Below are positions 1 through 64,000 of a stretch of 64,000 bases of DNA, one piece after another. This DNA is from Alphaproteobacteria bacterium (GTDB lineage Bacteria > Pseudomonadota > Alphaproteobacteria > UBA2966): NCBI GenBank assembly GCA_021296255.1, contig JAGWAU010000013.1:1-64000 (forward strand), written 5' to 3'. Position 1 is the first letter of the stretch. Each line of letters begins with the position of its first letter. The position numbers and the translations under genes are program-made. The notes under the pieces are model-generated. The model worked only from the letters and a program-made list of their open reading frames with translations, ran no database searches and had not been told where the DNA came from.

Positions 1-1
1 G

Positions 2-988
2 TACAATTCCGGGCGTAGGGTTGGCGGTGACGGTGGACATCTAAAACGGGTAATCGATGAACCCGCCGGTATGAAGCTGTTCGAGATCGCCAAGGACTAC
101 ATTCGGAAAATCGAAGGCACCTGCGATGGCCGAATCCGAGGGCTACTATGCCCCGAATCAGCCGATATCTGTAGCTTCGAGATGATCCGCGACACACGAA
201 AGGCGTCGGACGACCTCGGAGTGCCCATTCAGATCCACGCGTCCTACAGCGTTCTGGAGTTCTACCAGATGGTCCATGAACATGGCCTGACGCCGATCGA
301 ATTCCTGGAGAAAGCCGGCGTTCTCGGCCCGGGCACGTCCATCGGCCACGGCAATTTCGTGGGCGAGAACCGGCTGATGAACTATGCGGCGGGACGCGAT
401 CTCGACATCCTGGCCGAGACGGGAACTTCCATCGCCCACTGCCCCGTCAACCTCGTGCGGCGGGCGCGCTACCTCGAATGGGACCGATACCAAAAGGCTG
501 GAATCAACATCGCCCTGGGCACCGATACCTATCCCCGCGACATGATCATGCAGATGCGCATGGCGTCGTACTTCGGCAAGGTCATCAGCGGAAGCTTCCT
601 GGCGGGCACCGCGGCCGAAGCGTTCGAGGCCGCGACACTCGGGGGCGCCCGGGCGATTCAGCGGGACGATCTCGGACGGCTGGCGCCGGGCGCCAAGGCG
701 GACATCCTCATCATCGACACGATAGGGCGCAACAACCTTCGCTGGGGTCCGATCAAGGACCCCATCAAAAGCCTGGTCGAATGCGGGATTTCAGATGACG
801 TTGAGACGGTCTTCGTGGACGGGATCGCCCGAATGGAAGACCGCAAGATCGATGGCGTCGACATGTCGGAAATTACGCAACGCGCCCAGTCCGTTGCCGA
901 AGACATATGGGACAATCTGCAGGAGTGGGATCCCCTCGGCCGTACGGCGGAGCAGATGTGTCCGTGGTCATTTCCAATAGCGGAGTGA
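2..988 (+). CDS. amidohydrolase family protein (TRZ/ATZ type), 5'-truncated by window edge
   Basis: The frame is open from base 2, so the gene begins upstream and the ATG at 71 is internal. This is the C-terminal two thirds of a metal-dependent hydrolase that deaminates or dechlorinates N-heterocycles or similar substrates. Visible metal-site motifs are QIHASYS and IGHG (His ligands) and ALGTDT (Asp ligand). The N-terminal HxH pair lies outside the window. The C-terminus has the usual LAPGAKADILIID strand of the composite domain. It is followed after 67 bases by a TRAP receptor gene, suggesting that uptake and hydrolysis of the substrate are linked. The substrate cannot be read from the sequence. 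Confidence 0.85.
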   Translation, partial: YNSGRRVGGDGGHLKRVIDEPAGMKLFEIAKDYIRKIEGTCDGRIRGLLCPESADICSFEMIRDTRKASDDLGVPIQIHASYSVLEFYQMVHEHGLTPIEFLEKAGVLGPGTSIGHGNFVGENRLMNYAAGRDLDILAETGTSIAHCPVNLVRRARYLEWDRYQKAGINIALGTDTYPRDMIMQMRMASYFGKVISGSFLAGTAAEAFEAATLGGARAIQRDDLGRLAPGAKADILIIDTIGRNNLRWGPIKDPIKSLVECGISDDVETVFVDGIARMEDRKIDGVDMSEITQRAQSVAEDIWDNLQEWDPLGRTAEQMCPWSFPIAE

Positions 989-1055
989 GTGGTACCAAGG
1001 CGAAGAAAATCTGTTCGTTCGACTCATCGGAGGCCGACAACAAGGAGGACTTGCC

Positions 1056-2063
1056 GTGAGACATTTCATTACGCGAATTGGTATCTCAGCGTTACTCGTT
1101 CTGGGTGTGGTTGGCCTATCCGCATCCACGAGCAGCGCGGCCCTCAAGGATCCGGTTCATCTGCGGATCGCCACGGCCGGAATCGGCGGCGGCTGGTACA
1201 TCTACGGCGCCACATTCGCTTCGGTGATGCGCAAGGCGCTCCCCAAGGGATCTACCATCGATGTGCTGCCCATCGCGGGCTCGGTTGGTAATCCGAAACT
1301 CGTCAACAAGGGCGATGCGGAATTCGGGCTGGCCCAGACCGTGACGGGTTACTGGGCGACCAAGGGAATCGAGACTTACGACGAGCCGCTGAACAACGTC
1401 AGGGCCATCGCCGGCGGTTTCGACGAACTTTGGATGGCCTTCATCGTCGACAAGAAAAGCGGCCTCATGTCGATAGACGAGGTCAAGGAGAAGAAATATC
1501 CGCTACGACTCCTGACGGCGCAGCGCGGTGGCACGGGCGAGCTCGTGACGCGGATGATCCTGGGCGCCTACGGCATGAGCTACGACAGTCTGGAGGAAGC
1601 TGGCGGGTCGGCAAAGCCTGTGCCGCGGCCCTCGGTGCCCGGCATCATCCGCGAAGGCAAAGCCGATGCCTACAGCCATAGCATCATGGTCGGCCATCCG
1701 ACGGTCGTAGAGCTTTCCACCAACGTCGACGTTCGGTTCCTGCCGCTCAAGAACGACGTGATCGACGAGCTCTCCAAGACCGGCCTGGCCCCCGTCACCA
1801 TTCCTGCCGGGACATTCAAGGGACTGGACAAGGACGTGCCTAGTGTGGGTTCACCGACGATCCTCATCGTGCGGGCCGACTTGGACGAAGAGGTGGTCTA
1901 CACGGTCACCAAAGCGCTGTTGGAGAACAAAGCGGCGCTGGACAAGGGCCATGCCGGCCTGAAGCCGTTCGATCCCGAGACCGCTTGGAAGCAGGAAAAG
2001 CTTAGCGTACCACTGCATCCTGGCGCGGCTCGGTACTACAAGGAGCGAGGCTGGATGAAGTAG
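1056..2063 (+). CDS. TAXI family TRAP transporter solute-binding protein
   Basis: This is a periplasmic receptor of a tripartite ATP-independent transporter. The GTG start at 1056 is preceded by AAGGAGG at 1042-1048. Residues 1-28 form a signal peptide ending in SSA. The mature part begins with the TAXI hallmark IATAGIGGGWYIYG and continues with GSVGNPKLVNKGDAEFGL, as in TAXI receptors. The length of 335 aa is normal. It lies directly downstream of the amidohydrolase and upstream of a permease relic at 2251; the intact fused permease is at 4806. It probably delivers an organic anion or N-heterocycle to that permease. Confidence 0.9.
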   Translation: MRHFITRIGISALLVLGVVGLSASTSSAALKDPVHLRIATAGIGGGWYIYGATFASVMRKALPKGSTIDVLPIAGSVGNPKLVNKGDAEFGLAQTVTGYWATKGIETYDEPLNNVRAIAGGFDELWMAFIVDKKSGLMSIDEVKEKKYPLRLLTAQRGGTGELVTRMILGAYGMSYDSLEEAGGSAKPVPRPSVPGIIREGKADAYSHSIMVGHPTVVELSTNVDVRFLPLKNDVIDELSKTGLAPVTIPAGTFKGLDKDVPSVGSPTILIVRADLDEEVVYTVTKALLENKAALDKGHAGLKPFDPETAWKQEKLSVPLHPGAARYYKERGWMK

Positions 2064-2162
2064 AGAGGTCTATGGGCTGATCCGGATTTCCGGAGATACC
2101 GCGGGGCTTGTCGCCAAAATTCCGGGTATGCCCGTAACGCGTGTTCACGCTTTACCGCTAGT

Positions 2163-2179
2163 CCACTTGGGCCAAGTGG
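2163..2179. repeat. near-perfect 17-base palindrome
   Basis: The arms CCACTTGG and CCAAGTGG are exact inverted copies around one central base. It lies 100 bases past the TAXI stop codon. No T run follows, so it does not look like a classical terminator. It could be an operator or a hairpin protecting the upstream mRNA. Confidence 0.5.
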
Positions 2180-2218
2180 TAGAGGCGTGAGCGCCCATAA
2201 AGGATGCTTGGTACCAGC

Positions 2219-2234
2219 GGGGGGGGGGGGGGGG
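2219..2234. repeat. homopolymer run of 16 G
   Basis: Sixteen consecutive G occur just before a Shine-Dalgarno-like GGGAGG (2236-2241) and the relic ORF at 2251. Such runs are slippage-prone. The run could also be an assembly or sequencing artefact. Confidence 0.9.
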
Positions 2235-2250
2235 CGGGAGGTCGCCTGAG

Positions 2251-2355
2251 ATGTGCGCTAGCGCTACTGCCCCTATAGCCGTCGGGGCCTTTTCCCTGTC
2301 GCAACACACACGACTGATCGAGCGAACCGCTTACCCGGTCGAGGTCCGCTTCTAA
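2251..2355 (+). pseudogene. relic of a TRAP fused permease (N-terminal segment)
   Basis: This 34-codon ORF contains LSQHTRLIERTAY, which is identical to residues 85-97 of the intact permease encoded at 4806-6728. The flanking IAVG also matches. Within the 12 codons SQHTRLIERTAY the two copies differ at five bases, all third positions, so the piece derives from a related functional permease and not from a recent copy. It lies where a permease would normally follow a TAXI receptor. The rest of the gene is gone. Confidence 0.65.
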
Positions 2356-2521
2356 GATGTGAAAACCGAGCCGCTCGGCAAAGGGCAGCATCTCTGTATT
2401 CAACCGGCCGAGATGGTCCAGGCTCCCTTCCTCCCGTTGCAGAAAGTGTCTTCCCAGCCGTTTGTGACACGATAACTCTTGCGCAGGACAGAATTCCAAC
2501 CCTCAGGAGGCCAGACCAGAT

Positions 2522-2965
2522 ATGGAACAGATGCCCTTCATCACCCTCGCCCAATGTCAGGCCGCCATGGCTGCTATGCTCGACGAAGCACAGAAAAAGT
2601 CGGAGCTTCCCGTTGCCATGGCCATCGTCGACAACCACGGCATGCTCATCAACTACCAGGAGATGGATCGGCTTCGGCTGTTCACACGCCGACACGCCAT
2701 CCGCAAGGCCTACACGGCGGCGATCACGGGCATGAACAGCGCTCGTTTCGCTGAAATCAACAGGGCGCGCGACCTCGGGATCCGCGAATTAGGCGGCGAC
2801 CTCCAGCTAACGCCCGGCATTGGCGGTGTGGTCGTCCGCTCGAGCATCCACGACCAGGACGACTTCCACACCAATGTCATGGGCGGTATCGGCGTTGGCG
2901 GCTATTTTTCCGGCAAGGAGGATGAAGAGTTGGCCATGATCGGACTCAAGGCCATGAACGTCTAG
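2522..2965 (+). CDS. GlcG/HbpS family heme-binding-like protein
   Basis: This 147-aa protein belongs to the GlcG/HbpS (former DUF336) family, whose members bind heme or small ligands and often accompany oxygenase or glycolate-type catabolic genes. It has the family features: an N-terminal helix rich in Ala and Met, the strand AMAIVDNHG, and a C-terminal GGIGVGGYFSGKEDEELA segment. No signal peptide is seen. The start is fixed by AGGAGG at 2505-2510. The neighbour on the opposite strand is a Rieske oxygenase, and a second GlcG/Rieske pair occurs at 7574-9299. The role is likely accessory; the ligand is unknown. Confidence 0.8.
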   Translation: MEQMPFITLAQCQAAMAAMLDEAQKKSELPVAMAIVDNHGMLINYQEMDRLRLFTRRHAIRKAYTAAITGMNSARFAEINRARDLGIRELGGDLQLTPGIGGVVVRSSIHDQDDFHTNVMGGIGVGGYFSGKEDEELAMIGLKAMNV

Positions 2966-2975
2966 CTACAGGTCT

Positions 2976-2991
2976 GATCAAATGATTGATC
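2976..2991. terminator. hairpin after the GlcG-like gene
   Basis: GATCAA and TTGATC are separated by ATGA, 11 bases after the stop codon. There is no T run, so if it terminates transcription it is not a canonical intrinsic terminator. It lies between convergent genes. Confidence 0.3.
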
Positions 2992-3204
2992 CTGGGAAAT
3001 CGACTGGTACGGGGTAACTGATTCCGAATTGTTTGAATTTTCTCACGCGCCGTCGAAACAGTGCGAATTGTACGAGTTACCCGATTCGTTAACGCGTGCC
3101 AGCCTGCGTATTCCGCATTAACAGATCGGTAAAGGTCTCGCTGATGTCGGAGTTGGATAGAAAGCGAGGGCAGCGCCCTTGTTCGACACCGCAATTACTC
3201 AGTT

Positions 3205-4503
3205 TTAATCCGGAACAGACATCTGGCCACGTGGATGGCCGAACCTTTCGACCAGGACCTCCTCTAGAGGGAGGCCGTCCGCGGCGTAATGACTTCCCGG
3301 GCGCCTGTGGTAGGCGTCAGCGAGCCGCGCCGCCGCTGGATCTTGGCCCTCTGCCAAGGCCCGGGCGGCATCCACAAGCGTACGCCGGAACTTGACCACC
3401 GCGGCATCGGTCGCAGTGAGATTCTCGGCCGTGCGGTCTGCGATGAAGCCCTGGCTCTGCTGGACCATCAGGTCCTGCTCTGCCAGACCCTTCACCCCGG
3501 TGAAGGTTTGGTTCTTTTGCACAAGTCGGTCGATCTGGAAGTCGTTCGACCGGTTGCGTACCGGCACGTAGCCCGGGCCGCGTTCGGCAATGATGGCGTG
3601 ACCCTTGCCCAGCTTGGCGCGCTCCTCCGGCCCAATATCGCGGTCCGTGTTCCAGGCATAGGCAAAGATCCAGCATGCGCGGTCGGTGATCGGCGCGACG
3701 GTAAAGCCGAAGTAGGTCTCGCCGGGCAATGCCGAAGGCCCGGTGCCGTGGGCGGGCAGCATGAACTGCGTCGTCCGCCAGTAGGTGCCCTCTTCTTCGG
3801 CATCGCGCGCCCAGCCGACGACGAAGCCCGTGTCGTGGTCCAAGATGTGGATCTTCGGGATTGGATTCTTGCGGATCACCTGCAAACGTTGGATGTCGGC
3901 CGGCGCGTACGGATTGTCCGGGGAGGTAACCGACGGCGCCGGCATGTGCAGGAACGAGAAATGGCAGGCGTCGAGATCGCCTTCAATGACCTGGGCCCAA
4001 TTGCACTCTGCGAGCTGTTTGGTGACGAAGCGCCGTTCCGGCGGCATCAACCCGAATTCCAGTTTGGGCATCTCAGGGATGTCTTCCGGGGGGCCGAGCC
4101 AGGCCCAGACGATCTCGCCGTATTCGCACGTCGGATATGAGGTCACCCGAACATTGTCGTGAAGGGGCACACCCGGCTCCACGTTGGGCAAGTCGATCGC
4201 CTTGCCGGAGGCGTCGAATTTCCAGCCATGGTAAACACAGCGCAGACCGCATTCCTCGTTGCGCCCGAAAAACAGATCGGCTCCCCGGTGCGGGCACCGC
4301 CGGTCGAGCAGACCGATGCGGCCCTCCGTGTCGCGGAAGGCAACCAGCTCCTCGCCCATGATGGTCACCCGCACGGGCGATCCATCGGGCTCGGCCAACT
4401 CCTCCGATAAGGCCACGGGCTGCCAGAAACGCCGGAAATAGGCGCCCATCGGCGTACCCGCATCCGTTTGCGTCAGCAGGTCATTGTCTTCCGCCGAAAG
4501 CAT
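3205..4503 (-). CDS. aromatic ring-hydroxylating dioxygenase, Rieske alpha subunit
   Basis: This is a 432-aa non-heme iron oxygenase of the phthalate 4,5-dioxygenase/vanillate demethylase type. The ATG at 4503 is chosen because AGGAGG (4508-4513) lies just upstream; a longer frame is open but lacks support. Rieske cluster ligands are C70-x-H72 and C89-x2-H92. The mononuclear iron site is visible as N168, D178, H181 and H186 (DACHFSFLH). The C-terminal half is the helix-grip catalytic domain. No reductase or ferredoxin gene is nearby, so electrons must come from elsewhere. It is divergent from the TRAP permease. Confidence 0.9.
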   Translation of the reverse strand: MLSAEDNDLLTQTDAGTPMGAYFRRFWQPVALSEELAEPDGSPVRVTIMGEELVAFRDTEGRIGLLDRRCPHRGADLFFGRNEECGLRCVYHGWKFDASGKAIDLPNVEPGVPLHDNVRVTSYPTCEYGEIVWAWLGPPEDIPEMPKLEFGLMPPERRFVTKQLAECNWAQVIEGDLDACHFSFLHMPAPSVTSPDNPYAPADIQRLQVIRKNPIPKIHILDHDTGFVVGWARDAEEEGTYWRTTQFMLPAHGTGPSALPGETYFGFTVAPITDRACWIFAYAWNTDRDIGPEERAKLGKGHAIIAERGPGYVPVRNRSNDFQIDRLVQKNQTFTGVKGLAEQDLMVQQSQGFIADRTAENLTATDAAVVKFRRTLVDAARALAEGQDPAAARLADAYHRRPGSHYAADGLPLEEVLVERFGHPRGQMSVPD

Positions 4504-4805
4504 GGTGCCTCCTTTCCGTTGGGCGACACCGACCTCCACAGTATGACAAGAATATTGAGACGGAGCCAAATGGGTCGGCCCGCCTTCCTCGAACTGAGTC
4601 GGTCGAACAATTCAGAGTTTGGCCGCTTGACTTCCCGGATTCACTCCAAATGTGACATGATTTCAAGTAGGGAGGCGCATCGACCATGCGAACGCCGATT
4701 CGCGGGGACTGGGTGGTTGGCTTCGAAGAGGATCACCACACCCTAGTCACATCAAATCGGATTAGTAGTGAAGGCTGACATTGGGCCTCCGGTTGGTGGT
4801 TGGCT
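4504..4805. other. divergent intergenic region with amidohydrolase relic
   Basis: This 302-base gap separates the Rieske gene (minus strand) from the TRAP permease (plus strand). It must hold both promoters. A TTGACT at 4627-4632 is a possible -35 box for the rightward unit, but no convincing -10 is spaced correctly. The region also contains a short ORF with a strong ribosome-binding site (4686-4778). Confidence 0.5.
4686..4778 (+). pseudogene. probable N-terminal relic of an amidohydrolase
   Basis: A 30-codon ORF starts at ATG 4686 behind GGGAGG (4670-4675). Its product begins MRTPIRGDWVVGFEEDHHTL, which resembles the first beta strands (RGGxVVxFD...HTL) of TRZ/ATZ-type amidohydrolases like the one at the left edge of the window. 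It then runs into TGA. I read it as the 5' stump of an amidohydrolase that once preceded a TAXI/TRAP set; a genuine leader peptide is the alternative. Confidence 0.4.
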
Positions 4806-6728
4806 ATGAGCGACCACAAGCGAGACTTGATGCCGGCGGCCTGGGTGTCCGCGTTTGCTGTCGCCTGGGCCGTCTTCCAGATCTGGGTCGCGTTTTTCGG
4901 CCCGGTCGATAATCTGATCCTGCGGCCGGTCCACGTGTTCTGGGCCGCGGCGCTCACGTTCCTGCTGCGCCCCGGCTTCCGCAAGACTCCGAACCCGAGG
5001 ATCGGCTGGGATGACGTCGCCCTGGCGCTGTTGTCGATCGCCGTCGGCGTCTACATGCTGTCGCAGCACACGCGACTGATCGAGCGCACCGCCTATGTGG
5101 ACTCGGTCGAGCCTGCCGACTACGTGGTCGGAGTCTTGGCCGTCCTCCTGGTCCTGGAGGGTTCGCGACGCCTCGTCGGTATCAGCCTTTCGTTGGTCGC
5201 GGTCGGTTTCATCATCTACGCCTTCGCGGGCCAATACATGCCCGGGATATTCGCGCACCGCGGAATCACCTTTGCACACTTCATCGAGCTGGAGATCCTT
5301 TCGAACCCGCCCGACGGCTTGTTCGGGATGATCACCGGCGTGTCCGCCGAGATGGTGTTTTACTTCATCATGTTCGGGGCGTTTCTGGATCGTTCCGGCG
5401 GGGGCCGACTGTTTACCGACTTCGCTTACGCGATCACCGGCCGGGCGCGTGGTGGGCCGGCCAAGGCAGCGATCGTCAGCAGTTCGCTGTTCGGTACCAT
5501 ATCCGGCAGCGCCGTCGGAAACGTCCTCATCACGGGAACGTTCACGATTCCGCTGATGAAGCGAACCGGGTTTCCCGGCCACGTCGCAGGTGCCATTGAA
5601 GCGGTGGCGTCGACGGGCGGCCAGCTCATGCCTCCCGTCATGGGAGCCGCAGCGTTCATCATGGCCCAGGTGATGGGCGCCCCCTACAAAGATGTCGTCG
5701 TGGCCGCCGCGCTGCCGGCCGTCCTGTTCTACGTTTCGCTCTTCATCAGCGTCGACCGGGAGTCCCGCAAGCGGGGGATGAAAGGTGATCCTCAAGCCGC
5801 GAGCCCCGAGATCTGGAAGGGAATTCTCAAACGCCTCCACTTGATCATCCCCTTGGGTTATCTGGTGTACCTGATCTTCAGCGGCTATTCCCTCGGAACG
5901 GTTGGCATCAGGGCCACCGTGGCGGTAGCCATCGTTAGCCTGCTCAGTGCGGTGACCAGGATGGGGCCGAAGGACTGGTGGCAGGCGTTGGAAACAACCG
6001 CCAAACAATCGATCGTTATTGCCGTGCCATCGGCCGTTGCCGGTAGCGTTGTTGGCCTCATCGTGTTCACGGGCCTCGGGCTCAAACTGACTACTTTGCT
6101 GGTTGATTGGTCGGCCACGTCGCTATTGATCGCGCTGCTCTTCGTCGCTATCGCATGCCTCATTATGGGCATGGGAATGCCGACGGCAGCGGCCTATCTC
6201 ATGGTCGCGGTGCTTATGGCGCCGGCGCTGATCGAACTCGGCATCTCCACCATGGCGGCGCATATGTTCGTCTTCTATTTCGCGATTCTCTCGATGGTGA
6301 CGCCGCCCGTGGGTATGGCCGCCTATGCCGCTGGAGGGGTTGCCAAAGCCAATCTCTGGAGCACGGGCCTGACCGGATTCCGCCTGAGCCTAGTCGCCTT
6401 CATCGTACCCTTTGCCTTCGTCTCCAACGAGGCGCTGTTGTTCAACGGGACCTGGGGCGAAATCCTGTGGGTCACGGTCAGTGCCGGGCTCGGAACACTC
6501 GGACTGGCCGGTGTCGTCACCGGGTACTGGCGGCGCGTCCTCAAGTGGTTCGAACGCATCCTGCTCGGAGTAGCGGCCGTTCTCCTGATCTCGCCGGAGT
6601 TGCGTAGCGACGCGATCGGGCTGGTCATCCTGATCGGAGTGTGGGCTCTTCAATACCTGTTGGCCGGACCACCCGCATTGGCGGCGGAACAGGTGACGAC
6701 GGGCAGCACCGACGAGGACTCGCGCTAA
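4806..6728 (+). CDS. TRAP transporter fused permease (DctQ-DctM, TAXI type)
   Basis: This is a 640-aa inner-membrane protein in which the small 4-helix DctQ-like domain is fused to the 12-helix DctM domain, as is usual for TAXI systems. Many hydrophobic segments are visible. Family motifs include SSLFGTISGSAVGNVLITGTF in the first half of DctM and MGMGMPTAAAYLMVAVLMAP in the second. ATG 4806 is preferred over TTG 4800; no strong Shine-Dalgarno is seen. It probably pairs with the TAXI receptor at 1056. It imports an organic acid using the sodium or proton gradient; the substrate is unknown. Confidence 0.92.
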   Translation: MSDHKRDLMPAAWVSAFAVAWAVFQIWVAFFGPVDNLILRPVHVFWAAALTFLLRPGFRKTPNPRIGWDDVALALLSIAVGVYMLSQHTRLIERTAYVDSVEPADYVVGVLAVLLVLEGSRRLVGISLSLVAVGFIIYAFAGQYMPGIFAHRGITFAHFIELEILSNPPDGLFGMITGVSAEMVFYFIMFGAFLDRSGGGRLFTDFAYAITGRARGGPAKAAIVSSSLFGTISGSAVGNVLITGTFTIPLMKRTGFPGHVAGAIEAVASTGGQLMPPVMGAAAFIMAQVMGAPYKDVVVAAALPAVLFYVSLFISVDRESRKRGMKGDPQAASPEIWKGILKRLHLIIPLGYLVYLIFSGYSLGTVGIRATVAVAIVSLLSAVTRMGPKDWWQALETTAKQSIVIAVPSAVAGSVVGLIVFTGLGLKLTTLLVDWSATSLLIALLFVAIACLIMGMGMPTAAAYLMVAVLMAPALIELGISTMAAHMFVFYFAILSMVTPPVGMAAYAAGGVAKANLWSTGLTGFRLSLVAFIVPFAFVSNEALLFNGTWGEILWVTVSAGLGTLGLAGVVTGYWRRVLKWFERILLGVAAVLLISPELRSDAIGLVILIGVWALQYLLAGPPALAAEQVTTGSTDEDSR

Positions 6729-6793
6729 CTCACTATATGAGGCGAAGGACTCCGGCCGTTTCCGTCGCTATGAGCCGATAGACGCCGTCGGCA

Positions 6794-7558
6794 TCAGTCG
6801 TGGATATAGGCATATTTGTCGACCGTTCCGCGTTCTTCGTGCCAGGCGATGACCTCAATGGAGTGCCCCGTGCCCTCCAATTCCGTGAGAGTGTAGAGCA
6901 ACGGCCCCACCATGTGATCGGGTGTCCAGCATCGAGCGCCCACGAAGTATTCCTTGGGCGACTTGGCTTGGAAGTTGGTCACGGCGAGTGCGGGACATAT
7001 GGCGTTCACCCGGATACCATGCTCCTTCATCATGACGGAGAGGGTCCAATTCATCCCCTCCACCGCGAATTTGGTCGTCGTGTACGGGATGCTGCGCAAG
7101 TGCGTGAAGCCGACGCGCGCGGTCATTGATGAAATGTTGACGATGTGCCCCGCCCCTTGCGCGATCATGTGGGGCAGCACGCTTCGGCAGCAGTAGAAGA
7201 CGCCGTTGATGTTGACGTTGACGACCCCATCCCAATCGGGCGTCTCGATGTCGACGAAGTCACAGCTTGGACCCGAAATCCCGGCATTGTTGACGAGGAT
7301 GTCGATGCGGCCGAATCGGTCGACGGTCTCGTCCATCAAGGACTGAACCTGGGTCTCGTCGGTCACGTCGGTTTCGAGCGCAACGGCCGCCCCGCCGCGG
7401 GCGTTGATTTCTCCGGCGACGCGCTCCGCTTCGGGAAGCAGGATGTCGGCGACGACGACGATGGCGCCTTCCTTGGCCACGGCCTTGGACATGTGCTCAC
7501 CGAATCCCATGCCCCCGCCCGTCATGACGAGAACCTGTTTCGAGAGTTTTCCCGTCAT
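6794..7558 (-). CDS. SDR family NAD(P)-dependent oxidoreductase
   Basis: This is a 254-aa classical short-chain dehydrogenase/reductase. The cofactor motif is TGGGMGFG (residues 13-20), a variant of TGxxxGxG. NNAG, the catalytic Ser in NISSM and YTTTK are all present. The C-terminal part (WTPDHMVGPLLYTLTELEGTGHSIEV) is longer than the usual GG-D ending. AGGAGG stands just upstream of the ATG at 7558. It follows the Rieske gene by only 15 bases, so the two are co-transcribed, suggesting a cis-diol or alcohol dehydrogenation step after oxygenation. Confidence 0.88.
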   Translation of the reverse strand: MTGKLSKQVLVMTGGGMGFGEHMSKAVAKEGAIVVVADILLPEAERVAGEINARGGAAVALETDVTDETQVQSLMDETVDRFGRIDILVNNAGISGPSCDFVDIETPDWDGVVNVNINGVFYCCRSVLPHMIAQGAGHIVNISSMTARVGFTHLRSIPYTTTKFAVEGMNWTLSVMMKEHGIRVNAICPALAVTNFQAKSPKEYFVGARCWTPDHMVGPLLYTLTELEGTGHSIEVIAWHEERGTVDKYAYIHD

Positions 7559-7573
7559 CGGTTCCCTCCTCCC

Positions 7574-8767
7574 CTACCGCGCAATGAGCGTATTGCCGGC
7601 GGATACGGTTACCGTGCGATTCCCAGGATCTCTGACGATGCCCATGGGATCATCTCCTTTCTGCACGGCCGCGACCGCCTCCTTCAGGAGGCGGCGAAAC
7701 ATGACAACACCTCGGTCCGTCGAGGCCAAGTGCTCCAGATCGTGCACGGCGATCGGCCTCTGACTGACCTGGGCTTCCTGGTCATCGGGCTCCCGCTGCA
7801 TATCCTCGTAGCTTCGCCGCGCCGCTTGGGTCCCGCTGGAGCGCCCTTCCGGTGCCTGGGCCAGGACCGACGGCACCGGAGCCCCATTTACGACGCGCAA
7901 AGCCTCGATGTGAAACCCGATGGTGTGGGTATTGTCCACGGGCACCCACCAGCCGATCAGTCTGGACTTTTCACTCTGCGCCTTGTTTCCGGGAAGGTAT
8001 GGGTCGGCCACCGACCGCGCGTTGGGCACGAACACTTCCTGCACCCGCCGGTAGGTGAAGCCGTTCGGCAGCGTCGACGTTCTGATGTACGTCATTCCAG
8101 TGGGCGTCTCTTCGAAATCGAGCTGCGGCAGCGCCTTGAAGAGGTCGGTGAAATGAGCCCCGCTGATGGTGGAATGCAGAAAGGCCGTATGCACCGGATC
8201 CATGGCGTTTTCCTGGATCTGCAGCCAGTTGCATTCGGCCACGGCGCCGCGGCTGATATTGCGGTAGGCAGTGAGGATCAAGCCTTCGTCACTGAGGATG
8301 TCATAGGCGGGAAACTCCGGCATGAGGTCGATCGGCCCCATGTAGGCGAACACCAGCCCACCGAATTCCCTGGTCGGATACCACGACTGCCGCACCCGGT
8401 CCTTGCTCGTGCCGTCCGGAGGTTCTCCGGGCTGCTGCAGACAGCGCCCTTCCACGTCGTACAGCCAGCCGTGATAGCAACAACGGATTCCTTCAGGTTC
8501 GATCCTGCCGTATTCCAGAGACGTCCCCCGGTGGGCGCAGTGCTGGTCAAGCACGCCCACTCGTCCGTTCCCGTCCCGAAAGACGACCAGATCCTCGCCG
8601 AGGATACGGATTGCCCGGGGCATGTCGGTGAGCTCCTCGGACAGGGCCACCGGCTGCCAGTACCGCCTCAGGAGTTCACCCATCGGTGTACCGAACTCCA
8701 CATGCGTGAGTTCGGCGTTCTCGCGCCGGAGCACGCCGACCTTTCCGTATCCCGCTTCTTCGGTCAC
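7574..8767 (-). CDS. Rieske 2Fe-2S oxygenase, alpha subunit
   Basis: This 397-aa protein is a second phthalate dioxygenase/vanillate demethylase-type oxygenase. A GTG start at 8767 is chosen because AAGGAGGA (8772-8779) precedes it; the longer upstream frame has low-quality sequence. Rieske ligands are C77-x-H79 and C96-x2-H99. The iron site lies in MDPVHTAFLH with the usual Asp and two His. It shares the GTPMG, RRYWQPVALSEEL N-terminal segment with the other Rieske protein, so the two are paralogues. Downstream is the SDR; upstream is a GlcG-like gene. No reductase is encoded here. Confidence 0.9.
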   Translation of the reverse strand: MTEEAGYGKVGVLRRENAELTHVEFGTPMGELLRRYWQPVALSEELTDMPRAIRILGEDLVVFRDGNGRVGVLDQHCAHRGTSLEYGRIEPEGIRCCYHGWLYDVEGRCLQQPGEPPDGTSKDRVRQSWYPTREFGGLVFAYMGPIDLMPEFPAYDILSDEGLILTAYRNISRGAVAECNWLQIQENAMDPVHTAFLHSTISGAHFTDLFKALPQLDFEETPTGMTYIRTSTLPNGFTYRRVQEVFVPNARSVADPYLPGNKAQSEKSRLIGWWVPVDNTHTIGFHIEALRVVNGAPVPSVLAQAPEGRSSGTQAARRSYEDMQREPDDQEAQVSQRPIAVHDLEHLASTDRGVVMFRRLLKEAVAAVQKGDDPMGIVRDPGNRTVTVSAGNTLIAR

Positions 8768-8873
8768 CGGCTCCTCCTTGCCCCGACGCCCGGGCCCATA
8801 TCGTCCAGATATGAAACCAAGAACCTTACCAGACCTCCGCGGATCCCCGGCCGCTGCATTGTAGCTCCAACAG

Positions 8874-9299
8874 TCACGCGGTATCGGCGGCCTCGACCGC
8901 TGCCTTGCCCGCCACCGCGCACTCGTGGTCTTCGTCGGCGCTTCCGCCGCCGCATCCGATGGCACCTATGACGCGCCCGTCACGCTCGACCGGTACGGCG
9001 CCGGTACTCGGCAACACTTGGCTGGGAAGGAGACTCGGCAGTGCGTTCCAATAAGCGGGCTGCGTTTGAAGCAGCTCGACCAGATCCTTGGAGGGGCGCT
9101 TGAAAGCCACTGCCGCCACTGCCTTGCCCTGGGAGGTATTGGTATTGAAAATCCCTGCCCCGTCCGCCCGCGCCGTCAGAACAAGGCGACCCGCTTCGTC
9201 GACGACCGAAACGGTGATGGGTGGCGCGTTCAGGCTCTTGGCTTTTTCCTGCACCGCCCGCAGCGCGGTCAATGCCATGTCGAGAGTCATTTCGATCAT
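8874..9299 (-). CDS. GlcG/HbpS family heme-binding-like protein
   Basis: This 141-aa protein is a second member of the GlcG/HbpS family, starting MIEMTLDMAL at ATG 9299 with a GGGAG element upstream. Typical pieces are ITVSVVDEAGRLVLTARAD, the central Ala-rich FKRPSKDLVELL region and the closing GAIGCGGGSADEDHECA segment. It is the first gene of the unit GlcG-Rieske-SDR running leftward. The repeated GlcG/Rieske pairing in this window suggests that the protein serves the oxygenase, but its ligand cannot be read. Confidence 0.8.
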   Translation of the reverse strand: MIEMTLDMALTALRAVQEKAKSLNAPPITVSVVDEAGRLVLTARADGAGIFNTNTSQGKAVAAVAFKRPSKDLVELLQTQPAYWNALPSLLPSQVLPSTGAVPVERDGRVIGAIGCGGGSADEDHECAVAGKAAVEAADTA

Positions 9300-9613
9300 C
9301 GGGTTTTCTCCCTCGCGTCGGGTGAGTGCCGAGCAGCACGATCTGACAAGAAGAACGAAGTGCCGGAACGCAGGATGATCCGCCCGCAGGCGTCGAAAAA
9401 TCATAGGAAGCGGTTTCGAAACCTGTCAACAGCGCGCCCAATTCGGGCTCTCGGCCCCCAATCGTTCGGTACGGGACGAGAGAACGGGCAGCGGCCCTCG
9501 CGGCATTTGGTTTGCTTGCCGCAATCGGACGCCGCCAAGCGTGGGACAGGTTGATTTACCCTTGTCCGGTCGCTATGTCATAGCGGCGAGCACCGGGGGA
9601 AGGCAGGGAGATC

Positions 9614-9940
9614 ATGACGGCATTCAACGATCGGGAAAAGGCCGCCGAGGCCAAGTTCAGCCGCGACCAGGAGACCGCCTTCAAGATCATGGCGCGGCGC
9701 AACAAGCTGCTCGGGTTGTGGGTGGCAGAGCATCTCGGGATCGATGGCGATGAGGCGGAGGCCTATGCGCGCGAGGTCGTCAAGGCGGACTTCGAGCGCC
9801 CGGGTGAAGAGGACGTGTTCGAAAAGATTTGGGAGGATCTTCAGAGCAGGGGCATCGATCTCTCCGAGCATCGCGTCCGGCGCCAGATGGCCGACCTCAT
9901 GGACGAGGCGGAGCGCCAGATCGTCGAGGAAGGTTCTTAG
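9614..9940 (+). CDS. DUF1476 family protein (F1F0-ATPase zeta-type inhibitor)
   Basis: This 108-aa, highly charged helical protein matches DUF1476, the alphaproteobacterial zeta subunit that inhibits F1-ATPase hydrolysis. The sequence NDREKAAEAKFSRDQETAFK at the N-terminus is characteristic. The start is supported by GGGAG at 9606-9610. The family is essentially restricted to alphaproteobacteria, so it is the best taxonomic marker in the window. It stands alone, convergent with purB across a hairpin. Confidence 0.9.
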   Translation: MTAFNDREKAAEAKFSRDQETAFKIMARRNKLLGLWVAEHLGIDGDEAEAYAREVVKADFERPGEEDVFEKIWEDLQSRGIDLSEHRVRRQMADLMDEAERQIVEEGS

Positions 9941-9957
9941 GGCTTTCCTTTCGTCGC

Positions 9958-9984
9958 CTCTCCCGCCGTCCGGCGGAGGGAGAG
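9958..9984. terminator. GC-rich hairpin between convergent genes
   Basis: The arms CTCTCCC/GGGAGAG and GCCG/CGGC form a bulged stem between the DUF1476 and purB stop codons. There is no U tract. It may act as a bidirectional terminator or be a REP-like repeat; a related but imperfect GCCCTCGCCGGAGAGGGAG element occurs near 61060. Confidence 0.4.
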
Positions 9985-10015
9985 CTTGGTTGGATCAACT
10001 CGTGCTCCTTCCCGG

Positions 10016-11311
10016 CTACTCTTCGAACACGCGCTTGAAGATCGTATCCACGTGCTTGGTGTGATACCCGACGTCGAACAGCGCCTCGAGCTCGCCGTCG
10101 CTGAGCGCGTCCGTCACCCGTTTGTCCCTCTTCAGCAACTCGAGGAATCCGGTGCCGCTCTCGACGGCCTTCATCGCGTTGTCCTGAACCGCGGCGTAGG
10201 CGTCCTCGCGGCTGACATCTGCCTGCGTGAGCGCCAGCAGTACGCGCTGCGAATGGATCACCCCGCCGAGCGCCTCGAGATTGCGCCGCATGTTCTCCGG
10301 ATGGACGATCAGTCGGTCGACGACGGAGGTCAGGCGCGCCAGCGCGAAATCCAGCGTGACCGTGGCATCGGGGCCGATCATCCGCTCCACGGACGAGTGT
10401 GAGATGTCGCGCTCGTGCCACAGCGCCACGTTCTCGAGCGCGGGGGTCACGGCGCCTCGGACCAGGCGGGCGAGGCCAGTCAGGTTCTCGGTCAGGATGG
10501 GGTTCTTCTTGTGCGGCATCGAGGAGGAGCCCTTCTGGCCTTCCGAGAAGAACTCCTGGGCCTCGCGCACCTCGGTCCGCTGCAAATGCCGGACCTCCGT
10601 CGCCAACCGCTCCACGGAGCTCGCGACGACGCCGAGCGCCGCGAAGAACGCGGCATGGCGGTCGCGCGGAATGATCTGCGTCGACACGGGTTCCGGCGCC
10701 AATCCGAGGTTTTCCGCGACGTAGGCCTCGACCCGCGGGTCGACATTGGCGAACGTGCCCACCGACCCCGAGAGCTTGCACGTCGCCACCTCGCGCCGTG
10801 CCGTCTCCATCCGCTCCCGATTGCGCCGGAACTCGGCGTAAAATCCTGCGAGCTTCAGGCCGAAGGTGGTCGGTTCGGCATGGATGCCGTGACTGCGGCC
10901 GATGCACACCGTCTCCCTATGCTCATGGGCCCGGCGCTCGAGCGCATCGAGCAATCCATCGATGTCGGTGATGAGAATATCGGCGGCGCGCGCGAGCTGG
11001 ACGGAGAGACAGGTGTCCAGCACGTCCGAAGACGTCATTCCCTGGTGCACGAACCGCGAAGGTTCGCCGATATGCTCCGCAACGTTGGTCAGGAAGGCGA
11101 TCACGTCGTGGCGTGTCTCCTTCTCCAACTCGTCGATCCGCTCGATCTCGAAGGCCCCGCGCTTCCGGATCTCCCGGGCCGCCTCCCGCGGGATGACGCC
11201 GAGGTCGGCCTGGGCCTCGCAGGCCAGGATTTCGATGTCGAGCCAGATCCGGAACCGGGCCTCGGGCTCCCAGATCGCGGCCATCTCCGGGCGGGAGTAG
11301 CGGGGGATCAT
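10016..11311 (-). CDS. purB: adenylosuccinate lyase
   Basis: This 431-aa enzyme of purine synthesis releases fumarate from SAICAR and from adenylosuccinate. The fumarase/aspartase superfamily signature SSSMPHKKNP is intact, as are GMTSSDVLDT and GRSHGIHAEPTTFG, which carries the catalytic His region. The start MIPRYSRPEMAAIW is typical of alphaproteobacterial PurB. Length is normal for the family. It is a housekeeping gene convergent with DUF1476. A 251-base gap with GC-rich inverted repeats separates it from the upstream SDR. Confidence 0.96.
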   Translation of the reverse strand: MIPRYSRPEMAAIWEPEARFRIWLDIEILACEAQADLGVIPREAAREIRKRGAFEIERIDELEKETRHDVIAFLTNVAEHIGEPSRFVHQGMTSSDVLDTCLSVQLARAADILITDIDGLLDALERRAHEHRETVCIGRSHGIHAEPTTFGLKLAGFYAEFRRNRERMETARREVATCKLSGSVGTFANVDPRVEAYVAENLGLAPEPVSTQIIPRDRHAAFFAALGVVASSVERLATEVRHLQRTEVREAQEFFSEGQKGSSSMPHKKNPILTENLTGLARLVRGAVTPALENVALWHERDISHSSVERMIGPDATVTLDFALARLTSVVDRLIVHPENMRRNLEALGGVIHSQRVLLALTQADVSREDAYAAVQDNAMKAVESGTGFLELLKRDKRVTDALSDGELEALFDVGYHTKHVDTIFKRVFEE

Positions 11312-11562
11312 CGGGCGAAACGTGTCCTTCCTGTTCTAGTTAGGCCTTCCGGGTGACACTGGCAAGGAATCCGTGGTCGGTCGGCGGGGAAACCTGGTGA
11401 TGACGCCGGCCCCTACCGAGTACGGGAACCTTGGGGCGTCTCCAGTGTTTTCAGGCGTCACCAGTTTCGGCGAGGTGTTCCGGCCGGTCGTGATGTCGGG
11501 GTTGTGGCGGTCCGTCTTGATACGCGCCTGCATCGCGGACGTAAGCACGTATCCCGGCGCAG

Positions 11563-12336
11563 CTAACGTGGAAAGGCGTTGTAGGAATTCGCGACGAGGA
11601 CGCCGCAGTCGACCGGTAGATTGACGCCGGTGATCGCCTTGGCCTTGTCCGAGCACAGGAACCAGAACGCCTCTGCCACGTCCAGCATCTCGGTCATGGC
11701 GCCGAGCGCGGAATCCCGCTCCATTCTTTCCTTGCTGCGGATTCCCGTATCGAAGCGGCCTTGCATCATGGGCGTGTGCACATAGCCCGGCGAGACGGAA
11801 TTCACCCGCACGTTGTGCGGCCCGCACTCGGCCGCCAGAATCTCCGTGAGGGAAATCACGGCGGTCTTGGCGGGGGAATACGCCGTCACCATGTAGGGCG
11901 CGATGCCGAACATGGAGGCAACGTTGCCTATGACGCCTCGTTTCCGCTCCTTCATGCGAGGTACGATGGCCCGGCAGCAGAGATAGACGCCGCGGTAGTC
12001 GACGTCCCAGACGCGGTCGTGCTCCTCCATCGGCAGCTCTTCGATGGTGAGGCCATCCTGCATGATACCGGCGTTGTTGATGAACACGTCGATCGGGCCG
12101 TGGTCCCGCTCGATCTGCTCGACGAAGCCGTTGACCGAGTCCTCGTCGGTCACGTCGAGTGGGTAGTAGGCGGCGTTGCCGCCACCTGCTTCGATCGAGG
12201 CCACGGTGTCGGCGCCGGCGTCGTCCAGCACGTCGCCGATGACGACTTTGTCGCCACCCTTGGAGAACCGCCGGGACGTCGTCTCGCCGATCCCGCGCGC
12301 CGCGCCGGTGATGACCGTGAGACGTTGTTCGCTCAT
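11563..12336 (-). CDS. SDR family oxidoreductase
   Basis: This 257-aa classical SDR starts at ATG 12336, which overlaps the TGA of the upstream dioxygenase by four bases (ATGA), so the pair is translationally coupled. TGAARGIG, NNAG and the Ser in VASM are present. The catalytic motif reads YSPAK. The ending LPVDCGVLVANSYNAFPR replaces the common GG-D motif. It probably oxidises or reduces the product of the dioxygenase. The open frame continues upstream of 12336, but only inside the dioxygenase gene. Confidence 0.9.
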   Translation of the reverse strand: MSEQRLTVITGAARGIGETTSRRFSKGGDKVVIGDVLDDAGADTVASIEAGGGNAAYYPLDVTDEDSVNGFVEQIERDHGPIDVFINNAGIMQDGLTIEELPMEEHDRVWDVDYRGVYLCCRAIVPRMKERKRGVIGNVASMFGIAPYMVTAYSPAKTAVISLTEILAAECGPHNVRVNSVSPGYVHTPMMQGRFDTGIRSKERMERDSALGAMTEMLDVAEAFWFLCSDKAKAITGVNLPVDCGVLVANSYNAFPR

Positions 12337-13223
12337 GCCGCCTTGCCGGCCTCGTCGGGCAACGGCGCCAGATAGGGGCGGTCGCCTTTCAGCGTGGTCC
12401 GGTGCATGCGGCGGCGATGCCGCTCTTCGTCGAAGGGCAGAACGCGGTGCATGGAAGAGCGGTTGTCCCAGAAGATCACGTCGCCGGGCCGCCACTCGTG
12501 GGTGTAGACGAACCGCGCTTCCGTCGCGAAGGAGACGATCTCCTCGATGATCTCCTGGCTTTCCTCGAATTCCATGCCCTCGAAGTGGGAGACCACCTGG
12601 TGGGCGAGGTAGAGCGCCCGGCGGCCGCTGACCGGATGCGTACGCAACGCCGGGTGCGCCACGGGCGGGACCTGGCGCCTCTGCTCCTCGGTCAAGGGCT
12701 CGCGGTGAGGCGTGTAGTTGGTCCAGTAGTAGTTGTAGTCGTGGACCGCCCGCACCCCCGCGAGGAGTTCTTTCTTTTCGTCGGGCAGCGCCTCGTAGGC
12801 CGTGTACATGCTGGCGAACTGGGTCTGTCCCCCTTCGGGCGGGCATTCCAGGCAATGGAACAGGGAGCCGAGCGAAGGGCGCTCGCGATATGAATAGTCG
12901 GAGTGCCAATGCCTGGCCCCACCGCGCGCGCCGATCTCGCGCCCGTTCTCCACGACATTCGACACGATGAAGATTTCCGGTTGTCCCGGCATGTTGTACT
13001 GATCCGCGACGTGCGGCTCGAGCTCTCCGAAATATCGGCTGAACGCAATGTGCCGCTCCGGCGCAAGATCCTGATCGCGGAACAGGAGGATCGAGTTGTG
13101 GCTCAGCGCCTCGTTGAGGCGGGCTATGATGTCGGGCGGCGCGGGCCGCGACATGTCGATGCCATGGACTTCCATGCCGATGGCCGGCGACAGTGGGGTG
13201 AAGGTCGGTGAATCGTCGATCAT
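12333..13223 (-). CDS. TauD/TfdA family Fe(II)/2-oxoglutarate dioxygenase
   Basis: This 296-aa enzyme uses 2-oxoglutarate and O2 to hydroxylate substrates such as taurine or phenoxyacids. The facial triad is visible: HSD in HWHSDYSY and the distal His in SSMHRVLPF. The 2-oxoglutarate-binding Arg lies in RRMHRTTLKGD. Length agrees with the family. It is coupled to the downstream SDR. The sequence is closer to general TfdA-like enzymes than to true TauD, so the substrate stays open. Confidence 0.92.
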   Translation of the reverse strand: MIDDSPTFTPLSPAIGMEVHGIDMSRPAPPDIIARLNEALSHNSILLFRDQDLAPERHIAFSRYFGELEPHVADQYNMPGQPEIFIVSNVVENGREIGARGGARHWHSDYSYRERPSLGSLFHCLECPPEGGQTQFASMYTAYEALPDEKKELLAGVRAVHDYNYYWTNYTPHREPLTEEQRRQVPPVAHPALRTHPVSGRRALYLAHQVVSHFEGMEFEESQEIIEEIVSFATEARFVYTHEWRPGDVIFWDNRSSMHRVLPFDEERHRRRMHRTTLKGDRPYLAPLPDEAGKAA

Positions 13224-13309
13224 GGGTCGGCGTGCCGGTGGCGGTTCGGGGGAATCGTCTCTTCGCAGTAGGTCAGCGGCGGAACCCTGTCAAGTCGCGG
13301 GAGACTGGA

Positions 13310-13846
13310 ATGGCCAAGCTTCGTCCCTCCATGTCGGTCGAGGAATTCGACGACGGCTATTTCTATGCCGCGGACCTCAAGGCCTTCGCGCACCGACTCG
13401 GCATCGCCGTCGGCGGCCGGCGCAAGCTCGAGCTCGAGACGCTCATCCGCGACTTTCTTCGAACGGGAACTGTTCCGACCGGCAGACCGGTGCTTGGTCG
13501 GAGATCCGGCGAAGACCGCGACAGGCTCGCGGCCGAAACGATCGTCCGGGCCTATGTCGACGACAAGAGGACCAAAGCCTTCCTGCGCGGCCTCGTCCAT
13601 GCGCGCGCGCTGTCGCTGAAGGACAAGTCGGGGCAGTGGTACTGGCTCAACGACTGGCGCCGCACGCAGCTTCAGGCGGGCAAGCGCATAACCTACGCGG
13701 ATCTCGGCAACCGATTACTGGAGCTCATGCGCACCGAGAAACGCCTGCCCCGGATCCCTGCCGCCCGGTTCAACAATTTCATCACGGATTTCAGGGCGGA
13801 CCCCGCGAACGAGGGCAAAAGCCGCGCCGATGCCCTGGCCGCCTGA
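13310..13846 (+). CDS. SAP domain-containing protein, probably shortened by an in-frame TGA
   Basis: This 178-aa protein has an N-terminal SAP-like helix-turn-helix (about residues 20-50, LKAFAHRLGIAVGGRRKLEL), a fold used for DNA or RNA binding. ATG 13310 follows GGGAGAC. After the TGA at 13844-13846 the same frame stays open for 26 codons and reads KHVKSVPGSKTYEAYAALKP, which looks like the natural end of such a protein. The codon at the break may have been TGG. Either the gene is truncated or the base call is wrong. Confidence 0.65.
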   Translation: MAKLRPSMSVEEFDDGYFYAADLKAFAHRLGIAVGGRRKLELETLIRDFLRTGTVPTGRPVLGRRSGEDRDRLAAETIVRAYVDDKRTKAFLRGLVHARALSLKDKSGQWYWLNDWRRTQLQAGKRITYADLGNRLLELMRTEKRLPRIPAARFNNFITDFRADPANEGKSRADALAA

Positions 13847-13898
13847 AAGCACGTCAAGTCTGTTCCCGGCTCGAAGACCTACGAGGCCTACGCGGCCC

Positions 13899-14630
13899 TC
13901 AAGCCCAGCCGCCGGCGAAAGGCATGACGTGGCCGGTGATGAAATCGCTTTTGTGCGAGGCGTAAAACGCCACCAGCGCGGCCACCTCTTCAGGCTTGCC
14001 GAGGCGCTTCAGCGGGATGTTCCGCGTCATCTTGGCCAGGGCTTCCGGATCGTCGACCAGTTCGGGCGGGAAATAGGTCGGGCTCTCGACATAGTTGGGC
14101 GCGATCGCGTTGACCTGGATGTTGTCTCGGCCGAGTTCCTGAGCGAGCGACACGGTGAGCGCATTGGTGGCGCCGCGCGCCGTCACATACATCGAGTAAT
14201 TCGGCAGTCCCCGCAACGGCGTCGCCGAGGTGATGAACAGGATCTTGCCCCGCTTCCGCTCCTTCATCTGTGGTACGACGGCACTGGCCATCTCGAACGG
14301 AAAGACCACCATTTCGTCGAGCGCCGAACGCATGTCGTCCGGGCTCGCCGTCTCGACGGGCGCGCGGACCGCGGCGCCGGCATCGTTGCAGATGACCACG
14401 TCGACCCGGCCCTCGGTCGCGGTCGCGGTCGCGACGATCTGGGCCGGCGTCTGAGCCCGGATGACGGTGAGCTTTGGATTGGCCGCGGCGAATCTTTCCG
14501 CCGTTGCGGCATTCGCGAAGCTCTTGTCGTGGCAGACCACCGTTGCCTCCTGGGCGGCGAGCTCGGCCGCGACGGGCCGGCCCACGAAATGTTCCACGTT
14601 GGTGATCAGGACGATGCGGTCTTTGAACAT
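13899..14630 (-). CDS. probable halohydrin (haloalcohol) dehalogenase
   Basis: This 243-aa SDR-fold protein lacks the NAD-binding TGxxxGxG and instead has T10-x4-F15-x-G17 (TNVEHFVG). The catalytic set is S135-x12-Y148-x3-R152, with Arg replacing the SDR Lys. Both patterns define halohydrin dehalogenases, which convert vicinal haloalcohols to epoxides without cofactor. CHDKSF and FITSATP also resemble HheC. ATG 14630 with GGGAG upstream is preferred over ATG 14642. The opposite-strand extension of the SAP gene overlaps its 3' end. Substrate specificity is not known. Confidence 0.8.
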   Translation of the reverse strand: MFKDRIVLITNVEHFVGRPVAAELAAQEATVVCHDKSFANAATAERFAAANPKLTVIRAQTPAQIVATATATEGRVDVVICNDAGAAVRAPVETASPDDMRSALDEMVVFPFEMASAVVPQMKERKRGKILFITSATPLRGLPNYSMYVTARGATNALTVSLAQELGRDNIQVNAIAPNYVESPTYFPPELVDDPEALAKMTRNIPLKRLGKPEEVAALVAFYASHKSDFITGHVMPFAGGWA

Positions 14631-14645
14631 CCAAGCTCCCATCCT

Positions 14646-15326
14646 CTACAGGAGTCCCAGCTCGCGGAAGCTGGCGTGGCCCCTCTTGGCGACGATGACG
14701 TGGTCATGCACCGCGATGCCGAGCTTGCCGGCCGCGTCCGCCACGTGTCGGGTGATCTCGATGTCGGCCTTCGACGGCGTGGGATCGCCGCTCGGGTGAT
14801 TGTGGACCAGGATCACCGCCGAGGCCGCGACCTCGAGCGCCCGCTTCACCACTTCACGGGCGTAGACGGGCGTATGGTCGACCGTGCCGTGCCCTTGGAC
14901 CTCGTCCGCGATCAGCCCGTTCTTGCGGTCGAGATAAAGAACGCGGAACTGTTCCGTCGTCTTGAACGCCATGACGGTCCGGCAGTAATCGACCAGCGTG
15001 TCCCAGGAACCGATGGTCGCGCGGTCTCCGACCGGCCCCCGTGTCAGGCGTTGGGCCGAAGCCTGGACCGTCTTCAGGGTGACCACCGCGGCCTCGCCGA
15101 TTCCCTCGACTTCCGAGAGGCGCGCGGGCTCCGCGGAGATCACCTCGGCGAAGCTGCCGAAGGTGTCGATCAGTCTTTTCGCGACGGGCTTCACGTCCCG
15201 CCGCGGGATGGCCAGGAACAAGAGGAGCTCCAGAAGCTCGTAGTCTGGAAGGGCGTCCGCGCCCGCGTCCATGAACCGCGCGCGCAGGCGCTGGCGGTGC
15301 TCGTGATAGTGCGGCTTATCCGCCAC
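14646..15326 (-). CDS. radC: RadC family JAB-domain protein
   Basis: This 226-aa protein has the N-terminal helix-hairpin-helix region ([14 protein letters not shown]) and the C-terminal JAMM metalloprotease-like motif [11 protein letters not shown] followed by Asp. These mark RadC (DUF2466), historically linked to DNA repair but of uncertain biochemical role. It starts with GTG at 15326 inside the end of map, overlapping by 11 bases, so the two genes form one unit. Length is normal. Confidence 0.93.
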
Positions 15327-16155
15327 CGTCCGTGTCGTAAGGCGGGTGGTGGAAGCTCTTGGGCGATTGCGTGAAGATCTCGCACCCGGTCTCTGTCACA
15401 CCGATGGTGTGCTCGAACTGGGCCGACAGCGAGCGGTCCTTGGTCACCGCCGTCCAGCCGTCGGAGAGCAGTTTCACCTGCCATTTGCCGAGGTTGATCA
15501 TCGGCTCGACGGTGAAGAACATGCCGGCCTTCAGTTGGACACCTGTGCGGGGTTCACCGAAATGCAGGATGTTCGGCGAATCGTGGAAGACCCGGCCGAT
15601 GCCGTGGCCGCAGAAATCCCGCACCACCGAGCACCGGTGCGACTCCGCATGGGTCTGGATGGCGTGACCGATGTCCCCCGTGGTCGCTCCGGGGCGGACG
15701 GCCCCGATGCCGAGCATCATGGAGTCGTAGGTGACGTCGCACAGGCGCTGGGCCTTCCGGCCGACCTTGCCGACCGTGAACATGCGGCTCGAGTCCCCAT
15801 GCCAGCCGTCGACGATCACGGTCACGTCGAGGTTCATGATGTCGCCGTCCTTGAGGAGGCGCTCTCCAGGGATGCCGTGACAGACGACGTGGTTGAGCGA
15901 CGTGCAGATCGACTTTGGGAACCCGCGGTAGTGGAGCGGTGCCGACACGGCGCCGTGGTCGAGCACGAATTCGCCGCACAGTTGGTCGAGTTTCCCGGTG
16001 GTGACCTCGGGAACTACGAACGGAGTGATGTAGTCGAGGGTCTCCGCTGCCAGGCGGCCGGCCTTGCGCATGCCCTCGAACGCCTCGGGGCCGTGACGCT
16101 TCACTTCGGCCGTCCGGCGCGGGAGTACTTGCGTCTGGGTGGTGGTGCCGGTCAT
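15316..16155 (-). CDS. map: type I methionine aminopeptidase
   Basis: This 279-aa cytosolic enzyme removes the initiator Met from new proteins. The five metal ligands are in place: Asp in [10 protein letters not shown], Asp in GDSSRMF, His in CGHGIG, Glu in TVEPM and Glu in QFEHT. The substrate His lies in HYRGFP. An N-terminal extension of about 20 residues precedes the catalytic domain. It overlaps radC and follows sfsA by 21 bases, an arrangement I associate with alphaproteobacteria. Confidence 0.96.
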
Positions 16156-16176
16156 AAAACCTGCGGTTCTCCCGGG

Positions 16177-16878
16177 CTATGGCCGCGCGAGGGGCACGGC
16201 GTTCTCCACAGTGATCGCCTCCAGCGTGAGTTTACAGGAATAGGCGACGGCCTCAACGCCGCTCTCCAGCGCCCGGGTCAGCCCTTCGTCGTAGTTGGGA
16301 TCGATGTCGGCGGCGATCGAGAGATGGTCGCAATCGCCCCGCTGGATCAGGTACACCATGATCGCGCGGTGACCCTGGGCCACCATGTCGGTCATCTCCA
16401 CTAGGTGCTTGGCGCCCCGGGCCGTGACCGAATCGGGAAACTCGGCGGTTCCGGGCACGCGGCTCAAGTGAACGTTCTTGACCTCGACGTAGCAGGCGGG
16501 CCCGTCCCCTTTGAGAAGGATGTCGATGCGCGAGTTCCTGCCGTACTTGACCTCGCGCCGCTGCGACCCGTAGCCCTGCAATTCGGTGATGGTCCCCGCT
16601 TCAATGGCCTCGGCGACGAGGCCGTTCGGGTGTGCCGTGTTGATCCCGACGAGCGCCCGGCCGTCGTGCACCATCTCCCAGGTGTAGCGGAGCTTGCGTT
16701 CCGGGTTGGCGGCCGGCGACAGCCATACTTCGAGACCCGGATCCGTGAGGCCCAGCATCGAGCCGGGATTCGCGCAATGGGCCGTGACCACGTCGCCCGA
16801 TTCGAGTTCCACGTCGGTCAGGAACCGCTTGTAGCGCTTGATCAGGGTGCCCTTGACGAGGGGATTGGGAAACCGCAT
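16177..16878 (-). CDS. sfsA: DNA/RNA nuclease SfsA
   Basis: This 233-aa protein matches the SfsA family (sugar fermentation stimulation protein), with the N-terminal OB-like segment and a PD-(D/E)XK-type core. Family motifs seen are HCANPGSMLGL near the start, RIDILLKGD and CYVEVKNVHLS in the middle, and FPDSVTARGAKHL. It is the first gene of the sfsA-map-radC unit, divergent from the CinA-like gene. The physiological role in alphaproteobacteria is not settled. Confidence 0.94.
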   Translation of the reverse strand: MRFPNPLVKGTLIKRYKRFLTDVELESGDVVTAHCANPGSMLGLTDPGLEVWLSPAANPERKLRYTWEMVHDGRALVGINTAHPNGLVAEAIEAGTITELQGYGSQRREVKYGRNSRIDILLKGDGPACYVEVKNVHLSRVPGTAEFPDSVTARGAKHLVEMTDMVAQGHRAIMVYLIQRGDCDHLSIAADIDPNYDEGLTRALESGVEAVAYSCKLTLEAITVENAVPLARP

Positions 16879-17000
16879 GGCTCAAGAGTAGTGGTGCCGG
16901 TGCTGGACTTCAAACGGCTCCACGGTCAAGGCCCTCTTGCACGGGCGGCGCCGAGGGTTGAGGATTGCTCCTCGCGTCGTGTGATCGGGGAAAACGCGCC

Positions 17001-17762
17001 GTGGCCGAGACCGAAACCGGGACAACCGCCTGCGCCGTCATTATCGGCAACGAGATTCTTTCGGGTCGCGTGCAGGATCGGAACCTCGCCTATATCGCCG
17101 AGCGGTTGAACGACTTCGGAGTCCGGTTGCGCGAGGCCCGGGTCGTCCCGGATGATCCGGACGCCATCATCGCCGCCATCAACGAATGCCGGCGGAAATT
17201 CGATTACGTGCTCACGACCGGCGGCATCGGGCCGACGCATGACGACATCACGGCCGAGTGCGTGGCTAGGGCGTTCGATGTCCCGCTCGAGGTCAACGAA
17301 GAGGCAGCGGAGGCCATGCAGGCCCGTGCTGGCGGCAAGGCCGATGAGGCGCGTCTCCGCATGGCGCGCGTCCCCGTGGGCGGCAAGCTGATCAAGAATG
17401 CCGTCTCCGCAGCCCCCGGCTTCCAGATGGAGAACGTCTTCGTTATGGCGGGCGTGCCTTCGGTGGCCAAAGCCATGGTCGATGCGCTGGGACCGCGGAT
17501 CGCTGGCGGCGCGCCCGTGCACTCGCGGGGGATCGTGGCGCATTTGTCCGAGGGGGTCGTCGCGGCGCCGCTCGCCGGCATCCAGAAGCGGTTTCCGGAC
17601 ATCGATATCGGCAGCTACCCGTTCTACCGCTCGGGCCGCTTCGGCACCACGCTGGTGGTTCGCTCGACCGACGCCGGCCGCATCGATGCTGCCGTCGATG
17701 AGATCAAGGCGATGATCCGTCGTCTGGGTGCTGAGCCCGAAGAGGAGCTGGAGGCGGTCTGA
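17001..17762 (+). CDS. molybdopterin-binding / CinA-type domain protein (short form)
   Basis: This 253-aa protein carries a MoaB/Mog-like fold as found in the N-terminal half of CinA. The motifs GNEILSGRVQDRN and TTGGIGPTHDD are the binding loops for molybdopterin or an adenylated substrate. The C-terminal deamidase domain of full CinA is missing, as in many short alphaproteobacterial homologues. GTG 17001 is preferred over an upstream TTG at 16965. Its TGA overlaps the ATG of the GNAT gene (TGATG), so the two are coupled. Confidence 0.85.
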   Translation: MAETETGTTACAVIIGNEILSGRVQDRNLAYIAERLNDFGVRLREARVVPDDPDAIIAAINECRRKFDYVLTTGGIGPTHDDITAECVARAFDVPLEVNEEAAEAMQARAGGKADEARLRMARVPVGGKLIKNAVSAAPGFQMENVFVMAGVPSVAKAMVDALGPRIAGGAPVHSRGIVAHLSEGVVAAPLAGIQKRFPDIDIGSYPFYRSGRFGTTLVVRSTDAGRIDAAVDEIKAMIRRLGAEPEEELEAV

Positions 17763-18307
17763 TGGGCAGTACCGCCATCGCGTTGCGCCGCGCCAGTCCC
17801 GCCGATGCCTCGGCCATCGCCCACGTTTACGTCAGCTCCTGGCGCACGACCTACAAGGGCCTCATTCCGAGACAGGTGCTCGCGGCCCTCGACGAACTCA
17901 AGCAGACGGGCTATTGGTGGAACGCGCTCTGCGAGTCGAGGCTGGGCTGCGGCGCCGTCGTGGCCGAGGGCGGATCCCGTGTCATAGGCTTCTCCGCCTT
18001 CGGGCCGGCGCGGGAGGAAGGGTTTTCACGGCGCGGCGAGATTTACACGCTCTACCTGCTCGATGCCTACCAGCGGTGCGGCCTCGGCCGGCGCCTGCTG
18101 TCGGCGAGCGCCGACGACATGGTCCAGGCGGGCTTCACGTCGATGTGTGTCTGGGTGCTGGCCCGCAACCCGGCGCGCGAATTCTATGAGCACCTGGGCG
18201 GGGTAGAGCTGTCGTCGCGCGATATCGGCCTCGGCGGCCGGCAGCTCGAAGAGATCTGTTACCTCTGGCCGGACCTTCGCCGTCTTGAGGCGCTGGAGGA
18301 GCATTGA
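17762..18307 (+). CDS. GNAT family N-acetyltransferase
   Basis: This 181-aa protein starts at an ATG sharing its A with the stop codon of the CinA-like gene. The GNAT fold is recognised from RRASPADASAIAHVYVSSWR at the N-terminus and the acetyl-CoA loop QRCGLGRRLL near residue 100. The closing segment NPAREFYEHLGGVEL is also typical. The acceptor substrate is unknown. The tRNA-Leu gene lies about 110 bases downstream. Confidence 0.88.
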   Translation: MGSTAIALRRASPADASAIAHVYVSSWRTTYKGLIPRQVLAALDELKQTGYWWNALCESRLGCGAVVAEGGSRVIGFSAFGPAREEGFSRRGEIYTLYLLDAYQRCGLGRRLLSASADDMVQAGFTSMCVWVLARNPAREFYEHLGGVELSSRDIGLGGRQLEEICYLWPDLRRLEALEEH

Positions 18308-18416
18308 GCGGTTTCTCCCAACATCGTTGCCCTGGAGAAATTTCTCGATCTGCTCTGAGCTGTTCCGGAGCGGAGATTCCTCGCCGGCAAGGAGAAGACG
18401 CAGATCGGGACCGGTT

Positions 18417-18502
18417 GCGGGCGTGGCGGAATGGTAGACGCAACGGACTTAAAATCCGTAGGGCGCAAGCCCGTGCTGGTTCGAGTCCAGCCGCCCGCAC
18501 CA
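18417..18502 (+). tRNA. tRNA-Leu (UAA)
   Basis: An 86-base tRNA with encoded CCA. The acceptor arm GCGGGCG pairs with CGCCCGC (18492-18498), followed by A and CCA. The anticodon stem ACGGA/TCCGT encloses loop CTTAAAA, giving anticodon TAA at 18450-18452. The long variable arm AGGGCGCAAGCCCGT marks a class II tRNA. TTCGAGT forms the T loop. Its 3' half is repeated at 20651, so it has served as an integration site. Confidence 0.97.
18456..18499 (+). repeat. attL-like direct repeat, copy 1 (inside tRNA-Leu)
   Basis: This 44-base segment spans part of the anticodon stem, the variable arm, T arm and acceptor 3' strand of the tRNA. It is identical to 20651-20694; identity stops exactly at both ends (T versus G before, C versus G after). 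Confidence 0.9.
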
Positions 18503-18642
18503 TTTAAAATCAATGACTTAGAAGGATTCGGCGGGAAAGCACGAGACCGTCAGTCAGGTTCGTGTCAGCAATATGTCAACACCATGCTTTGACACGCTCA
18601 TTGACAGAATGTGCGGGTCGTCCACGAAACCGGGGGAGACAT

Positions 18643-18971
18643 ATGAAACGAATGCTCATCGCGCTCGCCCTTGCCGTGGCGCTGGCAGGGACGGCGGGGG
18701 CGGAACCTTTGAGCTTCCACTTGTGGGAAGACGTTTGTGTCCATCACGGGTGAATGGCGCTCGATCGATCATGTAGAGACCATGCTCTATACGAAAATCG
18801 GATATCGTTTGTGTTCGCCCCGTGGAGTCATGGGTGTCGATATACGCCAAGGACGACCAGATTACGCAGAGGGAGGTGTGGTGGCGCATTCCGGGCGACC
18901 GCCGCCGCTGGTTGGTTGAATGTCTCGATTGGCGCTCTTGGCTGCGGCGCTCGGGTGGGCCCTCGCCCTGA
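18643..18971 (+). pseudogene. decayed gene for a small secreted protein
   Basis: GGGGGAG precedes ATG 18643, which opens a clean signal peptide MKRMLIALALAVALAGTAGA. The frame ends at TGA 18751-18753. Sequence that looks like the mature protein continues in a second frame (TFVSITGEWRSIDHVETMLY) and then in a third frame (QREVWWRIPGDRRRWLVE) ending at 18971. Two frame changes within 330 bases suggest a dead gene. No family is recognised. Confidence 0.45.
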
Positions 18972-19323
18972 GTCCCCTCTTGAGTGACAGTGGTTCAGCG
19001 GCATCGGAACGACCAGTGCAACGTTTCTTGTGCGTGTTCGATCGGCATGTGTCGCCAAATGCAGGCCGGGTCTCCCGCGACGACCCCTTACGCTACGAAT
19101 TCGTGGTCGATGGAACGAGTCATGCGTTCGCTGTCGGGCGCAACGTGTACCCGTTCAAGTAATCACAGGAGACCAGGGCATCACCTTGCTGGAAGTGCTG
19201 AAAACAAGTGCGCCGCAGACCATCACCATTCACATGACTGGCAGCGCCGTGCACAGCCGACATGCGATGCTTTCCGTGATCGGAGAGATCACACCAAGTC
19301 AGTATTACGGCACCTGCAAATAG
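18920..19323 (+). pseudogene. frameshifted gene for a putative exported protein
   Basis: ATG 18920 starts a signal peptide (SRLALLAAALGWALALSP) followed by FLCVFDRHVSP and RYEFVVDGTSHAFAVGRN. That frame stops at 19162. The adjacent frame continues sensibly with VITGDQGITLLEVLKTSAPQ and ends SQYYGTCK at 19323. One indel near 19140-19160 explains the break. The joined product would be about 133 aa. I do not recognise the family. Confidence 0.5.
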
Positions 19324-19689
19324 GAGATTCCTCTGGTCTTTTGCCACCGACGCCCTCAGCTAGGCAAGACCCTTCCCAATTATTAGCGCGAACGTCGTAG
19401 GGCAGGGCTTCAGCATAGGAATCGAGTACCACAAGGTAGTTACGGATCTCGCCACCCAGACGACCTTTCTAACTCCGACTTGGATAGATGGATATACAGG
19501 CCAGACTTCAGACTCGAGCTACATCCTAACGGGCATGGCACAAGGTTCCGACAGTTTGTCGACGAATATCTCCGGGTGAACGAGGATGCCTGCAAGTAGG
19601 CGGAACTAGGACCTCAGACGGCACGTGCGAGAAGGCTGACGTATTAAGTGGGACTGGCGGCGCGGGAAACGATAGGCACCAATTCGGCT
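19324..19689. other. island interior, gene fragment only
   Basis: No intact gene is visible here. From 19364 to about 19580 one frame reads GFSIGIEYHKVVTDLATQTT and TWIDGYTGQTSDSSYI. A neighbouring frame ends RQFVDEYLRVNEDACK at a TAG near 19600. The two together look like the C-terminal half of another exported protein with a frameshift. I see no RNA gene or terminator. Confidence 0.4.
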
Positions 19690-20043
19690 CTATTCCCCAT
19701 CCCGGCGCCGGTACCATCCCAACCGGTTCACGCAATTCAGAACTCGCGCCGCCGTGACGGGAAAGACCGCCACTGACGCGATGCGCGTTACGATCAAGGC
19801 ATGGCGCGAACTGTTCGGCCAGACGATGATCTCCCGAATCTCATCAAGCGGCACAGCGTGCTTCACCAGATGGTCATCCGCGCCCCGGAAGCCCATGAAC
19901 CATACGGTGTCCTCCGTGCACTCAAACGGCCGAATGTGCTTGCTCCGATCCTCGGATGCGGAAGCGAGCGCCGCCACGAGACAGGCGAACGCAACTCCGA
20001 ATATCGCTATCTCGAAGGTGTGCCGCTTAACCCAGGTCCACAT
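19690..20043 (-). CDS. hypothetical single-pass membrane protein
   Basis: This 117-aa product starts MWTWVKRH at ATG 20043 behind AGAGGGA. A transmembrane helix spans about residues 10-28 (IAIFGVAFACLVAALASAS). The remainder is soluble and ends with NRLGWYRRRDGE. No family is recognised. Its codon use is acceptable, making it one of the two most intact genes in the island. It could also be read from an upstream start in the same frame, but no ribosome-binding site supports that. Confidence 0.5.
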   Translation of the reverse strand: MWTWVKRHTFEIAIFGVAFACLVAALASASEDRSKHIRPFECTEDTVWFMGFRGADDHLVKHAVPLDEIREIIVWPNSSRHALIVTRIASVAVFPVTAARVLNCVNRLGWYRRRDGE

Positions 20044-20176
20044 ACCGCTTCCCTCTGGATAGCTGCCGGGGGGTGCGGACACCCCCCGAACGCCCAGCTT
20101 GTCATCAAAACGGAGTCTCTCGTTCATCTGAGCATGAAACGCGCGAGCAATCACCCATGAGCGCGACGAGAGGCGC

Positions 20177-20479
20177 CTAGAGGGAAAGGCCGTCAGCGGC
20201 GCCATACGGGCGCCTAGGGCGTCCTAGTTGAACGCTCGCGCCGCAAGCGTTTGCAATATCGGATGGAGCAGCCACCCAAAAAAATGAGATGCCCACAACA
20301 GCAATACACGCTGCCCCGGCAACCCGGGCTGCCTTGGTCTCGAGCGCGATCAAGCGACCTTCTACCGAGTCAAAGCGTCCGTCAGAGCGCGATTCCAGAC
20401 GGTCAAAGCGATTGGCCAACCATCCCACAGGGATGGCCTCGTCATTAGAGAACGCGACATCCGGCGATGCCTCGGTCAT
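20177..20479 (-). CDS. small coiled-coil membrane protein
   Basis: This 100-aa protein has a charged helical region (NRFDRLESRSDGRFDSVEGR) likely to form a coiled coil, then a hydrophobic helix (VAGAACIAVVGISFFWVA). This layout is like phage XhlA/holin-associated proteins, but no signature proves it. A weak ribosome-binding site precedes ATG 20479. It lies in the same orientation as the upstream possible IS trace and the next membrane protein. Confidence 0.45.
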   Translation of the reverse strand: MTEASPDVAFSNDEAIPVGWLANRFDRLESRSDGRFDSVEGRLIALETKAARVAGAACIAVVGISFFWVAAPSDIANACGASVQLGRPRRPYGAADGLSL

Positions 20480-20537
20480 GGCTCACGCCTATACAATAAT
20501 TTTCATAACTTTTGCATTGAGGCTCAGCACGAATGCA

Positions 20538-20640
20538 CACCGTGTGCAGGTTGACGATCTCCTCCTGCTCGTAGCGCCTCCTTGCCATTGTCGGTCCTCC
20601 TCATTCCATAACCTAAGGGTGGACCATTCCAGTGGGGGAA
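20538..20640 (-). mobile_element. possible IS3-family fragment (start of orfA)
   Basis: On the minus strand AGGAGGA precedes ATG 20588, and the product begins MARRRYEQEEIVNLHTV. This resembles the start of IS3-family OrfA transposases (MxRKRY-x-EEIV). The similarity ends after about 17 codons. The sequence before it, about 20619-20647, could be part of an IS terminal repeat. Nothing else of a transposase is present. Confidence 0.3.
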
Positions 20641-20650
20641 GATCACTAAG

Positions 20651-20694
20651 CCGTAGGGCGCAAGCCCGTGCTGGTTCGAGTCCAGCCGCCCGCA
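20651..20694 (+). repeat. attR-like direct repeat, copy 2 (partial tRNA-Leu)
   Basis: This is an exact 44-base duplicate of the 3' half of the tRNA-Leu at 18456-18499. It lacks the 5' half and the CCA end, so it is not a functional tRNA. It marks the right border of the island, 90 bases before the aldehyde dehydrogenase start. Confidence 0.9.
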
Positions 20695-20784
20695 GCAAAC
20701 CGTTCGAACGACATCCCCCTCGGTTGAGAGCGTGCGGCCCGCTCGTGTAGACAGGATGGAGACACAGGAGAGGAGGAGGCGTCG

Positions 20785-22296
20785 ATGACCGAACTGTCCA
20801 AATCGGAGATCGCCGAGATTGCCGGGAAGCTGCCCATCCGGACCCGGGCCTTCATCGACGGCGAGTACCATCCGGCCGCGTCGGGCCAGACCTTCGCGAC
20901 CGTCAATCCGGCGACCGGCGAGCACATCGCCGATGTCGCGCACTGCGGCGGCGAGGACGTCGACCGGGCCGTCCGAGCGGCCCGCCGCGCCTTCGACGGC
21001 GGCGCATGGTCGCGCGCGGCCCCCGAACACCGCAAGGAAGTGCTGCTCAAGCTCGCCGACCTCGTGCGCGCCCATGCCGCGGAAATCGCGGTGATGGAAA
21101 GCACCGACGTCGGCAAGACGATCAGCGATGCGATGGACGAGATCGGCGGCGAGGCCGTCAGCTACTTCCAATGGTACGCGGAACTCGCCGACAAGACCTT
21201 CGGCAAGGTCGCGACGACGGGCGAGGATGCCCTGGCCCTCATCGTCAAGGAGCCCGCCGGTGTCGCCGCGGCGGTCCTGCCCTGGAACTTCCCGTTCCTG
21301 ATGGCCGTGTGGAAGGTGGCGACCGCGCTGGCGGCCGGCTGTTCCGTCATCCTCAAGCCGGCCGAGCAGACGCCGCTGACGACGATCTACCTCGCCGAAC
21401 TGGCGACGGAGGCGGGCGTGCCTCCCGGCGTGATCAACGCCCTGCCGGGCCTCGGCGAGACCACGGGCCAGGCGCTGGGGCGGCACGGCGACATCGACGT
21501 CATCTCCTTCACCGGATCGACCGAGGTCGGCGGTTATTTCATGCGCTACGCGGGTGAGAGCAATCTCAAGTCCGTGGGTCTCGAGATGGGCGGGAAGAGC
21601 CCGTTCATCGTGCTGGACGACGCCGACCTCGACGATGACCTCATCGAGCACGCGGCGCTTTCGGCCTTCTGGAACGCGGGTCAGAACTGCTCGGCGAACA
21701 TGCGGCAGATCGTCGACGCCAGGCGAGCAGGGGAATACGTCGAGCGCGTGACGGCCCGCGCCAATGCTTACAAGGTCGGTGATCCCCTGGATCCCGAGAC
21801 CGAGATCGGCGCCATGATCACGTCCGAGCACCGGGACGTCGTCATGGGTTACATCGAAAAGGGTCGGGCCGAGGGCGCGCGCCTTGTGGCCGGTGGCGCG
21901 ACCCTGGATGCGCCGGGCTATTTCGTGCGGCCCACGGTGTTCGACGGCCTGACCCCCGACATGACCATCTCGCGCGAGGAGATCTTCGGGCCGGTCCTCG
22001 GCGTCCTGCCGGTCAGGAATTTCGACGAGGCCCTCGCCGTCGCCAACGACACCGACTACGGCCTGCACGCCACGGTGTTCACCCGGGACATCGATCGCGC
22101 CATCCACATGGCCCGCCGCCTGCCGTGCGGTACGGTCGCCGTGAACGGGTTCACGGAAGGCGACGTCAAGACGCCCTTCGGCGGCTACAAGCGGTCGGGG
22201 TCCATGGCGCGCGAGAACGGCGTGGAAGCCTTGGACCAGTACGTTCAAACCAAGACCATCTGGATCTCCGTCGGTGCGATGGATGCCGTCTCATGA
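20785..22296 (+). CDS. NAD-dependent aldehyde dehydrogenase (PuuC/BetB-like)
   Basis: This 503-aa enzyme oxidises aldehydes to acids. The catalytic Glu is in LEMGGKSP and the Cys in NAGQNCSA. The PWNFP loop and FTGSTEVGG cofactor site are present. The overall sequence resembles gamma-glutamyl-aminobutyraldehyde or betaine aldehyde dehydrogenases, but specificity is not certain. A strong ribosome-binding site (GAGAGGAGGAGG) precedes ATG 20785. It is the first gene outside the right border of the island and is convergent with a TauD-like gene. Confidence 0.93.
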   Translation: MTELSKSEIAEIAGKLPIRTRAFIDGEYHPAASGQTFATVNPATGEHIADVAHCGGEDVDRAVRAARRAFDGGAWSRAAPEHRKEVLLKLADLVRAHAAEIAVMESTDVGKTISDAMDEIGGEAVSYFQWYAELADKTFGKVATTGEDALALIVKEPAGVAAAVLPWNFPFLMAVWKVATALAAGCSVILKPAEQTPLTTIYLAELATEAGVPPGVINALPGLGETTGQALGRHGDIDVISFTGSTEVGGYFMRYAGESNLKSVGLEMGGKSPFIVLDDADLDDDLIEHAALSAFWNAGQNCSANMRQIVDARRAGEYVERVTARANAYKVGDPLDPETEIGAMITSEHRDVVMGYIEKGRAEGARLVAGGATLDAPGYFVRPTVFDGLTPDMTISREEIFGPVLGVLPVRNFDEALAVANDTDYGLHATVFTRDIDRAIHMARRLPCGTVAVNGFTEGDVKTPFGGYKRSGSMARENGVEALDQYVQTKTIWISVGAMDAVS

Positions 22297-22335
22297 TCGC
22301 CAAGACCCCGATCCCTTCCGTCATGGCCTCGTGCC

Positions 22336-23202
22336 TCATTCCACCGGCGCGGTGTCGTTGAATACCTGGGTGCGTTTCATGAGACGCCGCTGATCCGGCG
22401 GGAATTTTCCGCGGCCGTGCATGGTCGGCCTGTTGTCCCACATCACGAGGTCGCCCACCCGCCATCGGTGTGTCCAAATGAACTCCGGGCGCGCGACGTG
22501 GTCGGTGAGGAATTCGACCAACTCCCGGCTCTCGCTTTCGTCGAGTCCCACCACGGAGCGGGTGAACAGCGGCGTCACGTAGAGCGTCTTCCGCCCGGTC
22601 TCGGGATGGGTGCACACGATAGGATGATCGATGATCTGCGGCGGATTGAGCGGGGTGTCCGGATGGCGGTGGGTCGCCCTGAGGCCTTTCAACCGTTCCT
22701 TCATCGCGGCGTCGAGCGCGTCGTAAGCTGCGTAGCCGCTGCCCCAGCGTGTCTCGCCGCCGGTGTCGGGGATCTCCACGGCATAGAGGGCCGAGATGGT
22801 GCCGGGCTTCGGCATGTAGGCGAGGTCCGAGTGAAAGCCAATCTCGCCGTCGCCGAGGGCTCCGATTTCTTGGCCGTTCTTCCTGATGTTGGAGACGAAG
22901 AGGATCTCCTTCACGGGCCTGTCCGGCATGTCGCGCACGTGGACCTCGGCCTTTCCAAAGTAATTGGTGAACCGGACTTGATCCTCGTCGCCGAGGTCCT
23001 GCCCTCGAAAGAAGATCACGCAATGATCCAGCAGCGTCCGACGGACCGCGACGGCCGTCTCCCGGGGAAGCGGGTTCGACAGGTCGAGGCCCCGGATCTC
23101 GGCGCCGAGCGCCGCCCCCGTCGGAATGACGGTCATTCCCTCCACGGCGTTGGGCTTGCTCACTTTACCGGCTCCGCGGCCGATGAAGGCGTCGATGCTC
23201 AT
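22336..23202 (-). CDS. TauD/TfdA family Fe(II)/2-oxoglutarate dioxygenase
   Basis: This 288-aa enzyme is a second TauD/TfdA-like dioxygenase. The facial triad is HSD in GFHSDLAY with the distal His in PTMHGRGKF; the 2-oxoglutarate Arg lies in RLMKRTQ. It shares only family-level similarity with the copy at 12333. The start at ATG 23202 has a weak GAGG upstream. It is divergent from the DUF1326 operon, with a 21-bp palindrome between them that might control either unit. Confidence 0.92.
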   Translation of the reverse strand: MSIDAFIGRGAGKVSKPNAVEGMTVIPTGAALGAEIRGLDLSNPLPRETAVAVRRTLLDHCVIFFRGQDLGDEDQVRFTNYFGKAEVHVRDMPDRPVKEILFVSNIRKNGQEIGALGDGEIGFHSDLAYMPKPGTISALYAVEIPDTGGETRWGSGYAAYDALDAAMKERLKGLRATHRHPDTPLNPPQIIDHPIVCTHPETGRKTLYVTPLFTRSVVGLDESESRELVEFLTDHVARPEFIWTHRWRVGDLVMWDNRPTMHGRGKFPPDQRRLMKRTQVFNDTAPVE

Positions 23203-23402
23203 GGCCTCGATACGGCGACGGCCACGCTGCGGGCCGCCGTCATTCCGGCCGCGGACATCCGGAATGCGGGCGTCATTTGTCCCCTTTCACGGTATCGCGC
23301 GATCTCTTCTGGTGTCGGCACGGCCTGAGTTTATTTTTCGAGACGGCGGCGAACAAGCGTATCGGCGCTCGCTCGGGCGCGCCGGAGGTTCCAACCGCGG
23401 CT

Positions 23403-23423
23403 GGTTCCAGTTTGACTGGAACC
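23403..23423. promoter_or_regulatory. 21-bp perfect inverted repeat, possible operator
   Basis: The arms GGTTCCAGT and ACTGGAACC are exact inverted copies around TTG. A further GGTTCCA occurs 16 bases upstream as a direct repeat. The element is 66 bases before the DUF1326 start, in a divergent intergenic region, as expected for a regulator-binding site. A hairpin is the alternative; no T run follows. Confidence 0.5.
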
Positions 23424-23488
23424 GCCCTAGAGTCTGAAGGACGCGTTCGTGTACCGGCGGGAGAGGATCAAGAAAGGGGAGATGCACC

Positions 23489-24151
23489 GTGACCAAGCAA
23501 TCCGGCGACAGTACCACGCCCTGGCGGATCAAGGGTGATTGGTGGGATCTCTGCAATTGCGCGATCGGTTGTCCCTGCCTGTTCGGGGAGAATCCCACCC
23601 TTGGCTACTGCCAGGGGGTGCTGACCTACATCATCCGGGAAGGGCGCCACGGAGACGTTGATCTCGTCGGGCTCACCGTCATCCTGATCGTTCATTTCGA
23701 GGGAGAGCTCTTCGACAGGAACCGTGAGATTGGCCTTCTCATCGACGAGCGCGCCGATGCCGCGCAGCGGGAGGCGCTGGAGATCATCTTCAGCGGGCGC
23801 TCGGGCAGCGTGTTCGGCGCGATGCGTGACCTGAGGAAAAGCCTCGACGGAATAGAATACGTGCCGATCGACGCCAGTCAGGACGAGGAGGAATGGAGGG
23901 TGCAGGTCGCGGGCTTGATCGAGGGTCTCGGCGGCCCGTTCCGCAAGTTCCTCGTACCGGAGGGCGAGGCCTGTCGCATCCATAACCCGCCGCGGCCGGA
24001 AGTCGTCCCCGGGATCGTCACCGTCGGTCACGCCCTGCGCAATATCATCACGGGACCGTTCGGACGCGATTGGGACTGGAGCGGGCGCTCGGCCAAGCAC
24101 ATCGGTTTCGATCTCAGCGGCCCGGACGACTTCAGCTGGAAGAACGCGTAA
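23489..24151 (+). CDS. DUF1326 domain-containing protein
   Basis: This 220-aa protein matches DUF1326, with the N-terminal Cys cluster WDLCNCAIGCPCLFGENP near residues 19-36. The cysteine spacing suggests metal binding. The function of the family is unknown. GTG 23489 is the start, with AAGGGGAG upstream; the nearby ATG is out of frame. It is followed after 4 bases by a thiamine-diphosphate enzyme, so it is the first gene of a three-gene operon with that enzyme and aspartate dehydrogenase. Confidence 0.85.
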   Translation: MTKQSGDSTTPWRIKGDWWDLCNCAIGCPCLFGENPTLGYCQGVLTYIIREGRHGDVDLVGLTVILIVHFEGELFDRNREIGLLIDERADAAQREALEIIFSGRSGSVFGAMRDLRKSLDGIEYVPIDASQDEEEWRVQVAGLIEGLGGPFRKFLVPEGEACRIHNPPRPEVVPGIVTVGHALRNIITGPFGRDWDWSGRSAKHIGFDLSGPDDFSWKNA

Positions 24152-24155
24152 CCTC

Positions 24156-25832
24156 ATGGCCAGCAACGAGATCACCGGCGCTCGCTATATCGCGGAAGCT
24201 CTCAAGCACTTCGGCGTGACCCACGTCTTCTTCATGGACGCGATCTTGAGGCGCACCCTCGTCGAGATGGAGTGGGTCGGGATCACCCGCGTGCTGGCAC
24301 ACTCGGAAAAAGCGGCGGCCTATATGGCCGACGCCTACGCGCGGGTGACCGGCCGCGTGGGCGTCTGCATGGCGCAATCGGTCGGCGCCGCCAACCTTGC
24401 CGCGGGCCTGCAGGATGCCTGGCTGCATCGGGCGCCGGTCCTTGCGATCACGGGTCGCAAGCCGGCCTTCGCCCGGGACCGCAACGCCTATCAGGAGGTC
24501 GAGCACGCGCCCCTTTACGCACCCGTAACCAAGATGCATGCCGATGTCGACGTGATCGACGAGCTGCCGCGCTATCTCGAGCAGGCCTTCCGCGAGGCGA
24601 CGGACGGCACGCCCCGTCCGGTGCATCTTGATCTCAACGGCCTCGGTGGCCAGGAGATCGAGAACGCAACGCTGCCGGGCGCCGACTTGCCGAACGCCGC
24701 GTATGGATCGCATCCCGTCCGGCGCCTGCGGCCGGATCCTGCGGAAATCGAGGCGGCCGCGGCGCGCCTCGCCAAGGCCAGGAAGCCAGTCCTGGTGGCG
24801 GGAGCGGGTGCCGTGCAGGCCGCTGCGCATGCCTCGGTGCAGTCGCTGGCGGAAACACTGTCGATTCCCATCGCCACGTCCCTCGGCGGCCGCGGCATCG
24901 TGCCCACGACCCATGCGCTCCACGTCGGCGTGGTCGGTACCTATTCCGCGCCGGTCACCAACCAACTCGTCCACGAGGCCGATCTCGTCATCTACGTGGG
25001 TTGCCACGCGGGTGATCAGGTGTCCAACGACTGGACCGTTCCGGCCCCCGGTACGGCGGTGATCCAAATTGACGTCGACGGCCGCGAGGTGGGGCGCAGC
25101 TATTCTGGCGTCAGCGGAATCGTCGGTGATCCGGGGATGGCGCTGAATGATCTAGCAGTGGCCGTCGATGGCACGGGGGACCGCATTGACTGGGCCAGGG
25201 ATGTGGGCGCCCGCTTCGATGAATGGCGCGACTCCATGGCGGAGCATCGGGCGTCGGATGCGGTGCCGATGCGCGTGGAGCGTCTCTGTCACGAGTTGAG
25301 CGAGGTGCTGCCCGAAGATGCCATCCTGGTGGCCGACACCGGCTATTCGGGCATCTGGACGAGCACCGTGCTGGAATTGAGGCACCCGGGCCAGACCTAC
25401 CTGCGCGCCGCCGGATCGCTGGGCTGGTCATTGCCGGCCGCGCTCGGAGCCAAGGCCGGGGCACCCGACCGGCCCGTCGTCTGCTTCACCGGTGACGGCG
25501 GCGTCTACTACCACGTGCCGGAACTGGAAACCGCGCAGCGCCGCGGCCTCCCGGTCGTAGTTGTCGTCAACAACAACTCGGGCTTCGGCCAGGGGGTCGA
25601 CAAGGTCCGGGACATCTACGGGGATACGCCCGGCAATCCGGACGACCTCAACCGCTTCAACGACACGAACTTCGCCGACGTCGCCCGCGCGTTCGGTGTC
25701 GAGGGCATCCGGGTCGAGCGGCCCGGCGAAATCCGACCGGCCCTCGAACGTGCGCTTTCCCTTGACGAGCCCGTGCTGGTTGACGTCGTGACCGACCGCG
25801 AACCCCGCGCGCCCGCGCCCTGGACGCCGTGA
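24156..25832 (+). CDS. thiamine pyrophosphate-dependent enzyme (acetolactate synthase-like)
   Basis: This 558-aa enzyme has the three-domain layout of the acetolactate synthase/benzoylformate decarboxylase superfamily. The catalytic Glu lies in AHSEKAAAYMADAYAR. The central domain carries KPVLVAGAGAV, and the ThDP/Mg motif is GDGG (FTGDGGVYYHVPEL) followed by NNNSGFGQ. It does not show clear specificity residues for acetolactate synthase, so a decarboxylase or carboligase role is open. Its stop codon overlaps the GTG of the aspartate dehydrogenase gene by four bases. Confidence 0.87.
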   Translation: MASNEITGARYIAEALKHFGVTHVFFMDAILRRTLVEMEWVGITRVLAHSEKAAAYMADAYARVTGRVGVCMAQSVGAANLAAGLQDAWLHRAPVLAITGRKPAFARDRNAYQEVEHAPLYAPVTKMHADVDVIDELPRYLEQAFREATDGTPRPVHLDLNGLGGQEIENATLPGADLPNAAYGSHPVRRLRPDPAEIEAAAARLAKARKPVLVAGAGAVQAAAHASVQSLAETLSIPIATSLGGRGIVPTTHALHVGVVGTYSAPVTNQLVHEADLVIYVGCHAGDQVSNDWTVPAPGTAVIQIDVDGREVGRSYSGVSGIVGDPGMALNDLAVAVDGTGDRIDWARDVGARFDEWRDSMAEHRASDAVPMRVERLCHELSEVLPEDAILVADTGYSGIWTSTVLELRHPGQTYLRAAGSLGWSLPAALGAKAGAPDRPVVCFTGDGGVYYHVPELETAQRRGLPVVVVVNNNSGFGQGVDKVRDIYGDTPGNPDDLNRFNDTNFADVARAFGVEGIRVERPGEIRPALERALSLDEPVLVDVVTDREPRAPAPWTP

Positions 25833-26638
25833 CCGGAACGAACATTGCCTTGATCGGCTACGGCGGCATCGCCCGCACGGTAGCCGCACATCTGCCCGAG
25901 CTGGTGCCCGATTCGGGAGTCCGGGCGGTCCTGGTGCGTCCGGCCTACGTCGCGCCGACGCGTTCGGCTGTCGATGACTCGATCGCCGTCGTGGACACCA
26001 TCGGGGCGCTGCTGGCATTCGATCCCGACGTCGTCGCGGAATGCGCCAGCCAATCGGCGGTCGGCGAATTCGGCGAGGCCGTGTTGGCGGGCGGGTGCGA
26101 CTTAATGATCGCTTCGGTCGGTGCCCTGGCGGATGGCGCTTTGTGGGAACGTCTACGGACGACGGCGTCGGCCAACGACGTTCAGGTATTCGCCCCCGCC
26201 GGGGCCGTCGGCGGTATGGACGCCCTGTCGGCGGCGAAGACGGCCGGACTCTCCCGGGTGCGCTACCGCTCGCGCAAACCGCCCGCGGCCTGGCGCGGAT
26301 CGCCCGCCGAGGAGGTCTGCGACCTCGAGGACGTGGTCGAGCCGATCGTGTTCTACACCGGCTCGGCCCGTGACGCGGCGCGGGACTACGCCAAGAACGC
26401 CAATGTTGCGGCGACGGTGGCGCTGGCCGGGATCGGGTTCGAGAAGACCGAGGTGGAGCTCTGCGCGGATCCGAGCATTTCGTCGAACGTCCACGACGTG
26501 GCGGTGGAGGGTGCCTCCGGCAGCTTCCGGTTCGAGATCGCGGCCAAGCCGTTTCCGGACAACCCCAAGACCTCCATGCTGGCGGCCTTCAGCATCGTGC
26601 GAGCGCTGGCCAACCGCGACTCCGCTCTCGTCGTGTGA
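25829..26638 (+). CDS. aspartate dehydrogenase
   Basis: This 269-aa protein matches L-aspartate dehydrogenase (NadX-type): a Rossmann motif IGYGGIARTVA at the N-terminus, CASQSAVGEFG, and the C-terminal SSNVHDVAVEG with the family's catalytic His. It converts aspartate to iminoaspartate/oxaloacetate with NAD(P), or an analogous amino acid. The GTG start overlaps the preceding TGA (GTGA). Coupling to a ThDP enzyme suggests that its 2-oxoacid product may be the ThDP substrate; this is inference. Confidence 0.82.
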   Translation: MTGTNIALIGYGGIARTVAAHLPELVPDSGVRAVLVRPAYVAPTRSAVDDSIAVVDTIGALLAFDPDVVAECASQSAVGEFGEAVLAGGCDLMIASVGALADGALWERLRTTASANDVQVFAPAGAVGGMDALSAAKTAGLSRVRYRSRKPPAAWRGSPAEEVCDLEDVVEPIVFYTGSARDAARDYAKNANVAATVALAGIGFEKTEVELCADPSISSNVHDVAVEGASGSFRFEIAAKPFPDNPKTSMLAAFSIVRALANRDSALVV

Positions 26639-26663
26639 AGTTCGGTGTGGCTGCGCTCATGAT

Positions 26664-28082
26664 CTACCGTTCGTAGAGCGGGGCCTTGCCCTTGTACCCA
26701 CTCCAGGCGAACCAGTAGGCGATGTGGCCCGGCAATCTGGCCAAGGTCTGGCCATCGTTGCCGACAAGAGACTCCTCCTCGACCAGCCAACTCTGACCGC
26801 CAGACTCCAGCGTATCGAAGCCTCGAGACCCCGCCGTGAAGTCGCGCCCGCGGGCGTCATAGGCCCGCACGGTGCGCGATGCCGCGTCTCCGATGAGCAC
26901 GATGTCGAGCGTCCCGATGCGGTCGTTGATCACGCGCCCACCCTCGAATTCCGAAAGGGGCCAGGCCTTCTCGTGGATGCCGCTGCGCAACGCGAAGACA
27001 TAGTCCTTCGGCTTGAGCCGCGTGTCCTTGACCAGTGCCGGGAACATCAGGTGGGGGCTCGCGAAGTAGCTGGCGTAGGGACGTCCGGGCGTGTAGTCGC
27101 GCGAATATCCTGTATCCAGAGACAACACCCTGGTGTCGGGGTGACGGGCCAGCCAGCGCTTCCAGGTCGTGATGGCAATCGGACGCACCTTGAGTTCGAT
27201 GCCCGAGCCGGTGAGCGGCCCGACCACCGGCCGGCCGGTGAACTGGTTCCACAGCGAGTGGGTCTCCCGGTCGTACATCAGCTTGTTCGAGCGGTAGAGA
27301 AACCCGGACGAGCCGAAGACGAAGCGGTCCGGCCGTCCGTGCACACGGGTCTCGAACAGGATGCCCGAACCGCACAAGGTGCAGTAGGCCAGGGCGACGG
27401 GCACGCCGCCGATGATGTCGTTGAACATCTCGTGCCAGTCGAGAATGCGCAGCGGGTAGGCCCGCGCATCCCCAGCGATTTCCACGCCGAACACCAGTTC
27501 GTCGTCGGTAATGTAGGTCGCCGCCTCCGGCGAGACATGCTTCGGGTCGTTCAGCGCCGGGATCCCGTCCTTCCGTACCCCGCCCCAGACGATCTCTTCG
27601 AGGCGAATTTCGTGATTCACGCCTCGTTTCAGGAACAGGCGGAAACTCGGGTCGATCAGAGCGAAGAGATCGGCCTTGAAGGCGTCGTACCCCTCGAACG
27701 GCACGATCTCAGGGTGTGCTTCCTGCCACAGGATCCAGGCGTGCCAGTCACCGCCCAGAGTTTCGTCCGTCAAGGCTTCCAAGGTGTTGGCGAGGGATCG
27801 ATCGTGGTCCCGGAAATAGCGGAGGATCTGGATCAGCGCCGGCACGACGTTGGCATTTCCCCGCTCCTGCAAGCTCCGCAACGCCTGGCGTCGTCCATTG
27901 ACGTCCGCCGAAAGGATTTGGCGAACCGATTCCTCGACGTTCGTCGCGGAGTCGACGGCACGATCCTGCGCTGCCGCACAAATCGAGAGCGCAAGGACCA
28001 CCACGGCGACGCTGACGGTGCCGGCGGCGGCGGGAAGGGGAGTGATGAACGGGAGGCGCATGGCAAGGGGCTTGGGTTTCAT
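26664..28082 (-). CDS. DUF3179 domain-containing protein, exported
   Basis: This 472-aa protein has a hydrophobic N-terminal signal (about residues 15-38, ending CAAAQD) and a C-terminal DUF3179 domain, recognised by YCTLCGSGILFE and the surrounding GRPDRFVFGSSGFLYRSNK. The region from about 40 to 110 is helical with HEAT-like repeats. The family function is unknown; the conserved Cys-x2-Cys suggests metal or redox chemistry in the periplasm. It is convergent with aspartate dehydrogenase and divergent from RidA. Confidence 0.87.
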   Translation of the reverse strand: MKPKPLAMRLPFITPLPAAAGTVSVAVVVLALSICAAAQDRAVDSATNVEESVRQILSADVNGRRQALRSLQERGNANVVPALIQILRYFRDHDRSLANTLEALTDETLGGDWHAWILWQEAHPEIVPFEGYDAFKADLFALIDPSFRLFLKRGVNHEIRLEEIVWGGVRKDGIPALNDPKHVSPEAATYITDDELVFGVEIAGDARAYPLRILDWHEMFNDIIGGVPVALAYCTLCGSGILFETRVHGRPDRFVFGSSGFLYRSNKLMYDRETHSLWNQFTGRPVVGPLTGSGIELKVRPIAITTWKRWLARHPDTRVLSLDTGYSRDYTPGRPYASYFASPHLMFPALVKDTRLKPKDYVFALRSGIHEKAWPLSEFEGGRVINDRIGTLDIVLIGDAASRTVRAYDARGRDFTAGSRGFDTLESGGQSWLVEEESLVGNDGQTLARLPGHIAYWFAWSGYKGKAPLYER

Positions 28083-28171
28083 GCGGGCATGGCAATTCGG
28101 GTGCTGCTACGGTTCCGGTTGCTTGATGCAACCCCACCACCTTCGGAAACGCTGCACAAGGGAGACAGTTC

Positions 28172-28555
28172 ATGAACCGCTATTTCAACCCGCCCGACCT
28201 GGCCCCGCCATTCGGGAACTACAGCCAAGGCGTCGAGATCACGGAGGCCGAGAAGATCGTCTACGTCGCTGGGCAGGTCGGTGTGGCATCTGACGGAACG
28301 GTGCCAAGAGACTTCGAGCAGCAGGCCGAGCAGGCCTTTTGCAACGTTCGGGGCGTCTTGCGTGCCGCCGACCTGGACGTCGAGAACATCGTGTCGACGC
28401 GAACCTATCTTCTGAGTCGCGACGATATTCCCGGATTTCGAGCCGCGCGAGATCGCGTATTCGGGGAGGTCAAGCCGGCGGGTACGCTGCTGATCGTCGC
28501 CGGATTGGCGGCACCGGAGTGGCGGATCGAGATCGATGCCTTCGCCTACGGGTAG
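28172..28555 (+). CDS. RidA/YjgF family protein
   Basis: This 127-aa protein belongs to the RidA superfamily of enamine/imine deaminases. It has the NYSQGVEI start, YVAGQVG, the central FCNVRGVLRAADLDVENIV and a closing EIDAFAYG. RidA members acting in pyrimidine or hydantoin catabolism (RutC-like) hydrolyse aminoacrylates. Nearby minus-strand dihydropyrimidinase and amidohydrolase genes make that role plausible but unproven. GGGAGA precedes ATG 28172. Confidence 0.87.
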   Translation: MNRYFNPPDLAPPFGNYSQGVEITEAEKIVYVAGQVGVASDGTVPRDFEQQAEQAFCNVRGVLRAADLDVENIVSTRTYLLSRDDIPGFRAARDRVFGEVKPAGTLLIVAGLAAPEWRIEIDAFAYG

Positions 28556-28577
28556 GGGCGAAGGCATCCCGCGCTGA

Positions 28578-28865
28578 TCAATTCCCTTTGACCTCGACGA
28601 GGACGTTGCGGAATCGGGTGTCGCCGATATTGCGGGCGTCGTGCCTGGAGCCTTCCTTGCCGCCCACGACATCTCCCGGCGTCATCGCCACGGTATCCAC
28701 CGTACCGTCCTCGCGATGGATCTCGAGTTCGGAGCCCTCGACCACGTAGTAGAAATAATCGTGGTTGTGCGTGTGCATGCCCGAGGCCTCGCCCGGGTCG
28801 AGAATGAGATTCCACACCTTGATCTCGTCATCCTCGAAAATGACCTTGGTGCCGATTTCTGCCAT
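28578..28865 (-). CDS. cupin domain-containing protein
   Basis: This 95-aa single-domain cupin starts at ATG 28865 with GGGAGG upstream. The metal-binding cupin motif 1 is GMHTHNHDYFYYVVEG, with His residues and the closing Glu; motif 2 is PGDVVGGKEGSRHDARN. Small cupins of this kind act as oxygenases, isomerases or ligand sensors. It is the last gene of the minus-strand dihydropyrimidinase unit. Convergent with RidA. Confidence 0.83.
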   Translation of the reverse strand: MAEIGTKVIFEDDEIKVWNLILDPGEASGMHTHNHDYFYYVVEGSELEIHREDGTVDTVAMTPGDVVGGKEGSRHDARNIGDTRFRNVLVEVKGN

Positions 28866-28917
28866 GGGATCCTCCCGCCCTTTGTCCCGATTCCATACGC
28901 CATGCAATCCGTTTTGA

Positions 28918-29664
28918 CTAGCGCCCGCCGGCAACGTCTAGGCACGTCGCGGTGACGTAGCTTGCCTCGTCGGAGCACGCCCACACCACGAGATTCGCTA
29001 CCTCCTCGGGCTCACCCAGCCGCCGCAAAGGTGCATCCCGGTTGACGGCCTCGGCCGCCACCGCAAGATCGACCTGATTGCCCTCCCAGATCTCCGTACG
29101 CGTCGCTCCCGGCCGCACCGAGACCACGCGGATGCCTTCGGGCCCCACTTCCTTGGCGAGGCCCAACGTGAATGAATCGAGGGCGCCCTTGCTCGCGGCA
29201 TAGGGAACGTCGCGCGGCCAGCCCCCGGTCCGGGAGGAAATCGACGAGACATTGACGATCACGCCGCCGTGACCGCCCAGACGGGTCGACATGCGGCCGA
29301 TGGCCTCCCTCGAGACGAGTGCTGGTCCGAAGACGTTCACGGCGAACGTCCCCCTGAATCTTTCCAGTTCGAAATCCGCGATCAACGTGTCGTAGTCGAC
29401 TCCTGCGTTGTTGACCACCGCCCCAGGCGTGCCTAGGCCGTCGTCGAGCTCCTGGAACATGCGCAGGACGTCTTCTTCGACGCCCACGTCGGCCTGTACG
29501 GTGATCGCGCGCCGGCCCGCCACCCGGACGTCCTCCGCGACGGCCTCAGCCTTGTCCTTCGACCGGCTGTAGTTCACCGCGACGTCCCAACCCCGCCGTC
29601 CGGCGAGGCGTGCGATCGCCGCGCCGATGCCGCGGCTGGCTCCAGTGATCAGCATGACACTCAT
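28918..29664 (-). CDS. SDR family oxidoreductase (FabG-like)
   Basis: This 248-aa classical SDR starts MSVMLITGASRGIG at ATG 29664, with GGGAAGGG upstream. NNAG, the catalytic Ser in VSSIS and YAASK are intact, and it ends with the usual VAGGR. The open frame continues upstream of the start but only in another frame of the amidohydrolase gene. It follows that gene by 32 bases and precedes the cupin, so it is part of the same operon. Confidence 0.92.
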   Translation of the reverse strand: MSVMLITGASRGIGAAIARLAGRRGWDVAVNYSRSKDKAEAVAEDVRVAGRRAITVQADVGVEEDVLRMFQELDDGLGTPGAVVNNAGVDYDTLIADFELERFRGTFAVNVFGPALVSREAIGRMSTRLGGHGGVIVNVSSISSRTGGWPRDVPYAASKGALDSFTLGLAKEVGPEGIRVVSVRPGATRTEIWEGNQVDLAVAAEAVNRDAPLRRLGEPEEVANLVVWACSDEASYVTATCLDVAGGR

Positions 29665-29696
29665 GTCGGCCCTTCCCGATCGGCTCTCACGACACG

Positions 29697-30977
29697 TTAC
29701 GCCCCGGCCGTCGGCAACGTATTCTTGCATACCCGCCCGTCCTGCATGATCAGGACAATCCGATCCTTGTCTCTGAGGACACGGACGTCCCGGGACGGAT
29801 CGCCGTGAACGATCAGCAGATCGGCCGCCTTTCCCACCTCCAGCGTGCCCCACGACCCGCCTCGGCCAATCGCGCGAGCCGAGATCCGGGTCGCCGCCTG
29901 GATGACCTCCATTGCGGACAGTCCCAGATCCTGCAGATATTCCATTTCGGAGACGAGGTCGTAAGGCGGGAAGACGTGTGCCGCGTCGGAGCCGACGCCG
30001 ATCGGGGTTCCCGCGCATCGGGCACGCTGGACGGTGTCCGCGCAGGCTTCGTAGGCCACCCGGCAGCGGTCGATGAACGTCTGCACGTCCGAGGGTTCCG
30101 TGCCGCCCGATCGGAGGAACGCCCGAGCGTAATCCTCGTTCGCGCGGAAGTGCAGCCAGGAAATGGTCGGCACGAACACGCAACCCGCCTCGGCCATCAG
30201 ATCGAGGCCTTCGCCATCCGCGAATTCCCCGGAGTGAAGGGAGATAACGCCGGCGCGGACCGCGTCCTTGATCCCGTCGGCATCGTGCGCGTGCACCGAC
30301 TTGCCGAACTTCGCCACTTCCTTCACGGCCGCGTCGATCTCCTCGAATGAAAGGTCCTGCGTGTCCCCGTCGATCCACGGGTTGCCCGGTGTCCCGCTGG
30401 CGGTCACCTTGACCCAATCGACACCGGATCGGATCTGCTTGCGCACGGCGGTCCGTACTTCCTCGGAGCCGTTCACCGTGACGCCGAGATAGGTCTCGTT
30501 CTCGTGGTAACCCCAGGCGCCGGTGTGATCTCCGATACCGCCCGACCCCGACAGCATCTGGCCCGCCGCCACGACTTTGGGCCCCCTGATCACGCCCTTG
30601 GCCATCGCATCCCGAACTGCTGTGCCGATGCGGCCCCGGCAGGCGCCGTCGCCTACCGCCGTGCAACCTGTCTCCAGGACCGGAGCCGCGTTCTCCGCGG
30701 CCTTGAGAACGTTGAACTCCAGGCTCTCGTTCATCTGCTGAAGGATGAGCGCATATTCCTTGGCGTGATAGGTCAGGTGGGTGTGCGCATCGATCAGTCC
30801 GGGCATGACCATGCGGCCCTCAGCGTCGATGACTTCCATGTTCGGGGTGGTCTGGAGCGAGGCACCCTCCCCGGACCGGCTGATCCGCCCCCGCTCGACG
30901 ACTAGGCTCCAGCCGTGGCGGACGTCAATGTCCGTCCCGTCGACGAGACGTGCATTGACGACGGCGGTCGCCGCCAT
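29697..30977 (-). CDS. metal-dependent amidohydrolase (prolidase/imidazolonepropionase-like)
   Basis: This 426-aa TIM-barrel hydrolase shows the complete metal site: DAHTHL near residue 64, the carboxylated Lys in DWVKVTASG, His in HAHDADG, His in SLHSGE and Asp in GVGSDAA. The N-terminal and C-terminal strands form the composite beta domain. This group includes Xaa-Arg dipeptidases and similar enzymes acting on N-acyl or cyclic amides. Only 3 bases separate it from the dihydropyrimidinase gene, so the two may act in sequence. Confidence 0.88.
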   Translation of the reverse strand: MAATAVVNARLVDGTDIDVRHGWSLVVERGRISRSGEGASLQTTPNMEVIDAEGRMVMPGLIDAHTHLTYHAKEYALILQQMNESLEFNVLKAAENAAPVLETGCTAVGDGACRGRIGTAVRDAMAKGVIRGPKVVAAGQMLSGSGGIGDHTGAWGYHENETYLGVTVNGSEEVRTAVRKQIRSGVDWVKVTASGTPGNPWIDGDTQDLSFEEIDAAVKEVAKFGKSVHAHDADGIKDAVRAGVISLHSGEFADGEGLDLMAEAGCVFVPTISWLHFRANEDYARAFLRSGGTEPSDVQTFIDRCRVAYEACADTVQRARCAGTPIGVGSDAAHVFPPYDLVSEMEYLQDLGLSAMEVIQAATRISARAIGRGGSWGTLEVGKAADLLIVHGDPSRDVRVLRDKDRIVLIMQDGRVCKNTLPTAGA

Positions 30978-30980
30978 CGG

Positions 30981-32429
30981 CTAACCCTGCGGCACGCCCG
31001 CGTCGTCGAGGAAACTCCGGTCATTGACCGGATTGGGCCGGTCGCAGGGCAGGAACTCGCCCCGGCCGGCCTCGCCCACGAACTCTCCATCGCGCCAGAT
31101 GATTTCACCGCGTGCCACGGTCACTTCGGGCCACCCCTGGACATCGAGTCCGTCATAGGGCGTGTAGTCCATGCCGTCGTGCAGGCCGGCGATGGAAATG
31201 GTCGTTCGACGATCGGCATCCCACACCGCGAAATCCGCGTCCGACCCGATGCCGATCGTGCCCTTGCGCGGGTAGAGGCCATAGATCTTGGCGGGATTCG
31301 TGGCGGAGACGGCAACCACTTGGTTGAGGTCGATGCCGCCCGCCGTCACGGCGCGGGAGAACAGCAGCGGCAGGCGCGTCTCCACTCCGGGTACGCCGTT
31401 GGTGATCCGGTTGAACGGCGGGTTCGGTCCGTGCACCAGCTTGCCCTGGGGGTCGTCATAGCGGAATGCCGCGTGATCCGACGAATAGACGTGGAAAACG
31501 CCGGTCTCCATGGCGTGCCATAGGGCGGCTTGGTTCTCGGGCGTCCCGGGCGGCGGCGCGCAGATGCACTTGGCGCCCTCCATACCGTCTTTGTCGAGAT
31601 CGTTCTCGTTCAGGAACAGGTATTGGGGACAGGTTTCGCCGTACACCTTGAGGCCGCGGCTCCGCGCCCACCGGATCATCTCCGCCGCCTCGCCGGTGGC
31701 GACATGGACGATCAGGATCGGCACGTCGGCGATCTCGCCCAGGGTGATCGCCCGATGTGCCGCCTCGCGTTCCACCGGCGGCTGGTGCGCGATACCCTTG
31801 AACTTCGGCGCCACGCGGCCGCTCTCCAACAGCTTCCCGGTCAGCCAGAGGATGCAGTCCGCGTTCTCGGCGTGAATCATCATCATGGCGCCGTGACGGC
31901 GCGCGACTGACATGACTTCCAGGATCTCATGGTCGCTCAGCATCAGGGCCTTGTAGGTCATGTAGACCTTGATCGAGGTGTAACCCTCCTCGATCAGCGA
32001 CGGCACTTCCTGGCCGAGCACCTGGGGCGTGGGATCGGCGACGATCAGGTGGATGGCGTAGTCGATGACCGCCTTGCCGATGGGCTTCCGGCGATACGCT
32101 TCGACGGCGGCGCGCAGCGATTCGCCCTTGATCTGCCGCGCGAAGGGAATCAGGGTCGTCGTCCCGCCGCAGGCCGCGGAAACCGTGGTCGTGTAGAAGT
32201 CCGTGCCGGGCCGTGCGCCCGTCTCCGGGGAGTCCTGCTCGATGTGAACGTGGGCGTCGATCCCGCCGGGCAGGACGTACTTACCGGTCGCGTCGACGGT
32301 TCGCGCAGCATCGCGCAACCCGTCGCCCAGTGCGGCGATCTTGCCGTTCCTGACGCCCACGTCGCAAACCCAGGTGTCGGAGGCCGTCACCACCGTGCCA
32401 CCCCGGACCACGAGATCGAATTCCGCCAT
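30981..32429 (-). CDS. hydA: dihydropyrimidinase / D-hydantoinase
   Basis: This 482-aa cyclic amidohydrolase opens dihydropyrimidine or hydantoin rings. The HxH motif is in GGIDAHVHIEQ, the carboxylated Lys in YTSIKVYMTYKA, further His in IHAENAD and IVHVATG, and the Asp in YSSDHAAF. Length is normal for the family. ATG 32429, preceded by GGGAGGA, is chosen over the upstream frame start. It is the first gene of the unit hydA-amidohydrolase-SDR-cupin. Confidence 0.92.
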   Translation of the reverse strand: MAEFDLVVRGGTVVTASDTWVCDVGVRNGKIAALGDGLRDAARTVDATGKYVLPGGIDAHVHIEQDSPETGARPGTDFYTTTVSAACGGTTTLIPFARQIKGESLRAAVEAYRRKPIGKAVIDYAIHLIVADPTPQVLGQEVPSLIEEGYTSIKVYMTYKALMLSDHEILEVMSVARRHGAMMMIHAENADCILWLTGKLLESGRVAPKFKGIAHQPPVEREAAHRAITLGEIADVPILIVHVATGEAAEMIRWARSRGLKVYGETCPQYLFLNENDLDKDGMEGAKCICAPPPGTPENQAALWHAMETGVFHVYSSDHAAFRYDDPQGKLVHGPNPPFNRITNGVPGVETRLPLLFSRAVTAGGIDLNQVVAVSATNPAKIYGLYPRKGTIGIGSDADFAVWDADRRTTISIAGLHDGMDYTPYDGLDVQGWPEVTVARGEIIWRDGEFVGEAGRGEFLPCDRPNPVNDRSFLDDAGVPQG

Positions 32430-32570
32430 GCGCGTCCTCCCTGTCCTGTCCATCACAGACTACGCTTTGCGGCGCTTCGGCGAAACCGACGGGCGGGAAC
32501 GGAATTGACTCGTGACCGTCCCGCTTTCATCGTGGGAGGGTAGCGTGAGTCGTGTCCGCGGGATAAAGTC

Positions 32571-33392
32571 ATGCTGACCCACGAGGAAAAGCAGACATTC
32601 GAAGAAGAGGGGCTGGTCGTGCCCGGCTACCGGCTCCCCGACGACCTGATGGGCGACCTTCGCGCGCTGACGGATCGGGTCATCGCCGAAACACCGCAGA
32701 TACCGCCGGATTTCCTGTTCAGTCCGCATTTGCCCTGGGCCGGACAGAAGGACACGAGCCTGAGCGACGGCTTCATGGCCATCTGCCATCGCCCCGAGAT
32801 CCTCGATGCGGTCGAGTCCCTCATCGGTCCCGACATCATCTTGTGGGCGAGTCGAATCTTCTGCAAACCGGCGCGCACCGGCCTGGAGATCCCCTGGCAC
32901 CAGGACGGCACATCGGGCTGGCCGATGCGGCCGCTGGCGTCCGTCGCGGTCTGGATTGCCGTCGATGATTCCACGGCCGAGAACGGCTGCATGCGCTACA
33001 TCCCGGGATCCCACAAGCTGGGCGAGCTGCCGTTTGAGTTCTCCTCGCGCACGGATCTGGCGGTCAACGTCGAGATTGACAATAGGGAATTCGATGCTTC
33101 GACTGCCCGCGACAACGTACTCGAGTCAGGACAATTCTCGATCCACCACATGTTCCTGGTGCACAGCTCGCAGCCCAACCTGTCCGGCAAGCGCCGCGCC
33201 GGGTTCGCGATGCGGGTCATGCCCGCGACCTCCCATTACGACCGCTCGAACGTCGTGGAGAGCCCGTCGAACCGGTACGACTTCGACCTCGCCAACGCGC
33301 CGCTCTTCCTGCTGCGCGGGGTTGACGCCTGTGGCCGGAACGACATCGTCACCGGACCCGTCGAGTCGCTGGATCTGAAGAAAATCGGCTGA
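32571..33392 (+). CDS. phytanoyl-CoA dioxygenase (PhyH) family protein
   Basis: This 273-aa Fe(II)/2-oxoglutarate enzyme has the iron ligands HxD in PWHQDGTSGW and His in LVHSSQPN, and the 2-oxoglutarate Arg in RRAGFAMR. CMRYIPGSHKLGELPFE is the usual family stretch. Bacterial PhyH enzymes hydroxylate diverse small molecules or CoA esters. No strong Shine-Dalgarno is seen before ATG 32571. It is divergent from the dihydropyrimidinase operon and convergent with BKACE. Confidence 0.9.
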   Translation: MLTHEEKQTFEEEGLVVPGYRLPDDLMGDLRALTDRVIAETPQIPPDFLFSPHLPWAGQKDTSLSDGFMAICHRPEILDAVESLIGPDIILWASRIFCKPARTGLEIPWHQDGTSGWPMRPLASVAVWIAVDDSTAENGCMRYIPGSHKLGELPFEFSSRTDLAVNVEIDNREFDASTARDNVLESGQFSIHHMFLVHSSQPNLSGKRRAGFAMRVMPATSHYDRSNVVESPSNRYDFDLANAPLFLLRGVDACGRNDIVTGPVESLDLKKIG

Positions 33393-33479
33393 CGGGCGCG
33401 GCGGCCTTGAGCTGCGCGGCAAGAGCGTCGACAAACTTCAACCAAAGGTTGTAATCGGAAATGCGCTCTGCACCGCGAC

Positions 33480-34391
33480 TCAGGCATCCGCCGATGCGGC
33501 CTGTTTCTGCTGAGGTATGCCCAGCATCTCGCGCGCTTCCTCCGGCGTCGCCACCTCGCGGCCGAGCTCGCGGCAGATGCGCGCGGCACGTTCCACCAGC
33601 TGGGCGTTCGACTTCGCGAGTTCACCGGGACCGTAGTAGACGTTGTCCTCCATGCCGACGCGTATGTTGCCGCCCATGGCGACCGCCATGGTCGACAACG
33701 GCAACTGGTGCTTGCCGACGGAGACGATCTGCCAGCTCGATCCCTCGGGAACCGCGTCGAGCATGGCCAGCAGGTTCGCCGGCGAGGCCGGGATGCCGCC
33801 CTGGATGCCCATTACGAAACTGAAGTGCATGGGATCCTCCAGAACGCCCTTCTTCTTGAGATCGAGCATGTTGGCGATGTGAGAGAGATCGTAGACCTCG
33901 AGCTCGTTGTGGATTCCCCGGTACTTGCAGCCTTCGACGAACTCCGTGTTCCACGCCTTGGAGTTGGAGAAGAGGAATTCGTCGCCCTTGTGGTCGAAAT
34001 GGAAGGTCCCGCAGTTCACGGTCAACATGTCCGGCTGGGGCGCCAGTTCTAGGAGGTTCATCCGCTCCTCGAGCGAGAAGTTGTGGCCGGTCCCCTTTTC
34101 GTCGAACCAGATGCCGATGCCGCTGCCGACCTGGGTGATCATGCTGGAACAGCGGCCCATGACGCCGTCGACCACGTCGTTATAGATGTCGAGATCGGCG
34201 GATGTCCTTCCTTCCTTGTCCCGCACGTGGATGTGCGCGACCGAGGCGCCGGCGTTGTAGCAATCGTAGAAGTCGCTCACGATCTCGTCCGGCTGTTCGG
34301 GCAGGGCCGGGTTGGCTTCCCGTCCGTGCAGGCCGCCCGTGGTGGCGATGGTGATGATCACCTTGTCCTGATGTGTGAGGTTCGGTTTCAT
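33480..34391 (-). CDS. 3-keto-5-aminohexanoate cleavage enzyme family (BKACE, DUF849)
   Basis: This 303-aa zinc-dependent enzyme condenses beta-keto acids with acetyl-CoA and splits them into a CoA ester plus acetoacetate. The N-terminal TTGG and the zinc-site AHIHVRD motif are present; GTGHNFSLEERM and VNCGTFHFD follow. GNIRVGMEDNVYYGPGELAK near the C-terminus is diagnostic. BKACE members accept many beta-keto acids, so the exact substrate is unknown. GGGAGAACGCC precedes ATG 34391. It shares orientation with the SDR upstream. Confidence 0.92.
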   Translation of the reverse strand: MKPNLTHQDKVIITIATTGGLHGREANPALPEQPDEIVSDFYDCYNAGASVAHIHVRDKEGRTSADLDIYNDVVDGVMGRCSSMITQVGSGIGIWFDEKGTGHNFSLEERMNLLELAPQPDMLTVNCGTFHFDHKGDEFLFSNSKAWNTEFVEGCKYRGIHNELEVYDLSHIANMLDLKKKGVLEDPMHFSFVMGIQGGIPASPANLLAMLDAVPEGSSWQIVSVGKHQLPLSTMAVAMGGNIRVGMEDNVYYGPGELAKSNAQLVERAARICRELGREVATPEEAREMLGIPQQKQAASADA

Positions 34392-34460
34392 GGCGTTCTC
34401 CCGATGAATTCAATGGCTCTGCCGGATTACGGCACTTTACGTTGCCGGTGGTCCACGTCC

Positions 34461-35228
34461 TCAAGACGCTTCTCTGTGGAACAGCCGCGGCCCGAACGCC
34501 TGCATGATGGGCATGACTTCGATCTCGTTGACGTTCAGGTTCGGCGGCAGCGTGACCACGGCGTGGACGACTTCCGCCATGTCCGAAGGCTTCACCGTCT
34601 CGAAGCCGGTGTAGTGGGCCCGGCCCTTCTCCTCGTCCCGCATCTGCACGTAGGCGAACTCGGACTCAACGTTACCAGGGACCAGCAAGGTCACGTGCAC
34701 GTGGCTGCCGAGCAGGTCGGAACGCAGGTTATAGGTGAAGTAGTGGACGAAGGACTTGGTTCCCGCGTAGACGGATGATCCCGCCGGCCCTTTGTGATTG
34801 GCCGTTGAGGAACCGACGTTGATGATGTGGCCGCGGTCGCGGGCAAGCATCCCAGGGAGTGCCGCGTGCGTGCAATACATGACGCCTTTGCAGTTGATGT
34901 CGACCATGCGTTCCCAATCGTCGAGGGATGCCTGTTGGGCCACGTCGGCCCCGAGGGCATTGCCGGCGTTGTTGACGAGTACGGTAATCTCCGAGAATTC
35001 GGCCGGTAGGTTCGCGAATGCAGATTCCACCGCGGCCCGGTCCGAGACGTCGAAAGGCGCAACGTGGCAACGGTCGCCGATCTCTGCCTGAATTTGCTCC
35101 AACCGCTCCTTCCGGCGGCCATTGAGGATGACGCGGGCGCCTACGGCTGCGAATTTCTGTCCGACCGCACGGCCGATACCCGAGGTTGCGCCGGTGATGA
35201 ATACGACTTGGTCCGACAGATCAGCCAT
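34461..35228 (-). CDS. SDR family oxidoreductase (YdfG-like)
   Basis: This 255-aa SDR starts MADLSDQVVFITG at ATG 35228 behind AAGGAGGA. TGATSGIG, NNAG, the catalytic Ser in VGSST and YAGTK are intact. The C-terminus ends NLNVNEIEVMPIMQAFGP, as in the 3-hydroxy acid dehydrogenase YdfG group. It may oxidise a beta-hydroxy acid to the beta-keto acid cleaved by the downstream BKACE; this pairing is inference from the adjacency of the two genes. Confidence 0.9.
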   Translation of the reverse strand: MADLSDQVVFITGATSGIGRAVGQKFAAVGARVILNGRRKERLEQIQAEIGDRCHVAPFDVSDRAAVESAFANLPAEFSEITVLVNNAGNALGADVAQQASLDDWERMVDINCKGVMYCTHAALPGMLARDRGHIINVGSSTANHKGPAGSSVYAGTKSFVHYFTYNLRSDLLGSHVHVTLLVPGNVESEFAYVQMRDEEKGRAHYTGFETVKPSDMAEVVHAVVTLPPNLNVNEIEVMPIMQAFGPRLFHREAS

Positions 35229-35433
35229 CAGGGGCGTCCTCCTTCGTATGCCGTCGTCCACGGTTCGCACATGTTACGCTGTGTGTAAATGACGGTTCGG
35301 GCACAAGACAAGGCTCCGGCGGGTGAGATCGGGGTCGAATTCGCGGATGAATCGCTTCCGCCGGACTTTCGAACTTGACCGCCTTATGTCCGGTCCCATA
35401 CGTGTCGCGGGAGCGACGGGCGGGTAGGGGAGG

Positions 35434-35949
35434 ATGATGTCGGAAGAAGCTCGAACGCGTGTGGAGTTCGACGAGCACGGTAAGCGGACGACCTATGACG
35501 AGATCGAGGTCGGCAAGGATCTCGGGTCGCTCGAGTGGGTGGTCGGCGGGAACGACATCGAAAAACAGTGTGCCATCGATGAAGACTTCCATCCGTGGTT
35601 TGCCCTGGATTCGGAATGGAACGGCGTCATCGCGCCGCCGCAGATTCAGTACCGGCCGCCGCGCTGGCTTCTGTCGCGCACCTACAACATCCGCGGCGTG
35701 TTCTACAGATGGGACTTCGAGAATCTGAAGCCCATCCGGCCCGGGGAGAAGATCACGATAACCGGCCGCATTCTCGACAAGTGGATTGACCGCGACCGCG
35801 AATTCATGAGCTACGAGGCCGAGGGCCGCGATGCGGGGGGTGAGCTCGTGTTCCGGACGACGCGCGTGCACGCGCTCGACGTCGTCGAGCGCACGGCTCC
35901 GCGGAAGGGCGCTGGACAGGACAGCGGCATCAAGCAGGAAAAAATCTGA
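35434..35949 (+). CDS. MaoC-like hotdog dehydratase, N-terminal-type subunit
   Basis: This 171-aa protein has the FAS1-like/MaoC N-terminal hotdog fold: FYRWDFENLKPIRPGEKITI and RDREFMSYEAEGRD are typical strands. Such subunits pair with a second hotdog protein to make a hydratase or dehydratase. The partner is encoded 3 bases downstream. The ATG at 35434 or 35437 is preceded by GGGGAGG. It is the first gene of the MaoC-MaoC-HyuA-HyuB unit. Confidence 0.8.
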   Translation: MMSEEARTRVEFDEHGKRTTYDEIEVGKDLGSLEWVVGGNDIEKQCAIDEDFHPWFALDSEWNGVIAPPQIQYRPPRWLLSRTYNIRGVFYRWDFENLKPIRPGEKITITGRILDKWIDRDREFMSYEAEGRDAGGELVFRTTRVHALDVVERTAPRKGAGQDSGIKQEKI

Positions 35950-35952
35950 GCG

Positions 35953-36363
35953 ATGGCTATCATCGGCAAGGATACGCCCGTCGGCACCGAACTGCCGGTC
36001 TTCGCCCGCCGGTTCCGCAACGAGATGTTCGCCATGGGCGATATCAAGACCATCCATAATGATGATGCGGCCGCCCAACGGGAGGGCCTGCCCCGCGCCG
36101 TTGCCGTCGGCCCACAGGTCGCCGCGCTGATCTTCCGCATGATGCGTTGCTGCTTCGAGGAAGGCTGGATCGTCGGCGGCAGAGTCGCGCTGACCTTCCG
36201 TCGTCCCGTCTGGTCGAACGACTTCGCCACGGCGCACGGCGTGATCAAGGGCAAAGAAGTGGAAAGCGACAAGGTGCGCGTGGTTTGCGACGTCTGGGTC
36301 GAGCGCGGCGACGGCGAGAAGGCGATCGTCGGAACCTGCAGCGCCTTGGTGCCGGGCGCGTAA
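35953..36363 (+). CDS. MaoC-like hotdog protein, second subunit
   Basis: This 136-aa protein continues the split dehydratase. Hotdog-like strands are seen (GRVALTFRRPVWSND, DKVRVVCDVWVERGDGEKAI), with an N-terminal helix region holding HNDDAAAQREGLPRAVA. The arrangement as a separate short gene after a longer MaoC-like gene matches heterodimeric enoyl-CoA hydratases. The active-site Asp/His pair is not certain. It is followed after 23 bases by HyuA. Confidence 0.72.
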   Translation: MAIIGKDTPVGTELPVFARRFRNEMFAMGDIKTIHNDDAAAQREGLPRAVAVGPQVAALIFRMMRCCFEEGWIVGGRVALTFRRPVWSNDFATAHGVIKGKEVESDKVRVVCDVWVERGDGEKAIVGTCSALVPGA

Positions 36364-36386
36364 GGCGGCGGACCGGTCGTCTCCGA

Positions 36387-38450
36387 ATGGACATTCACGT
36401 CGGCATCGACGTCGGGGGCACGTTCACGGATGTCGCCGTCAATGTGCCGGAGGCAAATCGATTCATTCATTTCAAACTGCCCAGCACGCCGGGTGAGCCC
36501 GATCGCGCGATCGTCGAGGGTGTCGCCCGGGCACTGGCCGAGAATGATCTGAATGCGCGGGATGTCATGCGGCTCTCCCACGGCACCACGGTGGGCACCA
36601 ACGCCCTGATCCAGCGTCGCTGCGGCCGTGTCGCCGTCGTGACCACGGAAGGCTTCCGCGACTTGATCGAGATCGGGCGTCAGGTCCGGCCCCGCATGTA
36701 CGACATCCATCTCGATTACCCATCGCCCATCGTGCCCCGTCAGCTTCGCTTCGAGGTACGTGAGCGGCGCCGCGCCGATGGGACGGTACACCTCCCCCTC
36801 GACGAGGCCGGACTGAGGGATCTGGCCCGCACGCTGGTCGATGCGGAGGTGGAGTGTGTCGTGGTGTGCTTCCTCAATTCTTACGTTTGGCCGGAACACG
36901 AGGAACGGGCCGTGGCGCTCCTGAGAGCGGCGCTGCCGCCGGCCGTTCACGTCCTCTCCTCGACGTCCGTCTATCCGGAATTCCGAGAGTACGAGCGGTT
37001 CTCGACCGCAGTCCTCAACGGTGCCCTGCTTACCGTCATGAATGCATACCTGAATCGGTTCACGGCGGGTCTCGAAGGCATCGGCGTACGGGCTGACCCG
37101 AAGGTCAGCCAAAGCGCGGGTGGATTGATGTCGCTTGGGATGGCGCGGCGGCTGCCCATTCGCGCGTCATTGTCGGGGCCGGCTGCCGGTGTGTCCGGTG
37201 CCGCGGTCCGGTCCGCCGCTGCGGGCTTCGAGGATATCATCACGCTCGATGTCGGCGGGACGAGCACGGATGTTAGCCTAATGAAGGGTGGGATCCCCGG
37301 CGAGGTGTACGAACATGAGATCGCCGGCTTTCCGCTGAGGCTGCCTGCGATCGACGTGAACGCGGTCGGCGCGGGCGGCGGCTCCATCGCCTGGATCGAC
37401 TCGGATGACCTGTTGAAGGTGGGTCCCATGAGCGCAGGGGCAGATCCGGGGCCGGCTTGTTATGCACTCGGCGGCGGCCAGGCCACGGTGACGGACGCCA
37501 ATGTTGTGCTGGGGCGCCTCAATGGGGACGCCTTGCTGGGTGGGGGCATGCCCATCGCCAAGCCCCTTGCTGTCGAGGCGGTTCGGCGATTGGCGGCATG
37601 CCTGGATCTGGAATTGGGGGAAACGGCTCTTGGGATCGTCCGGGTGTCGGCGGCAACGGTGGTCAAAGCCATTCGTGCGATCTCCGTGGAGCGGGGTCAC
37701 GATCCGTCCGAATTCGCCCTCTATGCCTTCGGCGGCGCGGGTCCTCTGTTCGCCGTTGACGTCGCCCGCCAGCTCGATATCTCCCGGGTCATCGTCCCGC
37801 CGCATCCCGGCATCCTGTGCGCCGAAGGCCTGCTCAACTGCGACATGGCGAGCGATTTCGTGAAATCCGCGCTGGTGGTTGCGGGTCCGGATGCGCCGCC
37901 CACCCTGAATTCGGCGCGTGGAGAGCTCCTGGTGCGTTCGGGGAGCTGGCTCGACGAGGAAGGCGTGCCTCCGGACAAAAGGTCGCTATCGTGGTCTGTC
38001 GACATGCGCTACCGCGGCCAGAACTTCGAGATCGGCGTCGCGAGCGACGGGGAGGAATTCGATGCGGCGGCCTGCGAACGCCTCGTCCAGGCCTTTCATG
38101 CCGCGCACGAGTTCAATTATGGGTTCGCGTCGCCGGACGAGCCCGTGGAATTCGTCAATCTCAAGCTCAAGGGGATGGCGAACCTCGATCAGCCGGCCCC
38201 GGCGGTCTGGGTCGTGTCGACCGAAGGCAAGCCGCATGCGTCGCGGGACGTCGTCTTCGGGGGCGCGGAACGTATCACGGCCCCGCTGTACCGGCGGGAA
38301 GAACTGGGACGCGATCAGGTCATCGAGGGGCCGGCGGTGGTTGAGCAGCTCGACTCGACCCTGCTGGTCTTTCCGGGTGATCACGGCCGGGTCGACGACT
38401 GGGGGAACATGGTGATCACCCTCGCGGAGGGTAGCCCGTCATGGAACTGA
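36387..38450 (+). CDS. hydantoinase/oxoprolinase family protein, subunit A
   Basis: This 687-aa protein is HyuA-like, an ATP-binding subunit of N-methylhydantoinases, 5-oxoprolinases and acetophenone/acetone carboxylases. The N-terminal IDVGGTFTDV and the internal DVGGTSTDVS are the phosphate-binding loops of the ASKHA fold. SHGTTVGTNALIQRR and SGPAAGVSGA are conserved. ATG 36387 is chosen; the frame continues upstream only within the MaoC-like gene. It overlaps hyuB by 10 bases. The substrate is a cyclic amide or a ketone to be carboxylated. Confidence 0.92.
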   Translation: MDIHVGIDVGGTFTDVAVNVPEANRFIHFKLPSTPGEPDRAIVEGVARALAENDLNARDVMRLSHGTTVGTNALIQRRCGRVAVVTTEGFRDLIEIGRQVRPRMYDIHLDYPSPIVPRQLRFEVRERRRADGTVHLPLDEAGLRDLARTLVDAEVECVVVCFLNSYVWPEHEERAVALLRAALPPAVHVLSSTSVYPEFREYERFSTAVLNGALLTVMNAYLNRFTAGLEGIGVRADPKVSQSAGGLMSLGMARRLPIRASLSGPAAGVSGAAVRSAAAGFEDIITLDVGGTSTDVSLMKGGIPGEVYEHEIAGFPLRLPAIDVNAVGAGGGSIAWIDSDDLLKVGPMSAGADPGPACYALGGGQATVTDANVVLGRLNGDALLGGGMPIAKPLAVEAVRRLAACLDLELGETALGIVRVSAATVVKAIRAISVERGHDPSEFALYAFGGAGPLFAVDVARQLDISRVIVPPHPGILCAEGLLNCDMASDFVKSALVVAGPDAPPTLNSARGELLVRSGSWLDEEGVPPDKRSLSWSVDMRYRGQNFEIGVASDGEEFDAAACERLVQAFHAAHEFNYGFASPDEPVEFVNLKLKGMANLDQPAPAVWVVSTEGKPHASRDVVFGGAERITAPLYRREELGRDQVIEGPAVVEQLDSTLLVFPGDHGRVDDWGNMVITLAEGSPSWN

Positions 38451-40165
38451 CCGCCATCCAGGTCGAGCTGCTGCGTAACGCGCTCGGCAGCATCGTCGAC
38501 GAGATGTACGTAGCGCTGATGAAAAGCGCCTACTCGACCAATATCAAGGAGCGCCGCGACCATTCGACGGCGATCTTCGACACCGAGGGGCGTGTCGTGG
38601 TTCAGGGTGAAAGCCTGCCGCTTCACTTGGCATCCATGCTCGGTCTCGTGGAGGTCGTTCTCGAGCGGAGCCGCGACGACCCCTTGCGGCCGGGCGACAT
38701 GATCGTCTCCAACGACCCCTTCGTCGGCCGGGGTTCGCACCTGCCGGACGTGGCCTTCGTGGCGCCGGTGTTCGTCGGTGAGCGGCCTGCCTGCTTCGTC
38801 GCCAACATCGCCCATCACGCGGATATCGGAGGCATGGCCCCTGGCAGCATGGCGGGCGGTATGACGGAGGTCTACCAGGAAGGGTTGCGGATCCCGCCCG
38901 TGCGGTTGGTCCGTGCTGGCGAGATCGTCGACGATCTGTTCGATCTCATCCTGCTGAACGTTCGCGTGCCCGAGGAGCGCCGCGGCGACTATCTGGCGCA
39001 GGTTGCCGCCAACCGGCTGGGCGAGCGGCGCAGTCACGAGCTGCTCGAACGCTGGTCCCTCGAACGGTTCCGGGCCGGAACGGATGCCATCATCGACGCC
39101 GTCGCCACGCGGACCCGCGCCGCCTTAACCGAAGTGCCCGACGGCACCTACACCTTCGACGACGTCATGGATGACGACGGTCTCGGCACGCGGGACATTC
39201 CCATTGCCGTGCGCATTGACGTTATGGGAGACGAGATCCATTTCGATTTCTCGGGATCGGCGCCCCAGGTGCGCGGCAACATCAACGTCAGCCGGTCCGC
39301 GCTCGAAGCAAGCGTGCTCTACGCCGTCAAGGCGCTCGTCGACCCGGACGGACCGACGAACCACGGTATGCTCGATGCCATCCACATCGAGGCTCCCGAA
39401 GGCTCCGTGGTCAATGCCGTCTTCCCGGCGGCGACGGCAGCGCGGTCCCAGGTCAGCCAGCGCCTGATCGACGTCATCCTGGGGGCACTGGCGCCGGCAT
39501 TGCCCGACCGGGTGATCGCCGCGGGCAACGGGGCGAATACCCTGGCCACGTTCTCGGGCGATGACGCCAACGGAAACTTCTACGTCTACATGGAAGCGAT
39601 GGGCGGCGGAGCGGGTGCCCGCTCCTACAAGGACGGAACCGACGGCGTACAGGTCCATTCGACCAACACCTCGAACCTGCCGATCGAGTCGCTCGAGCGG
39701 GAATACCCCATTCTGATCGAACGTTACGAATTGGTGCCGGACACGGGCGGCGCCGGCACATGGCGAGGGGGACTTGCCCTTCGCCGCGCCTATCGCCCGA
39801 TCGGCCACACGGCGGTCTTCAGTGGACAGGGCGAGCGCATTCTGAACAAGCCCTGGGGTCTCTTCGGCGGCGGCGAAGGAGTGACCGGCTCCTTCCACTT
39901 GGTCCACGACGATGGCCGTAGCGAAAGGCTCGCCGTCAAGCCGCATACGGTGGAAATACCGCCAGATGCCACCCTCTGCATCACGACGCCGGGCGCTGGC
40001 GGCTATGGCCCGCCCGAGGGACGCAGCAAGCGCCGCTTGGCCCTGGACGTAGCCAGTGGAAAACTGTCGCCTGGGCGGCTTGAGGAGCAATACGGTTACG
40101 ACATATCTGAATTGCCTGAAGTGATGGATTCCACCGATACTGTCCGCGCCGTTCGGAACGACTAG
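38441..40165 (+). CDS. hydantoinase B/oxoprolinase family protein, subunit B
   Basis: This 574-aa protein is HyuB-like, partner of the upstream HyuA. Conserved segments include SIVDEMYVALMKSAYSTNIKER near the start, GDMIVSNDPFVGRGSHLPD, NIAHHADIGGMAPGSM with the metal-site His residues, and the C-terminal TPGAGGYGPPEGR. The 10-base overlap indicates translational coupling. Together A and B use ATP to open or carboxylate the substrate. No third subunit is present in the operon. Confidence 0.92.
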   Translation: MELTAIQVELLRNALGSIVDEMYVALMKSAYSTNIKERRDHSTAIFDTEGRVVVQGESLPLHLASMLGLVEVVLERSRDDPLRPGDMIVSNDPFVGRGSHLPDVAFVAPVFVGERPACFVANIAHHADIGGMAPGSMAGGMTEVYQEGLRIPPVRLVRAGEIVDDLFDLILLNVRVPEERRGDYLAQVAANRLGERRSHELLERWSLERFRAGTDAIIDAVATRTRAALTEVPDGTYTFDDVMDDDGLGTRDIPIAVRIDVMGDEIHFDFSGSAPQVRGNINVSRSALEASVLYAVKALVDPDGPTNHGMLDAIHIEAPEGSVVNAVFPAATAARSQVSQRLIDVILGALAPALPDRVIAAGNGANTLATFSGDDANGNFYVYMEAMGGGAGARSYKDGTDGVQVHSTNTSNLPIESLEREYPILIERYELVPDTGGAGTWRGGLALRRAYRPIGHTAVFSGQGERILNKPWGLFGGGEGVTGSFHLVHDDGRSERLAVKPHTVEIPPDATLCITTPGAGGYGPPEGRSKRRLALDVASGKLSPGRLEEQYGYDISELPEVMDSTDTVRAVRND

Positions 40166-40206
40166 CGTTCCGGCCGGCTCGGCCTTGCGGAGGATGGAGC
40201 GGGACA

Positions 40207-40590
40207 ATGGTGACACGGGGGATCAAGCAACTGATCGCAGAAGCGAATGCCGCGGTCTACACGGTTTCCGTCCCCGACGCGATGGTGATGCATGGGGACT
40301 CTGACGTCGTCTTCGTGGACGTTCGCGAGACGGTCGAACTTCGGCAGGCGGGCTCCGTCGCGGGAGCGGTGCACGCGCCGCGCGGATTTCTCGAGTTCAT
40401 GGCGGATCCGGAAAGCCCTCTGCACAAACCGGAGCTCGCGAGCGGTGCCCGGCTGCTGCTCTACTGCGCCTCGGGCGGACGCTCGGCGCTGGCCGCCAAG
40501 GCTTTGGTGGATATGGGGTTCGAGAACGTCGCTCACATCGCGGGCGGATTCGCTGCTTGGCAGGAGGCCCAAGGACCAGTCGAGTCCTGA
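40207..40590 (+). CDS. rhodanese-like domain protein
   Basis: This 127-aa single rhodanese domain carries FVDVRETVEL near residue 36 and the catalytic-loop Cys in LLYCASGGRSA near residue 96, so it may transfer sulfur. It ends with the usual HIAGGFAAWQ. A GGAG element lies before ATG 40207. It follows hyuB by 41 bases and could belong to the same transcript, although no functional link is obvious. Confidence 0.88.
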   Translation: MVTRGIKQLIAEANAAVYTVSVPDAMVMHGDSDVVFVDVRETVELRQAGSVAGAVHAPRGFLEFMADPESPLHKPELASGARLLLYCASGGRSALAAKALVDMGFENVAHIAGGFAAWQEAQGPVES

Positions 40591-40805
40591 TGGGTCCTGC
40601 GCCGCGGGGCGGTGAAGGAACGTTTGGGAGCGGATCTCAAAAATGGGACTCGAGGCGAGACCCGCCCCCCTGTGGTGTGCTATGAAGCCGCAAGGCGCGG
40701 GGTACGAATTCGCTGGGCCCGGCGGATATCGCGTAGTTTGTTCATAGCCGTTTGCAAAATAAAGATAACCCCGCCAACCAACATCAAAATCACAAGGAGG
40801 ACTCG

Positions 40806-41951
40806 ATGCGTGTAACGCTATCCGTGATCAAGGCTGACGTGGGCTCCATTGGCGGTCATACGCAGCCCTCGGATCGGATGATGGAGGCGGTCCGCGAGGA
40901 AGTCGCCGGGGCAATCGATCGGGGCCTGATCGTCGATGGATACGTCTCCCACACTGGAGACGACATCGCCATCATCATGAGCCACACCCGTGGCGAGAAC
41001 GACACGGACATCCATCAATTCGCCTGGAATACCTTCCTTAGGGCGACCGACATCGCCCGGGAGTACGGTCTCTATGGGGCCGGACAGGATTTGCTCGTCG
41101 ATGCGCCCTCGGGAAATGTCCGCGGTGCCGGACCGGCGGTCGCCGAGATCGAATTCGAGCACACGCTGGAGAAACCGCGTCCAGCCGAGTCGTTCATGGT
41201 GCTCGCCGCCGACAAGTGCGGTCCCGGTGCGTACAACCTGCCGTTGTTTCTGGGCTTTGCCGATCCCATGTTCTGCGCCGGATTGATGCTGCCGCAGATG
41301 ATAAAGGGATTCACGTTCCACGTGATCGACATGGACAACACGGCCGGCGACTCGCTCATCGAGCTCAACGCGCCGGAAGACTATTACCACCTCACGGCGC
41401 TGCTCCGGGACAACGAACGCTTCGGCATCGACTCGATCTATTCTCGGACCTACGACACCAAAGCCGCGGCAGTTTCCGCGCAGCGCCTGCACTCCATCGC
41501 GGGTACCTACACCGGCAAGGACGATCCTGTCGCGATCATCCGCAACCAAGGTGTCTTTCCGGCACCCGAAGAACTCGTTTCGCCGTTCGCCAAGGCGCAC
41601 TATGTCGGCGGCGATGCGCGAGGGTCCCACAACATGCCGCTCATGCCGGTGGCGATCAACACCGCCGTGGCCGGCGTCTACTGCCTGCCCATCGTGAGTT
41701 GCCTGGGCTTCTCGCTGGGTCGCGACGGGCATTTCTCCGATGCCGTTACGGACTTCTTCGACAACGTGGCTTGGGACGAGGTTCGTCGGCGCGCCCAGAA
41801 CAAGGGCAACGAGATGCGCCTCCAAGGTTGGTCGGGGCCCGCCATGCTGCCTTATACCGAGCTTGAGTATAGCGGATTCCGCGATACGGTCACGGGGCTG
41901 GTCGACCGTTTCCAAATTCGCGGGAGTACGGAGGCCGAGGCGGCCGAATAA
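40806..41951 (+). CDS. archaeal-type fructose-1,6-bisphosphate aldolase/phosphatase
   Basis: This 381-aa enzyme matches class V FBPase, the bifunctional FBP aldolase/phosphatase of gluconeogenesis. The start MRVTLSVIKADVGSIGGHT is diagnostic, with metal-site motifs SHTGDDIAI and HQFAWNTF. AGTYTGKDDPVAII is the segment that in archaeal enzymes carries the Schiff-base Lys region. ATG 40806 follows AAGGAGGA (40794-40801). The family is typical of archaea and deep bacterial lineages, so its presence here suggests transfer. It stands alone. Confidence 0.88.
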   Translation: MRVTLSVIKADVGSIGGHTQPSDRMMEAVREEVAGAIDRGLIVDGYVSHTGDDIAIIMSHTRGENDTDIHQFAWNTFLRATDIAREYGLYGAGQDLLVDAPSGNVRGAGPAVAEIEFEHTLEKPRPAESFMVLAADKCGPGAYNLPLFLGFADPMFCAGLMLPQMIKGFTFHVIDMDNTAGDSLIELNAPEDYYHLTALLRDNERFGIDSIYSRTYDTKAAAVSAQRLHSIAGTYTGKDDPVAIIRNQGVFPAPEELVSPFAKAHYVGGDARGSHNMPLMPVAINTAVAGVYCLPIVSCLGFSLGRDGHFSDAVTDFFDNVAWDEVRRRAQNKGNEMRLQGWSGPAMLPYTELEYSGFRDTVTGLVDRFQIRGSTEAEAAE

Positions 41952-42103
41952 CCGGCGATGCATTACGTAAAGCCATACGGCCGTGTCGCGGATTATCCGC
42001 GTTACGGCCGTCTTGCATCGGTGACAGGGTGCCGCTCAAGCGCCACGCGCGAGCGCGATATCCTGGAAAATGTCTCGGAAAGCGACGGACCGGCCGCCAG
42101 GAA

Positions 42104-42325
42104 CTAGAGCCAGCCCGAGCGCCAGGACGCCTTGGCCTTGCAGCTCCGGCAGATACGCTCGCCGGACCATGCGCTTTCGAACTGCTCTCCACACGCCAGA
42201 CAACGGCGCACTCTGCTTTCATAAACCGGTGTGGAAGCCTCGTCTTCGCCCCACACATCCCCGGGATCGTCTGCTGAATGCGAAACGAGATCCAAGGGAT
42301 TCGAAGATTCTGTGCTGTGATCCAT
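42104..42325 (-). CDS. small zinc-ribbon protein
   Basis: This 73-aa protein has two Cys-x2-Cys knuckles (RCLACGEQFESAWSGERICRS is split by them: CLAC and CRSC), as in small zinc ribbons. The N-terminal half is acidic and probably disordered. ATG 42325 is preceded by TAAGGA. No function is known. The reading-frame length, Cys spacing and ribosome-binding site make it more than a chance ORF. Confidence 0.6.
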   Translation of the reverse strand: MDHSTESSNPLDLVSHSADDPGDVWGEDEASTPVYESRVRRCLACGEQFESAWSGERICRSCKAKASWRSGWL

Positions 42326-42677
42326 TCCTTAGTCCGTACCCCGATCGTGGTTCAGGCCGTCCCATACCGTCCAGAACCATGGTCATATGTCAAAAGCCAT
42401 AAGCGCCGCCAGCAAGCCTGGCGCACCAAACCCACTTAAGAAACGGCCGCAACAACTCTGTTTGCATGCTGCAATCAGGAGGCAGTCGGCACGCCATACC
42501 AGCGGCTTGTCGGCCTTGATGGAGGTAAACCATAACACGGATGGTGCCTGGTTCCTACTAAAATTTCGAACCGAAGAAGCCGGGTTTGCCTCTAATTAAT
42601 TGAAGTAAGGAAATTTTTTAATTGATGACGCGCGAGGTTTCGGACGATCGTTCTGCTGCCTCGATCCGGCGGATCCG
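42326..42677. other. intergenic region, AT-rich patch, no gene seen
   Basis: This 352-base gap lies between the zinc-ribbon gene and the luciferase-like gene. A short plus-strand ORF (42387-42599) lacks a ribosome-binding site and family features. About 42590-42630 is an AT-rich patch (TAATTAATTGAAG, TTTTTTAATTGA) unlike the surrounding DNA. It may be part of a promoter for the zinc-ribbon gene or a terminator region for the gene to the right. Confidence 0.4.
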
Positions 42678-43709
42678 CTACTCGGCTGCCTTCCGGATCG
42701 CTCCGAGTTCACGGCATCTGGGCATGACCTCCTCGACGAACAGATTCATGGATGCTTTGACCATGTCGAGCGGCAGGCCGCCGAAATTCATCCAGCAGAT
42801 GAGGTTGTTGATGCCGGCGATTTCGTTGAGTTCCTGGATCTTTTCGATGCATGTTTCCGGGCCGCCGAAGATCATTTGGCCCCGTTCGTGATCACCGATC
42901 GGGCGGAATTGGGCCGTGGACTTCATATAATAGTCGACGTAGTCGGTGCCTTTACGCTTGGCTTCGGCATCCGACTCCGCGACGAACACGTGGCGCACGC
43001 ACGTGAACGGAAAGTCGAGATCGTCGAGACCTTGGCTCGCCCGTGCCTCCCGCATGAGGTTGTGCGCCTGTCCCAGTTGATCCGGCGGCGCCCACGCCGA
43101 CAGCATGTGGTAGCCGTGCTTGGCGACATAATCGATCACTTCGTGCGTGCCCAGCCGCGTAGCGACCCAGACCGGCGGGTGAGGCTTTTGAATCGGTCGG
43201 GGCACGAGGCTGAGCCTCGGGACATTCCAGTACTTTCCTTCATAGGTGAACTCATCCGTCGTCCAGACGCCAAGAATGATCTCCAGAGCCTCGTTGAAGC
43301 GCTCGAGCTTCTCCTCGATGGGAACCCTCAATCCTTCGAACTCATATTTCCTGTACCCGAGCCCGACCCCGAAATCGATGCGTCCGCCCGACAGGATGTC
43401 CGCCATCGCGACCTCTTCCGCCGTAAGCAGTGGATGTTCCAGCGGTAGAATCTTGACCGCCGTCGCGATGCGGACATTTTCGGTGATCATGGCTACAGCG
43501 CAGGCCATGGCGTAGGGCGAGGCACAGACGCAGTACTCGCCGTCGACGTCCGGCACGTAAGGAACCGAGGAGAAGTGGTGCTCCGTCAGCCATACGGAGT
43601 CGAAACCGAGCCTGTCCGCCAGCTTGAACTGCTCGATATGCTCCGCGTAGACCTGGACCTCCGACTTGGTAAACGGCTGTTCCATCAGGTGAAAAGTGCC
43701 GAACTTCAT
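42678..43709 (-). CDS. LLM class flavin-dependent oxidoreductase (bacterial luciferase-like)
   Basis: This 343-aa TIM-barrel monooxygenase resembles LuxA-type enzymes: the start MKFGTFHLMEQPF, LADRLGFDSVWLTEHHF, the segment LPLEHPLLTAEEVAMADILS and GGRIDFGVGLGYRKYE are characteristic. It uses reduced FMN from a separate reductase, which is not encoded nearby. ATG 43709 is chosen with GAGG upstream. It is followed to the left by the AT-rich gap and preceded by the acyl-CoA dehydrogenase gene. Confidence 0.92.
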   Translation of the reverse strand: MKFGTFHLMEQPFTKSEVQVYAEHIEQFKLADRLGFDSVWLTEHHFSSVPYVPDVDGEYCVCASPYAMACAVAMITENVRIATAVKILPLEHPLLTAEEVAMADILSGGRIDFGVGLGYRKYEFEGLRVPIEEKLERFNEALEIILGVWTTDEFTYEGKYWNVPRLSLVPRPIQKPHPPVWVATRLGTHEVIDYVAKHGYHMLSAWAPPDQLGQAHNLMREARASQGLDDLDFPFTCVRHVFVAESDAEAKRKGTDYVDYYMKSTAQFRPIGDHERGQMIFGGPETCIEKIQELNEIAGINNLICWMNFGGLPLDMVKASMNLFVEEVMPRCRELGAIRKAAE

Positions 43710-43837
43710 ATGCTTTTCCTCTACCACTGCAGGGGGGTATCGTGAATTCTGCCGTCCACTATAGACCACACGCGCCCTCCTTCGCCAAGGCCGCGGCGGG
43801 TATGCCCTCAGGAGTTGTGCAGGCTGCGACGGACGGG

Positions 43838-45004
43838 TCAGTACGACTTGGGCAGCCCCAGTTCCCGCTCGCTGATGTAATTGAGAATCATCTCGCGGCT
43901 CACCGGGGCGATGCGGGCAACGAAAATCTCGCGCAAGTAGCGTTCGACGTGGAACTCCTTGGCATATCCCATGCCTCCGTGGGTCATCACGGCCCGCTCG
44001 CACGCGCGGAACGCGGACTCCGCGCCGAGATACTTGGCGGCGTTGGCTTCGGCGCCGCAGGCCCGTCCTTCGTCGTAGAGCTGGGCCGCCTTGAAGGCCA
44101 ACAGATTCGCGGCTTCGAGCTCGCACCAGCTCATCGCCAAGGGATGCTGGATGGCCTGATTCTGGCCAATGGGGCGGTCGAAGACGATGCGTTCACAGGC
44201 GTACTCCGCAGCCCGTCGGATGGCGATGCGCCCGATACCGACGGCCTCCGCTGCCACTAGGATGCGTTCCGGATTGAGGCCGTCGAGGAGATATCGGAAT
44301 CCCTTGCCCTCATCTCCAATCAAATCTTGGCTCGGCACCGGCAATCCATCGATGAAAACCGAATTCGAATCGACGGCCTTGCGGCCCATCTTGTCGATCA
44401 CTTGGGCCTCGATGTAGTCGCGGTCGAAGTCGGTATAGAACAGCGACATGCCGTCGGTGGGTTTGGCACACTTTTCGATGGGCGTCGTACGGGCCAACAG
44501 CATGATTTTGGTCGCTGTCTGGGCGACGGATGTCCAAATCTTCCGGCCGTTCACGATGTACTGGTTACCCGACCGTTCGGCGCGCGTCTCGATCTTGGTC
44601 GTATCGAGGCCCGCGTTGGGTTCGGTGACCCCGAAGCAGATCCGATCCTCGCCCCCGATCAAGGGAGTCAGCATGCGTTCCTTTTGCTCGTCGGTGCCAT
44701 GCTTGGCGATGGGTTTCGGACTGAAAATGTTCATGTGAATGGCGGAAGCGCCCGAAAAGCATGCACCCGATTCGGCAATGGTCTGCATCATGACCGCCGC
44801 TTCGACGACACCGAGGCCGGATCCGCCATACTCCTCCGGCAGCGAAATCCCGAGCCATCCGCCATCCGCCACGTCCTTGGCGAACGCTTCTGGAAATCCG
44901 CCTTCCCGGTCGAGCTTCAGCCAGTAATCGTCGTCATACTTCGCGCACAGTTTCGCCACTGCGGCGCGGATGTCGTTTTGCTCTGGCGTGAGACTGGAGT
45001 CCAT
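43838..45004 (-). CDS. acyl-CoA dehydrogenase family protein
   Basis: This 388-aa flavoprotein has the acyl-CoA dehydrogenase signatures CFGVTEPNAGLDTTK (about residue 130) and NGRKIWTS, and the C-terminal helical bundle with AVMTHGGMGYAKEFHVERYLR. It introduces a double bond into an acyl-CoA, passing electrons to ETF. ATG 45004 is preferred over the longer frame. The catalytic Glu cannot be assigned with confidence. It is divergent from the alcohol dehydrogenase. Confidence 0.92.
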   Translation of the reverse strand: MDSSLTPEQNDIRAAVAKLCAKYDDDYWLKLDREGGFPEAFAKDVADGGWLGISLPEEYGGSGLGVVEAAVMMQTIAESGACFSGASAIHMNIFSPKPIAKHGTDEQKERMLTPLIGGEDRICFGVTEPNAGLDTTKIETRAERSGNQYIVNGRKIWTSVAQTATKIMLLARTTPIEKCAKPTDGMSLFYTDFDRDYIEAQVIDKMGRKAVDSNSVFIDGLPVPSQDLIGDEGKGFRYLLDGLNPERILVAAEAVGIGRIAIRRAAEYACERIVFDRPIGQNQAIQHPLAMSWCELEAANLLAFKAAQLYDEGRACGAEANAAKYLGAESAFRACERAVMTHGGMGYAKEFHVERYLREIFVARIAPVSREMILNYISERELGLPKSY

Positions 45005-45105
45005 GGCTGGTATGTGATTCGCATTCGAGTTTCCGCGAAACGGTGGCTCCGATTGTTCACGAGATCGGCTAAATTGCAAATCGAGTCGAGTGAGAGGAGC
45101 TTGTG

Positions 45106-46239
45106 ATGAAGATGCGCGCCGCCGTCCTGCACGAACAAGGCCGTGCGCGGCCGTTCGCCGACAGCAGGCCCATGACCATCGAGGAACTCGATATCGAAGG
45201 GCCGCGCGCGGACGAAGTGCTGATCGAGATGGTGGCCGCGGGACTGTGCCATTCCGATCTCTCCACTCTGCAAGGCCACCGTCTCCGCAGGCTACCGACG
45301 GTGCTTGGCCATGAAGGCGGCGGGATCGTTCGCGAAGTCGGTCCGGGTGTCGGCGAGATCAAGGTCGGAGACCACGTCGTGCTGGGGCCGGTGCTCGCCT
45401 GCGGCGAGTGCCGGGACTGTCTCACCGGTCATCCGGCGTTGTGCACGGCGTCGCAAGCCGCGAAATCGCACGGAACGATGCTGGACGGGACGTCCCGGTT
45501 GAGTTGGGATGGGCGAGAGATCTTCCATACCAGCGGCGTGTCCTGCTTTGCCGAATACTCCGTCGCCTCCCGCTTTTCCCTGGTGGTAATCGACCCGGAT
45601 CTGCCCTTGGCGGAATCGGCTCTGTTCGGCTGTGCCGTGATGACGGGCGTGGGTGCCGTGGTGAACACGGCGCGGGTTCCGGCCGGTGCCGCCATCGCTG
45701 TCGTGGGTCTCGGCGGCGTCGGCCTTTCAGCCATTCTCGGAGGCACCCTGGCGGGTGCCGAAAAGATCGTCGCCGTCGATGTCCACGACGAGAAGCTGTC
45801 GCTGGCCCGGGAAATCGGCGCGACGCATTCCTTTCGGGCTTCCGACGAGAACTGCGCGGAAGCCGTCCGAGAATTGACCGACGGGGGAGTCGACTTCGCC
45901 TTCGAGATGTCCGGCGTCACGCGAGGCATGAAGACGGCCTACGACCTGTTACGACGGGGCGGCGTGATGGTGACCGCGAGCCTGCCCTCGGCCGCCGAGG
46001 AGTTTGCCTTCAATGCTTACGATCTGGTCTCGGGTGAAAAGACCGTGCGCGGCTGTTACATGGGAAGCTGTGTGCCCAAGCGAGACATCCCCCGGTTCCT
46101 GCGCATGTACAAGCGCGGGCGGCTGCCGGTCGAGAAACTCATGAGCGCGATGATCACCCTCGACGACGTCAACCTTGGCTTTGACCACTTGGCGGAAGGC
46201 AGGATGGCACGGCAGGTCATCGGCTTCATAGGAGGTTGA
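45106..46239 (+). CDS. zinc-dependent alcohol dehydrogenase (MDR family)
   Basis: This 377-aa enzyme has catalytic zinc ligands in GLCHSD and GHEGGG, structural zinc Cys residues in CGECRDCLTGHPALC, and the Rossmann motif GLGGVG. The sequence is close to the class III/aryl alcohol dehydrogenase group. ATG 45106 follows AGAGGAG. It oxidises an alcohol to an aldehyde, consistent with a degradative block. The next gene is 21 bases downstream on the same strand. Confidence 0.93.
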   Translation: MKMRAAVLHEQGRARPFADSRPMTIEELDIEGPRADEVLIEMVAAGLCHSDLSTLQGHRLRRLPTVLGHEGGGIVREVGPGVGEIKVGDHVVLGPVLACGECRDCLTGHPALCTASQAAKSHGTMLDGTSRLSWDGREIFHTSGVSCFAEYSVASRFSLVVIDPDLPLAESALFGCAVMTGVGAVVNTARVPAGAAIAVVGLGGVGLSAILGGTLAGAEKIVAVDVHDEKLSLAREIGATHSFRASDENCAEAVRELTDGGVDFAFEMSGVTRGMKTAYDLLRRGGVMVTASLPSAAEEFAFNAYDLVSGEKTVRGCYMGSCVPKRDIPRFLRMYKRGRLPVEKLMSAMITLDDVNLGFDHLAEGRMARQVIGFIGG

Positions 46240-46260
46240 TCCCTGTTCTGGCGTGCGCTC

Positions 46261-46758
46261 ATGTCTATTACCGTTCTTCCGGGAACGGCGCTGGTGATCG
46301 TGCCGGGCGTGTTGCTTTGGGCCGGTTCCGGAACGTCCTGGGCGGCGGAACCGGGTGCAGCGTCGGCGCTTGGCCTCGCGTTTGGCATGTTCTGCGGTGC
46401 CGTCGGGCTGGCACTCGCAGGGTGGACCATCGTGGACTTCGCGCGCCGCGGGCGGGGAACCCTCGCGCCCTGGGATCCGCCGGTGAAACTGCTGGTGACC
46501 GGACCCTATAGGTACGTCCGGAACCCCATGATTATCGGCGTTGCCCTGGTGCTCGCGTCGGAAGCCCTCCTGTTGCATGCCGCCTGGATCGCGGCGTGGG
46601 CCGTGATCTTTTTCCTGATCAACGCCGCGTACATCCCCAAAAGCGAGGAGCCGGGGCTCGCGCGGCGGTTTGGCGGCGACTACCAGCGCTACCGGGAATA
46701 CGTGCCCCGCTGGATTCCGAGATTGACGCCATGGCGGCCTCGCGGAGAGCCGCATTGA
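46261..46758 (+). CDS. isoprenylcysteine carboxyl methyltransferase-like membrane protein
   Basis: This 165-aa protein has about four hydrophobic helices and the ICMT/phosphatidylethanolamine methyltransferase-type C-terminal motif GPYRYVRNPM followed by EEPGLARRFGGDYQRYREYV and PRWIPR. Such proteins methylate small substrates with SAM in the membrane. The bacterial substrate is not known. It follows the alcohol dehydrogenase by 21 bases and is probably co-transcribed. Confidence 0.85.
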   Translation: MSITVLPGTALVIVPGVLLWAGSGTSWAAEPGAASALGLAFGMFCGAVGLALAGWTIVDFARRGRGTLAPWDPPVKLLVTGPYRYVRNPMIIGVALVLASEALLLHAAWIAAWAVIFFLINAAYIPKSEEPGLARRFGGDYQRYREYVPRWIPRLTPWRPRGEPH

Positions 46759-46771
46759 GGCTTACTCCGCG

Positions 46772-47950
46772 CTACGGCCCACCGTAAAGCCAGTCCAGTC
46801 CTTCCAGGGCTTTCTCCTGGGTCCGGGCGCCGAGGAGTTGGTTTCGGAGATCCCGCCGGACACCGTCCGCGTGATAGACGTCACCGAGAAACCGCGCCAT
46901 GAGCTGCACCCGCCCAGTCCTCAGGTAGCGGTCTTTCTGATAGGCTTTGAAGGCTCTTTCCAGCTCGCCGCCGGACTCGGCGATTTTATCCGCCACGCAA
47001 AGGCCGTCCTCGATGGCCATGGCGGCACCTTGCGCGAAGTACTGCAGCATCGGATGGGCGGCATCGCCGATCAGCGTGACCCGGCCCCGGGACCACACGT
47101 CCGTGGGTTCCCGGTCGCACAACACCCACATGCGCCAGTCCGCGACCTTCTCGATGAGACTCATCGGTAGCGGTCCGATGTCGGCGAAATGTCGCATCAG
47201 CTCATCACGGTCGCCGGGCTCGTTCCATCCCTCGACGTACGTGTCGCTGTGGAAGACGGCGACGACATTGAACAGCTCCCAATCGCGGATCGGGTAGTGA
47301 ATGAGATGGTTGCGCGGAGCGGCCCAAAGGAGGGCGGCGTTCTGCTTGAGCTCTTCGGGGACTTGGTCCATGGATAGCACGGCCCGGTAGGCAACATGCC
47401 CCGAGACCCGTGGCATCTCTTCGCCGAAGAGACAGGCACGCACGACGGACCAGAGGCCATCGGCGCCGATCAGCGCGCGTCCTCGGTATTTGCTGCCGTC
47501 TTCAGTCTCGACGGTCACCTGTTCGCCGTCGTCACGAACCTGCACCACCCGGCGCGATGTCTCGAGCGCGATATGCTCCGAGGCCCGACAGGCTTCGACC
47601 AGCACGTCGAGCATGTCGGCCCGATGTTGGATGGCGTAGGGATAGCCGTAACGCTCCTGGCAGGCGTCCTTGACCCGCACCCGCGTGATCTCCTGGCCAG
47701 TGAGGCCGTCCATCATCGACAGATGATCGACGAACACCGCCTTCTCCTTCATTTGTTCCATGACCCCGAGACGATCGCAGGCGCGAAACACGTTTGGGGC
47801 CAGATGGATGCCGGCGCCGATCTCGCGAAACTTGGACGATTGCTCCAACACGCGGCTCGGAATACCCCGTCGGGACAATGCCAGCGCGGTGGCGAGTCCT
47901 CCGAGGCCGCCGCCCGCGATCAGGACTTCCGCGCCGTTGGTGTTGTTCAC
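46772..47950 (-). CDS. FAD-dependent aromatic monooxygenase (salicylate/3-hydroxybenzoate hydroxylase-like)
   Basis: This 392-aa flavoprotein has the FAD-binding GGGLGGLATALALS at the N-terminus, the ADGLWSVVR region, and the GDAAHPMLQYFAQGAAMAIED motif near residue 300. This fits class A aromatic hydroxylases that insert oxygen using NAD(P)H. GTG 47950 follows GGAGAGAG. The protein is closest by eye to 3-hydroxybenzoate 6-hydroxylase or salicylate hydroxylase types, but substrate residues are not diagnostic. Confidence 0.88.
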   Translation of the reverse strand: MNNTNGAEVLIAGGGLGGLATALALSRRGIPSRVLEQSSKFREIGAGIHLAPNVFRACDRLGVMEQMKEKAVFVDHLSMMDGLTGQEITRVRVKDACQERYGYPYAIQHRADMLDVLVEACRASEHIALETSRRVVQVRDDGEQVTVETEDGSKYRGRALIGADGLWSVVRACLFGEEMPRVSGHVAYRAVLSMDQVPEELKQNAALLWAAPRNHLIHYPIRDWELFNVVAVFHSDTYVEGWNEPGDRDELMRHFADIGPLPMSLIEKVADWRMWVLCDREPTDVWSRGRVTLIGDAAHPMLQYFAQGAAMAIEDGLCVADKIAESGGELERAFKAYQKDRYLRTGRVQLMARFLGDVYHADGVRRDLRNQLLGARTQEKALEGLDWLYGGP

Positions 47951-48051
47951 GCTCTCTCCGCAAGAGATATCAGGCTTGACCGTCGCCCCAACGAACGCGG
48001 CTCGGAAGACGACCGGTGGCCTCGCCGAGGCCTGGGTGAGGCATCGCCGTG

Positions 48052-48684
48052 CTAGGCGAGTGGTTCATCGACGAGGGGCATCGCCTTCAGCCAGCGTTCG
48101 ACGTCTTCCCCGTCGTCGAACAGCGTTTCCAGCTCTTCGCGGGCCTCTTCCTCGGTCTGCAGCACAGACTCGACGTTGCTGATGTCGTTACCGGCGAGGC
48201 TCGTGGCCAACTCCAGGCGGATACCGTTGTTGTCGTAGAAATACGCCGACCAGAATCGGCCGCCGAGGGACACGGGACCCACGACGTCGATGCCGTGGCT
48301 CTTCACGTGCTCGACCATCCCGTCCAGCTTGTCCGGCGGTACGTGGAAGGCGAGGTGCTGCATACCGCCCGGCAGATCCCGGTCGGAGCGGTCGAGCCCC
48401 TTCGGATACTCGAAGAAGGCCAGCAGGGAATCGTTACCCATGCCGAAAAAGTAGTGGCGTAGATCGTCGTAAGGTGGCTGGCCACGATCCGGGGCGTAGG
48501 GTACCCGGCGGACATGGAGGAGTTGCATGCCCATGACCTCGGTGTAGAACTCCATGGTCTCGGCCATGTCATCGGTAACCAGCGCCAGATGGTCCACGCC
48601 GCGCGTGGTCGGTGTCGTCAGCGTCGTGCCGGTGAACTTGGCCTTCTTGGGCCTGGCTTTCGGGTCAGCGTCAGTGACGGCCAT
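48052..48684 (-). CDS. VOC family (glyoxalase/extradiol dioxygenase) protein
   Basis: This 210-aa protein has the vicinal-oxygen-chelate fold: GVDHLALVTDDMAETMEFYT with one His ligand, QHLAFHVPPDKLDGM with another, and FYDNNGIRLELAT with the metal-binding Glu. The C-terminal 50 residues are acidic and helical. It may cleave an aromatic ring or be an isomerase/lyase. AGGGAGGGAG precedes ATG 48684. It sits among monooxygenase and hydrolase genes, which fits aromatic degradation. Confidence 0.86.
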   Translation of the reverse strand: MAVTDADPKARPKKAKFTGTTLTTPTTRGVDHLALVTDDMAETMEFYTEVMGMQLLHVRRVPYAPDRGQPPYDDLRHYFFGMGNDSLLAFFEYPKGLDRSDRDLPGGMQHLAFHVPPDKLDGMVEHVKSHGIDVVGPVSLGGRFWSAYFYDNNGIRLELATSLAGNDISNVESVLQTEEEAREELETLFDDGEDVERWLKAMPLVDEPLA

Positions 48685-48702
48685 CTCTCTCCCTCCCTCG
48701 CT

Positions 48703-49548
48703 TCAAAGGAATTCCTTCACTGCGCGGATCAGCCCGTCCGGATCCTCGCCGCCGACGTTGTGCGCGGTATCGAGTTCTACGAGCGTCACGTTGGCGTTCG
48801 CTTCCTTCACCTTCGGCACGGTCTCCTCGGCGAACATGTCCGATCGGGTCCCGCGAATGACGAGGATGGGGCACCGGATGGCGCCGAGCCGCTCCCACAT
48901 GTCGGCACCCAGCGGCTCTCGCTTTCCCGTCTCGCGTTGCTTGCGGAACTTCTCGCGGAACACCGTGTCGCGCTTGATCACGAACCCGCCGTCGACAGGT
49001 TTAAGGTAGTTGTCCATGCGGGTGCGGACCGAGGAATCCCGCGGCGAGTGCGGGTCCTGGCCGAAGTACTCCAGGGCCGCGTCGACGTCCGCGAAGACGT
49101 CGGCCACGTCGGCCACGATGTTCATGACCCGCTTGCCGCCCGCCGGAGCGTTGACCGGCGAAGAATCGACTAGCACCAGCTTCTCGACTTGGTCCGGATG
49201 GCCGGCCGTAAAGTAGGTGGAATTGCGCCCCCCCATGGAGTGGCCCATGACGACGGCCTTCGGCCACTCGAGGTGATCCAGGAGATTGCGCATGTCGCCG
49301 GCGAAATCGTCGAGGCCGTACTTTCCGGTAGAGCTCCACGTGGAGTCGCCGAAGCCGCGCATGTCCATGACCGCGACTTCGCGGTCGCTACCGAGCGCGG
49401 CGGCGATGTCGATCCAGTCATACGAGAAATAAGAGAGGCCGTGGACGATCAGCATCGGCGTCGCGCCGGGATTGCCGAAATGTCGGTAGTGAATGGTTAC
49501 GTCGTCCGAGTCACAGGTTCCCGTGCGGTGTTCCGGTGTGGTCGACAT
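48703..49548 (-). CDS. alpha/beta hydrolase
   Basis: This 281-aa enzyme carries the oxyanion HG motif (VHGLSYFSYDW), the nucleophile elbow GHSMGG, and a C-terminal catalytic His in LDTAHNVGGEDPDG. A likely acid Asp is in IRGTRSDMF. Similar enzymes hydrolyse C-C bonds of ring-cleavage products, esters or epoxides. GAGGACACTGC precedes ATG 49548. The VOC gene is 18 bases downstream, so they are co-transcribed, and ring cleavage followed by hydrolysis is a possible order. Confidence 0.9.
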   Translation of the reverse strand: MSTTPEHRTGTCDSDDVTIHYRHFGNPGATPMLIVHGLSYFSYDWIDIAAALGSDREVAVMDMRGFGDSTWSSTGKYGLDDFAGDMRNLLDHLEWPKAVVMGHSMGGRNSTYFTAGHPDQVEKLVLVDSSPVNAPAGGKRVMNIVADVADVFADVDAALEYFGQDPHSPRDSSVRTRMDNYLKPVDGGFVIKRDTVFREKFRKQRETGKREPLGADMWERLGAIRCPILVIRGTRSDMFAEETVPKVKEANANVTLVELDTAHNVGGEDPDGLIRAVKEFL

Positions 49549-49728
49549 GCAGTGTCCTCGCCCTCTCTTGCACTTTCAGCAACAGGATAGAACAGGGAGC
49601 GATGGGCCGCAAAGTGATCGCGTCCTGATGACTGTCCGAGTAAGGAGTTAAGGGTGACGGCCGAAAAACCGCATCCTGCCGGTCGACGCCCAAGGCGCAG
49701 GCCTTCGCAGGCTTCTTGATCGAACGTT

Positions 49729-50802
49729 TCAAGGAATGACGCGCTTCTCCCGCAATTCGTCGAACATACGGAGAAACATGTCGCCCGTGTCGACGAATTC
49801 GTGGAACCCGAGACGGCGGATCCGGTTGTAGTCGGAGATCATGTCGTAGTCGGTGGACAGCATGTAATCACCAAAGGGCCAGTGGGCGATGTCTTCGAGC
49901 CTGTAGGGCATGAGTCCGTATTTGGCGACGATTCGCTCCCACAAGGGTCCCTTGTCGCCCATCATCCGGGCCAGATTGATGGTCTGAACGGGCCCTGCCT
50001 CCAGGTCGAAGTACGCGGCGATCCTGAGCCACAGGTCCTCCCAACGGAACAGGTCGCCGTTGGAGATGTTGAAACCCTGGTCCGCGCACTCGGGTGTCGT
50101 CGCCAGCCAAGTCATGAACCGGACCAGTAGATCGACGTCCACCGCCTGGACGACGGTACGATAGGCGCGTTCCTCGCCCGGATAGCGCAGCGGCAGCCCG
50201 AGCTCCTTGGAGATGGTGGCGTAGGCGGCGATGAGATTGACGAGGTTGAAGGGCTTGCCCAGCGACCAACCGCAGACGATCGGCGGCCGGAGGCTCGACC
50301 AGGACCAGCTCTTGCCCTCGCTCTCGGATTCCAGAAATTTCTGCTGGCTGACGTAGAAGTTGGGGCCCATGTGGGTGGGATCGGTCTCGCGCGCCGGGTT
50401 GGTCCAGGGACCGAGGTGGGCGCCGTAGTATTTGGTGCCCTGGGCCTGGCAGACGTGGTGCAACTCTTTGGCGACGGGTTCGACGACCCGCACGGGATTG
50501 ACCAGCAGCGCCGTGTTGGCCGGGTCCTGTTCGGCCCAGGTCGGCCGGTCCGTGTAGCCCGCGAAAAAGATATGCGTCACATGGCCGAGCCGGCCCAGCT
50601 TCGCCTCGCAATCACCCGGATCGAGTAGATCGACGGAGATGTGTTCCATCCGGGAGGGGTAGTCGGGGGCGCCGCGCGAAAGCCCGATGACGTCCCAATC
50701 TTCGAGCGTGTCCAGATGCCGTATGAGGTTGCCGCCGATGATCCCGGTTGCACCGATCACCAGGGCCGTCTTGTGTTCAGCCACTCGGTTCGTCCGGGGC
50801 AT
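49729..50802 (-). CDS. PRISE-type SDR (progesterone 5-beta-reductase/iridoid synthase-like)
   Basis: This 357-aa atypical extended SDR belongs to the PRISE group, which reduces the C=C bond of enones. The Rossmann motif is GATGIIGG. The catalytic Lys and Tyr lie in KYYGAHLGPW and NFYVSQQ, and LRPPIVCGWS is conserved. Its ATG directly abuts the TAG of the PhyH gene (TAGATG), so translation is coupled. The natural substrate is unknown; a terpenoid- or steroid-like enone is possible. Confidence 0.85.
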   Translation of the reverse strand: MPRTNRVAEHKTALVIGATGIIGGNLIRHLDTLEDWDVIGLSRGAPDYPSRMEHISVDLLDPGDCEAKLGRLGHVTHIFFAGYTDRPTWAEQDPANTALLVNPVRVVEPVAKELHHVCQAQGTKYYGAHLGPWTNPARETDPTHMGPNFYVSQQKFLESESEGKSWSWSSLRPPIVCGWSLGKPFNLVNLIAAYATISKELGLPLRYPGEERAYRTVVQAVDVDLLVRFMTWLATTPECADQGFNISNGDLFRWEDLWLRIAAYFDLEAGPVQTINLARMMGDKGPLWERIVAKYGLMPYRLEDIAHWPFGDYMLSTDYDMISDYNRIRRLGFHEFVDTGDMFLRMFDELREKRVIP

Positions 50803-51726
50803 CTACGGAAGCGGGTCTCGCGCCGCCCGATCGTCGGCATCGCCCCGGATGTCCCCCGTCGCGGCGTTATTCACGGAAAATCCCGCGGACCAGTCGGGCG
50901 GCATGGGGCAGGGGCGGGGGGCGTGCCGGGCGTAGGCGGCGGGCTCGCCGCGCACGATCGTTCCGGTGTTCGCGCTGCGTTGGGGCAAGTGGGTGTACGG
51001 AAAGGCGTCCGCTGCCGTGTACGTGTTGACCAGGAGTGGCCGCCCGCGGTTGGAGCGGTTGGGATCGGAGCCATGCACCGTGCGACAATTGTGCACCGTA
51101 ATCGAGCCCGCCGGTCCCATGAGCAGGGGCACTTCGTCAACCCGCAAGTCCTCGAGGTCCCGGTCCTGTATGCAGGCCGTCCAGACATTGTCGTCCGTGT
51201 AGTGACGGTACACGTCGCCCTTGTGGCTGGCCGGGACGGCGCGGACGGGGCCCTGGTCCGGTCCCACGTCTTCCAGCAACGTCCCGATCGAGAGCGGCGA
51301 GTAGTTGGTATGCGGGTAGAACTGGATGTCCTGGTGCCACTTCACTTCCTGGCCCACGCGAGCCCATTTGAAGTTCAGTAGCGCGTGGCTGAACCGGACG
51401 TCGGGGCCGACGAGGTCGGCCGCGATGTCGGGCAGGACCGACTCGGCCGCGTAGGTCCAGAAATCGGGATGGTGCACGTCGGGGCAGTTGAGCCGGAGGA
51501 GGCGCGGGTCGTCCGCAACGTGACCCTTTTCGAGCCAGATCGTCTCGTCCGAGTCCGTCATCGACCGGGACCGTTCGATGATCTCGTCCACGGCGGCGCG
51601 AAGTCGGGACAGCCAGTGGTCTTCGATCAGGCCTTCGATCAGAAGGTACCCGTTCTCGAAATAGAATTGGCGTTGGGACTGGCTGAGCGCGCGCGGGGGA
51701 AGCGCCAGGATGTCGTCGTCGTTCAT
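50803..51726 (-). CDS. phytanoyl-CoA dioxygenase (PhyH) family protein
   Basis: This 307-aa Fe(II)/2-oxoglutarate enzyme is a second PhyH member. HxD is in KWHQDIQFYPHTNYSP, the distal His in TVHGSDPN, and the Arg region in NRGRPLLVNTY. ATG 51726 begins MNDDDILALPPRALSQSQ; the open frame upstream is not supported. The stop abuts the PRISE gene. It is divergent from the 2-oxoacid dehydrogenase operon. Confidence 0.9.
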   Translation of the reverse strand: MNDDDILALPPRALSQSQRQFYFENGYLLIEGLIEDHWLSRLRAAVDEIIERSRSMTDSDETIWLEKGHVADDPRLLRLNCPDVHHPDFWTYAAESVLPDIAADLVGPDVRFSHALLNFKWARVGQEVKWHQDIQFYPHTNYSPLSIGTLLEDVGPDQGPVRAVPASHKGDVYRHYTDDNVWTACIQDRDLEDLRVDEVPLLMGPAGSITVHNCRTVHGSDPNRSNRGRPLLVNTYTAADAFPYTHLPQRSANTGTIVRGEPAAYARHAPRPCPMPPDWSAGFSVNNAATGDIRGDADDRAARDPLP

Positions 51727-51904
51727 GGTTCCGCGAGGATACCATGCGGCCATACCGGGAAACACGGAGTTCCTCACTTGATCGCGCGGGTTCCGTCCCC
51801 ATAATTGCGAGGTATCGAGGTGATTTCGTTGCCGCCGCCTGGAATGACCGCAAGGAAGCCGACCTCGGTCCCAAGGGGCGCAATACTGACAGGGAGGACT
51901 GGGC

Positions 51905-52888
51905 ATGACGCTCGACGGCGAGCTCGCGAAAAGGATGTACTCGGACATGTGGCGCATTCGCCTGTTCGAGGAGGAAGCGAACCGCCAGACCGGCCTCGGG
52001 AACGTGGTCGGCACGCTTCATCTTTATTGCGGCGAGGAGGCGGTCGGCGTGGGCATTTGCGCCCATCTCCGTGACGACGACTACATCCTGGGCACGCACC
52101 GCAGTCACGGGCACTGCCTGGCCAAGGGCGCTCTGATGGACGACATGATGGCGGAGCTTTTCGGCAAGGAGACGGGTACCTGCTCGGGGAAGGGCGGGTC
52201 CATGCACGTAGCCGATCTCTCCAAGAACATCCTGGGCGCCAACGGTATCGTCGCCGGCGGCATCGGCCCGGCCACCGGGACGGCCATGGCGACGAAAATC
52301 CGCGGCACGCACCAAGTGTCGGTCTGCTTCTTCGGCGACGGTGCCGCTGCGCGGGGGCCGTTCCACGAGGGTATTCTCATGGGTTCCCTTTGGAAACTGC
52401 CGGTCGTCTACGTCTGCGAGAACAACGGATACCAGCAGTGGGTGCGGCGCGAGAACGTCGCCGTGGTGGACTCGGTGGCCACGATGGCGGCTTCCTACGG
52501 CATCCCCGGCGTGTCCGTGGACGGCCAGAACATCGTCGAGGTGTACGAGGCGGCGGAAGAAGCCATCGACCGGGCGCGTCGCGGCGAAGGACCCACGCTC
52601 ATCGAGGCCAGGACCTACCGCTATTTCGGGCACAGCTTGGGTGACCGCGAAGAGTACCGAACTCGGGAAGAAGTCGATGAGTGGCGCAACAACCGAGACC
52701 CGATCAACATCTTCCGCGGCTACATGTCGGAGCGCCAATGGCTGACCGAGCGGGAGGATGAGGAAATCCAGGCCGCGGCGAAGGAAGATGTGGCCGCCGC
52801 CGTCAAGTTCGCGGATGAGAGCGCCTATCCGCCGCTCGAGGCGGCCCATACCGATGTGTTGGACACGGAGTGGAGGGTAGACGCATGA
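51905..52888 (+). CDS. 2-oxoacid (pyruvate-type) dehydrogenase E1 component, alpha subunit
   Basis: This 327-aa ThDP enzyme subunit has the GHCLAKGALMDDMMAEL helix, GKGGSMH, and the ThDP motif GDGAAARGPFHEG followed by ENNGYQQ. This is typical of pyruvate/acetoin or branched-chain 2-oxoacid dehydrogenase E1 alpha. AGGGAGGA precedes ATG 51905. Its stop overlaps the ATG of E1 beta. The substrate among pyruvate, acetoin and other 2-oxoacids cannot be fixed. Confidence 0.93.
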   Translation: MTLDGELAKRMYSDMWRIRLFEEEANRQTGLGNVVGTLHLYCGEEAVGVGICAHLRDDDYILGTHRSHGHCLAKGALMDDMMAELFGKETGTCSGKGGSMHVADLSKNILGANGIVAGGIGPATGTAMATKIRGTHQVSVCFFGDGAAARGPFHEGILMGSLWKLPVVYVCENNGYQQWVRRENVAVVDSVATMAASYGIPGVSVDGQNIVEVYEAAEEAIDRARRGEGPTLIEARTYRYFGHSLGDREEYRTREEVDEWRNNRDPINIFRGYMSERQWLTEREDEEIQAAAKEDVAAAVKFADESAYPPLEAAHTDVLDTEWRVDA

Positions 52889-53856
52889 GCACGCTGACAA
52901 TACGCGATGCCCTTCACGACGCGATCCACGAGGAAATGGAGCGCGACGAGAGCGTCTTCGTGATCGGTGAGGACGTCGTGGCGCACGGCGGTCCTTACAC
53001 GGTGACCGAGGGCATCGCCGAGCGGTTCCCCGACCGGATCTTCGAGACTCCGATCGCCGAGGCTGGAATCGTCGGTGTGGGCGTCGGCGCGGCCATGGCG
53101 GGCATGCGTCCGGTGGTAGAGATCATGTATCTCGACTTCATCACCTGCGCCATGGACGAGGTCGTCAATCAAGCCGCCAAAATGCGCTACATGACGGGCG
53201 GTCAGGCCAGTGTCCCACTCGTGATCCGGCTGCCCTGCGGTCTGGGCCGTTACATAGCGGCGCAGCACTCCCAGATCATGGAGTCCTGGTTCATGCACGT
53301 ACCGGGGCTTCAGGTCGTCGTACCCTCGACGCCGAAGGATGCCAAGGGCTTGCTCAAGACGGCGGTGCGCAGCCCCGATCCGGTCCTGTTCTTCGAATAC
53401 AAACGCATCTACACCGCCGAGGGTGAGGTACCGGACGAGGAGTATCTGATACCCTTCGGCGAGGCGGAGACGAAGCGCGAGGGCGAGGACGTGACGGTCG
53501 TGGCGGTCGGCCCGATGGTGGGCAAGGCGTTGAAGGCCGGCGTGATCCTGGAGGACGACGGATACGATATCGAGGTCGTCGATCCGCGCACGCTGTCGCC
53601 GCTCGACACGGAAACGATCCGTGCCTCGGTGGGCAAGACCGGCCGCGCGGTCATCTGCGAAGAGGATTCGTCGTTCGCCGGAACCGGCGCGGAAATCGCT
53701 GCGATGATCGCGGAGAACTGCTTCAAGGATCTGCAGGCACCCGTGGTGCGTGTCGGCATGCCGCACGTTCCGATGCCCTTCGCGCCGCCTCTCGCGGACA
53801 GCGTGGTGCCCCAGGTCGATAGCGTCGTCGACGCCGTCCGCCGCGTCATGGCCTGA
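52885..53856 (+). CDS. 2-oxoacid dehydrogenase E1 component, beta subunit
   Basis: This 323-aa protein is the E1 beta partner, with GEDVVAHGGPY near residue 32, ETPIAEAGIVGVGVGAAMAG, QAAKMRYMTGGQASVPL and the closing region VGMPHVPMPFAPPL. ATG 52885 overlaps the E1 alpha TGA (ATGA). GGAGGG stands upstream. The E2 gene follows after 20 bases. Length is normal. Confidence 0.93.
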   Translation: MSTLTIRDALHDAIHEEMERDESVFVIGEDVVAHGGPYTVTEGIAERFPDRIFETPIAEAGIVGVGVGAAMAGMRPVVEIMYLDFITCAMDEVVNQAAKMRYMTGGQASVPLVIRLPCGLGRYIAAQHSQIMESWFMHVPGLQVVVPSTPKDAKGLLKTAVRSPDPVLFFEYKRIYTAEGEVPDEEYLIPFGEAETKREGEDVTVVAVGPMVGKALKAGVILEDDGYDIEVVDPRTLSPLDTETIRASVGKTGRAVICEEDSSFAGTGAEIAAMIAENCFKDLQAPVVRVGMPHVPMPFAPPLADSVVPQVDSVVDAVRRVMA

Positions 53857-53876
53857 CCGGATCGCGGGCGGCAGAC

Positions 53877-55008
53877 ATGGCGACACGATTTCGCTTGGCG
53901 GCGTTCGGCCACACGATGGAAGTCGGACGCATCGTCGAATGGAAGGTCTCGGAAGGCGACGCGATCGAGGAAGGTGACGAGATTCTCGCCGTCGAGACGG
54001 ACAAGGCCGTCGTAGACGTGGAGGCGCCCATCGGCGGCGTCCTGCTGAAGATCGTCGGGCGGACCGATCAGGAACTTCCGGTCGGCGCGACGTTGGCGTG
54101 GATCGGCGAGGCCGGCGAAGAGGTTCCCGATGAGCCCGAGGAAGTGCCTGCTCCCGCGGTGGCGGACGTGCCGCCGAAGGAGAGGGTGACCCCCGTGGCC
54201 CGCCGCCTCGCCGAGCGCCACGGCATCGACGCCGATGCGCTCGAGGGTGCCGGGCCGGGCGGCCGCGTGACCAAGGAAGACGTGCAGAAGGCGATCGAGT
54301 CCGGTACGGCGCCCAGGAAGGAAGACGAGGTGCCGGAAGGCGTGGAGGTCATCCCGCTCGCGGGGCTTCGCAAGGTCGCGGCGGAACGCCTGACGGCGAA
54401 TTGGGCGCGGGCGCCCCAGGTGACCGAAGGCATCGAGGTTGATTTCTCGGCCTGTCTGGAGGTCCGGCGACGCAATCGGGACTCCTGGAGGGAGAAGTTC
54501 GGGGTCGAGCCCACGATCAATGACATCGTCCTTCTGGCGACGGCGGCGGCGCTCAAGGACAATCCCGCGCTCAATGCGGCATTGGTCGACGGCGCCATCC
54601 ACCGGTACGCCCGCATCAACCTCAACGTCGCCGTCGACACCGAGGAGGGCCTGACCGTTCCCGTCGTCAAGGACGCGGGCGAGGCGGGACTCGGAGAGAT
54701 CGCCAAAGCCGTGGCGGAACAGGCGGAAAAGGCGCGTAACAGGCGGCTGAGCCCCGAAGACCTCGAGGGGGGGACCTTCACGGTCACCAACCTCGGCGGC
54801 ATGGGCGTGGACTGGTTCACGCCGGTGCTCAATCCGCCCCAGGCGGGTGCGCCGCACGCCGGTCGTCGACGGGGACGAGGTGGCCGTGCGCGACCGCGTG
54901 ACCTTCGTGCTGTCCTTCGATCACCGGGTCGTGGACGGCGCGCCGTGCGCGCGCTTCCTCGCCCGTCTCAAGGAGTTGATCGAGGATCCATCCGCTTGGC
55001 TCGTTTGA
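53877..55008 (+). pseudogene. 2-oxoacid dehydrogenase E2 (dihydrolipoamide acyltransferase), frame-disrupted
   Basis: The N-terminus has a lipoyl domain with Lys43 in VETDKAVVD, then an E3-binding domain (VTPVARRLAERHGIDADALE) and the acyltransferase core up to LGGMGVDWFTPVLNPPQAG. About 54845 the frame is lost. The expected continuation, with the catalytic SFDHRVVDGAP and end LIEDPSAWLV, is in the next frame to TGA 55006-55008. A short stretch corresponding to AILGVG is missing at the break. No E3 gene follows. It may be a true lesion or an assembly error. Confidence 0.8.
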
Positions 55009-55146
55009 GTTCGGTCTTAACCCTGATGCGGATCGAGGTATGCCGATTCGATCGTTTGGCGGGTCAGGGTCGGTCGACCGAGGCGGTGATACCGGCCCGA
55101 TATCGAAACGCTCGACAGCGGTTGGCGATACCGTGGTCGCTTGGCT

Positions 55147-56628
55147 CTAAGCGCCGTCTCCCGGAGACCCGGCCGCGGCTTTGCTCCGCAGCGCATGGGC
55201 CATGAGAAGGTGGGCCACGCAGGCGGTGAGCTTCTTGCCGGTCGGAATGTGCAGGAACTCGTTGGGGCCGTGCGCGTTGGAGCCGGGCCCCAACAATCCG
55301 GTGATCAGAAACTGCGCGTCGGGGAATTTCTCGCCGAGCATCCCCATGAAGGGAATCGTGCCGCCTTCACCCATGTAGACGGCCGGCTTGCCGAAGTAGG
55401 TCATCGACGCATCGTCCGTCGCGGCTTCGAGCCAGCCGGCCAAAGGCGGAGCGTCCCAACCGTCGGCCACAGTGTCGAACTCGGCGGTGATCCGGGCACC
55501 GTAGGGTGGATCTTCGGTCAGCGCCTTCTCGAGGTCGACCACGATCTCCGAGGCTCTGGCAGTCGGCGGGATGCGCAGGGATAACGCCAGCGACGTCGTC
55601 GGCCGCAGCACGTTTCCGGCATCTCCAAGATTCGGCAACCCCGATTGTCCGGTAACGGAGAGCGCTGGCCGCCACGTTCTGTTGAGGATCAGTTCGGCGA
55701 GGTCGGACCCGGTCGCTCGCGCGCCGTCGACGAAGGGAAACTTGCGCCAGACCATGTCACCGAGGTTCTGGGCGGCGACCCCTGCCTGGGTAACCCGCTC
55801 GGGTGGGATCTCCACGTTCGCCGATGCTACCCGGACGGCTCCCGACCCTTCGTCGTCGATTCGCGAAAGAAGCTGGCGCGCGATCCGGAAACTGGAGGCC
55901 ACGATGCCGCTCGCGTCCCCGCTGTGCACACCCTCGTCGAGGATGTCCACGCGCAATGTTCCGGAGACCAGCCCCCTGAGGGACGTCGTGCTCCAGAGCT
56001 GATCGTAATTGCCGCAGCCGGAATCGAGGCAGACGACGAGGTTCGGGGCTCCGATCCGCTCGGCGAGCGCATCGATGTAGAAGGGGAGGTCATAGCTGCC
56101 GCTCTCCTCGCACCCCTCGATGAGGATCACGCAGCGGCCGTGCTTGCCGTCGAAACGGTGGAGGGCCTCGATGGCGGTCAAAGACGCGTAGGCGGCGTAG
56201 CCGTCGTCCGCACCGCCACGGCCATAGAGTTTGTCGTTTTCGCGAACCGGCTTCCAGGGTCCGAGGCCGTCGCGCCACCCCGACATCTCAGGCTGCTTGT
56301 CCAGATGACCGTACAGCAGAACCGTCTCGCCGCCGGCATATGGCGCGATGCCGGGGTGTTCCATGTAGATCAGGGGCGTGCGGCCTTCGAGCCGGACGAC
56401 CTCGACTTCGAGATCCTCGATCTCGCGCGTCCGACACCACGCCTCGATGTGCGCGACCGCCTCGTCGATATGGCCGTTGGCCCGCCAGTCGGCGTCGAAG
56501 GCAGGGGACTTGGCGGGAATCTCGATGTAGGTCTCGAGCTCGGGGATGATCTCCCGTTCCCAGGCTTCGTCTACGAATGCGGAGATCCGCGTGTCATCGA
56601 GACGGACCTCCGGGATTTCCGATGTCAC
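55147..56628 (-). CDS. M20 family metallopeptidase
   Basis: This 493-aa enzyme has the M20 metal site: LYGHLDKQP with His and Asp, GRGGADDG with the bridging Asp, and GCEESGS with the Glu base and ligand. The dimerisation domain includes LRVDILDEGVHSGDASG. GSNAHGPNEFL supplies the last His. It probably cleaves dipeptides or N-acyl amino acids. GTG 56628 follows GGAGGA. It is convergent with the damaged E2 gene. Confidence 0.92.
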   Translation of the reverse strand: MTSEIPEVRLDDTRISAFVDEAWEREIIPELETYIEIPAKSPAFDADWRANGHIDEAVAHIEAWCRTREIEDLEVEVVRLEGRTPLIYMEHPGIAPYAGGETVLLYGHLDKQPEMSGWRDGLGPWKPVRENDKLYGRGGADDGYAAYASLTAIEALHRFDGKHGRCVILIEGCEESGSYDLPFYIDALAERIGAPNLVVCLDSGCGNYDQLWSTTSLRGLVSGTLRVDILDEGVHSGDASGIVASSFRIARQLLSRIDDEGSGAVRVASANVEIPPERVTQAGVAAQNLGDMVWRKFPFVDGARATGSDLAELILNRTWRPALSVTGQSGLPNLGDAGNVLRPTTSLALSLRIPPTARASEIVVDLEKALTEDPPYGARITAEFDTVADGWDAPPLAGWLEAATDDASMTYFGKPAVYMGEGGTIPFMGMLGEKFPDAQFLITGLLGPGSNAHGPNEFLHIPTGKKLTACVAHLLMAHALRSKAAAGSPGDGA

Positions 56629-56763
56629 GCGGAGTCCTCCACGGCGTTTCCTCGAAGACCCCCACAATAGCGCGAGCAGGCGCGAGTGGCACGACAGTCC
56701 GGGTCCATACGGGTACCATGGCGGTCCGAGCCCCGCTGCACTCCGACGGCGGGGGAAACCGGC

Positions 56764-57519
56764 TCAGACGATCAGGACCACCAAGCCGACGGCGAAGATG
56801 AACCAAAGCGCGGCCCGCCGGTACAAACGATCCGAGGCGGCTCGAAAAAACCGGGCGCCGACCCAGATTCCGGACGCGTATGGAAGCATGATCAGGGCGA
56901 ACCTGATCAGCGTCTGGCGCCCGATGGCGCCCTGTGCCGCCATGGAGACGATCGTGCTGATGGGGAATATCGCCGAAACGAACAGGATATTGGCCCGCGT
57001 TACCGCCGCTTCGACGGGTGCGGACAGAAGGTACAGGGAGTAGATCGGACCGGATGTCGCGCTTGATCCGGCGACGAGGCCGGAGAGCATGCCTGTCAGG
57101 CCGCCGGCGATGGACCCGCGCGGCCCGCGGTATGTCCAACCCAGCAACATGATCACGGCGAAAAGCAGCACCATTCCGCCGATGGAGCGGCGCATGAGAT
57201 CCACGTCGGTCGTGAGCAGGATGTATGTCCCGAACGGGATCGTCGCGGCGCCGCAAAGGGCGACGGGCAATGATTCCCGAACCTGCACGCGCCGTCTGAT
57301 CTGCGGCCACAACAGGATAACGGCCGTAGTACTGGTCATGGTGACGATCGCGATGGCATCCGTTGGATTGAAAATGACCGCGAACAACGGTGACATGATC
57401 AGGCCCGCGCCGAATCCGGCGAAGCCGAAAATCATGCCCGACAGGACCGAGGCGATAACCGCGTAAAGAAGGTCGGTGTTCAGCGAGTCCGCAAGTATTT
57501 CCATGCCGGCGGCCGGCAT
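56764..57519 (-). CDS. TSUP family transporter (TauE/SafE-like)
   Basis: This 251-aa membrane protein has about eight hydrophobic helices and the TSUP motif GFAGFGAGLIMSPLF near the N-terminus, repeated in weaker form in the second half (GLTGMLSGLVAGSSATSGP). TSUP members export sulfite, sulfoacetate or carboxylates. It lies 5 bases after the carboxyltransferase gene and is probably the last gene of that operon. A sulfopyruvate-type decarboxylase is encoded divergently, which makes an organosulfonate link plausible. Confidence 0.9.
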   Translation of the reverse strand: MPAAGMEILADSLNTDLLYAVIASVLSGMIFGFAGFGAGLIMSPLFAVIFNPTDAIAIVTMTSTTAVILLWPQIRRRVQVRESLPVALCGAATIPFGTYILLTTDVDLMRRSIGGMVLLFAVIMLLGWTYRGPRGSIAGGLTGMLSGLVAGSSATSGPIYSLYLLSAPVEAAVTRANILFVSAIFPISTIVSMAAQGAIGRQTLIRFALIMLPYASGIWVGARFFRAASDRLYRRAALWFIFAVGLVVLIV

Positions 57520-57524
57520 GCCGT

Positions 57525-58985
57525 TCAGGCGACGTGACTGAGCCGGGTGTTGCCCTTTTCTACGAAGACATAGCTGACCTCGGGCCGGTGGGAGATCTCC
57601 TGGATCAGGGTCGCGACCGGTGTCCGTGCCATGGGCCGCCCCTCGCGCACCTTGCAGGCCTCGCGCCAGGTATCGAGGAGCTTGGGTTTGAAGTGCATGG
57701 CGAGGATCAGATCTTCGTCCGATTCGAAGGGGCCGTGCTCGGTCCGGAAACCTTCCACCATGGGCTCGAGCAGGGCACCCGGCCGGTCCGTGATGGGCTC
57801 CTCGCCATCGGCGATCCGATCCAAGACATTGGGATCGACGGGCGCGGCCAGTTCGCCGTACCAGCCCAGGACGTAGCGCTTAATCTCGGTCTGAACGGTC
57901 GTATACCGTTCCGCTTCGACGACGTTCAGCAGCGCCTGGACGCCAATGAACTGGGACATCGGGCTCACCATGATGGGCCAGCCCAGTTCCTCGCGCATGC
58001 GGACGATTTCCTCGAGCACCGCCGGAAGCTTGTCGTGGAGGCCGATCTCCTCCATCTGCTTCTCAAGGTTGCTCCGCATGCCGCCGGGAACCTGATGCCG
58101 GAACAACCCGGGGTCGTAGGCGACGGGCGCACCGATGGGTTTGCCGTGCTTGATCGCCTGCTGCCGGAAATGCTCCGCGATTGCGTCGACCTTGTCGAAA
58201 TCCAGGTCCAGGTCCATGCCCTGGTTACGCGCCTCGTGGGCGATCAGCTCGGTCGGCGGATTCGATGTGGCATGCGCGATCGGCGAGATCGCCGTATGTA
58301 CGACGTCGACGCCCAGGGGAAGGGACTCGAGCGCGACGAGAGGTCCCAGCCCCGAGGTGCAGTGCGTGTGCAGATGAAGATCGATTCCGTCGCCGATCGC
58401 CGCCCGCACCGCGGGCACGAGGGTACGGACGCGGTCCGGCGTCAGCAGGGCGCCGGAATCCTTGATCTGGACCGCGTCCACGCCGAGGACGACGAGTTCT
58501 TTCGCCTTCTCGACGAAGTGCTCGTCGGTGTGGACCGGGCTCTCGCTGAATACGATGGAGCCGACGGCGTGCAACCCGGCGTCCTTCGTTGCCTTGATCG
58601 ATACGGTCATGTTGCGCGTGTCGTTGAGCGCGTCGAACGTGTTGATGCAGCCGATGCCGTACCGCGCGAGCGCATCGATGGTCAGCGGGAATACGTCGTC
58701 TGCGAACAGGTCCCAACCGAGAACGTTAAGGCTCCGGATATAGACGTTCTTGAGGGTTCGTGGAGCGCGCCGCTGGATCATCCGCAGGCGTTCCCAGGGA
58801 TCCTCCGCCAGGTAGTAGATGCAGGACTCGAATACGGCCGAACCGGCGACCCCCATCACGCCGTAGGCCGCCTCGTCCATGGTCGGGATGATGGGCTCCA
58901 TCATATCGCTGGTCATGCGGGTCGCCCAAAGGCTCTGATGGGCGTCTCGCAGCGCCGTTTCCCAGATTCGGAGCTTTCTGCTCAT
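57525..58985 (-). CDS. biotin-dependent carboxyltransferase (PYC/OADA-like), divergent
   Basis: This 486-aa TIM-barrel subunit resembles the carboxyltransferase domain of pyruvate carboxylase and oxaloacetate decarboxylase alpha. RDAHQSLWATRM and EDPWERLR are conserved, as is the Lys in VQIKDSG and the HxH in HLHTHCTSG. However the usual WGGATFD is replaced by VAGSAVFES, KDMAG by KDSGA, and HTHDTSG by HTHCTSG. The acceptor may therefore not be pyruvate. No biotin domain is fused; BCCP is separate. Its ATG overlaps the accC-like TGA. Confidence 0.85.
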   Translation of the reverse strand: MSRKLRIWETALRDAHQSLWATRMTSDMMEPIIPTMDEAAYGVMGVAGSAVFESCIYYLAEDPWERLRMIQRRAPRTLKNVYIRSLNVLGWDLFADDVFPLTIDALARYGIGCINTFDALNDTRNMTVSIKATKDAGLHAVGSIVFSESPVHTDEHFVEKAKELVVLGVDAVQIKDSGALLTPDRVRTLVPAVRAAIGDGIDLHLHTHCTSGLGPLVALESLPLGVDVVHTAISPIAHATSNPPTELIAHEARNQGMDLDLDFDKVDAIAEHFRQQAIKHGKPIGAPVAYDPGLFRHQVPGGMRSNLEKQMEEIGLHDKLPAVLEEIVRMREELGWPIMVSPMSQFIGVQALLNVVEAERYTTVQTEIKRYVLGWYGELAAPVDPNVLDRIADGEEPITDRPGALLEPMVEGFRTEHGPFESDEDLILAMHFKPKLLDTWREACKVREGRPMARTPVATLIQEISHRPEVSYVFVEKGNTRLSHVA

Positions 58986-60355
58986 GCCGTCATGCTCTCC
59001 TGTGGCATCACCTGTCCGATGTTCTTTTCCAGCCACTGTGTGTTGAATTTGCCTTTCCTGAAGGCCTCGGATTCGAGCAGGGAAAGGTGGAAGGGAATGG
59101 TCGACGGAATGCCGTCGATGATGTAACCCGCCAGAGCCGTACGCATCTTTTCGATGGCCTCGGCGCGGTTGGCGGCCCAGACGATGACCTTGGCGATCAT
59201 GGAATCGTAGTAGGGCGGCACCGTATAGCCGGCATAACAATGCGAATCGATCCGCACACCAGGCCCGCCGGGCGCGACATATGCGGCGAGCATTCCGGGG
59301 GACGGCATAAAATTACGGGCGCCGTCTTCCGCGTTGATGCGGCATTCAATCGCATGGCCGCGCAACTTCACGTCCTTCTGCTTCAGTGACAGACCCTCGC
59401 CCCCCGCGATCAGGAGCTGCTCGCGAACCAGATCGACGCCGGTCAGCATCTCGGTGACGGGGTGCTCGACCTGGATGCGCGTATTCATTTCGATGAAGTG
59501 GAACGCTTGCTCGTCGAGGTCGACGAGAAATTCGACGGTGCCCGCGCCTTCGTAGTCCACGCTCGCCGCCAAGGCGGCTGAGGCCTCGTGGAGGTCCTGT
59601 CTCAGGGCACGCGTGATGACCGGGCAAGGGCCTTCCTCCACCAGCTTCTGGTGACGCCGTTGCATCGAGCAATCGCGCTCGCCTACATGTATAACGTTGC
59701 CTTGCCCGTCGCCCAATACCTGGACTTCCACGTGACGCGCGTTCCCGATGTATTTCTCCAGATAGATCGACGAATCGCCGAACGCTGCCTGTGCCTCGGC
59801 CTGCGCCGAGAGTGCGTTGCGAGAAAGTTGGGCCGGCGTCTCGGCGAGCATCATGCCCCGCCCGCCGCCACCCGCCGCCGCCTTAATCAGGACGGGGTAG
59901 CCGATCTTCTCGGCGACCGCGGCCAATTCACCGGAGTCGATGGCCTTGCCGTCGGAGCCGGGAACCGTCGGCACGCCGGCCTCCGCCGCCACGGTACGCG
60001 CCACCGCCTTGTCCGCCATCTGTCGGATGGAATGTCCCGTGGGGCCGACGAACTTGATGCCTGCGTCGACGCACTCATCGGAAAACGCGGCATTCTCGGC
60101 GAGAAAGCCATAACCCGGGTGAATGCCGTCGGCTTTCACGTACATGGCGGCGCCGATCAGTGATCCCGCGTTGAGGTAACTTCGCGTTGCTTGCGCCGGG
60201 CCGATACAGACCGCTTTGTCCGCAAGATGGACATGGAGCGAGTCGTAGTCCGCCTCGGAGTAGACGGCCACCGTTTCGATACCCAGCTCACGGCAGGCTC
60301 GGATGACCCGCACGGCGATCTCGCCGCGATTGGCGATGAGGACTCGGCGGAGCAT
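58982..60355 (-). CDS. accC: biotin carboxylase subunit
   Basis: This 457-aa ATP-grasp enzyme carboxylates biotin using bicarbonate. The start MLRRVLIANRGEIAVRVIR is canonical, and the Gly-rich loop KAAAGGGGRGM, VIHVGERDCSMQRR and HFIEMNTRIQVEHPVTE with the catalytic residues are intact. ATG 60355 is preferred to the longer frame, which would overlap the BCCP gene. It is followed by the carboxyltransferase with a 4-base overlap. It may serve either this dedicated carboxylase or acetyl-CoA carboxylase. Confidence 0.93.
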   Translation of the reverse strand: MLRRVLIANRGEIAVRVIRACRELGIETVAVYSEADYDSLHVHLADKAVCIGPAQATRSYLNAGSLIGAAMYVKADGIHPGYGFLAENAAFSDECVDAGIKFVGPTGHSIRQMADKAVARTVAAEAGVPTVPGSDGKAIDSGELAAVAEKIGYPVLIKAAAGGGGRGMMLAETPAQLSRNALSAQAEAQAAFGDSSIYLEKYIGNARHVEVQVLGDGQGNVIHVGERDCSMQRRHQKLVEEGPCPVITRALRQDLHEASAALAASVDYEGAGTVEFLVDLDEQAFHFIEMNTRIQVEHPVTEMLTGVDLVREQLLIAGGEGLSLKQKDVKLRGHAIECRINAEDGARNFMPSPGMLAAYVAPGGPGVRIDSHCYAGYTVPPYYDSMIAKVIVWAANRAEAIEKMRTALAGYIIDGIPSTIPFHLSLLESEAFRKGKFNTQWLEKNIGQVMPQESMTA

Positions 60356-60375
60356 TCGACTCTTGCGAGCGTCGA

Positions 60376-60870
60376 TCAATTGGGCTCGAACCACATGACG
60401 GTCTGACTCGCGCCCACGGCTTCCGCGTTTTCGACAGGAATGCTCAACACCACGCCGTCACAGGGTGCTTTCAGCGTGTTCATCACCTTCATCACGTCGA
60501 GAATGCAGACGGTGTCGCCGCTCATTACCTTGTCGCCTTCCTCGATGAAGGGGTCAGCGCCCGGTGCCGGTGCCCGGTAGAACGTTCCGGACAACGGGGA
60601 ATTGAGTGCTACGGCGGTATCGCTTGGTGCGGCAGAGCCGACGGTGTCGGTCGCGGGTTCCGTCGTCGCGGGCTGCGAAGCGGGACTCGCCGTCGGCGGT
60701 TCGGGCACCGCTACCGGCGGGGCGACTGTCGTCGTGACCGCCGGGGGCCCTTCGGCATCGTGCTTACGGACAATCAGCTTGAAGTCGTCGACCTCAATAT
60801 GGATCTCCCTGGTCGACGACTGGTCGATAATCTTGAGAATCTCCTGAACGTCTTCGTAGGTGAGTGACAC
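60376..60870 (-). CDS. accB: biotin carboxyl carrier protein
   Basis: This 164-aa carrier begins VSLTYEDVQEILKIIDQS with a GTG at 60870 preceded by AGAGGG. A Pro/Ala/Thr-rich linker spans about residues 40-80. The C-terminal lipoyl-like domain has the biotin Lys at 128 in LDVMKVMNTLKA; the usual motif is EAMKMMN, so two flanking residues differ. It is the first gene of the operon carrier-carboxylase-carboxyltransferase-TSUP. The distance to accC is 20 bases. Confidence 0.9.
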   Translation of the reverse strand: MSLTYEDVQEILKIIDQSSTREIHIEVDDFKLIVRKHDAEGPPAVTTTVAPPVAVPEPPTASPASQPATTEPATDTVGSAAPSDTAVALNSPLSGTFYRAPAPGADPFIEEGDKVMSGDTVCILDVMKVMNTLKAPCDGVVLSIPVENAEAVGASQTVMWFEPN

Positions 60871-61193
60871 CGTGCAGCCCTCTGTCGGCTCTTTCGCCCG
60901 AACGGATGATCTGTTTCGCGCGCCATTCATGCGGGGCGCGGTCGATGACGACGCCTGAAGAGCGCGAGCCTACGAAGCATATCCGGGAATGCGAGTCAAC
61001 TTGACGGCCGCCCAGGCACCGACTGGAGTCCGGCGAAGATGAAGCCCATCGCAGACCCGCCCTCGCCGGAGAGGGAGCCGGACCCGGGTTCGGATCTGAA
61101 CTCCGATTCCGAGTGGCCCCGCATCCGGCGATTTGCGCAACTCCATCGCTTCCGATTGAATGCGGGCACGACAGCAGTGCGGATTGGATCGAC

Positions 61194-61742
61194 ATGAGCA
61201 CCCTACCGGCCGTGACATCGAACAACCCTGCGGAACAGCTCTACGAGCGTGTACGCAGTCATGGCATCGACTTCTTCGTCTCCGTGCCGTGCAGCCTTCT
61301 CGGCGAGGTCATCGAAATTCTCGAGGGCGATACCGAGGTGACCTACACGCCGGTCACACGGGAAGAAGAGGGCATCGGCGTTCTCGCGGGCGCCTACCTG
61401 GCGGGCCGCCGGCCGGCCATCGTCATGCAGAACTCGGGGTATGGCAACATCGTCAACGCGGTGTGCTCGCTCGTGAACTATTACAGCATTCCGATCGTCA
61501 TGCTGGTCAGCCACCGCGGGAGCGCGGGTGAGCGGATCGAGGCCCAAGTTCCCATGGGTGATGCCGTGCAGGGCGTCATGGAAGCCTCGGGCGTCAAATG
61601 TGTGCCCATCGCGCATCCTTCGGATCTCGACGGCGTGGACGAGGGGATCGAGTGGGCCCTGGCCGAAGAGAAGTCGATCGCGTTCCTGTTTCCGTTCAGT
61701 TTCTGGCAGGATGCGGAAACCTACGTGCCCGAGCACCGATAG
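61194..61742 (+). CDS. comD: sulfopyruvate decarboxylase, alpha subunit (ThDP-binding PYR domain)
   Basis: This 182-aa protein is the PYR half of a split ThDP decarboxylase. The motif PVTREEEGIGVLAGAYLAG has the catalytic Glu, and MQNSGYGNIVNAV is the family signature shared by sulfopyruvate and phosphonopyruvate decarboxylases. The split into two genes favours sulfopyruvate decarboxylase (ComDE). ATG 61194 is chosen; a longer frame is open upstream. It is divergent from the biotin carboxylase operon and 9 bases before comE. Confidence 0.85.
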   Translation: MSTLPAVTSNNPAEQLYERVRSHGIDFFVSVPCSLLGEVIEILEGDTEVTYTPVTREEEGIGVLAGAYLAGRRPAIVMQNSGYGNIVNAVCSLVNYYSIPIVMLVSHRGSAGERIEAQVPMGDAVQGVMEASGVKCVPIAHPSDLDGVDEGIEWALAEEKSIAFLFPFSFWQDAETYVPEHR

Positions 61743-61751
61743 GGGGAAAGG

Positions 61752-62315
61752 ATGCGCCGCTACGAAGCCACCCGCGAGATCATGAACGCGATCGGCGACG
61801 AGCTCGTCGTATGCAACATCGGGCATCCAAGCCAGGAGATCTTCAAGCTGCGGGACCGGCCGGAGAACTTCTACATGTTCGGATCGATGGGGCTCTCCTC
61901 GTCTATCGGCTTGGGGGTGGCGATGGCGCAGGATCGCATGGTCGTCGCACTGGATGGCGACGGATCGGTCGCCATGAACATGGGAACGCTGGCGACCATC
62001 GGACTCGTGCGTCCCAAGAATTACATGCTCGTCATCATCGACAATCAGTCATATGGCTCCACCGGGTTTCAGCGCTCGTTCACGGCCGACAATCTCCGGC
62101 TGGAAGAGGTCGCCAGGGGCTCCGGCGTAGAGAGCGTCGTGGCGGTTCATCGGGAGACCGAGATCGCACCGACCGTGACCCGCCTCCTCAAGGAGGACGG
62201 TCCCCATGTCCTGGTCGTCAAATGCGAGCCCGGAATGCCCGATGGCATCGGGGTCATTCCCATCGACGGAATGGAAGTGCGCAACCGGTTCATGGCAGCC
62301 GCGAAGCCAGGGTAA
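61752..62315 (+). CDS. comE: sulfopyruvate decarboxylase, beta subunit (ThDP-binding PP domain)
   Basis: This 187-aa protein is the PP half, with the ThDP/Mg motif GDGSVAMNMGTLATIG ending in IIDNQSYGSTG. The start MRRYEATREIMNAI and IGHPSQEIF are typical of ComE. GGGGGAAAGG precedes ATG 61752. Together with ComD it would convert sulfopyruvate to sulfoacetaldehyde in cysteate or sulfolactate breakdown; phosphonopyruvate is the alternative substrate. No Xsc or Pta gene is present in the window. Confidence 0.85.
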   Translation: MRRYEATREIMNAIGDELVVCNIGHPSQEIFKLRDRPENFYMFGSMGLSSSIGLGVAMAQDRMVVALDGDGSVAMNMGTLATIGLVRPKNYMLVIIDNQSYGSTGFQRSFTADNLRLEEVARGSGVESVVAVHRETEIAPTVTRLLKEDGPHVLVVKCEPGMPDGIGVIPIDGMEVRNRFMAAAKPG

Positions 62316-62349
62316 AGCAGAAAACCGATTTCGCACCGGACAAACGGCA

Positions 62350-62372
62350 AAGGTGGGGTCCGACACCACCTT
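62350..62372. terminator. hairpin downstream of comE
   Basis: The arms AAGGTGG and CCACCTT enclose a 9-base loop, 34 bases after the comE stop codon. Only two T follow. It may act as a weak terminator for comDE. Confidence 0.35.
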
Positions 62373-62416
62373 CCCGCCCGGGTATTCCTTGTCACTCGGC
62401 CGAGCGGACCTGCACC

Positions 62417-62512
62417 CTACTGCCCGTCAGGGCTGATCAACGAGCTGAGGAAATACTCGACATACTCCCGCAGCAGCCCGGGCGTGTCACGCTGAGCGCA
62501 GCCGTGACCCAT
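62417..62512 (-). CDS. possible 31-aa small protein
   Basis: A GAGGAGAAG lies about 15 bases before ATG 62512. The product ends TPGLLREYVEYFLSSLISPD plus two residues, which has the look of an amphipathic helix at a protein C-terminus. It follows nadK by 99 bases in the same direction. It could be a real microprotein or the 3' remnant of a lost gene; no family is recognised. Confidence 0.25.
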   Translation of the reverse strand: MGHGCAQRDTPGLLREYVEYFLSSLISPDGQ

Positions 62513-62611
62513 CGTTCATCATCTTCTCCTCGACTGAAACACGGTCGGGCCCGAGACGACGCGGGCACCATAACCAGATGGTGACCTCGGAAAATCACAA
62601 ACGCGCGAGAC

Positions 62612-63379
62612 TCAGGGTGCGAACTGCTCGTTCAAAATGCGTTCCTCGAGGTCGTGTTCCGGGTCGAATAGGAGTTTCAGGCTTCGCATACTGTCTTCGC
62701 GCACGTCGACGGAGACGACGTCCCGAACCTCCGTGTGATCCGCGACCGCGCTCACCGGCCGTTTCCCGTTTTCGAGGACGTCGAACCGGACCTTGGCGCT
62801 CCGGGGCAGGATCGCACCGCGCCATCGCCGGGGACGGAAGGCGCTGATCGGCGTAAGTGCAAGTACCTCGGCGGAAAGGGGCAGGATCGGACCGTGAGCG
62901 GACAGGTTGTAGGCGGTGCTGCCGGCCGGTGTCGAAATCAGAACGCCATCGCAGATGAGTTCGTCGAGCCGGACAACCTTGTCGACCGTAATTCGGACCT
63001 TCGCCGCCTGATAAGTCTCGCGGAGCAGGGAGACTTCGTTGACGGCGATGGCGCGCCGCGTCTTCCCGTCCGCCGTCTTGACCGTCATGCGCAGTGGATG
63101 CAACGTCACGGTCTCTGCCTTCGCCACCCGTGCCTTCAGGTCTCCGTCGCTGAATTCGTTCATCAGGAATCCAACTGATCCCTGGTTTAAGCCGTAAATC
63201 GGCACCCCTCGGTTCATGAACCTGTGCAACGTCTCGAGCATGAAGCCGTCGCCACCGATGGCCACGATGACATCAGCCTTGGAGGGCGGCACGTGCGCAT
63301 ATCGTGATTGGAGGGCGGCACGCGCTCCTTTCGCCTGTGCCGTGTCGGTCGCTACGAAGGCGATATTGGTTTTCTTCAT
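62612..63379 (-). CDS. nadK: NAD kinase
   Basis: This 255-aa enzyme phosphorylates NAD to NADP. The motif [12 protein letters not shown] holds the GGDG signature and [12 protein letters not shown] is the second family element. NEVSLLR and the [17 protein letters not shown] loop follow. The short N-terminus and overall length are like alphaproteobacterial NAD kinases. No clear ribosome-binding site precedes ATG 63379. It lies 51 bases after the moaA stop. Confidence 0.95.
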
Positions 63380-63430
63380 GGACGGGACAGTGCCGACAGG
63401 AGCCCTTTGCGGCCCGGCAGCATAGCGGGG

Positions 63431-64000
63431 CTAACCGCCAGTGACACTCATGTGCCGAGGGACGGCCGGGTCCCGATGACGCCGGTCGATGACGAAGTCA
63501 TGGCCTTTGGGCTTGCGGCCGATGGCTTCGTCGATGCTGGCGTGCAGCAGGGTATCGTCGTCGGGGGCAAGCCGAAGCGACGCGCGCAAATCCGCCGCAT
63601 CCTGCTGTCCAAGGCACATGTACAACGTGCCCGTACACGTGAGACGAACGCGGTTGCACAGTTCGCAGAAATTGTGGGATAGCGGGGTGATGAACCCAAG
63701 ACGCCGGCCGGTCTCGCGGATGCGCACGTAGCGGGACGGGCCGCCGGTCCGGTAATCCGTCTCCTCGAGCGTCCAGCGACTCCTCAGGTCGGCGCGAACC
63801 ATCGACAGCGGCAGATACCGGTCGGTGCGGTCCTCGTCGATCTCGCCCATCGGCATTGTTTCGATCAGTGTAAGGTCGAGTCCCTCGTCGCCGCACCATC
63901 GGATGATGGTATCGAATTCGTCGTCGTTCACGCCCCGCAACGCGACGGTGTTGATCTTGATCTCGTGCCCCGCCGCCTGAGCGGCACGGACACCCTTCAG
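63431..64000 (-). CDS. moaA: GTP 3',8-cyclase MoaA, C-terminal part (5' end outside window)
   Basis: The frame is open to the right edge of the window, so this is the C-terminal 190 codons of MoaA. It reads [15 protein letters not shown] at the edge, then [10 protein letters not shown], and the C-terminal 4Fe-4S site [14 protein letters not shown] with the third Cys. It ends SVTGG, the double Gly conserved in MoaA. The radical-SAM CxxxCxxC is outside the window. The enzyme starts molybdenum cofactor synthesis. The CinA-like gene elsewhere is not part of this unit. Confidence 0.94.

Follow-up and report, generated by a model that had tools for sequence, protein, structure and literature searches.

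The window analysed in the present study is a 64-kb stretch of DNA (64,000 nucleotides, on contig C63) from a genome of 4.25 Mb in 136 contigs, with an estimated contamination of 4.2%. A single tRNA gene, an intact tRNA-Leu(UAA), was identified within this window by ARAGORN and Rfam. It lies between genes for a GNAT acetyltransferase and an aldehyde dehydrogenase, and a second copy of its 3' half lies downstream, before the latter gene. The features of the locus and the evidence used to assign them are as follows.

17762-18307, plus strand: GNAT acetyltransferase gene, left flank, conserved in the same-genus genomes (ORF list, genome comparison)
18417-18502, plus strand: tRNA-Leu(UAA), probably the regenerated target gene (ARAGORN, Rfam, own-genome search)
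18456-18499, plus strand: left copy of the putative 44-bp attachment core, spanning from the anticodon loop/stem to near the tRNA 3' end (sequence comparison)
18503-20650, no strand: probable element remnant, 2,148 bp, 57.4% GC, missing from both same-genus genomes (genome comparison, GC scan)
18643-18968, plus strand: putative broken gene with a signal-peptide start that meets a stop after 36 codons and continues in other frames only (ORF list, inference)
18920-19323, plus strand: frameshifted gene for a small exported protein (two halves in two frames that match adjoining parts of one intact homologue)
19693-20043, minus strand: putative intact gene for a 117-aa protein whose N-terminus carries a membrane or export segment (ORF list, GC3)
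20177-20479, minus strand: possible gene, 100 aa, with a coiled-coil-like stretch, one hydrophobic segment, and a weak coding signal (ORF list)
20547-20645, minus strand: truncated IS3-type left end with the terminus TGATC... and the first codons of orfA from 20588 (own-genome copies; orfA of the copy on C81 matches HTH_Tnp_1)
20651-20694, plus strand: right copy of the 44-bp core, a probable displaced 3' tRNA fragment (sequence comparison)
20785-22296, plus strand: aldehyde dehydrogenase gene, right flank, adjoining tRNA-Leu in both same-genus genomes (ORF list, genome comparison)

The two copies of the core are identical over all 44 bp and lie in the same orientation, the right copy being offset by 2,195 bp downstream. 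Over a slightly longer span (18453-18502 vs 20648-20697), 48 of 50 positions are identical, and the 2 mismatches fall just outside the core. The repeated segment has the extent of the 3' half of tRNA-Leu(UAA), from the anticodon loop to the 3' end. An exact repeat of this 3' half across approximately 2.15 kb had been described in a first-pass annotation, and the present comparison confirmed it. No other direct repeat of at least 30 nt was detected in the window, and chance or low-complexity sequence was rejected as the source of the repeat. The full tRNA-Leu(UAA) gene is present in one copy in its own genome, accompanied by the fragment at 20651-20694. Both copies in the window have variable-arm bases in common that differ from those of the same-genus genomes G001 and G002. 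As judged from these bases, the donor host of the element may have possessed the same tRNA.

The same-genus comparison comprised two MAGs, G001 (OY282368.1) and G002 (UBA2966). The gene order in G001 is GNAT, one tRNA-Leu, and aldehyde dehydrogenase. In G002, approximately 0.1 kb separates tRNA-Leu from the aldehyde dehydrogenase gene that follows it, and the GNAT gene is on another contig. Neither the interior nor a second tRNA-Leu fragment was found in these two genomes. The first-pass annotation had expected relatives with an empty site, and both of the same-genus MAGs examined (2/2) carry a single tRNA-Leu followed by the aldehyde dehydrogenase gene with no insert.

The approximately 240 bp between tRNA-Leu and the aldehyde dehydrogenase gene in G001 (C1; L025, 2717-2977) is unrelated to the window. 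An older second scar behind the G001 tRNA was considered and rejected because the 12-bp match to the tRNA end found there was not significant (259 of 1000 shuffles scored as well). On the other side of the tRNA, the spacer between the GNAT stop codon and the tRNA in the window (18308-18416, approximately 109 bp) did not align with the short spacer in G001, and a CATTGCGACAAT stretch found upstream of the tRNA in both G001 and G002 is missing from the window. Between GNAT and tRNA-Leu in G002, both contig ends (L026 and L027; C66 and C108) carry fragments of a TauD-type dioxygenase gene, which indicates that the left side of tRNA-Leu also varies within the genus.

The GC content of the interior is 57.4% vs 65-66% in the flanks, and is the minimum among 619 equal-size windows of the 64 kb. 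A second GC dip (58%) was noted at 42001-43500, between aldolase-like and luciferase-like monooxygenase genes; a part of approximately 0.7 kb contains no convincing genes. The longest interior ORF does not exceed the length expected by chance, and genes cannot be argued here from ORF length alone. In the interior ORFs searched, Pfam and PHROG comparisons did not detect an integrase, an excisionase, or any other mobility gene, and contig C63 carries no match to the tyrosine recombinase family PF00589, which has 20 matches elsewhere in the genome. The absence of an integrase and an excisionase reported in the first-pass annotation was thus upheld. The interior yielded no recognisable phage genes for structure, lysis, or replication. 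Defence-system models gave no match, and predictions of promoters and terminators were not above those in shuffled sequences. Comparisons of the interior DNA with 385 alphaproteobacterial genomes and with plasmid and phage collections returned either nothing or short, chance-level matches. An intact version of the element was not found in the same genomes, plasmids, or phages, and a second copy was not found in its own genome.

Among the cargo genes, the frameshifted gene at 18920-19323 has identifiable relatives. When its two frames were joined, for the search only, the product matched, at 59% over residues 24-134, an intact protein from another alphaproteobacterium. A further homologue (42%) is located on a Bradyrhizobium plasmid, at an unannotated place, and another is in a viral contig, approximately 1-1.5 kb (within a few kb) from phage tail/tail-fibre genes. 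The family consists of small exported proteins with the C-terminal pattern ...HSRHxxL...PSQYYGxCK. No Pfam or NCBIfam model covers this family, and the PHROG match is weak and partial at best. Its recurrence on a plasmid and close to prophage tail genes may justify a family model. Family and homologue searches did not reveal any relatives of the putative gene at 18643-18968. The 117-aa ORF at 19693-20043 has a raised, coding-like GC3 (0.75); its protein matched no family, and relatives in viral contigs, plasmids, and the class were absent or at the chance level. Relatives of the 100-aa ORF product were likewise absent or at the chance level among plasmids, phages, and the class.

The sequence at 20547-20645 is 76-86% identical to three other places in its own genome. 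The copy on C81 begins an orfA whose protein matches HTH_Tnp_1 (PF01527) above the cut-off, whereas the fragment in the window is by itself too short for a match, and we therefore assign 20547-20645 to an IS3-type left end. The termini were compared by eye. The window copy has the terminal sequence and first orfA codons of IS3-family insertion sequences; however, it differs from them in keeping only approximately 100 bp of the left end, after which homology stops, and it lies 5 bp from the repeat core. This copy is truncated, and neither a right end nor a target-site duplication was found. On G000:C81 (791-890 and 937-1024), the best-preserved copy of the IS end is located approximately 46 bp from the 3' end of tRNA-Ser(GGA). 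Two of the four copies seen lie near tRNA sequence, and a sample of four is too small to establish a preference. The first-pass annotation described the interior as frame-broken, with cargo that matches nothing. The former description is correct for the gene at 18920-19323, which is split between two frames, and has been shown for no other gene. The latter needs to be revised for this gene, which belongs to an unnamed exported-protein family, and for the right border with its IS3-type end; it stands for the other cargo, which lacks clear relatives in the collections searched, and the interior as a whole has neither a DNA relative in the phage collections nor a PHROG match at E <0.05.

We consider it very probable that 18503-20650 is the remnant of a tyrosine-integrase element, either a prophage or an island, that integrated at the anticodon loop of tRNA-Leu(UAA) and has since lost its integrase and decayed. 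The incoming element would have carried a copy of the tRNA 3' half, so that the tRNA gene would have stayed whole and the original 3' half would have been pushed to 20651-20694. An IS3-type insertion sequence may later have come to lie beside the right core and may have fixed the element in place or brought about the deletion of its integrase. Its arrival would separate the core from any arm sites, and an IS-associated deletion would have been a ready way to lose the integrase. Deletions would have removed the integrase and the greater part of both the element and the insertion sequence, leaving small cargo genes to decay. The element may have been a prophage, a satellite, or an island, and we slightly favour the accessory-gene end of a prophage. 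The link to prophages is indirect, through the homologue of one cargo gene that is close to tail genes in a viral contig. The proposal of tRNA-targeted integration in the first-pass annotation is supported by the empty sites in G001 and G002 and, as discussed below, by the anticodon-site geometry of Islander islands and a viral contig that pairs this tRNA with an integrase. Its related proposal, that the element lost its mobility genes, agrees with the finding that none are present; however, the loss itself is deduced from this absence and was not observed.

Other origins of the interval were weighed against a decayed tyrosine-integrase element. Since the source is a metagenome assembly of 136 contigs with some estimated contamination (4.2%), and no relatives of the interior were found in the genus, the 44-bp repeat might have joined an unrelated fragment into the locus. 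We regard this as exceedingly improbable. The order and orientation of the flanks match those in G001, the two copies of the repeat are not fully identical (2 mismatches in 50 positions, immediately beyond the core), and the IS end at the right border, with three related copies in its own genome, ties the interior to this genome. Moreover, a fragment flanked by a tRNA and the 3' half of that same tRNA would be an island in itself. A local duplication or an IS-mediated rearrangement that made the tRNA fragment without a tRNA-targeting integrase is also highly improbable. The IS3-type end only 5 bp from the right copy and the absence of an integrase are consistent with such an event. However, the repeat covers exactly the part of the tRNA, anticodon loop through 3' end, that is expected of tyrosine-integrase A-site islands, the other genomic copies of the IS end are not beside tRNA-Leu fragments, and the interior is compositionally foreign.

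It is also conceivable, although very unlikely, that the same integration occurred with an element that never had an integrase, namely, a small satellite or non-autonomous island mobilised in trans. The small size of the interior, its several intact-looking short ORFs, and the 20 tyrosine-recombinase matches elsewhere in the genome are consistent with such an origin. However, at least one broken gene and a truncated insertion sequence are present inside, which indicates that the interior has been deleted and mutated, and no second copy was found in the genome. A decayed tyrosine-integrase element accounts for the locus as an ordinary kind of feature, and nothing points to a new mechanism. We consider it unlikely that the remnant belongs to a hitherto undescribed group of small elements that use tRNA-Leu(UAA) in uncultured Alphaproteobacteria, with small exported and membrane cargo (e.g. 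the ...HSRHxxL...PSQYYGxCK family) as an unrecognised accessory module of prophages and plasmids.

The present analysis adds the IS end found at the right border, a family of homologues for one of the cargo genes, and a phage with tRNA-Leu(UAA) near an integrase. The locus illustrates in a compact and clear form how an integrated element may die: the tRNA is repaired, the displaced 3' half remains as a border mark, an insertion sequence sits at the margin, and no integrase is left. Island finders that require an integrase miss such scars, and our literature search did not find comparable integrase-less prophage scars.

Islander recognises its islands by a complete tRNA gene followed downstream by a cognate 3' fragment of matching orientation, and assigns those with an anticodon-centred crossover to class A (PMC4383910), which comprises 2,083 of 3,919 islands (PMC4383910). 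The present locus has this geometry, with an intact tRNA gene and a downstream, same-orientation fragment that reaches the 3' end region. Its length, 2,148 bp between the tRNA and the fragment core, barely exceeds the Islander threshold of at least 2 kb. The insert-free site in related genomes, which is the usual corroboration and is outside Islander's filter, was observed in G001 and G002. Only the integrase that Islander requires is absent, with no Pfam or PHROG integrase match in the interior ORFs searched, and we therefore regard the locus as a relic and not as a putatively active island. The element thus resembles Islander islands (PMC4383910) in its intact tRNA and same-orientation 3' fragment, anticodon-loop crossover, length just over 2 kb, and foreign composition. 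It differs from them in lacking an integrase, and Islander's filter would reject it.

The use of tRNA-Leu(UAA) by phages is supported by a viral contig (L050, IMGVR_UViG_3300025131_002960) that carries an intact tRNA-Leu(UAA) approximately 0.75 kb from a tyrosine integrase, with phage replication genes nearby. The 3' half of this tRNA is identical to that of G002 and nearly identical to that in the window. HTVC019P-type phages of SAR11 bacteria have been reported to integrate at a tRNA-Leu with anticodon TAG, for which they bring their own replacement copy (PMC6811365). These temperate podoviruses differ from the remnant in the tRNA-Leu(TAG) used, and neither they nor the viral contig shares a gene with it. 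However, HTVC019P-type podoviruses, the viral contig, and the present remnant are alike in that tRNA-Leu appears as an integration site in Alphaproteobacteria.
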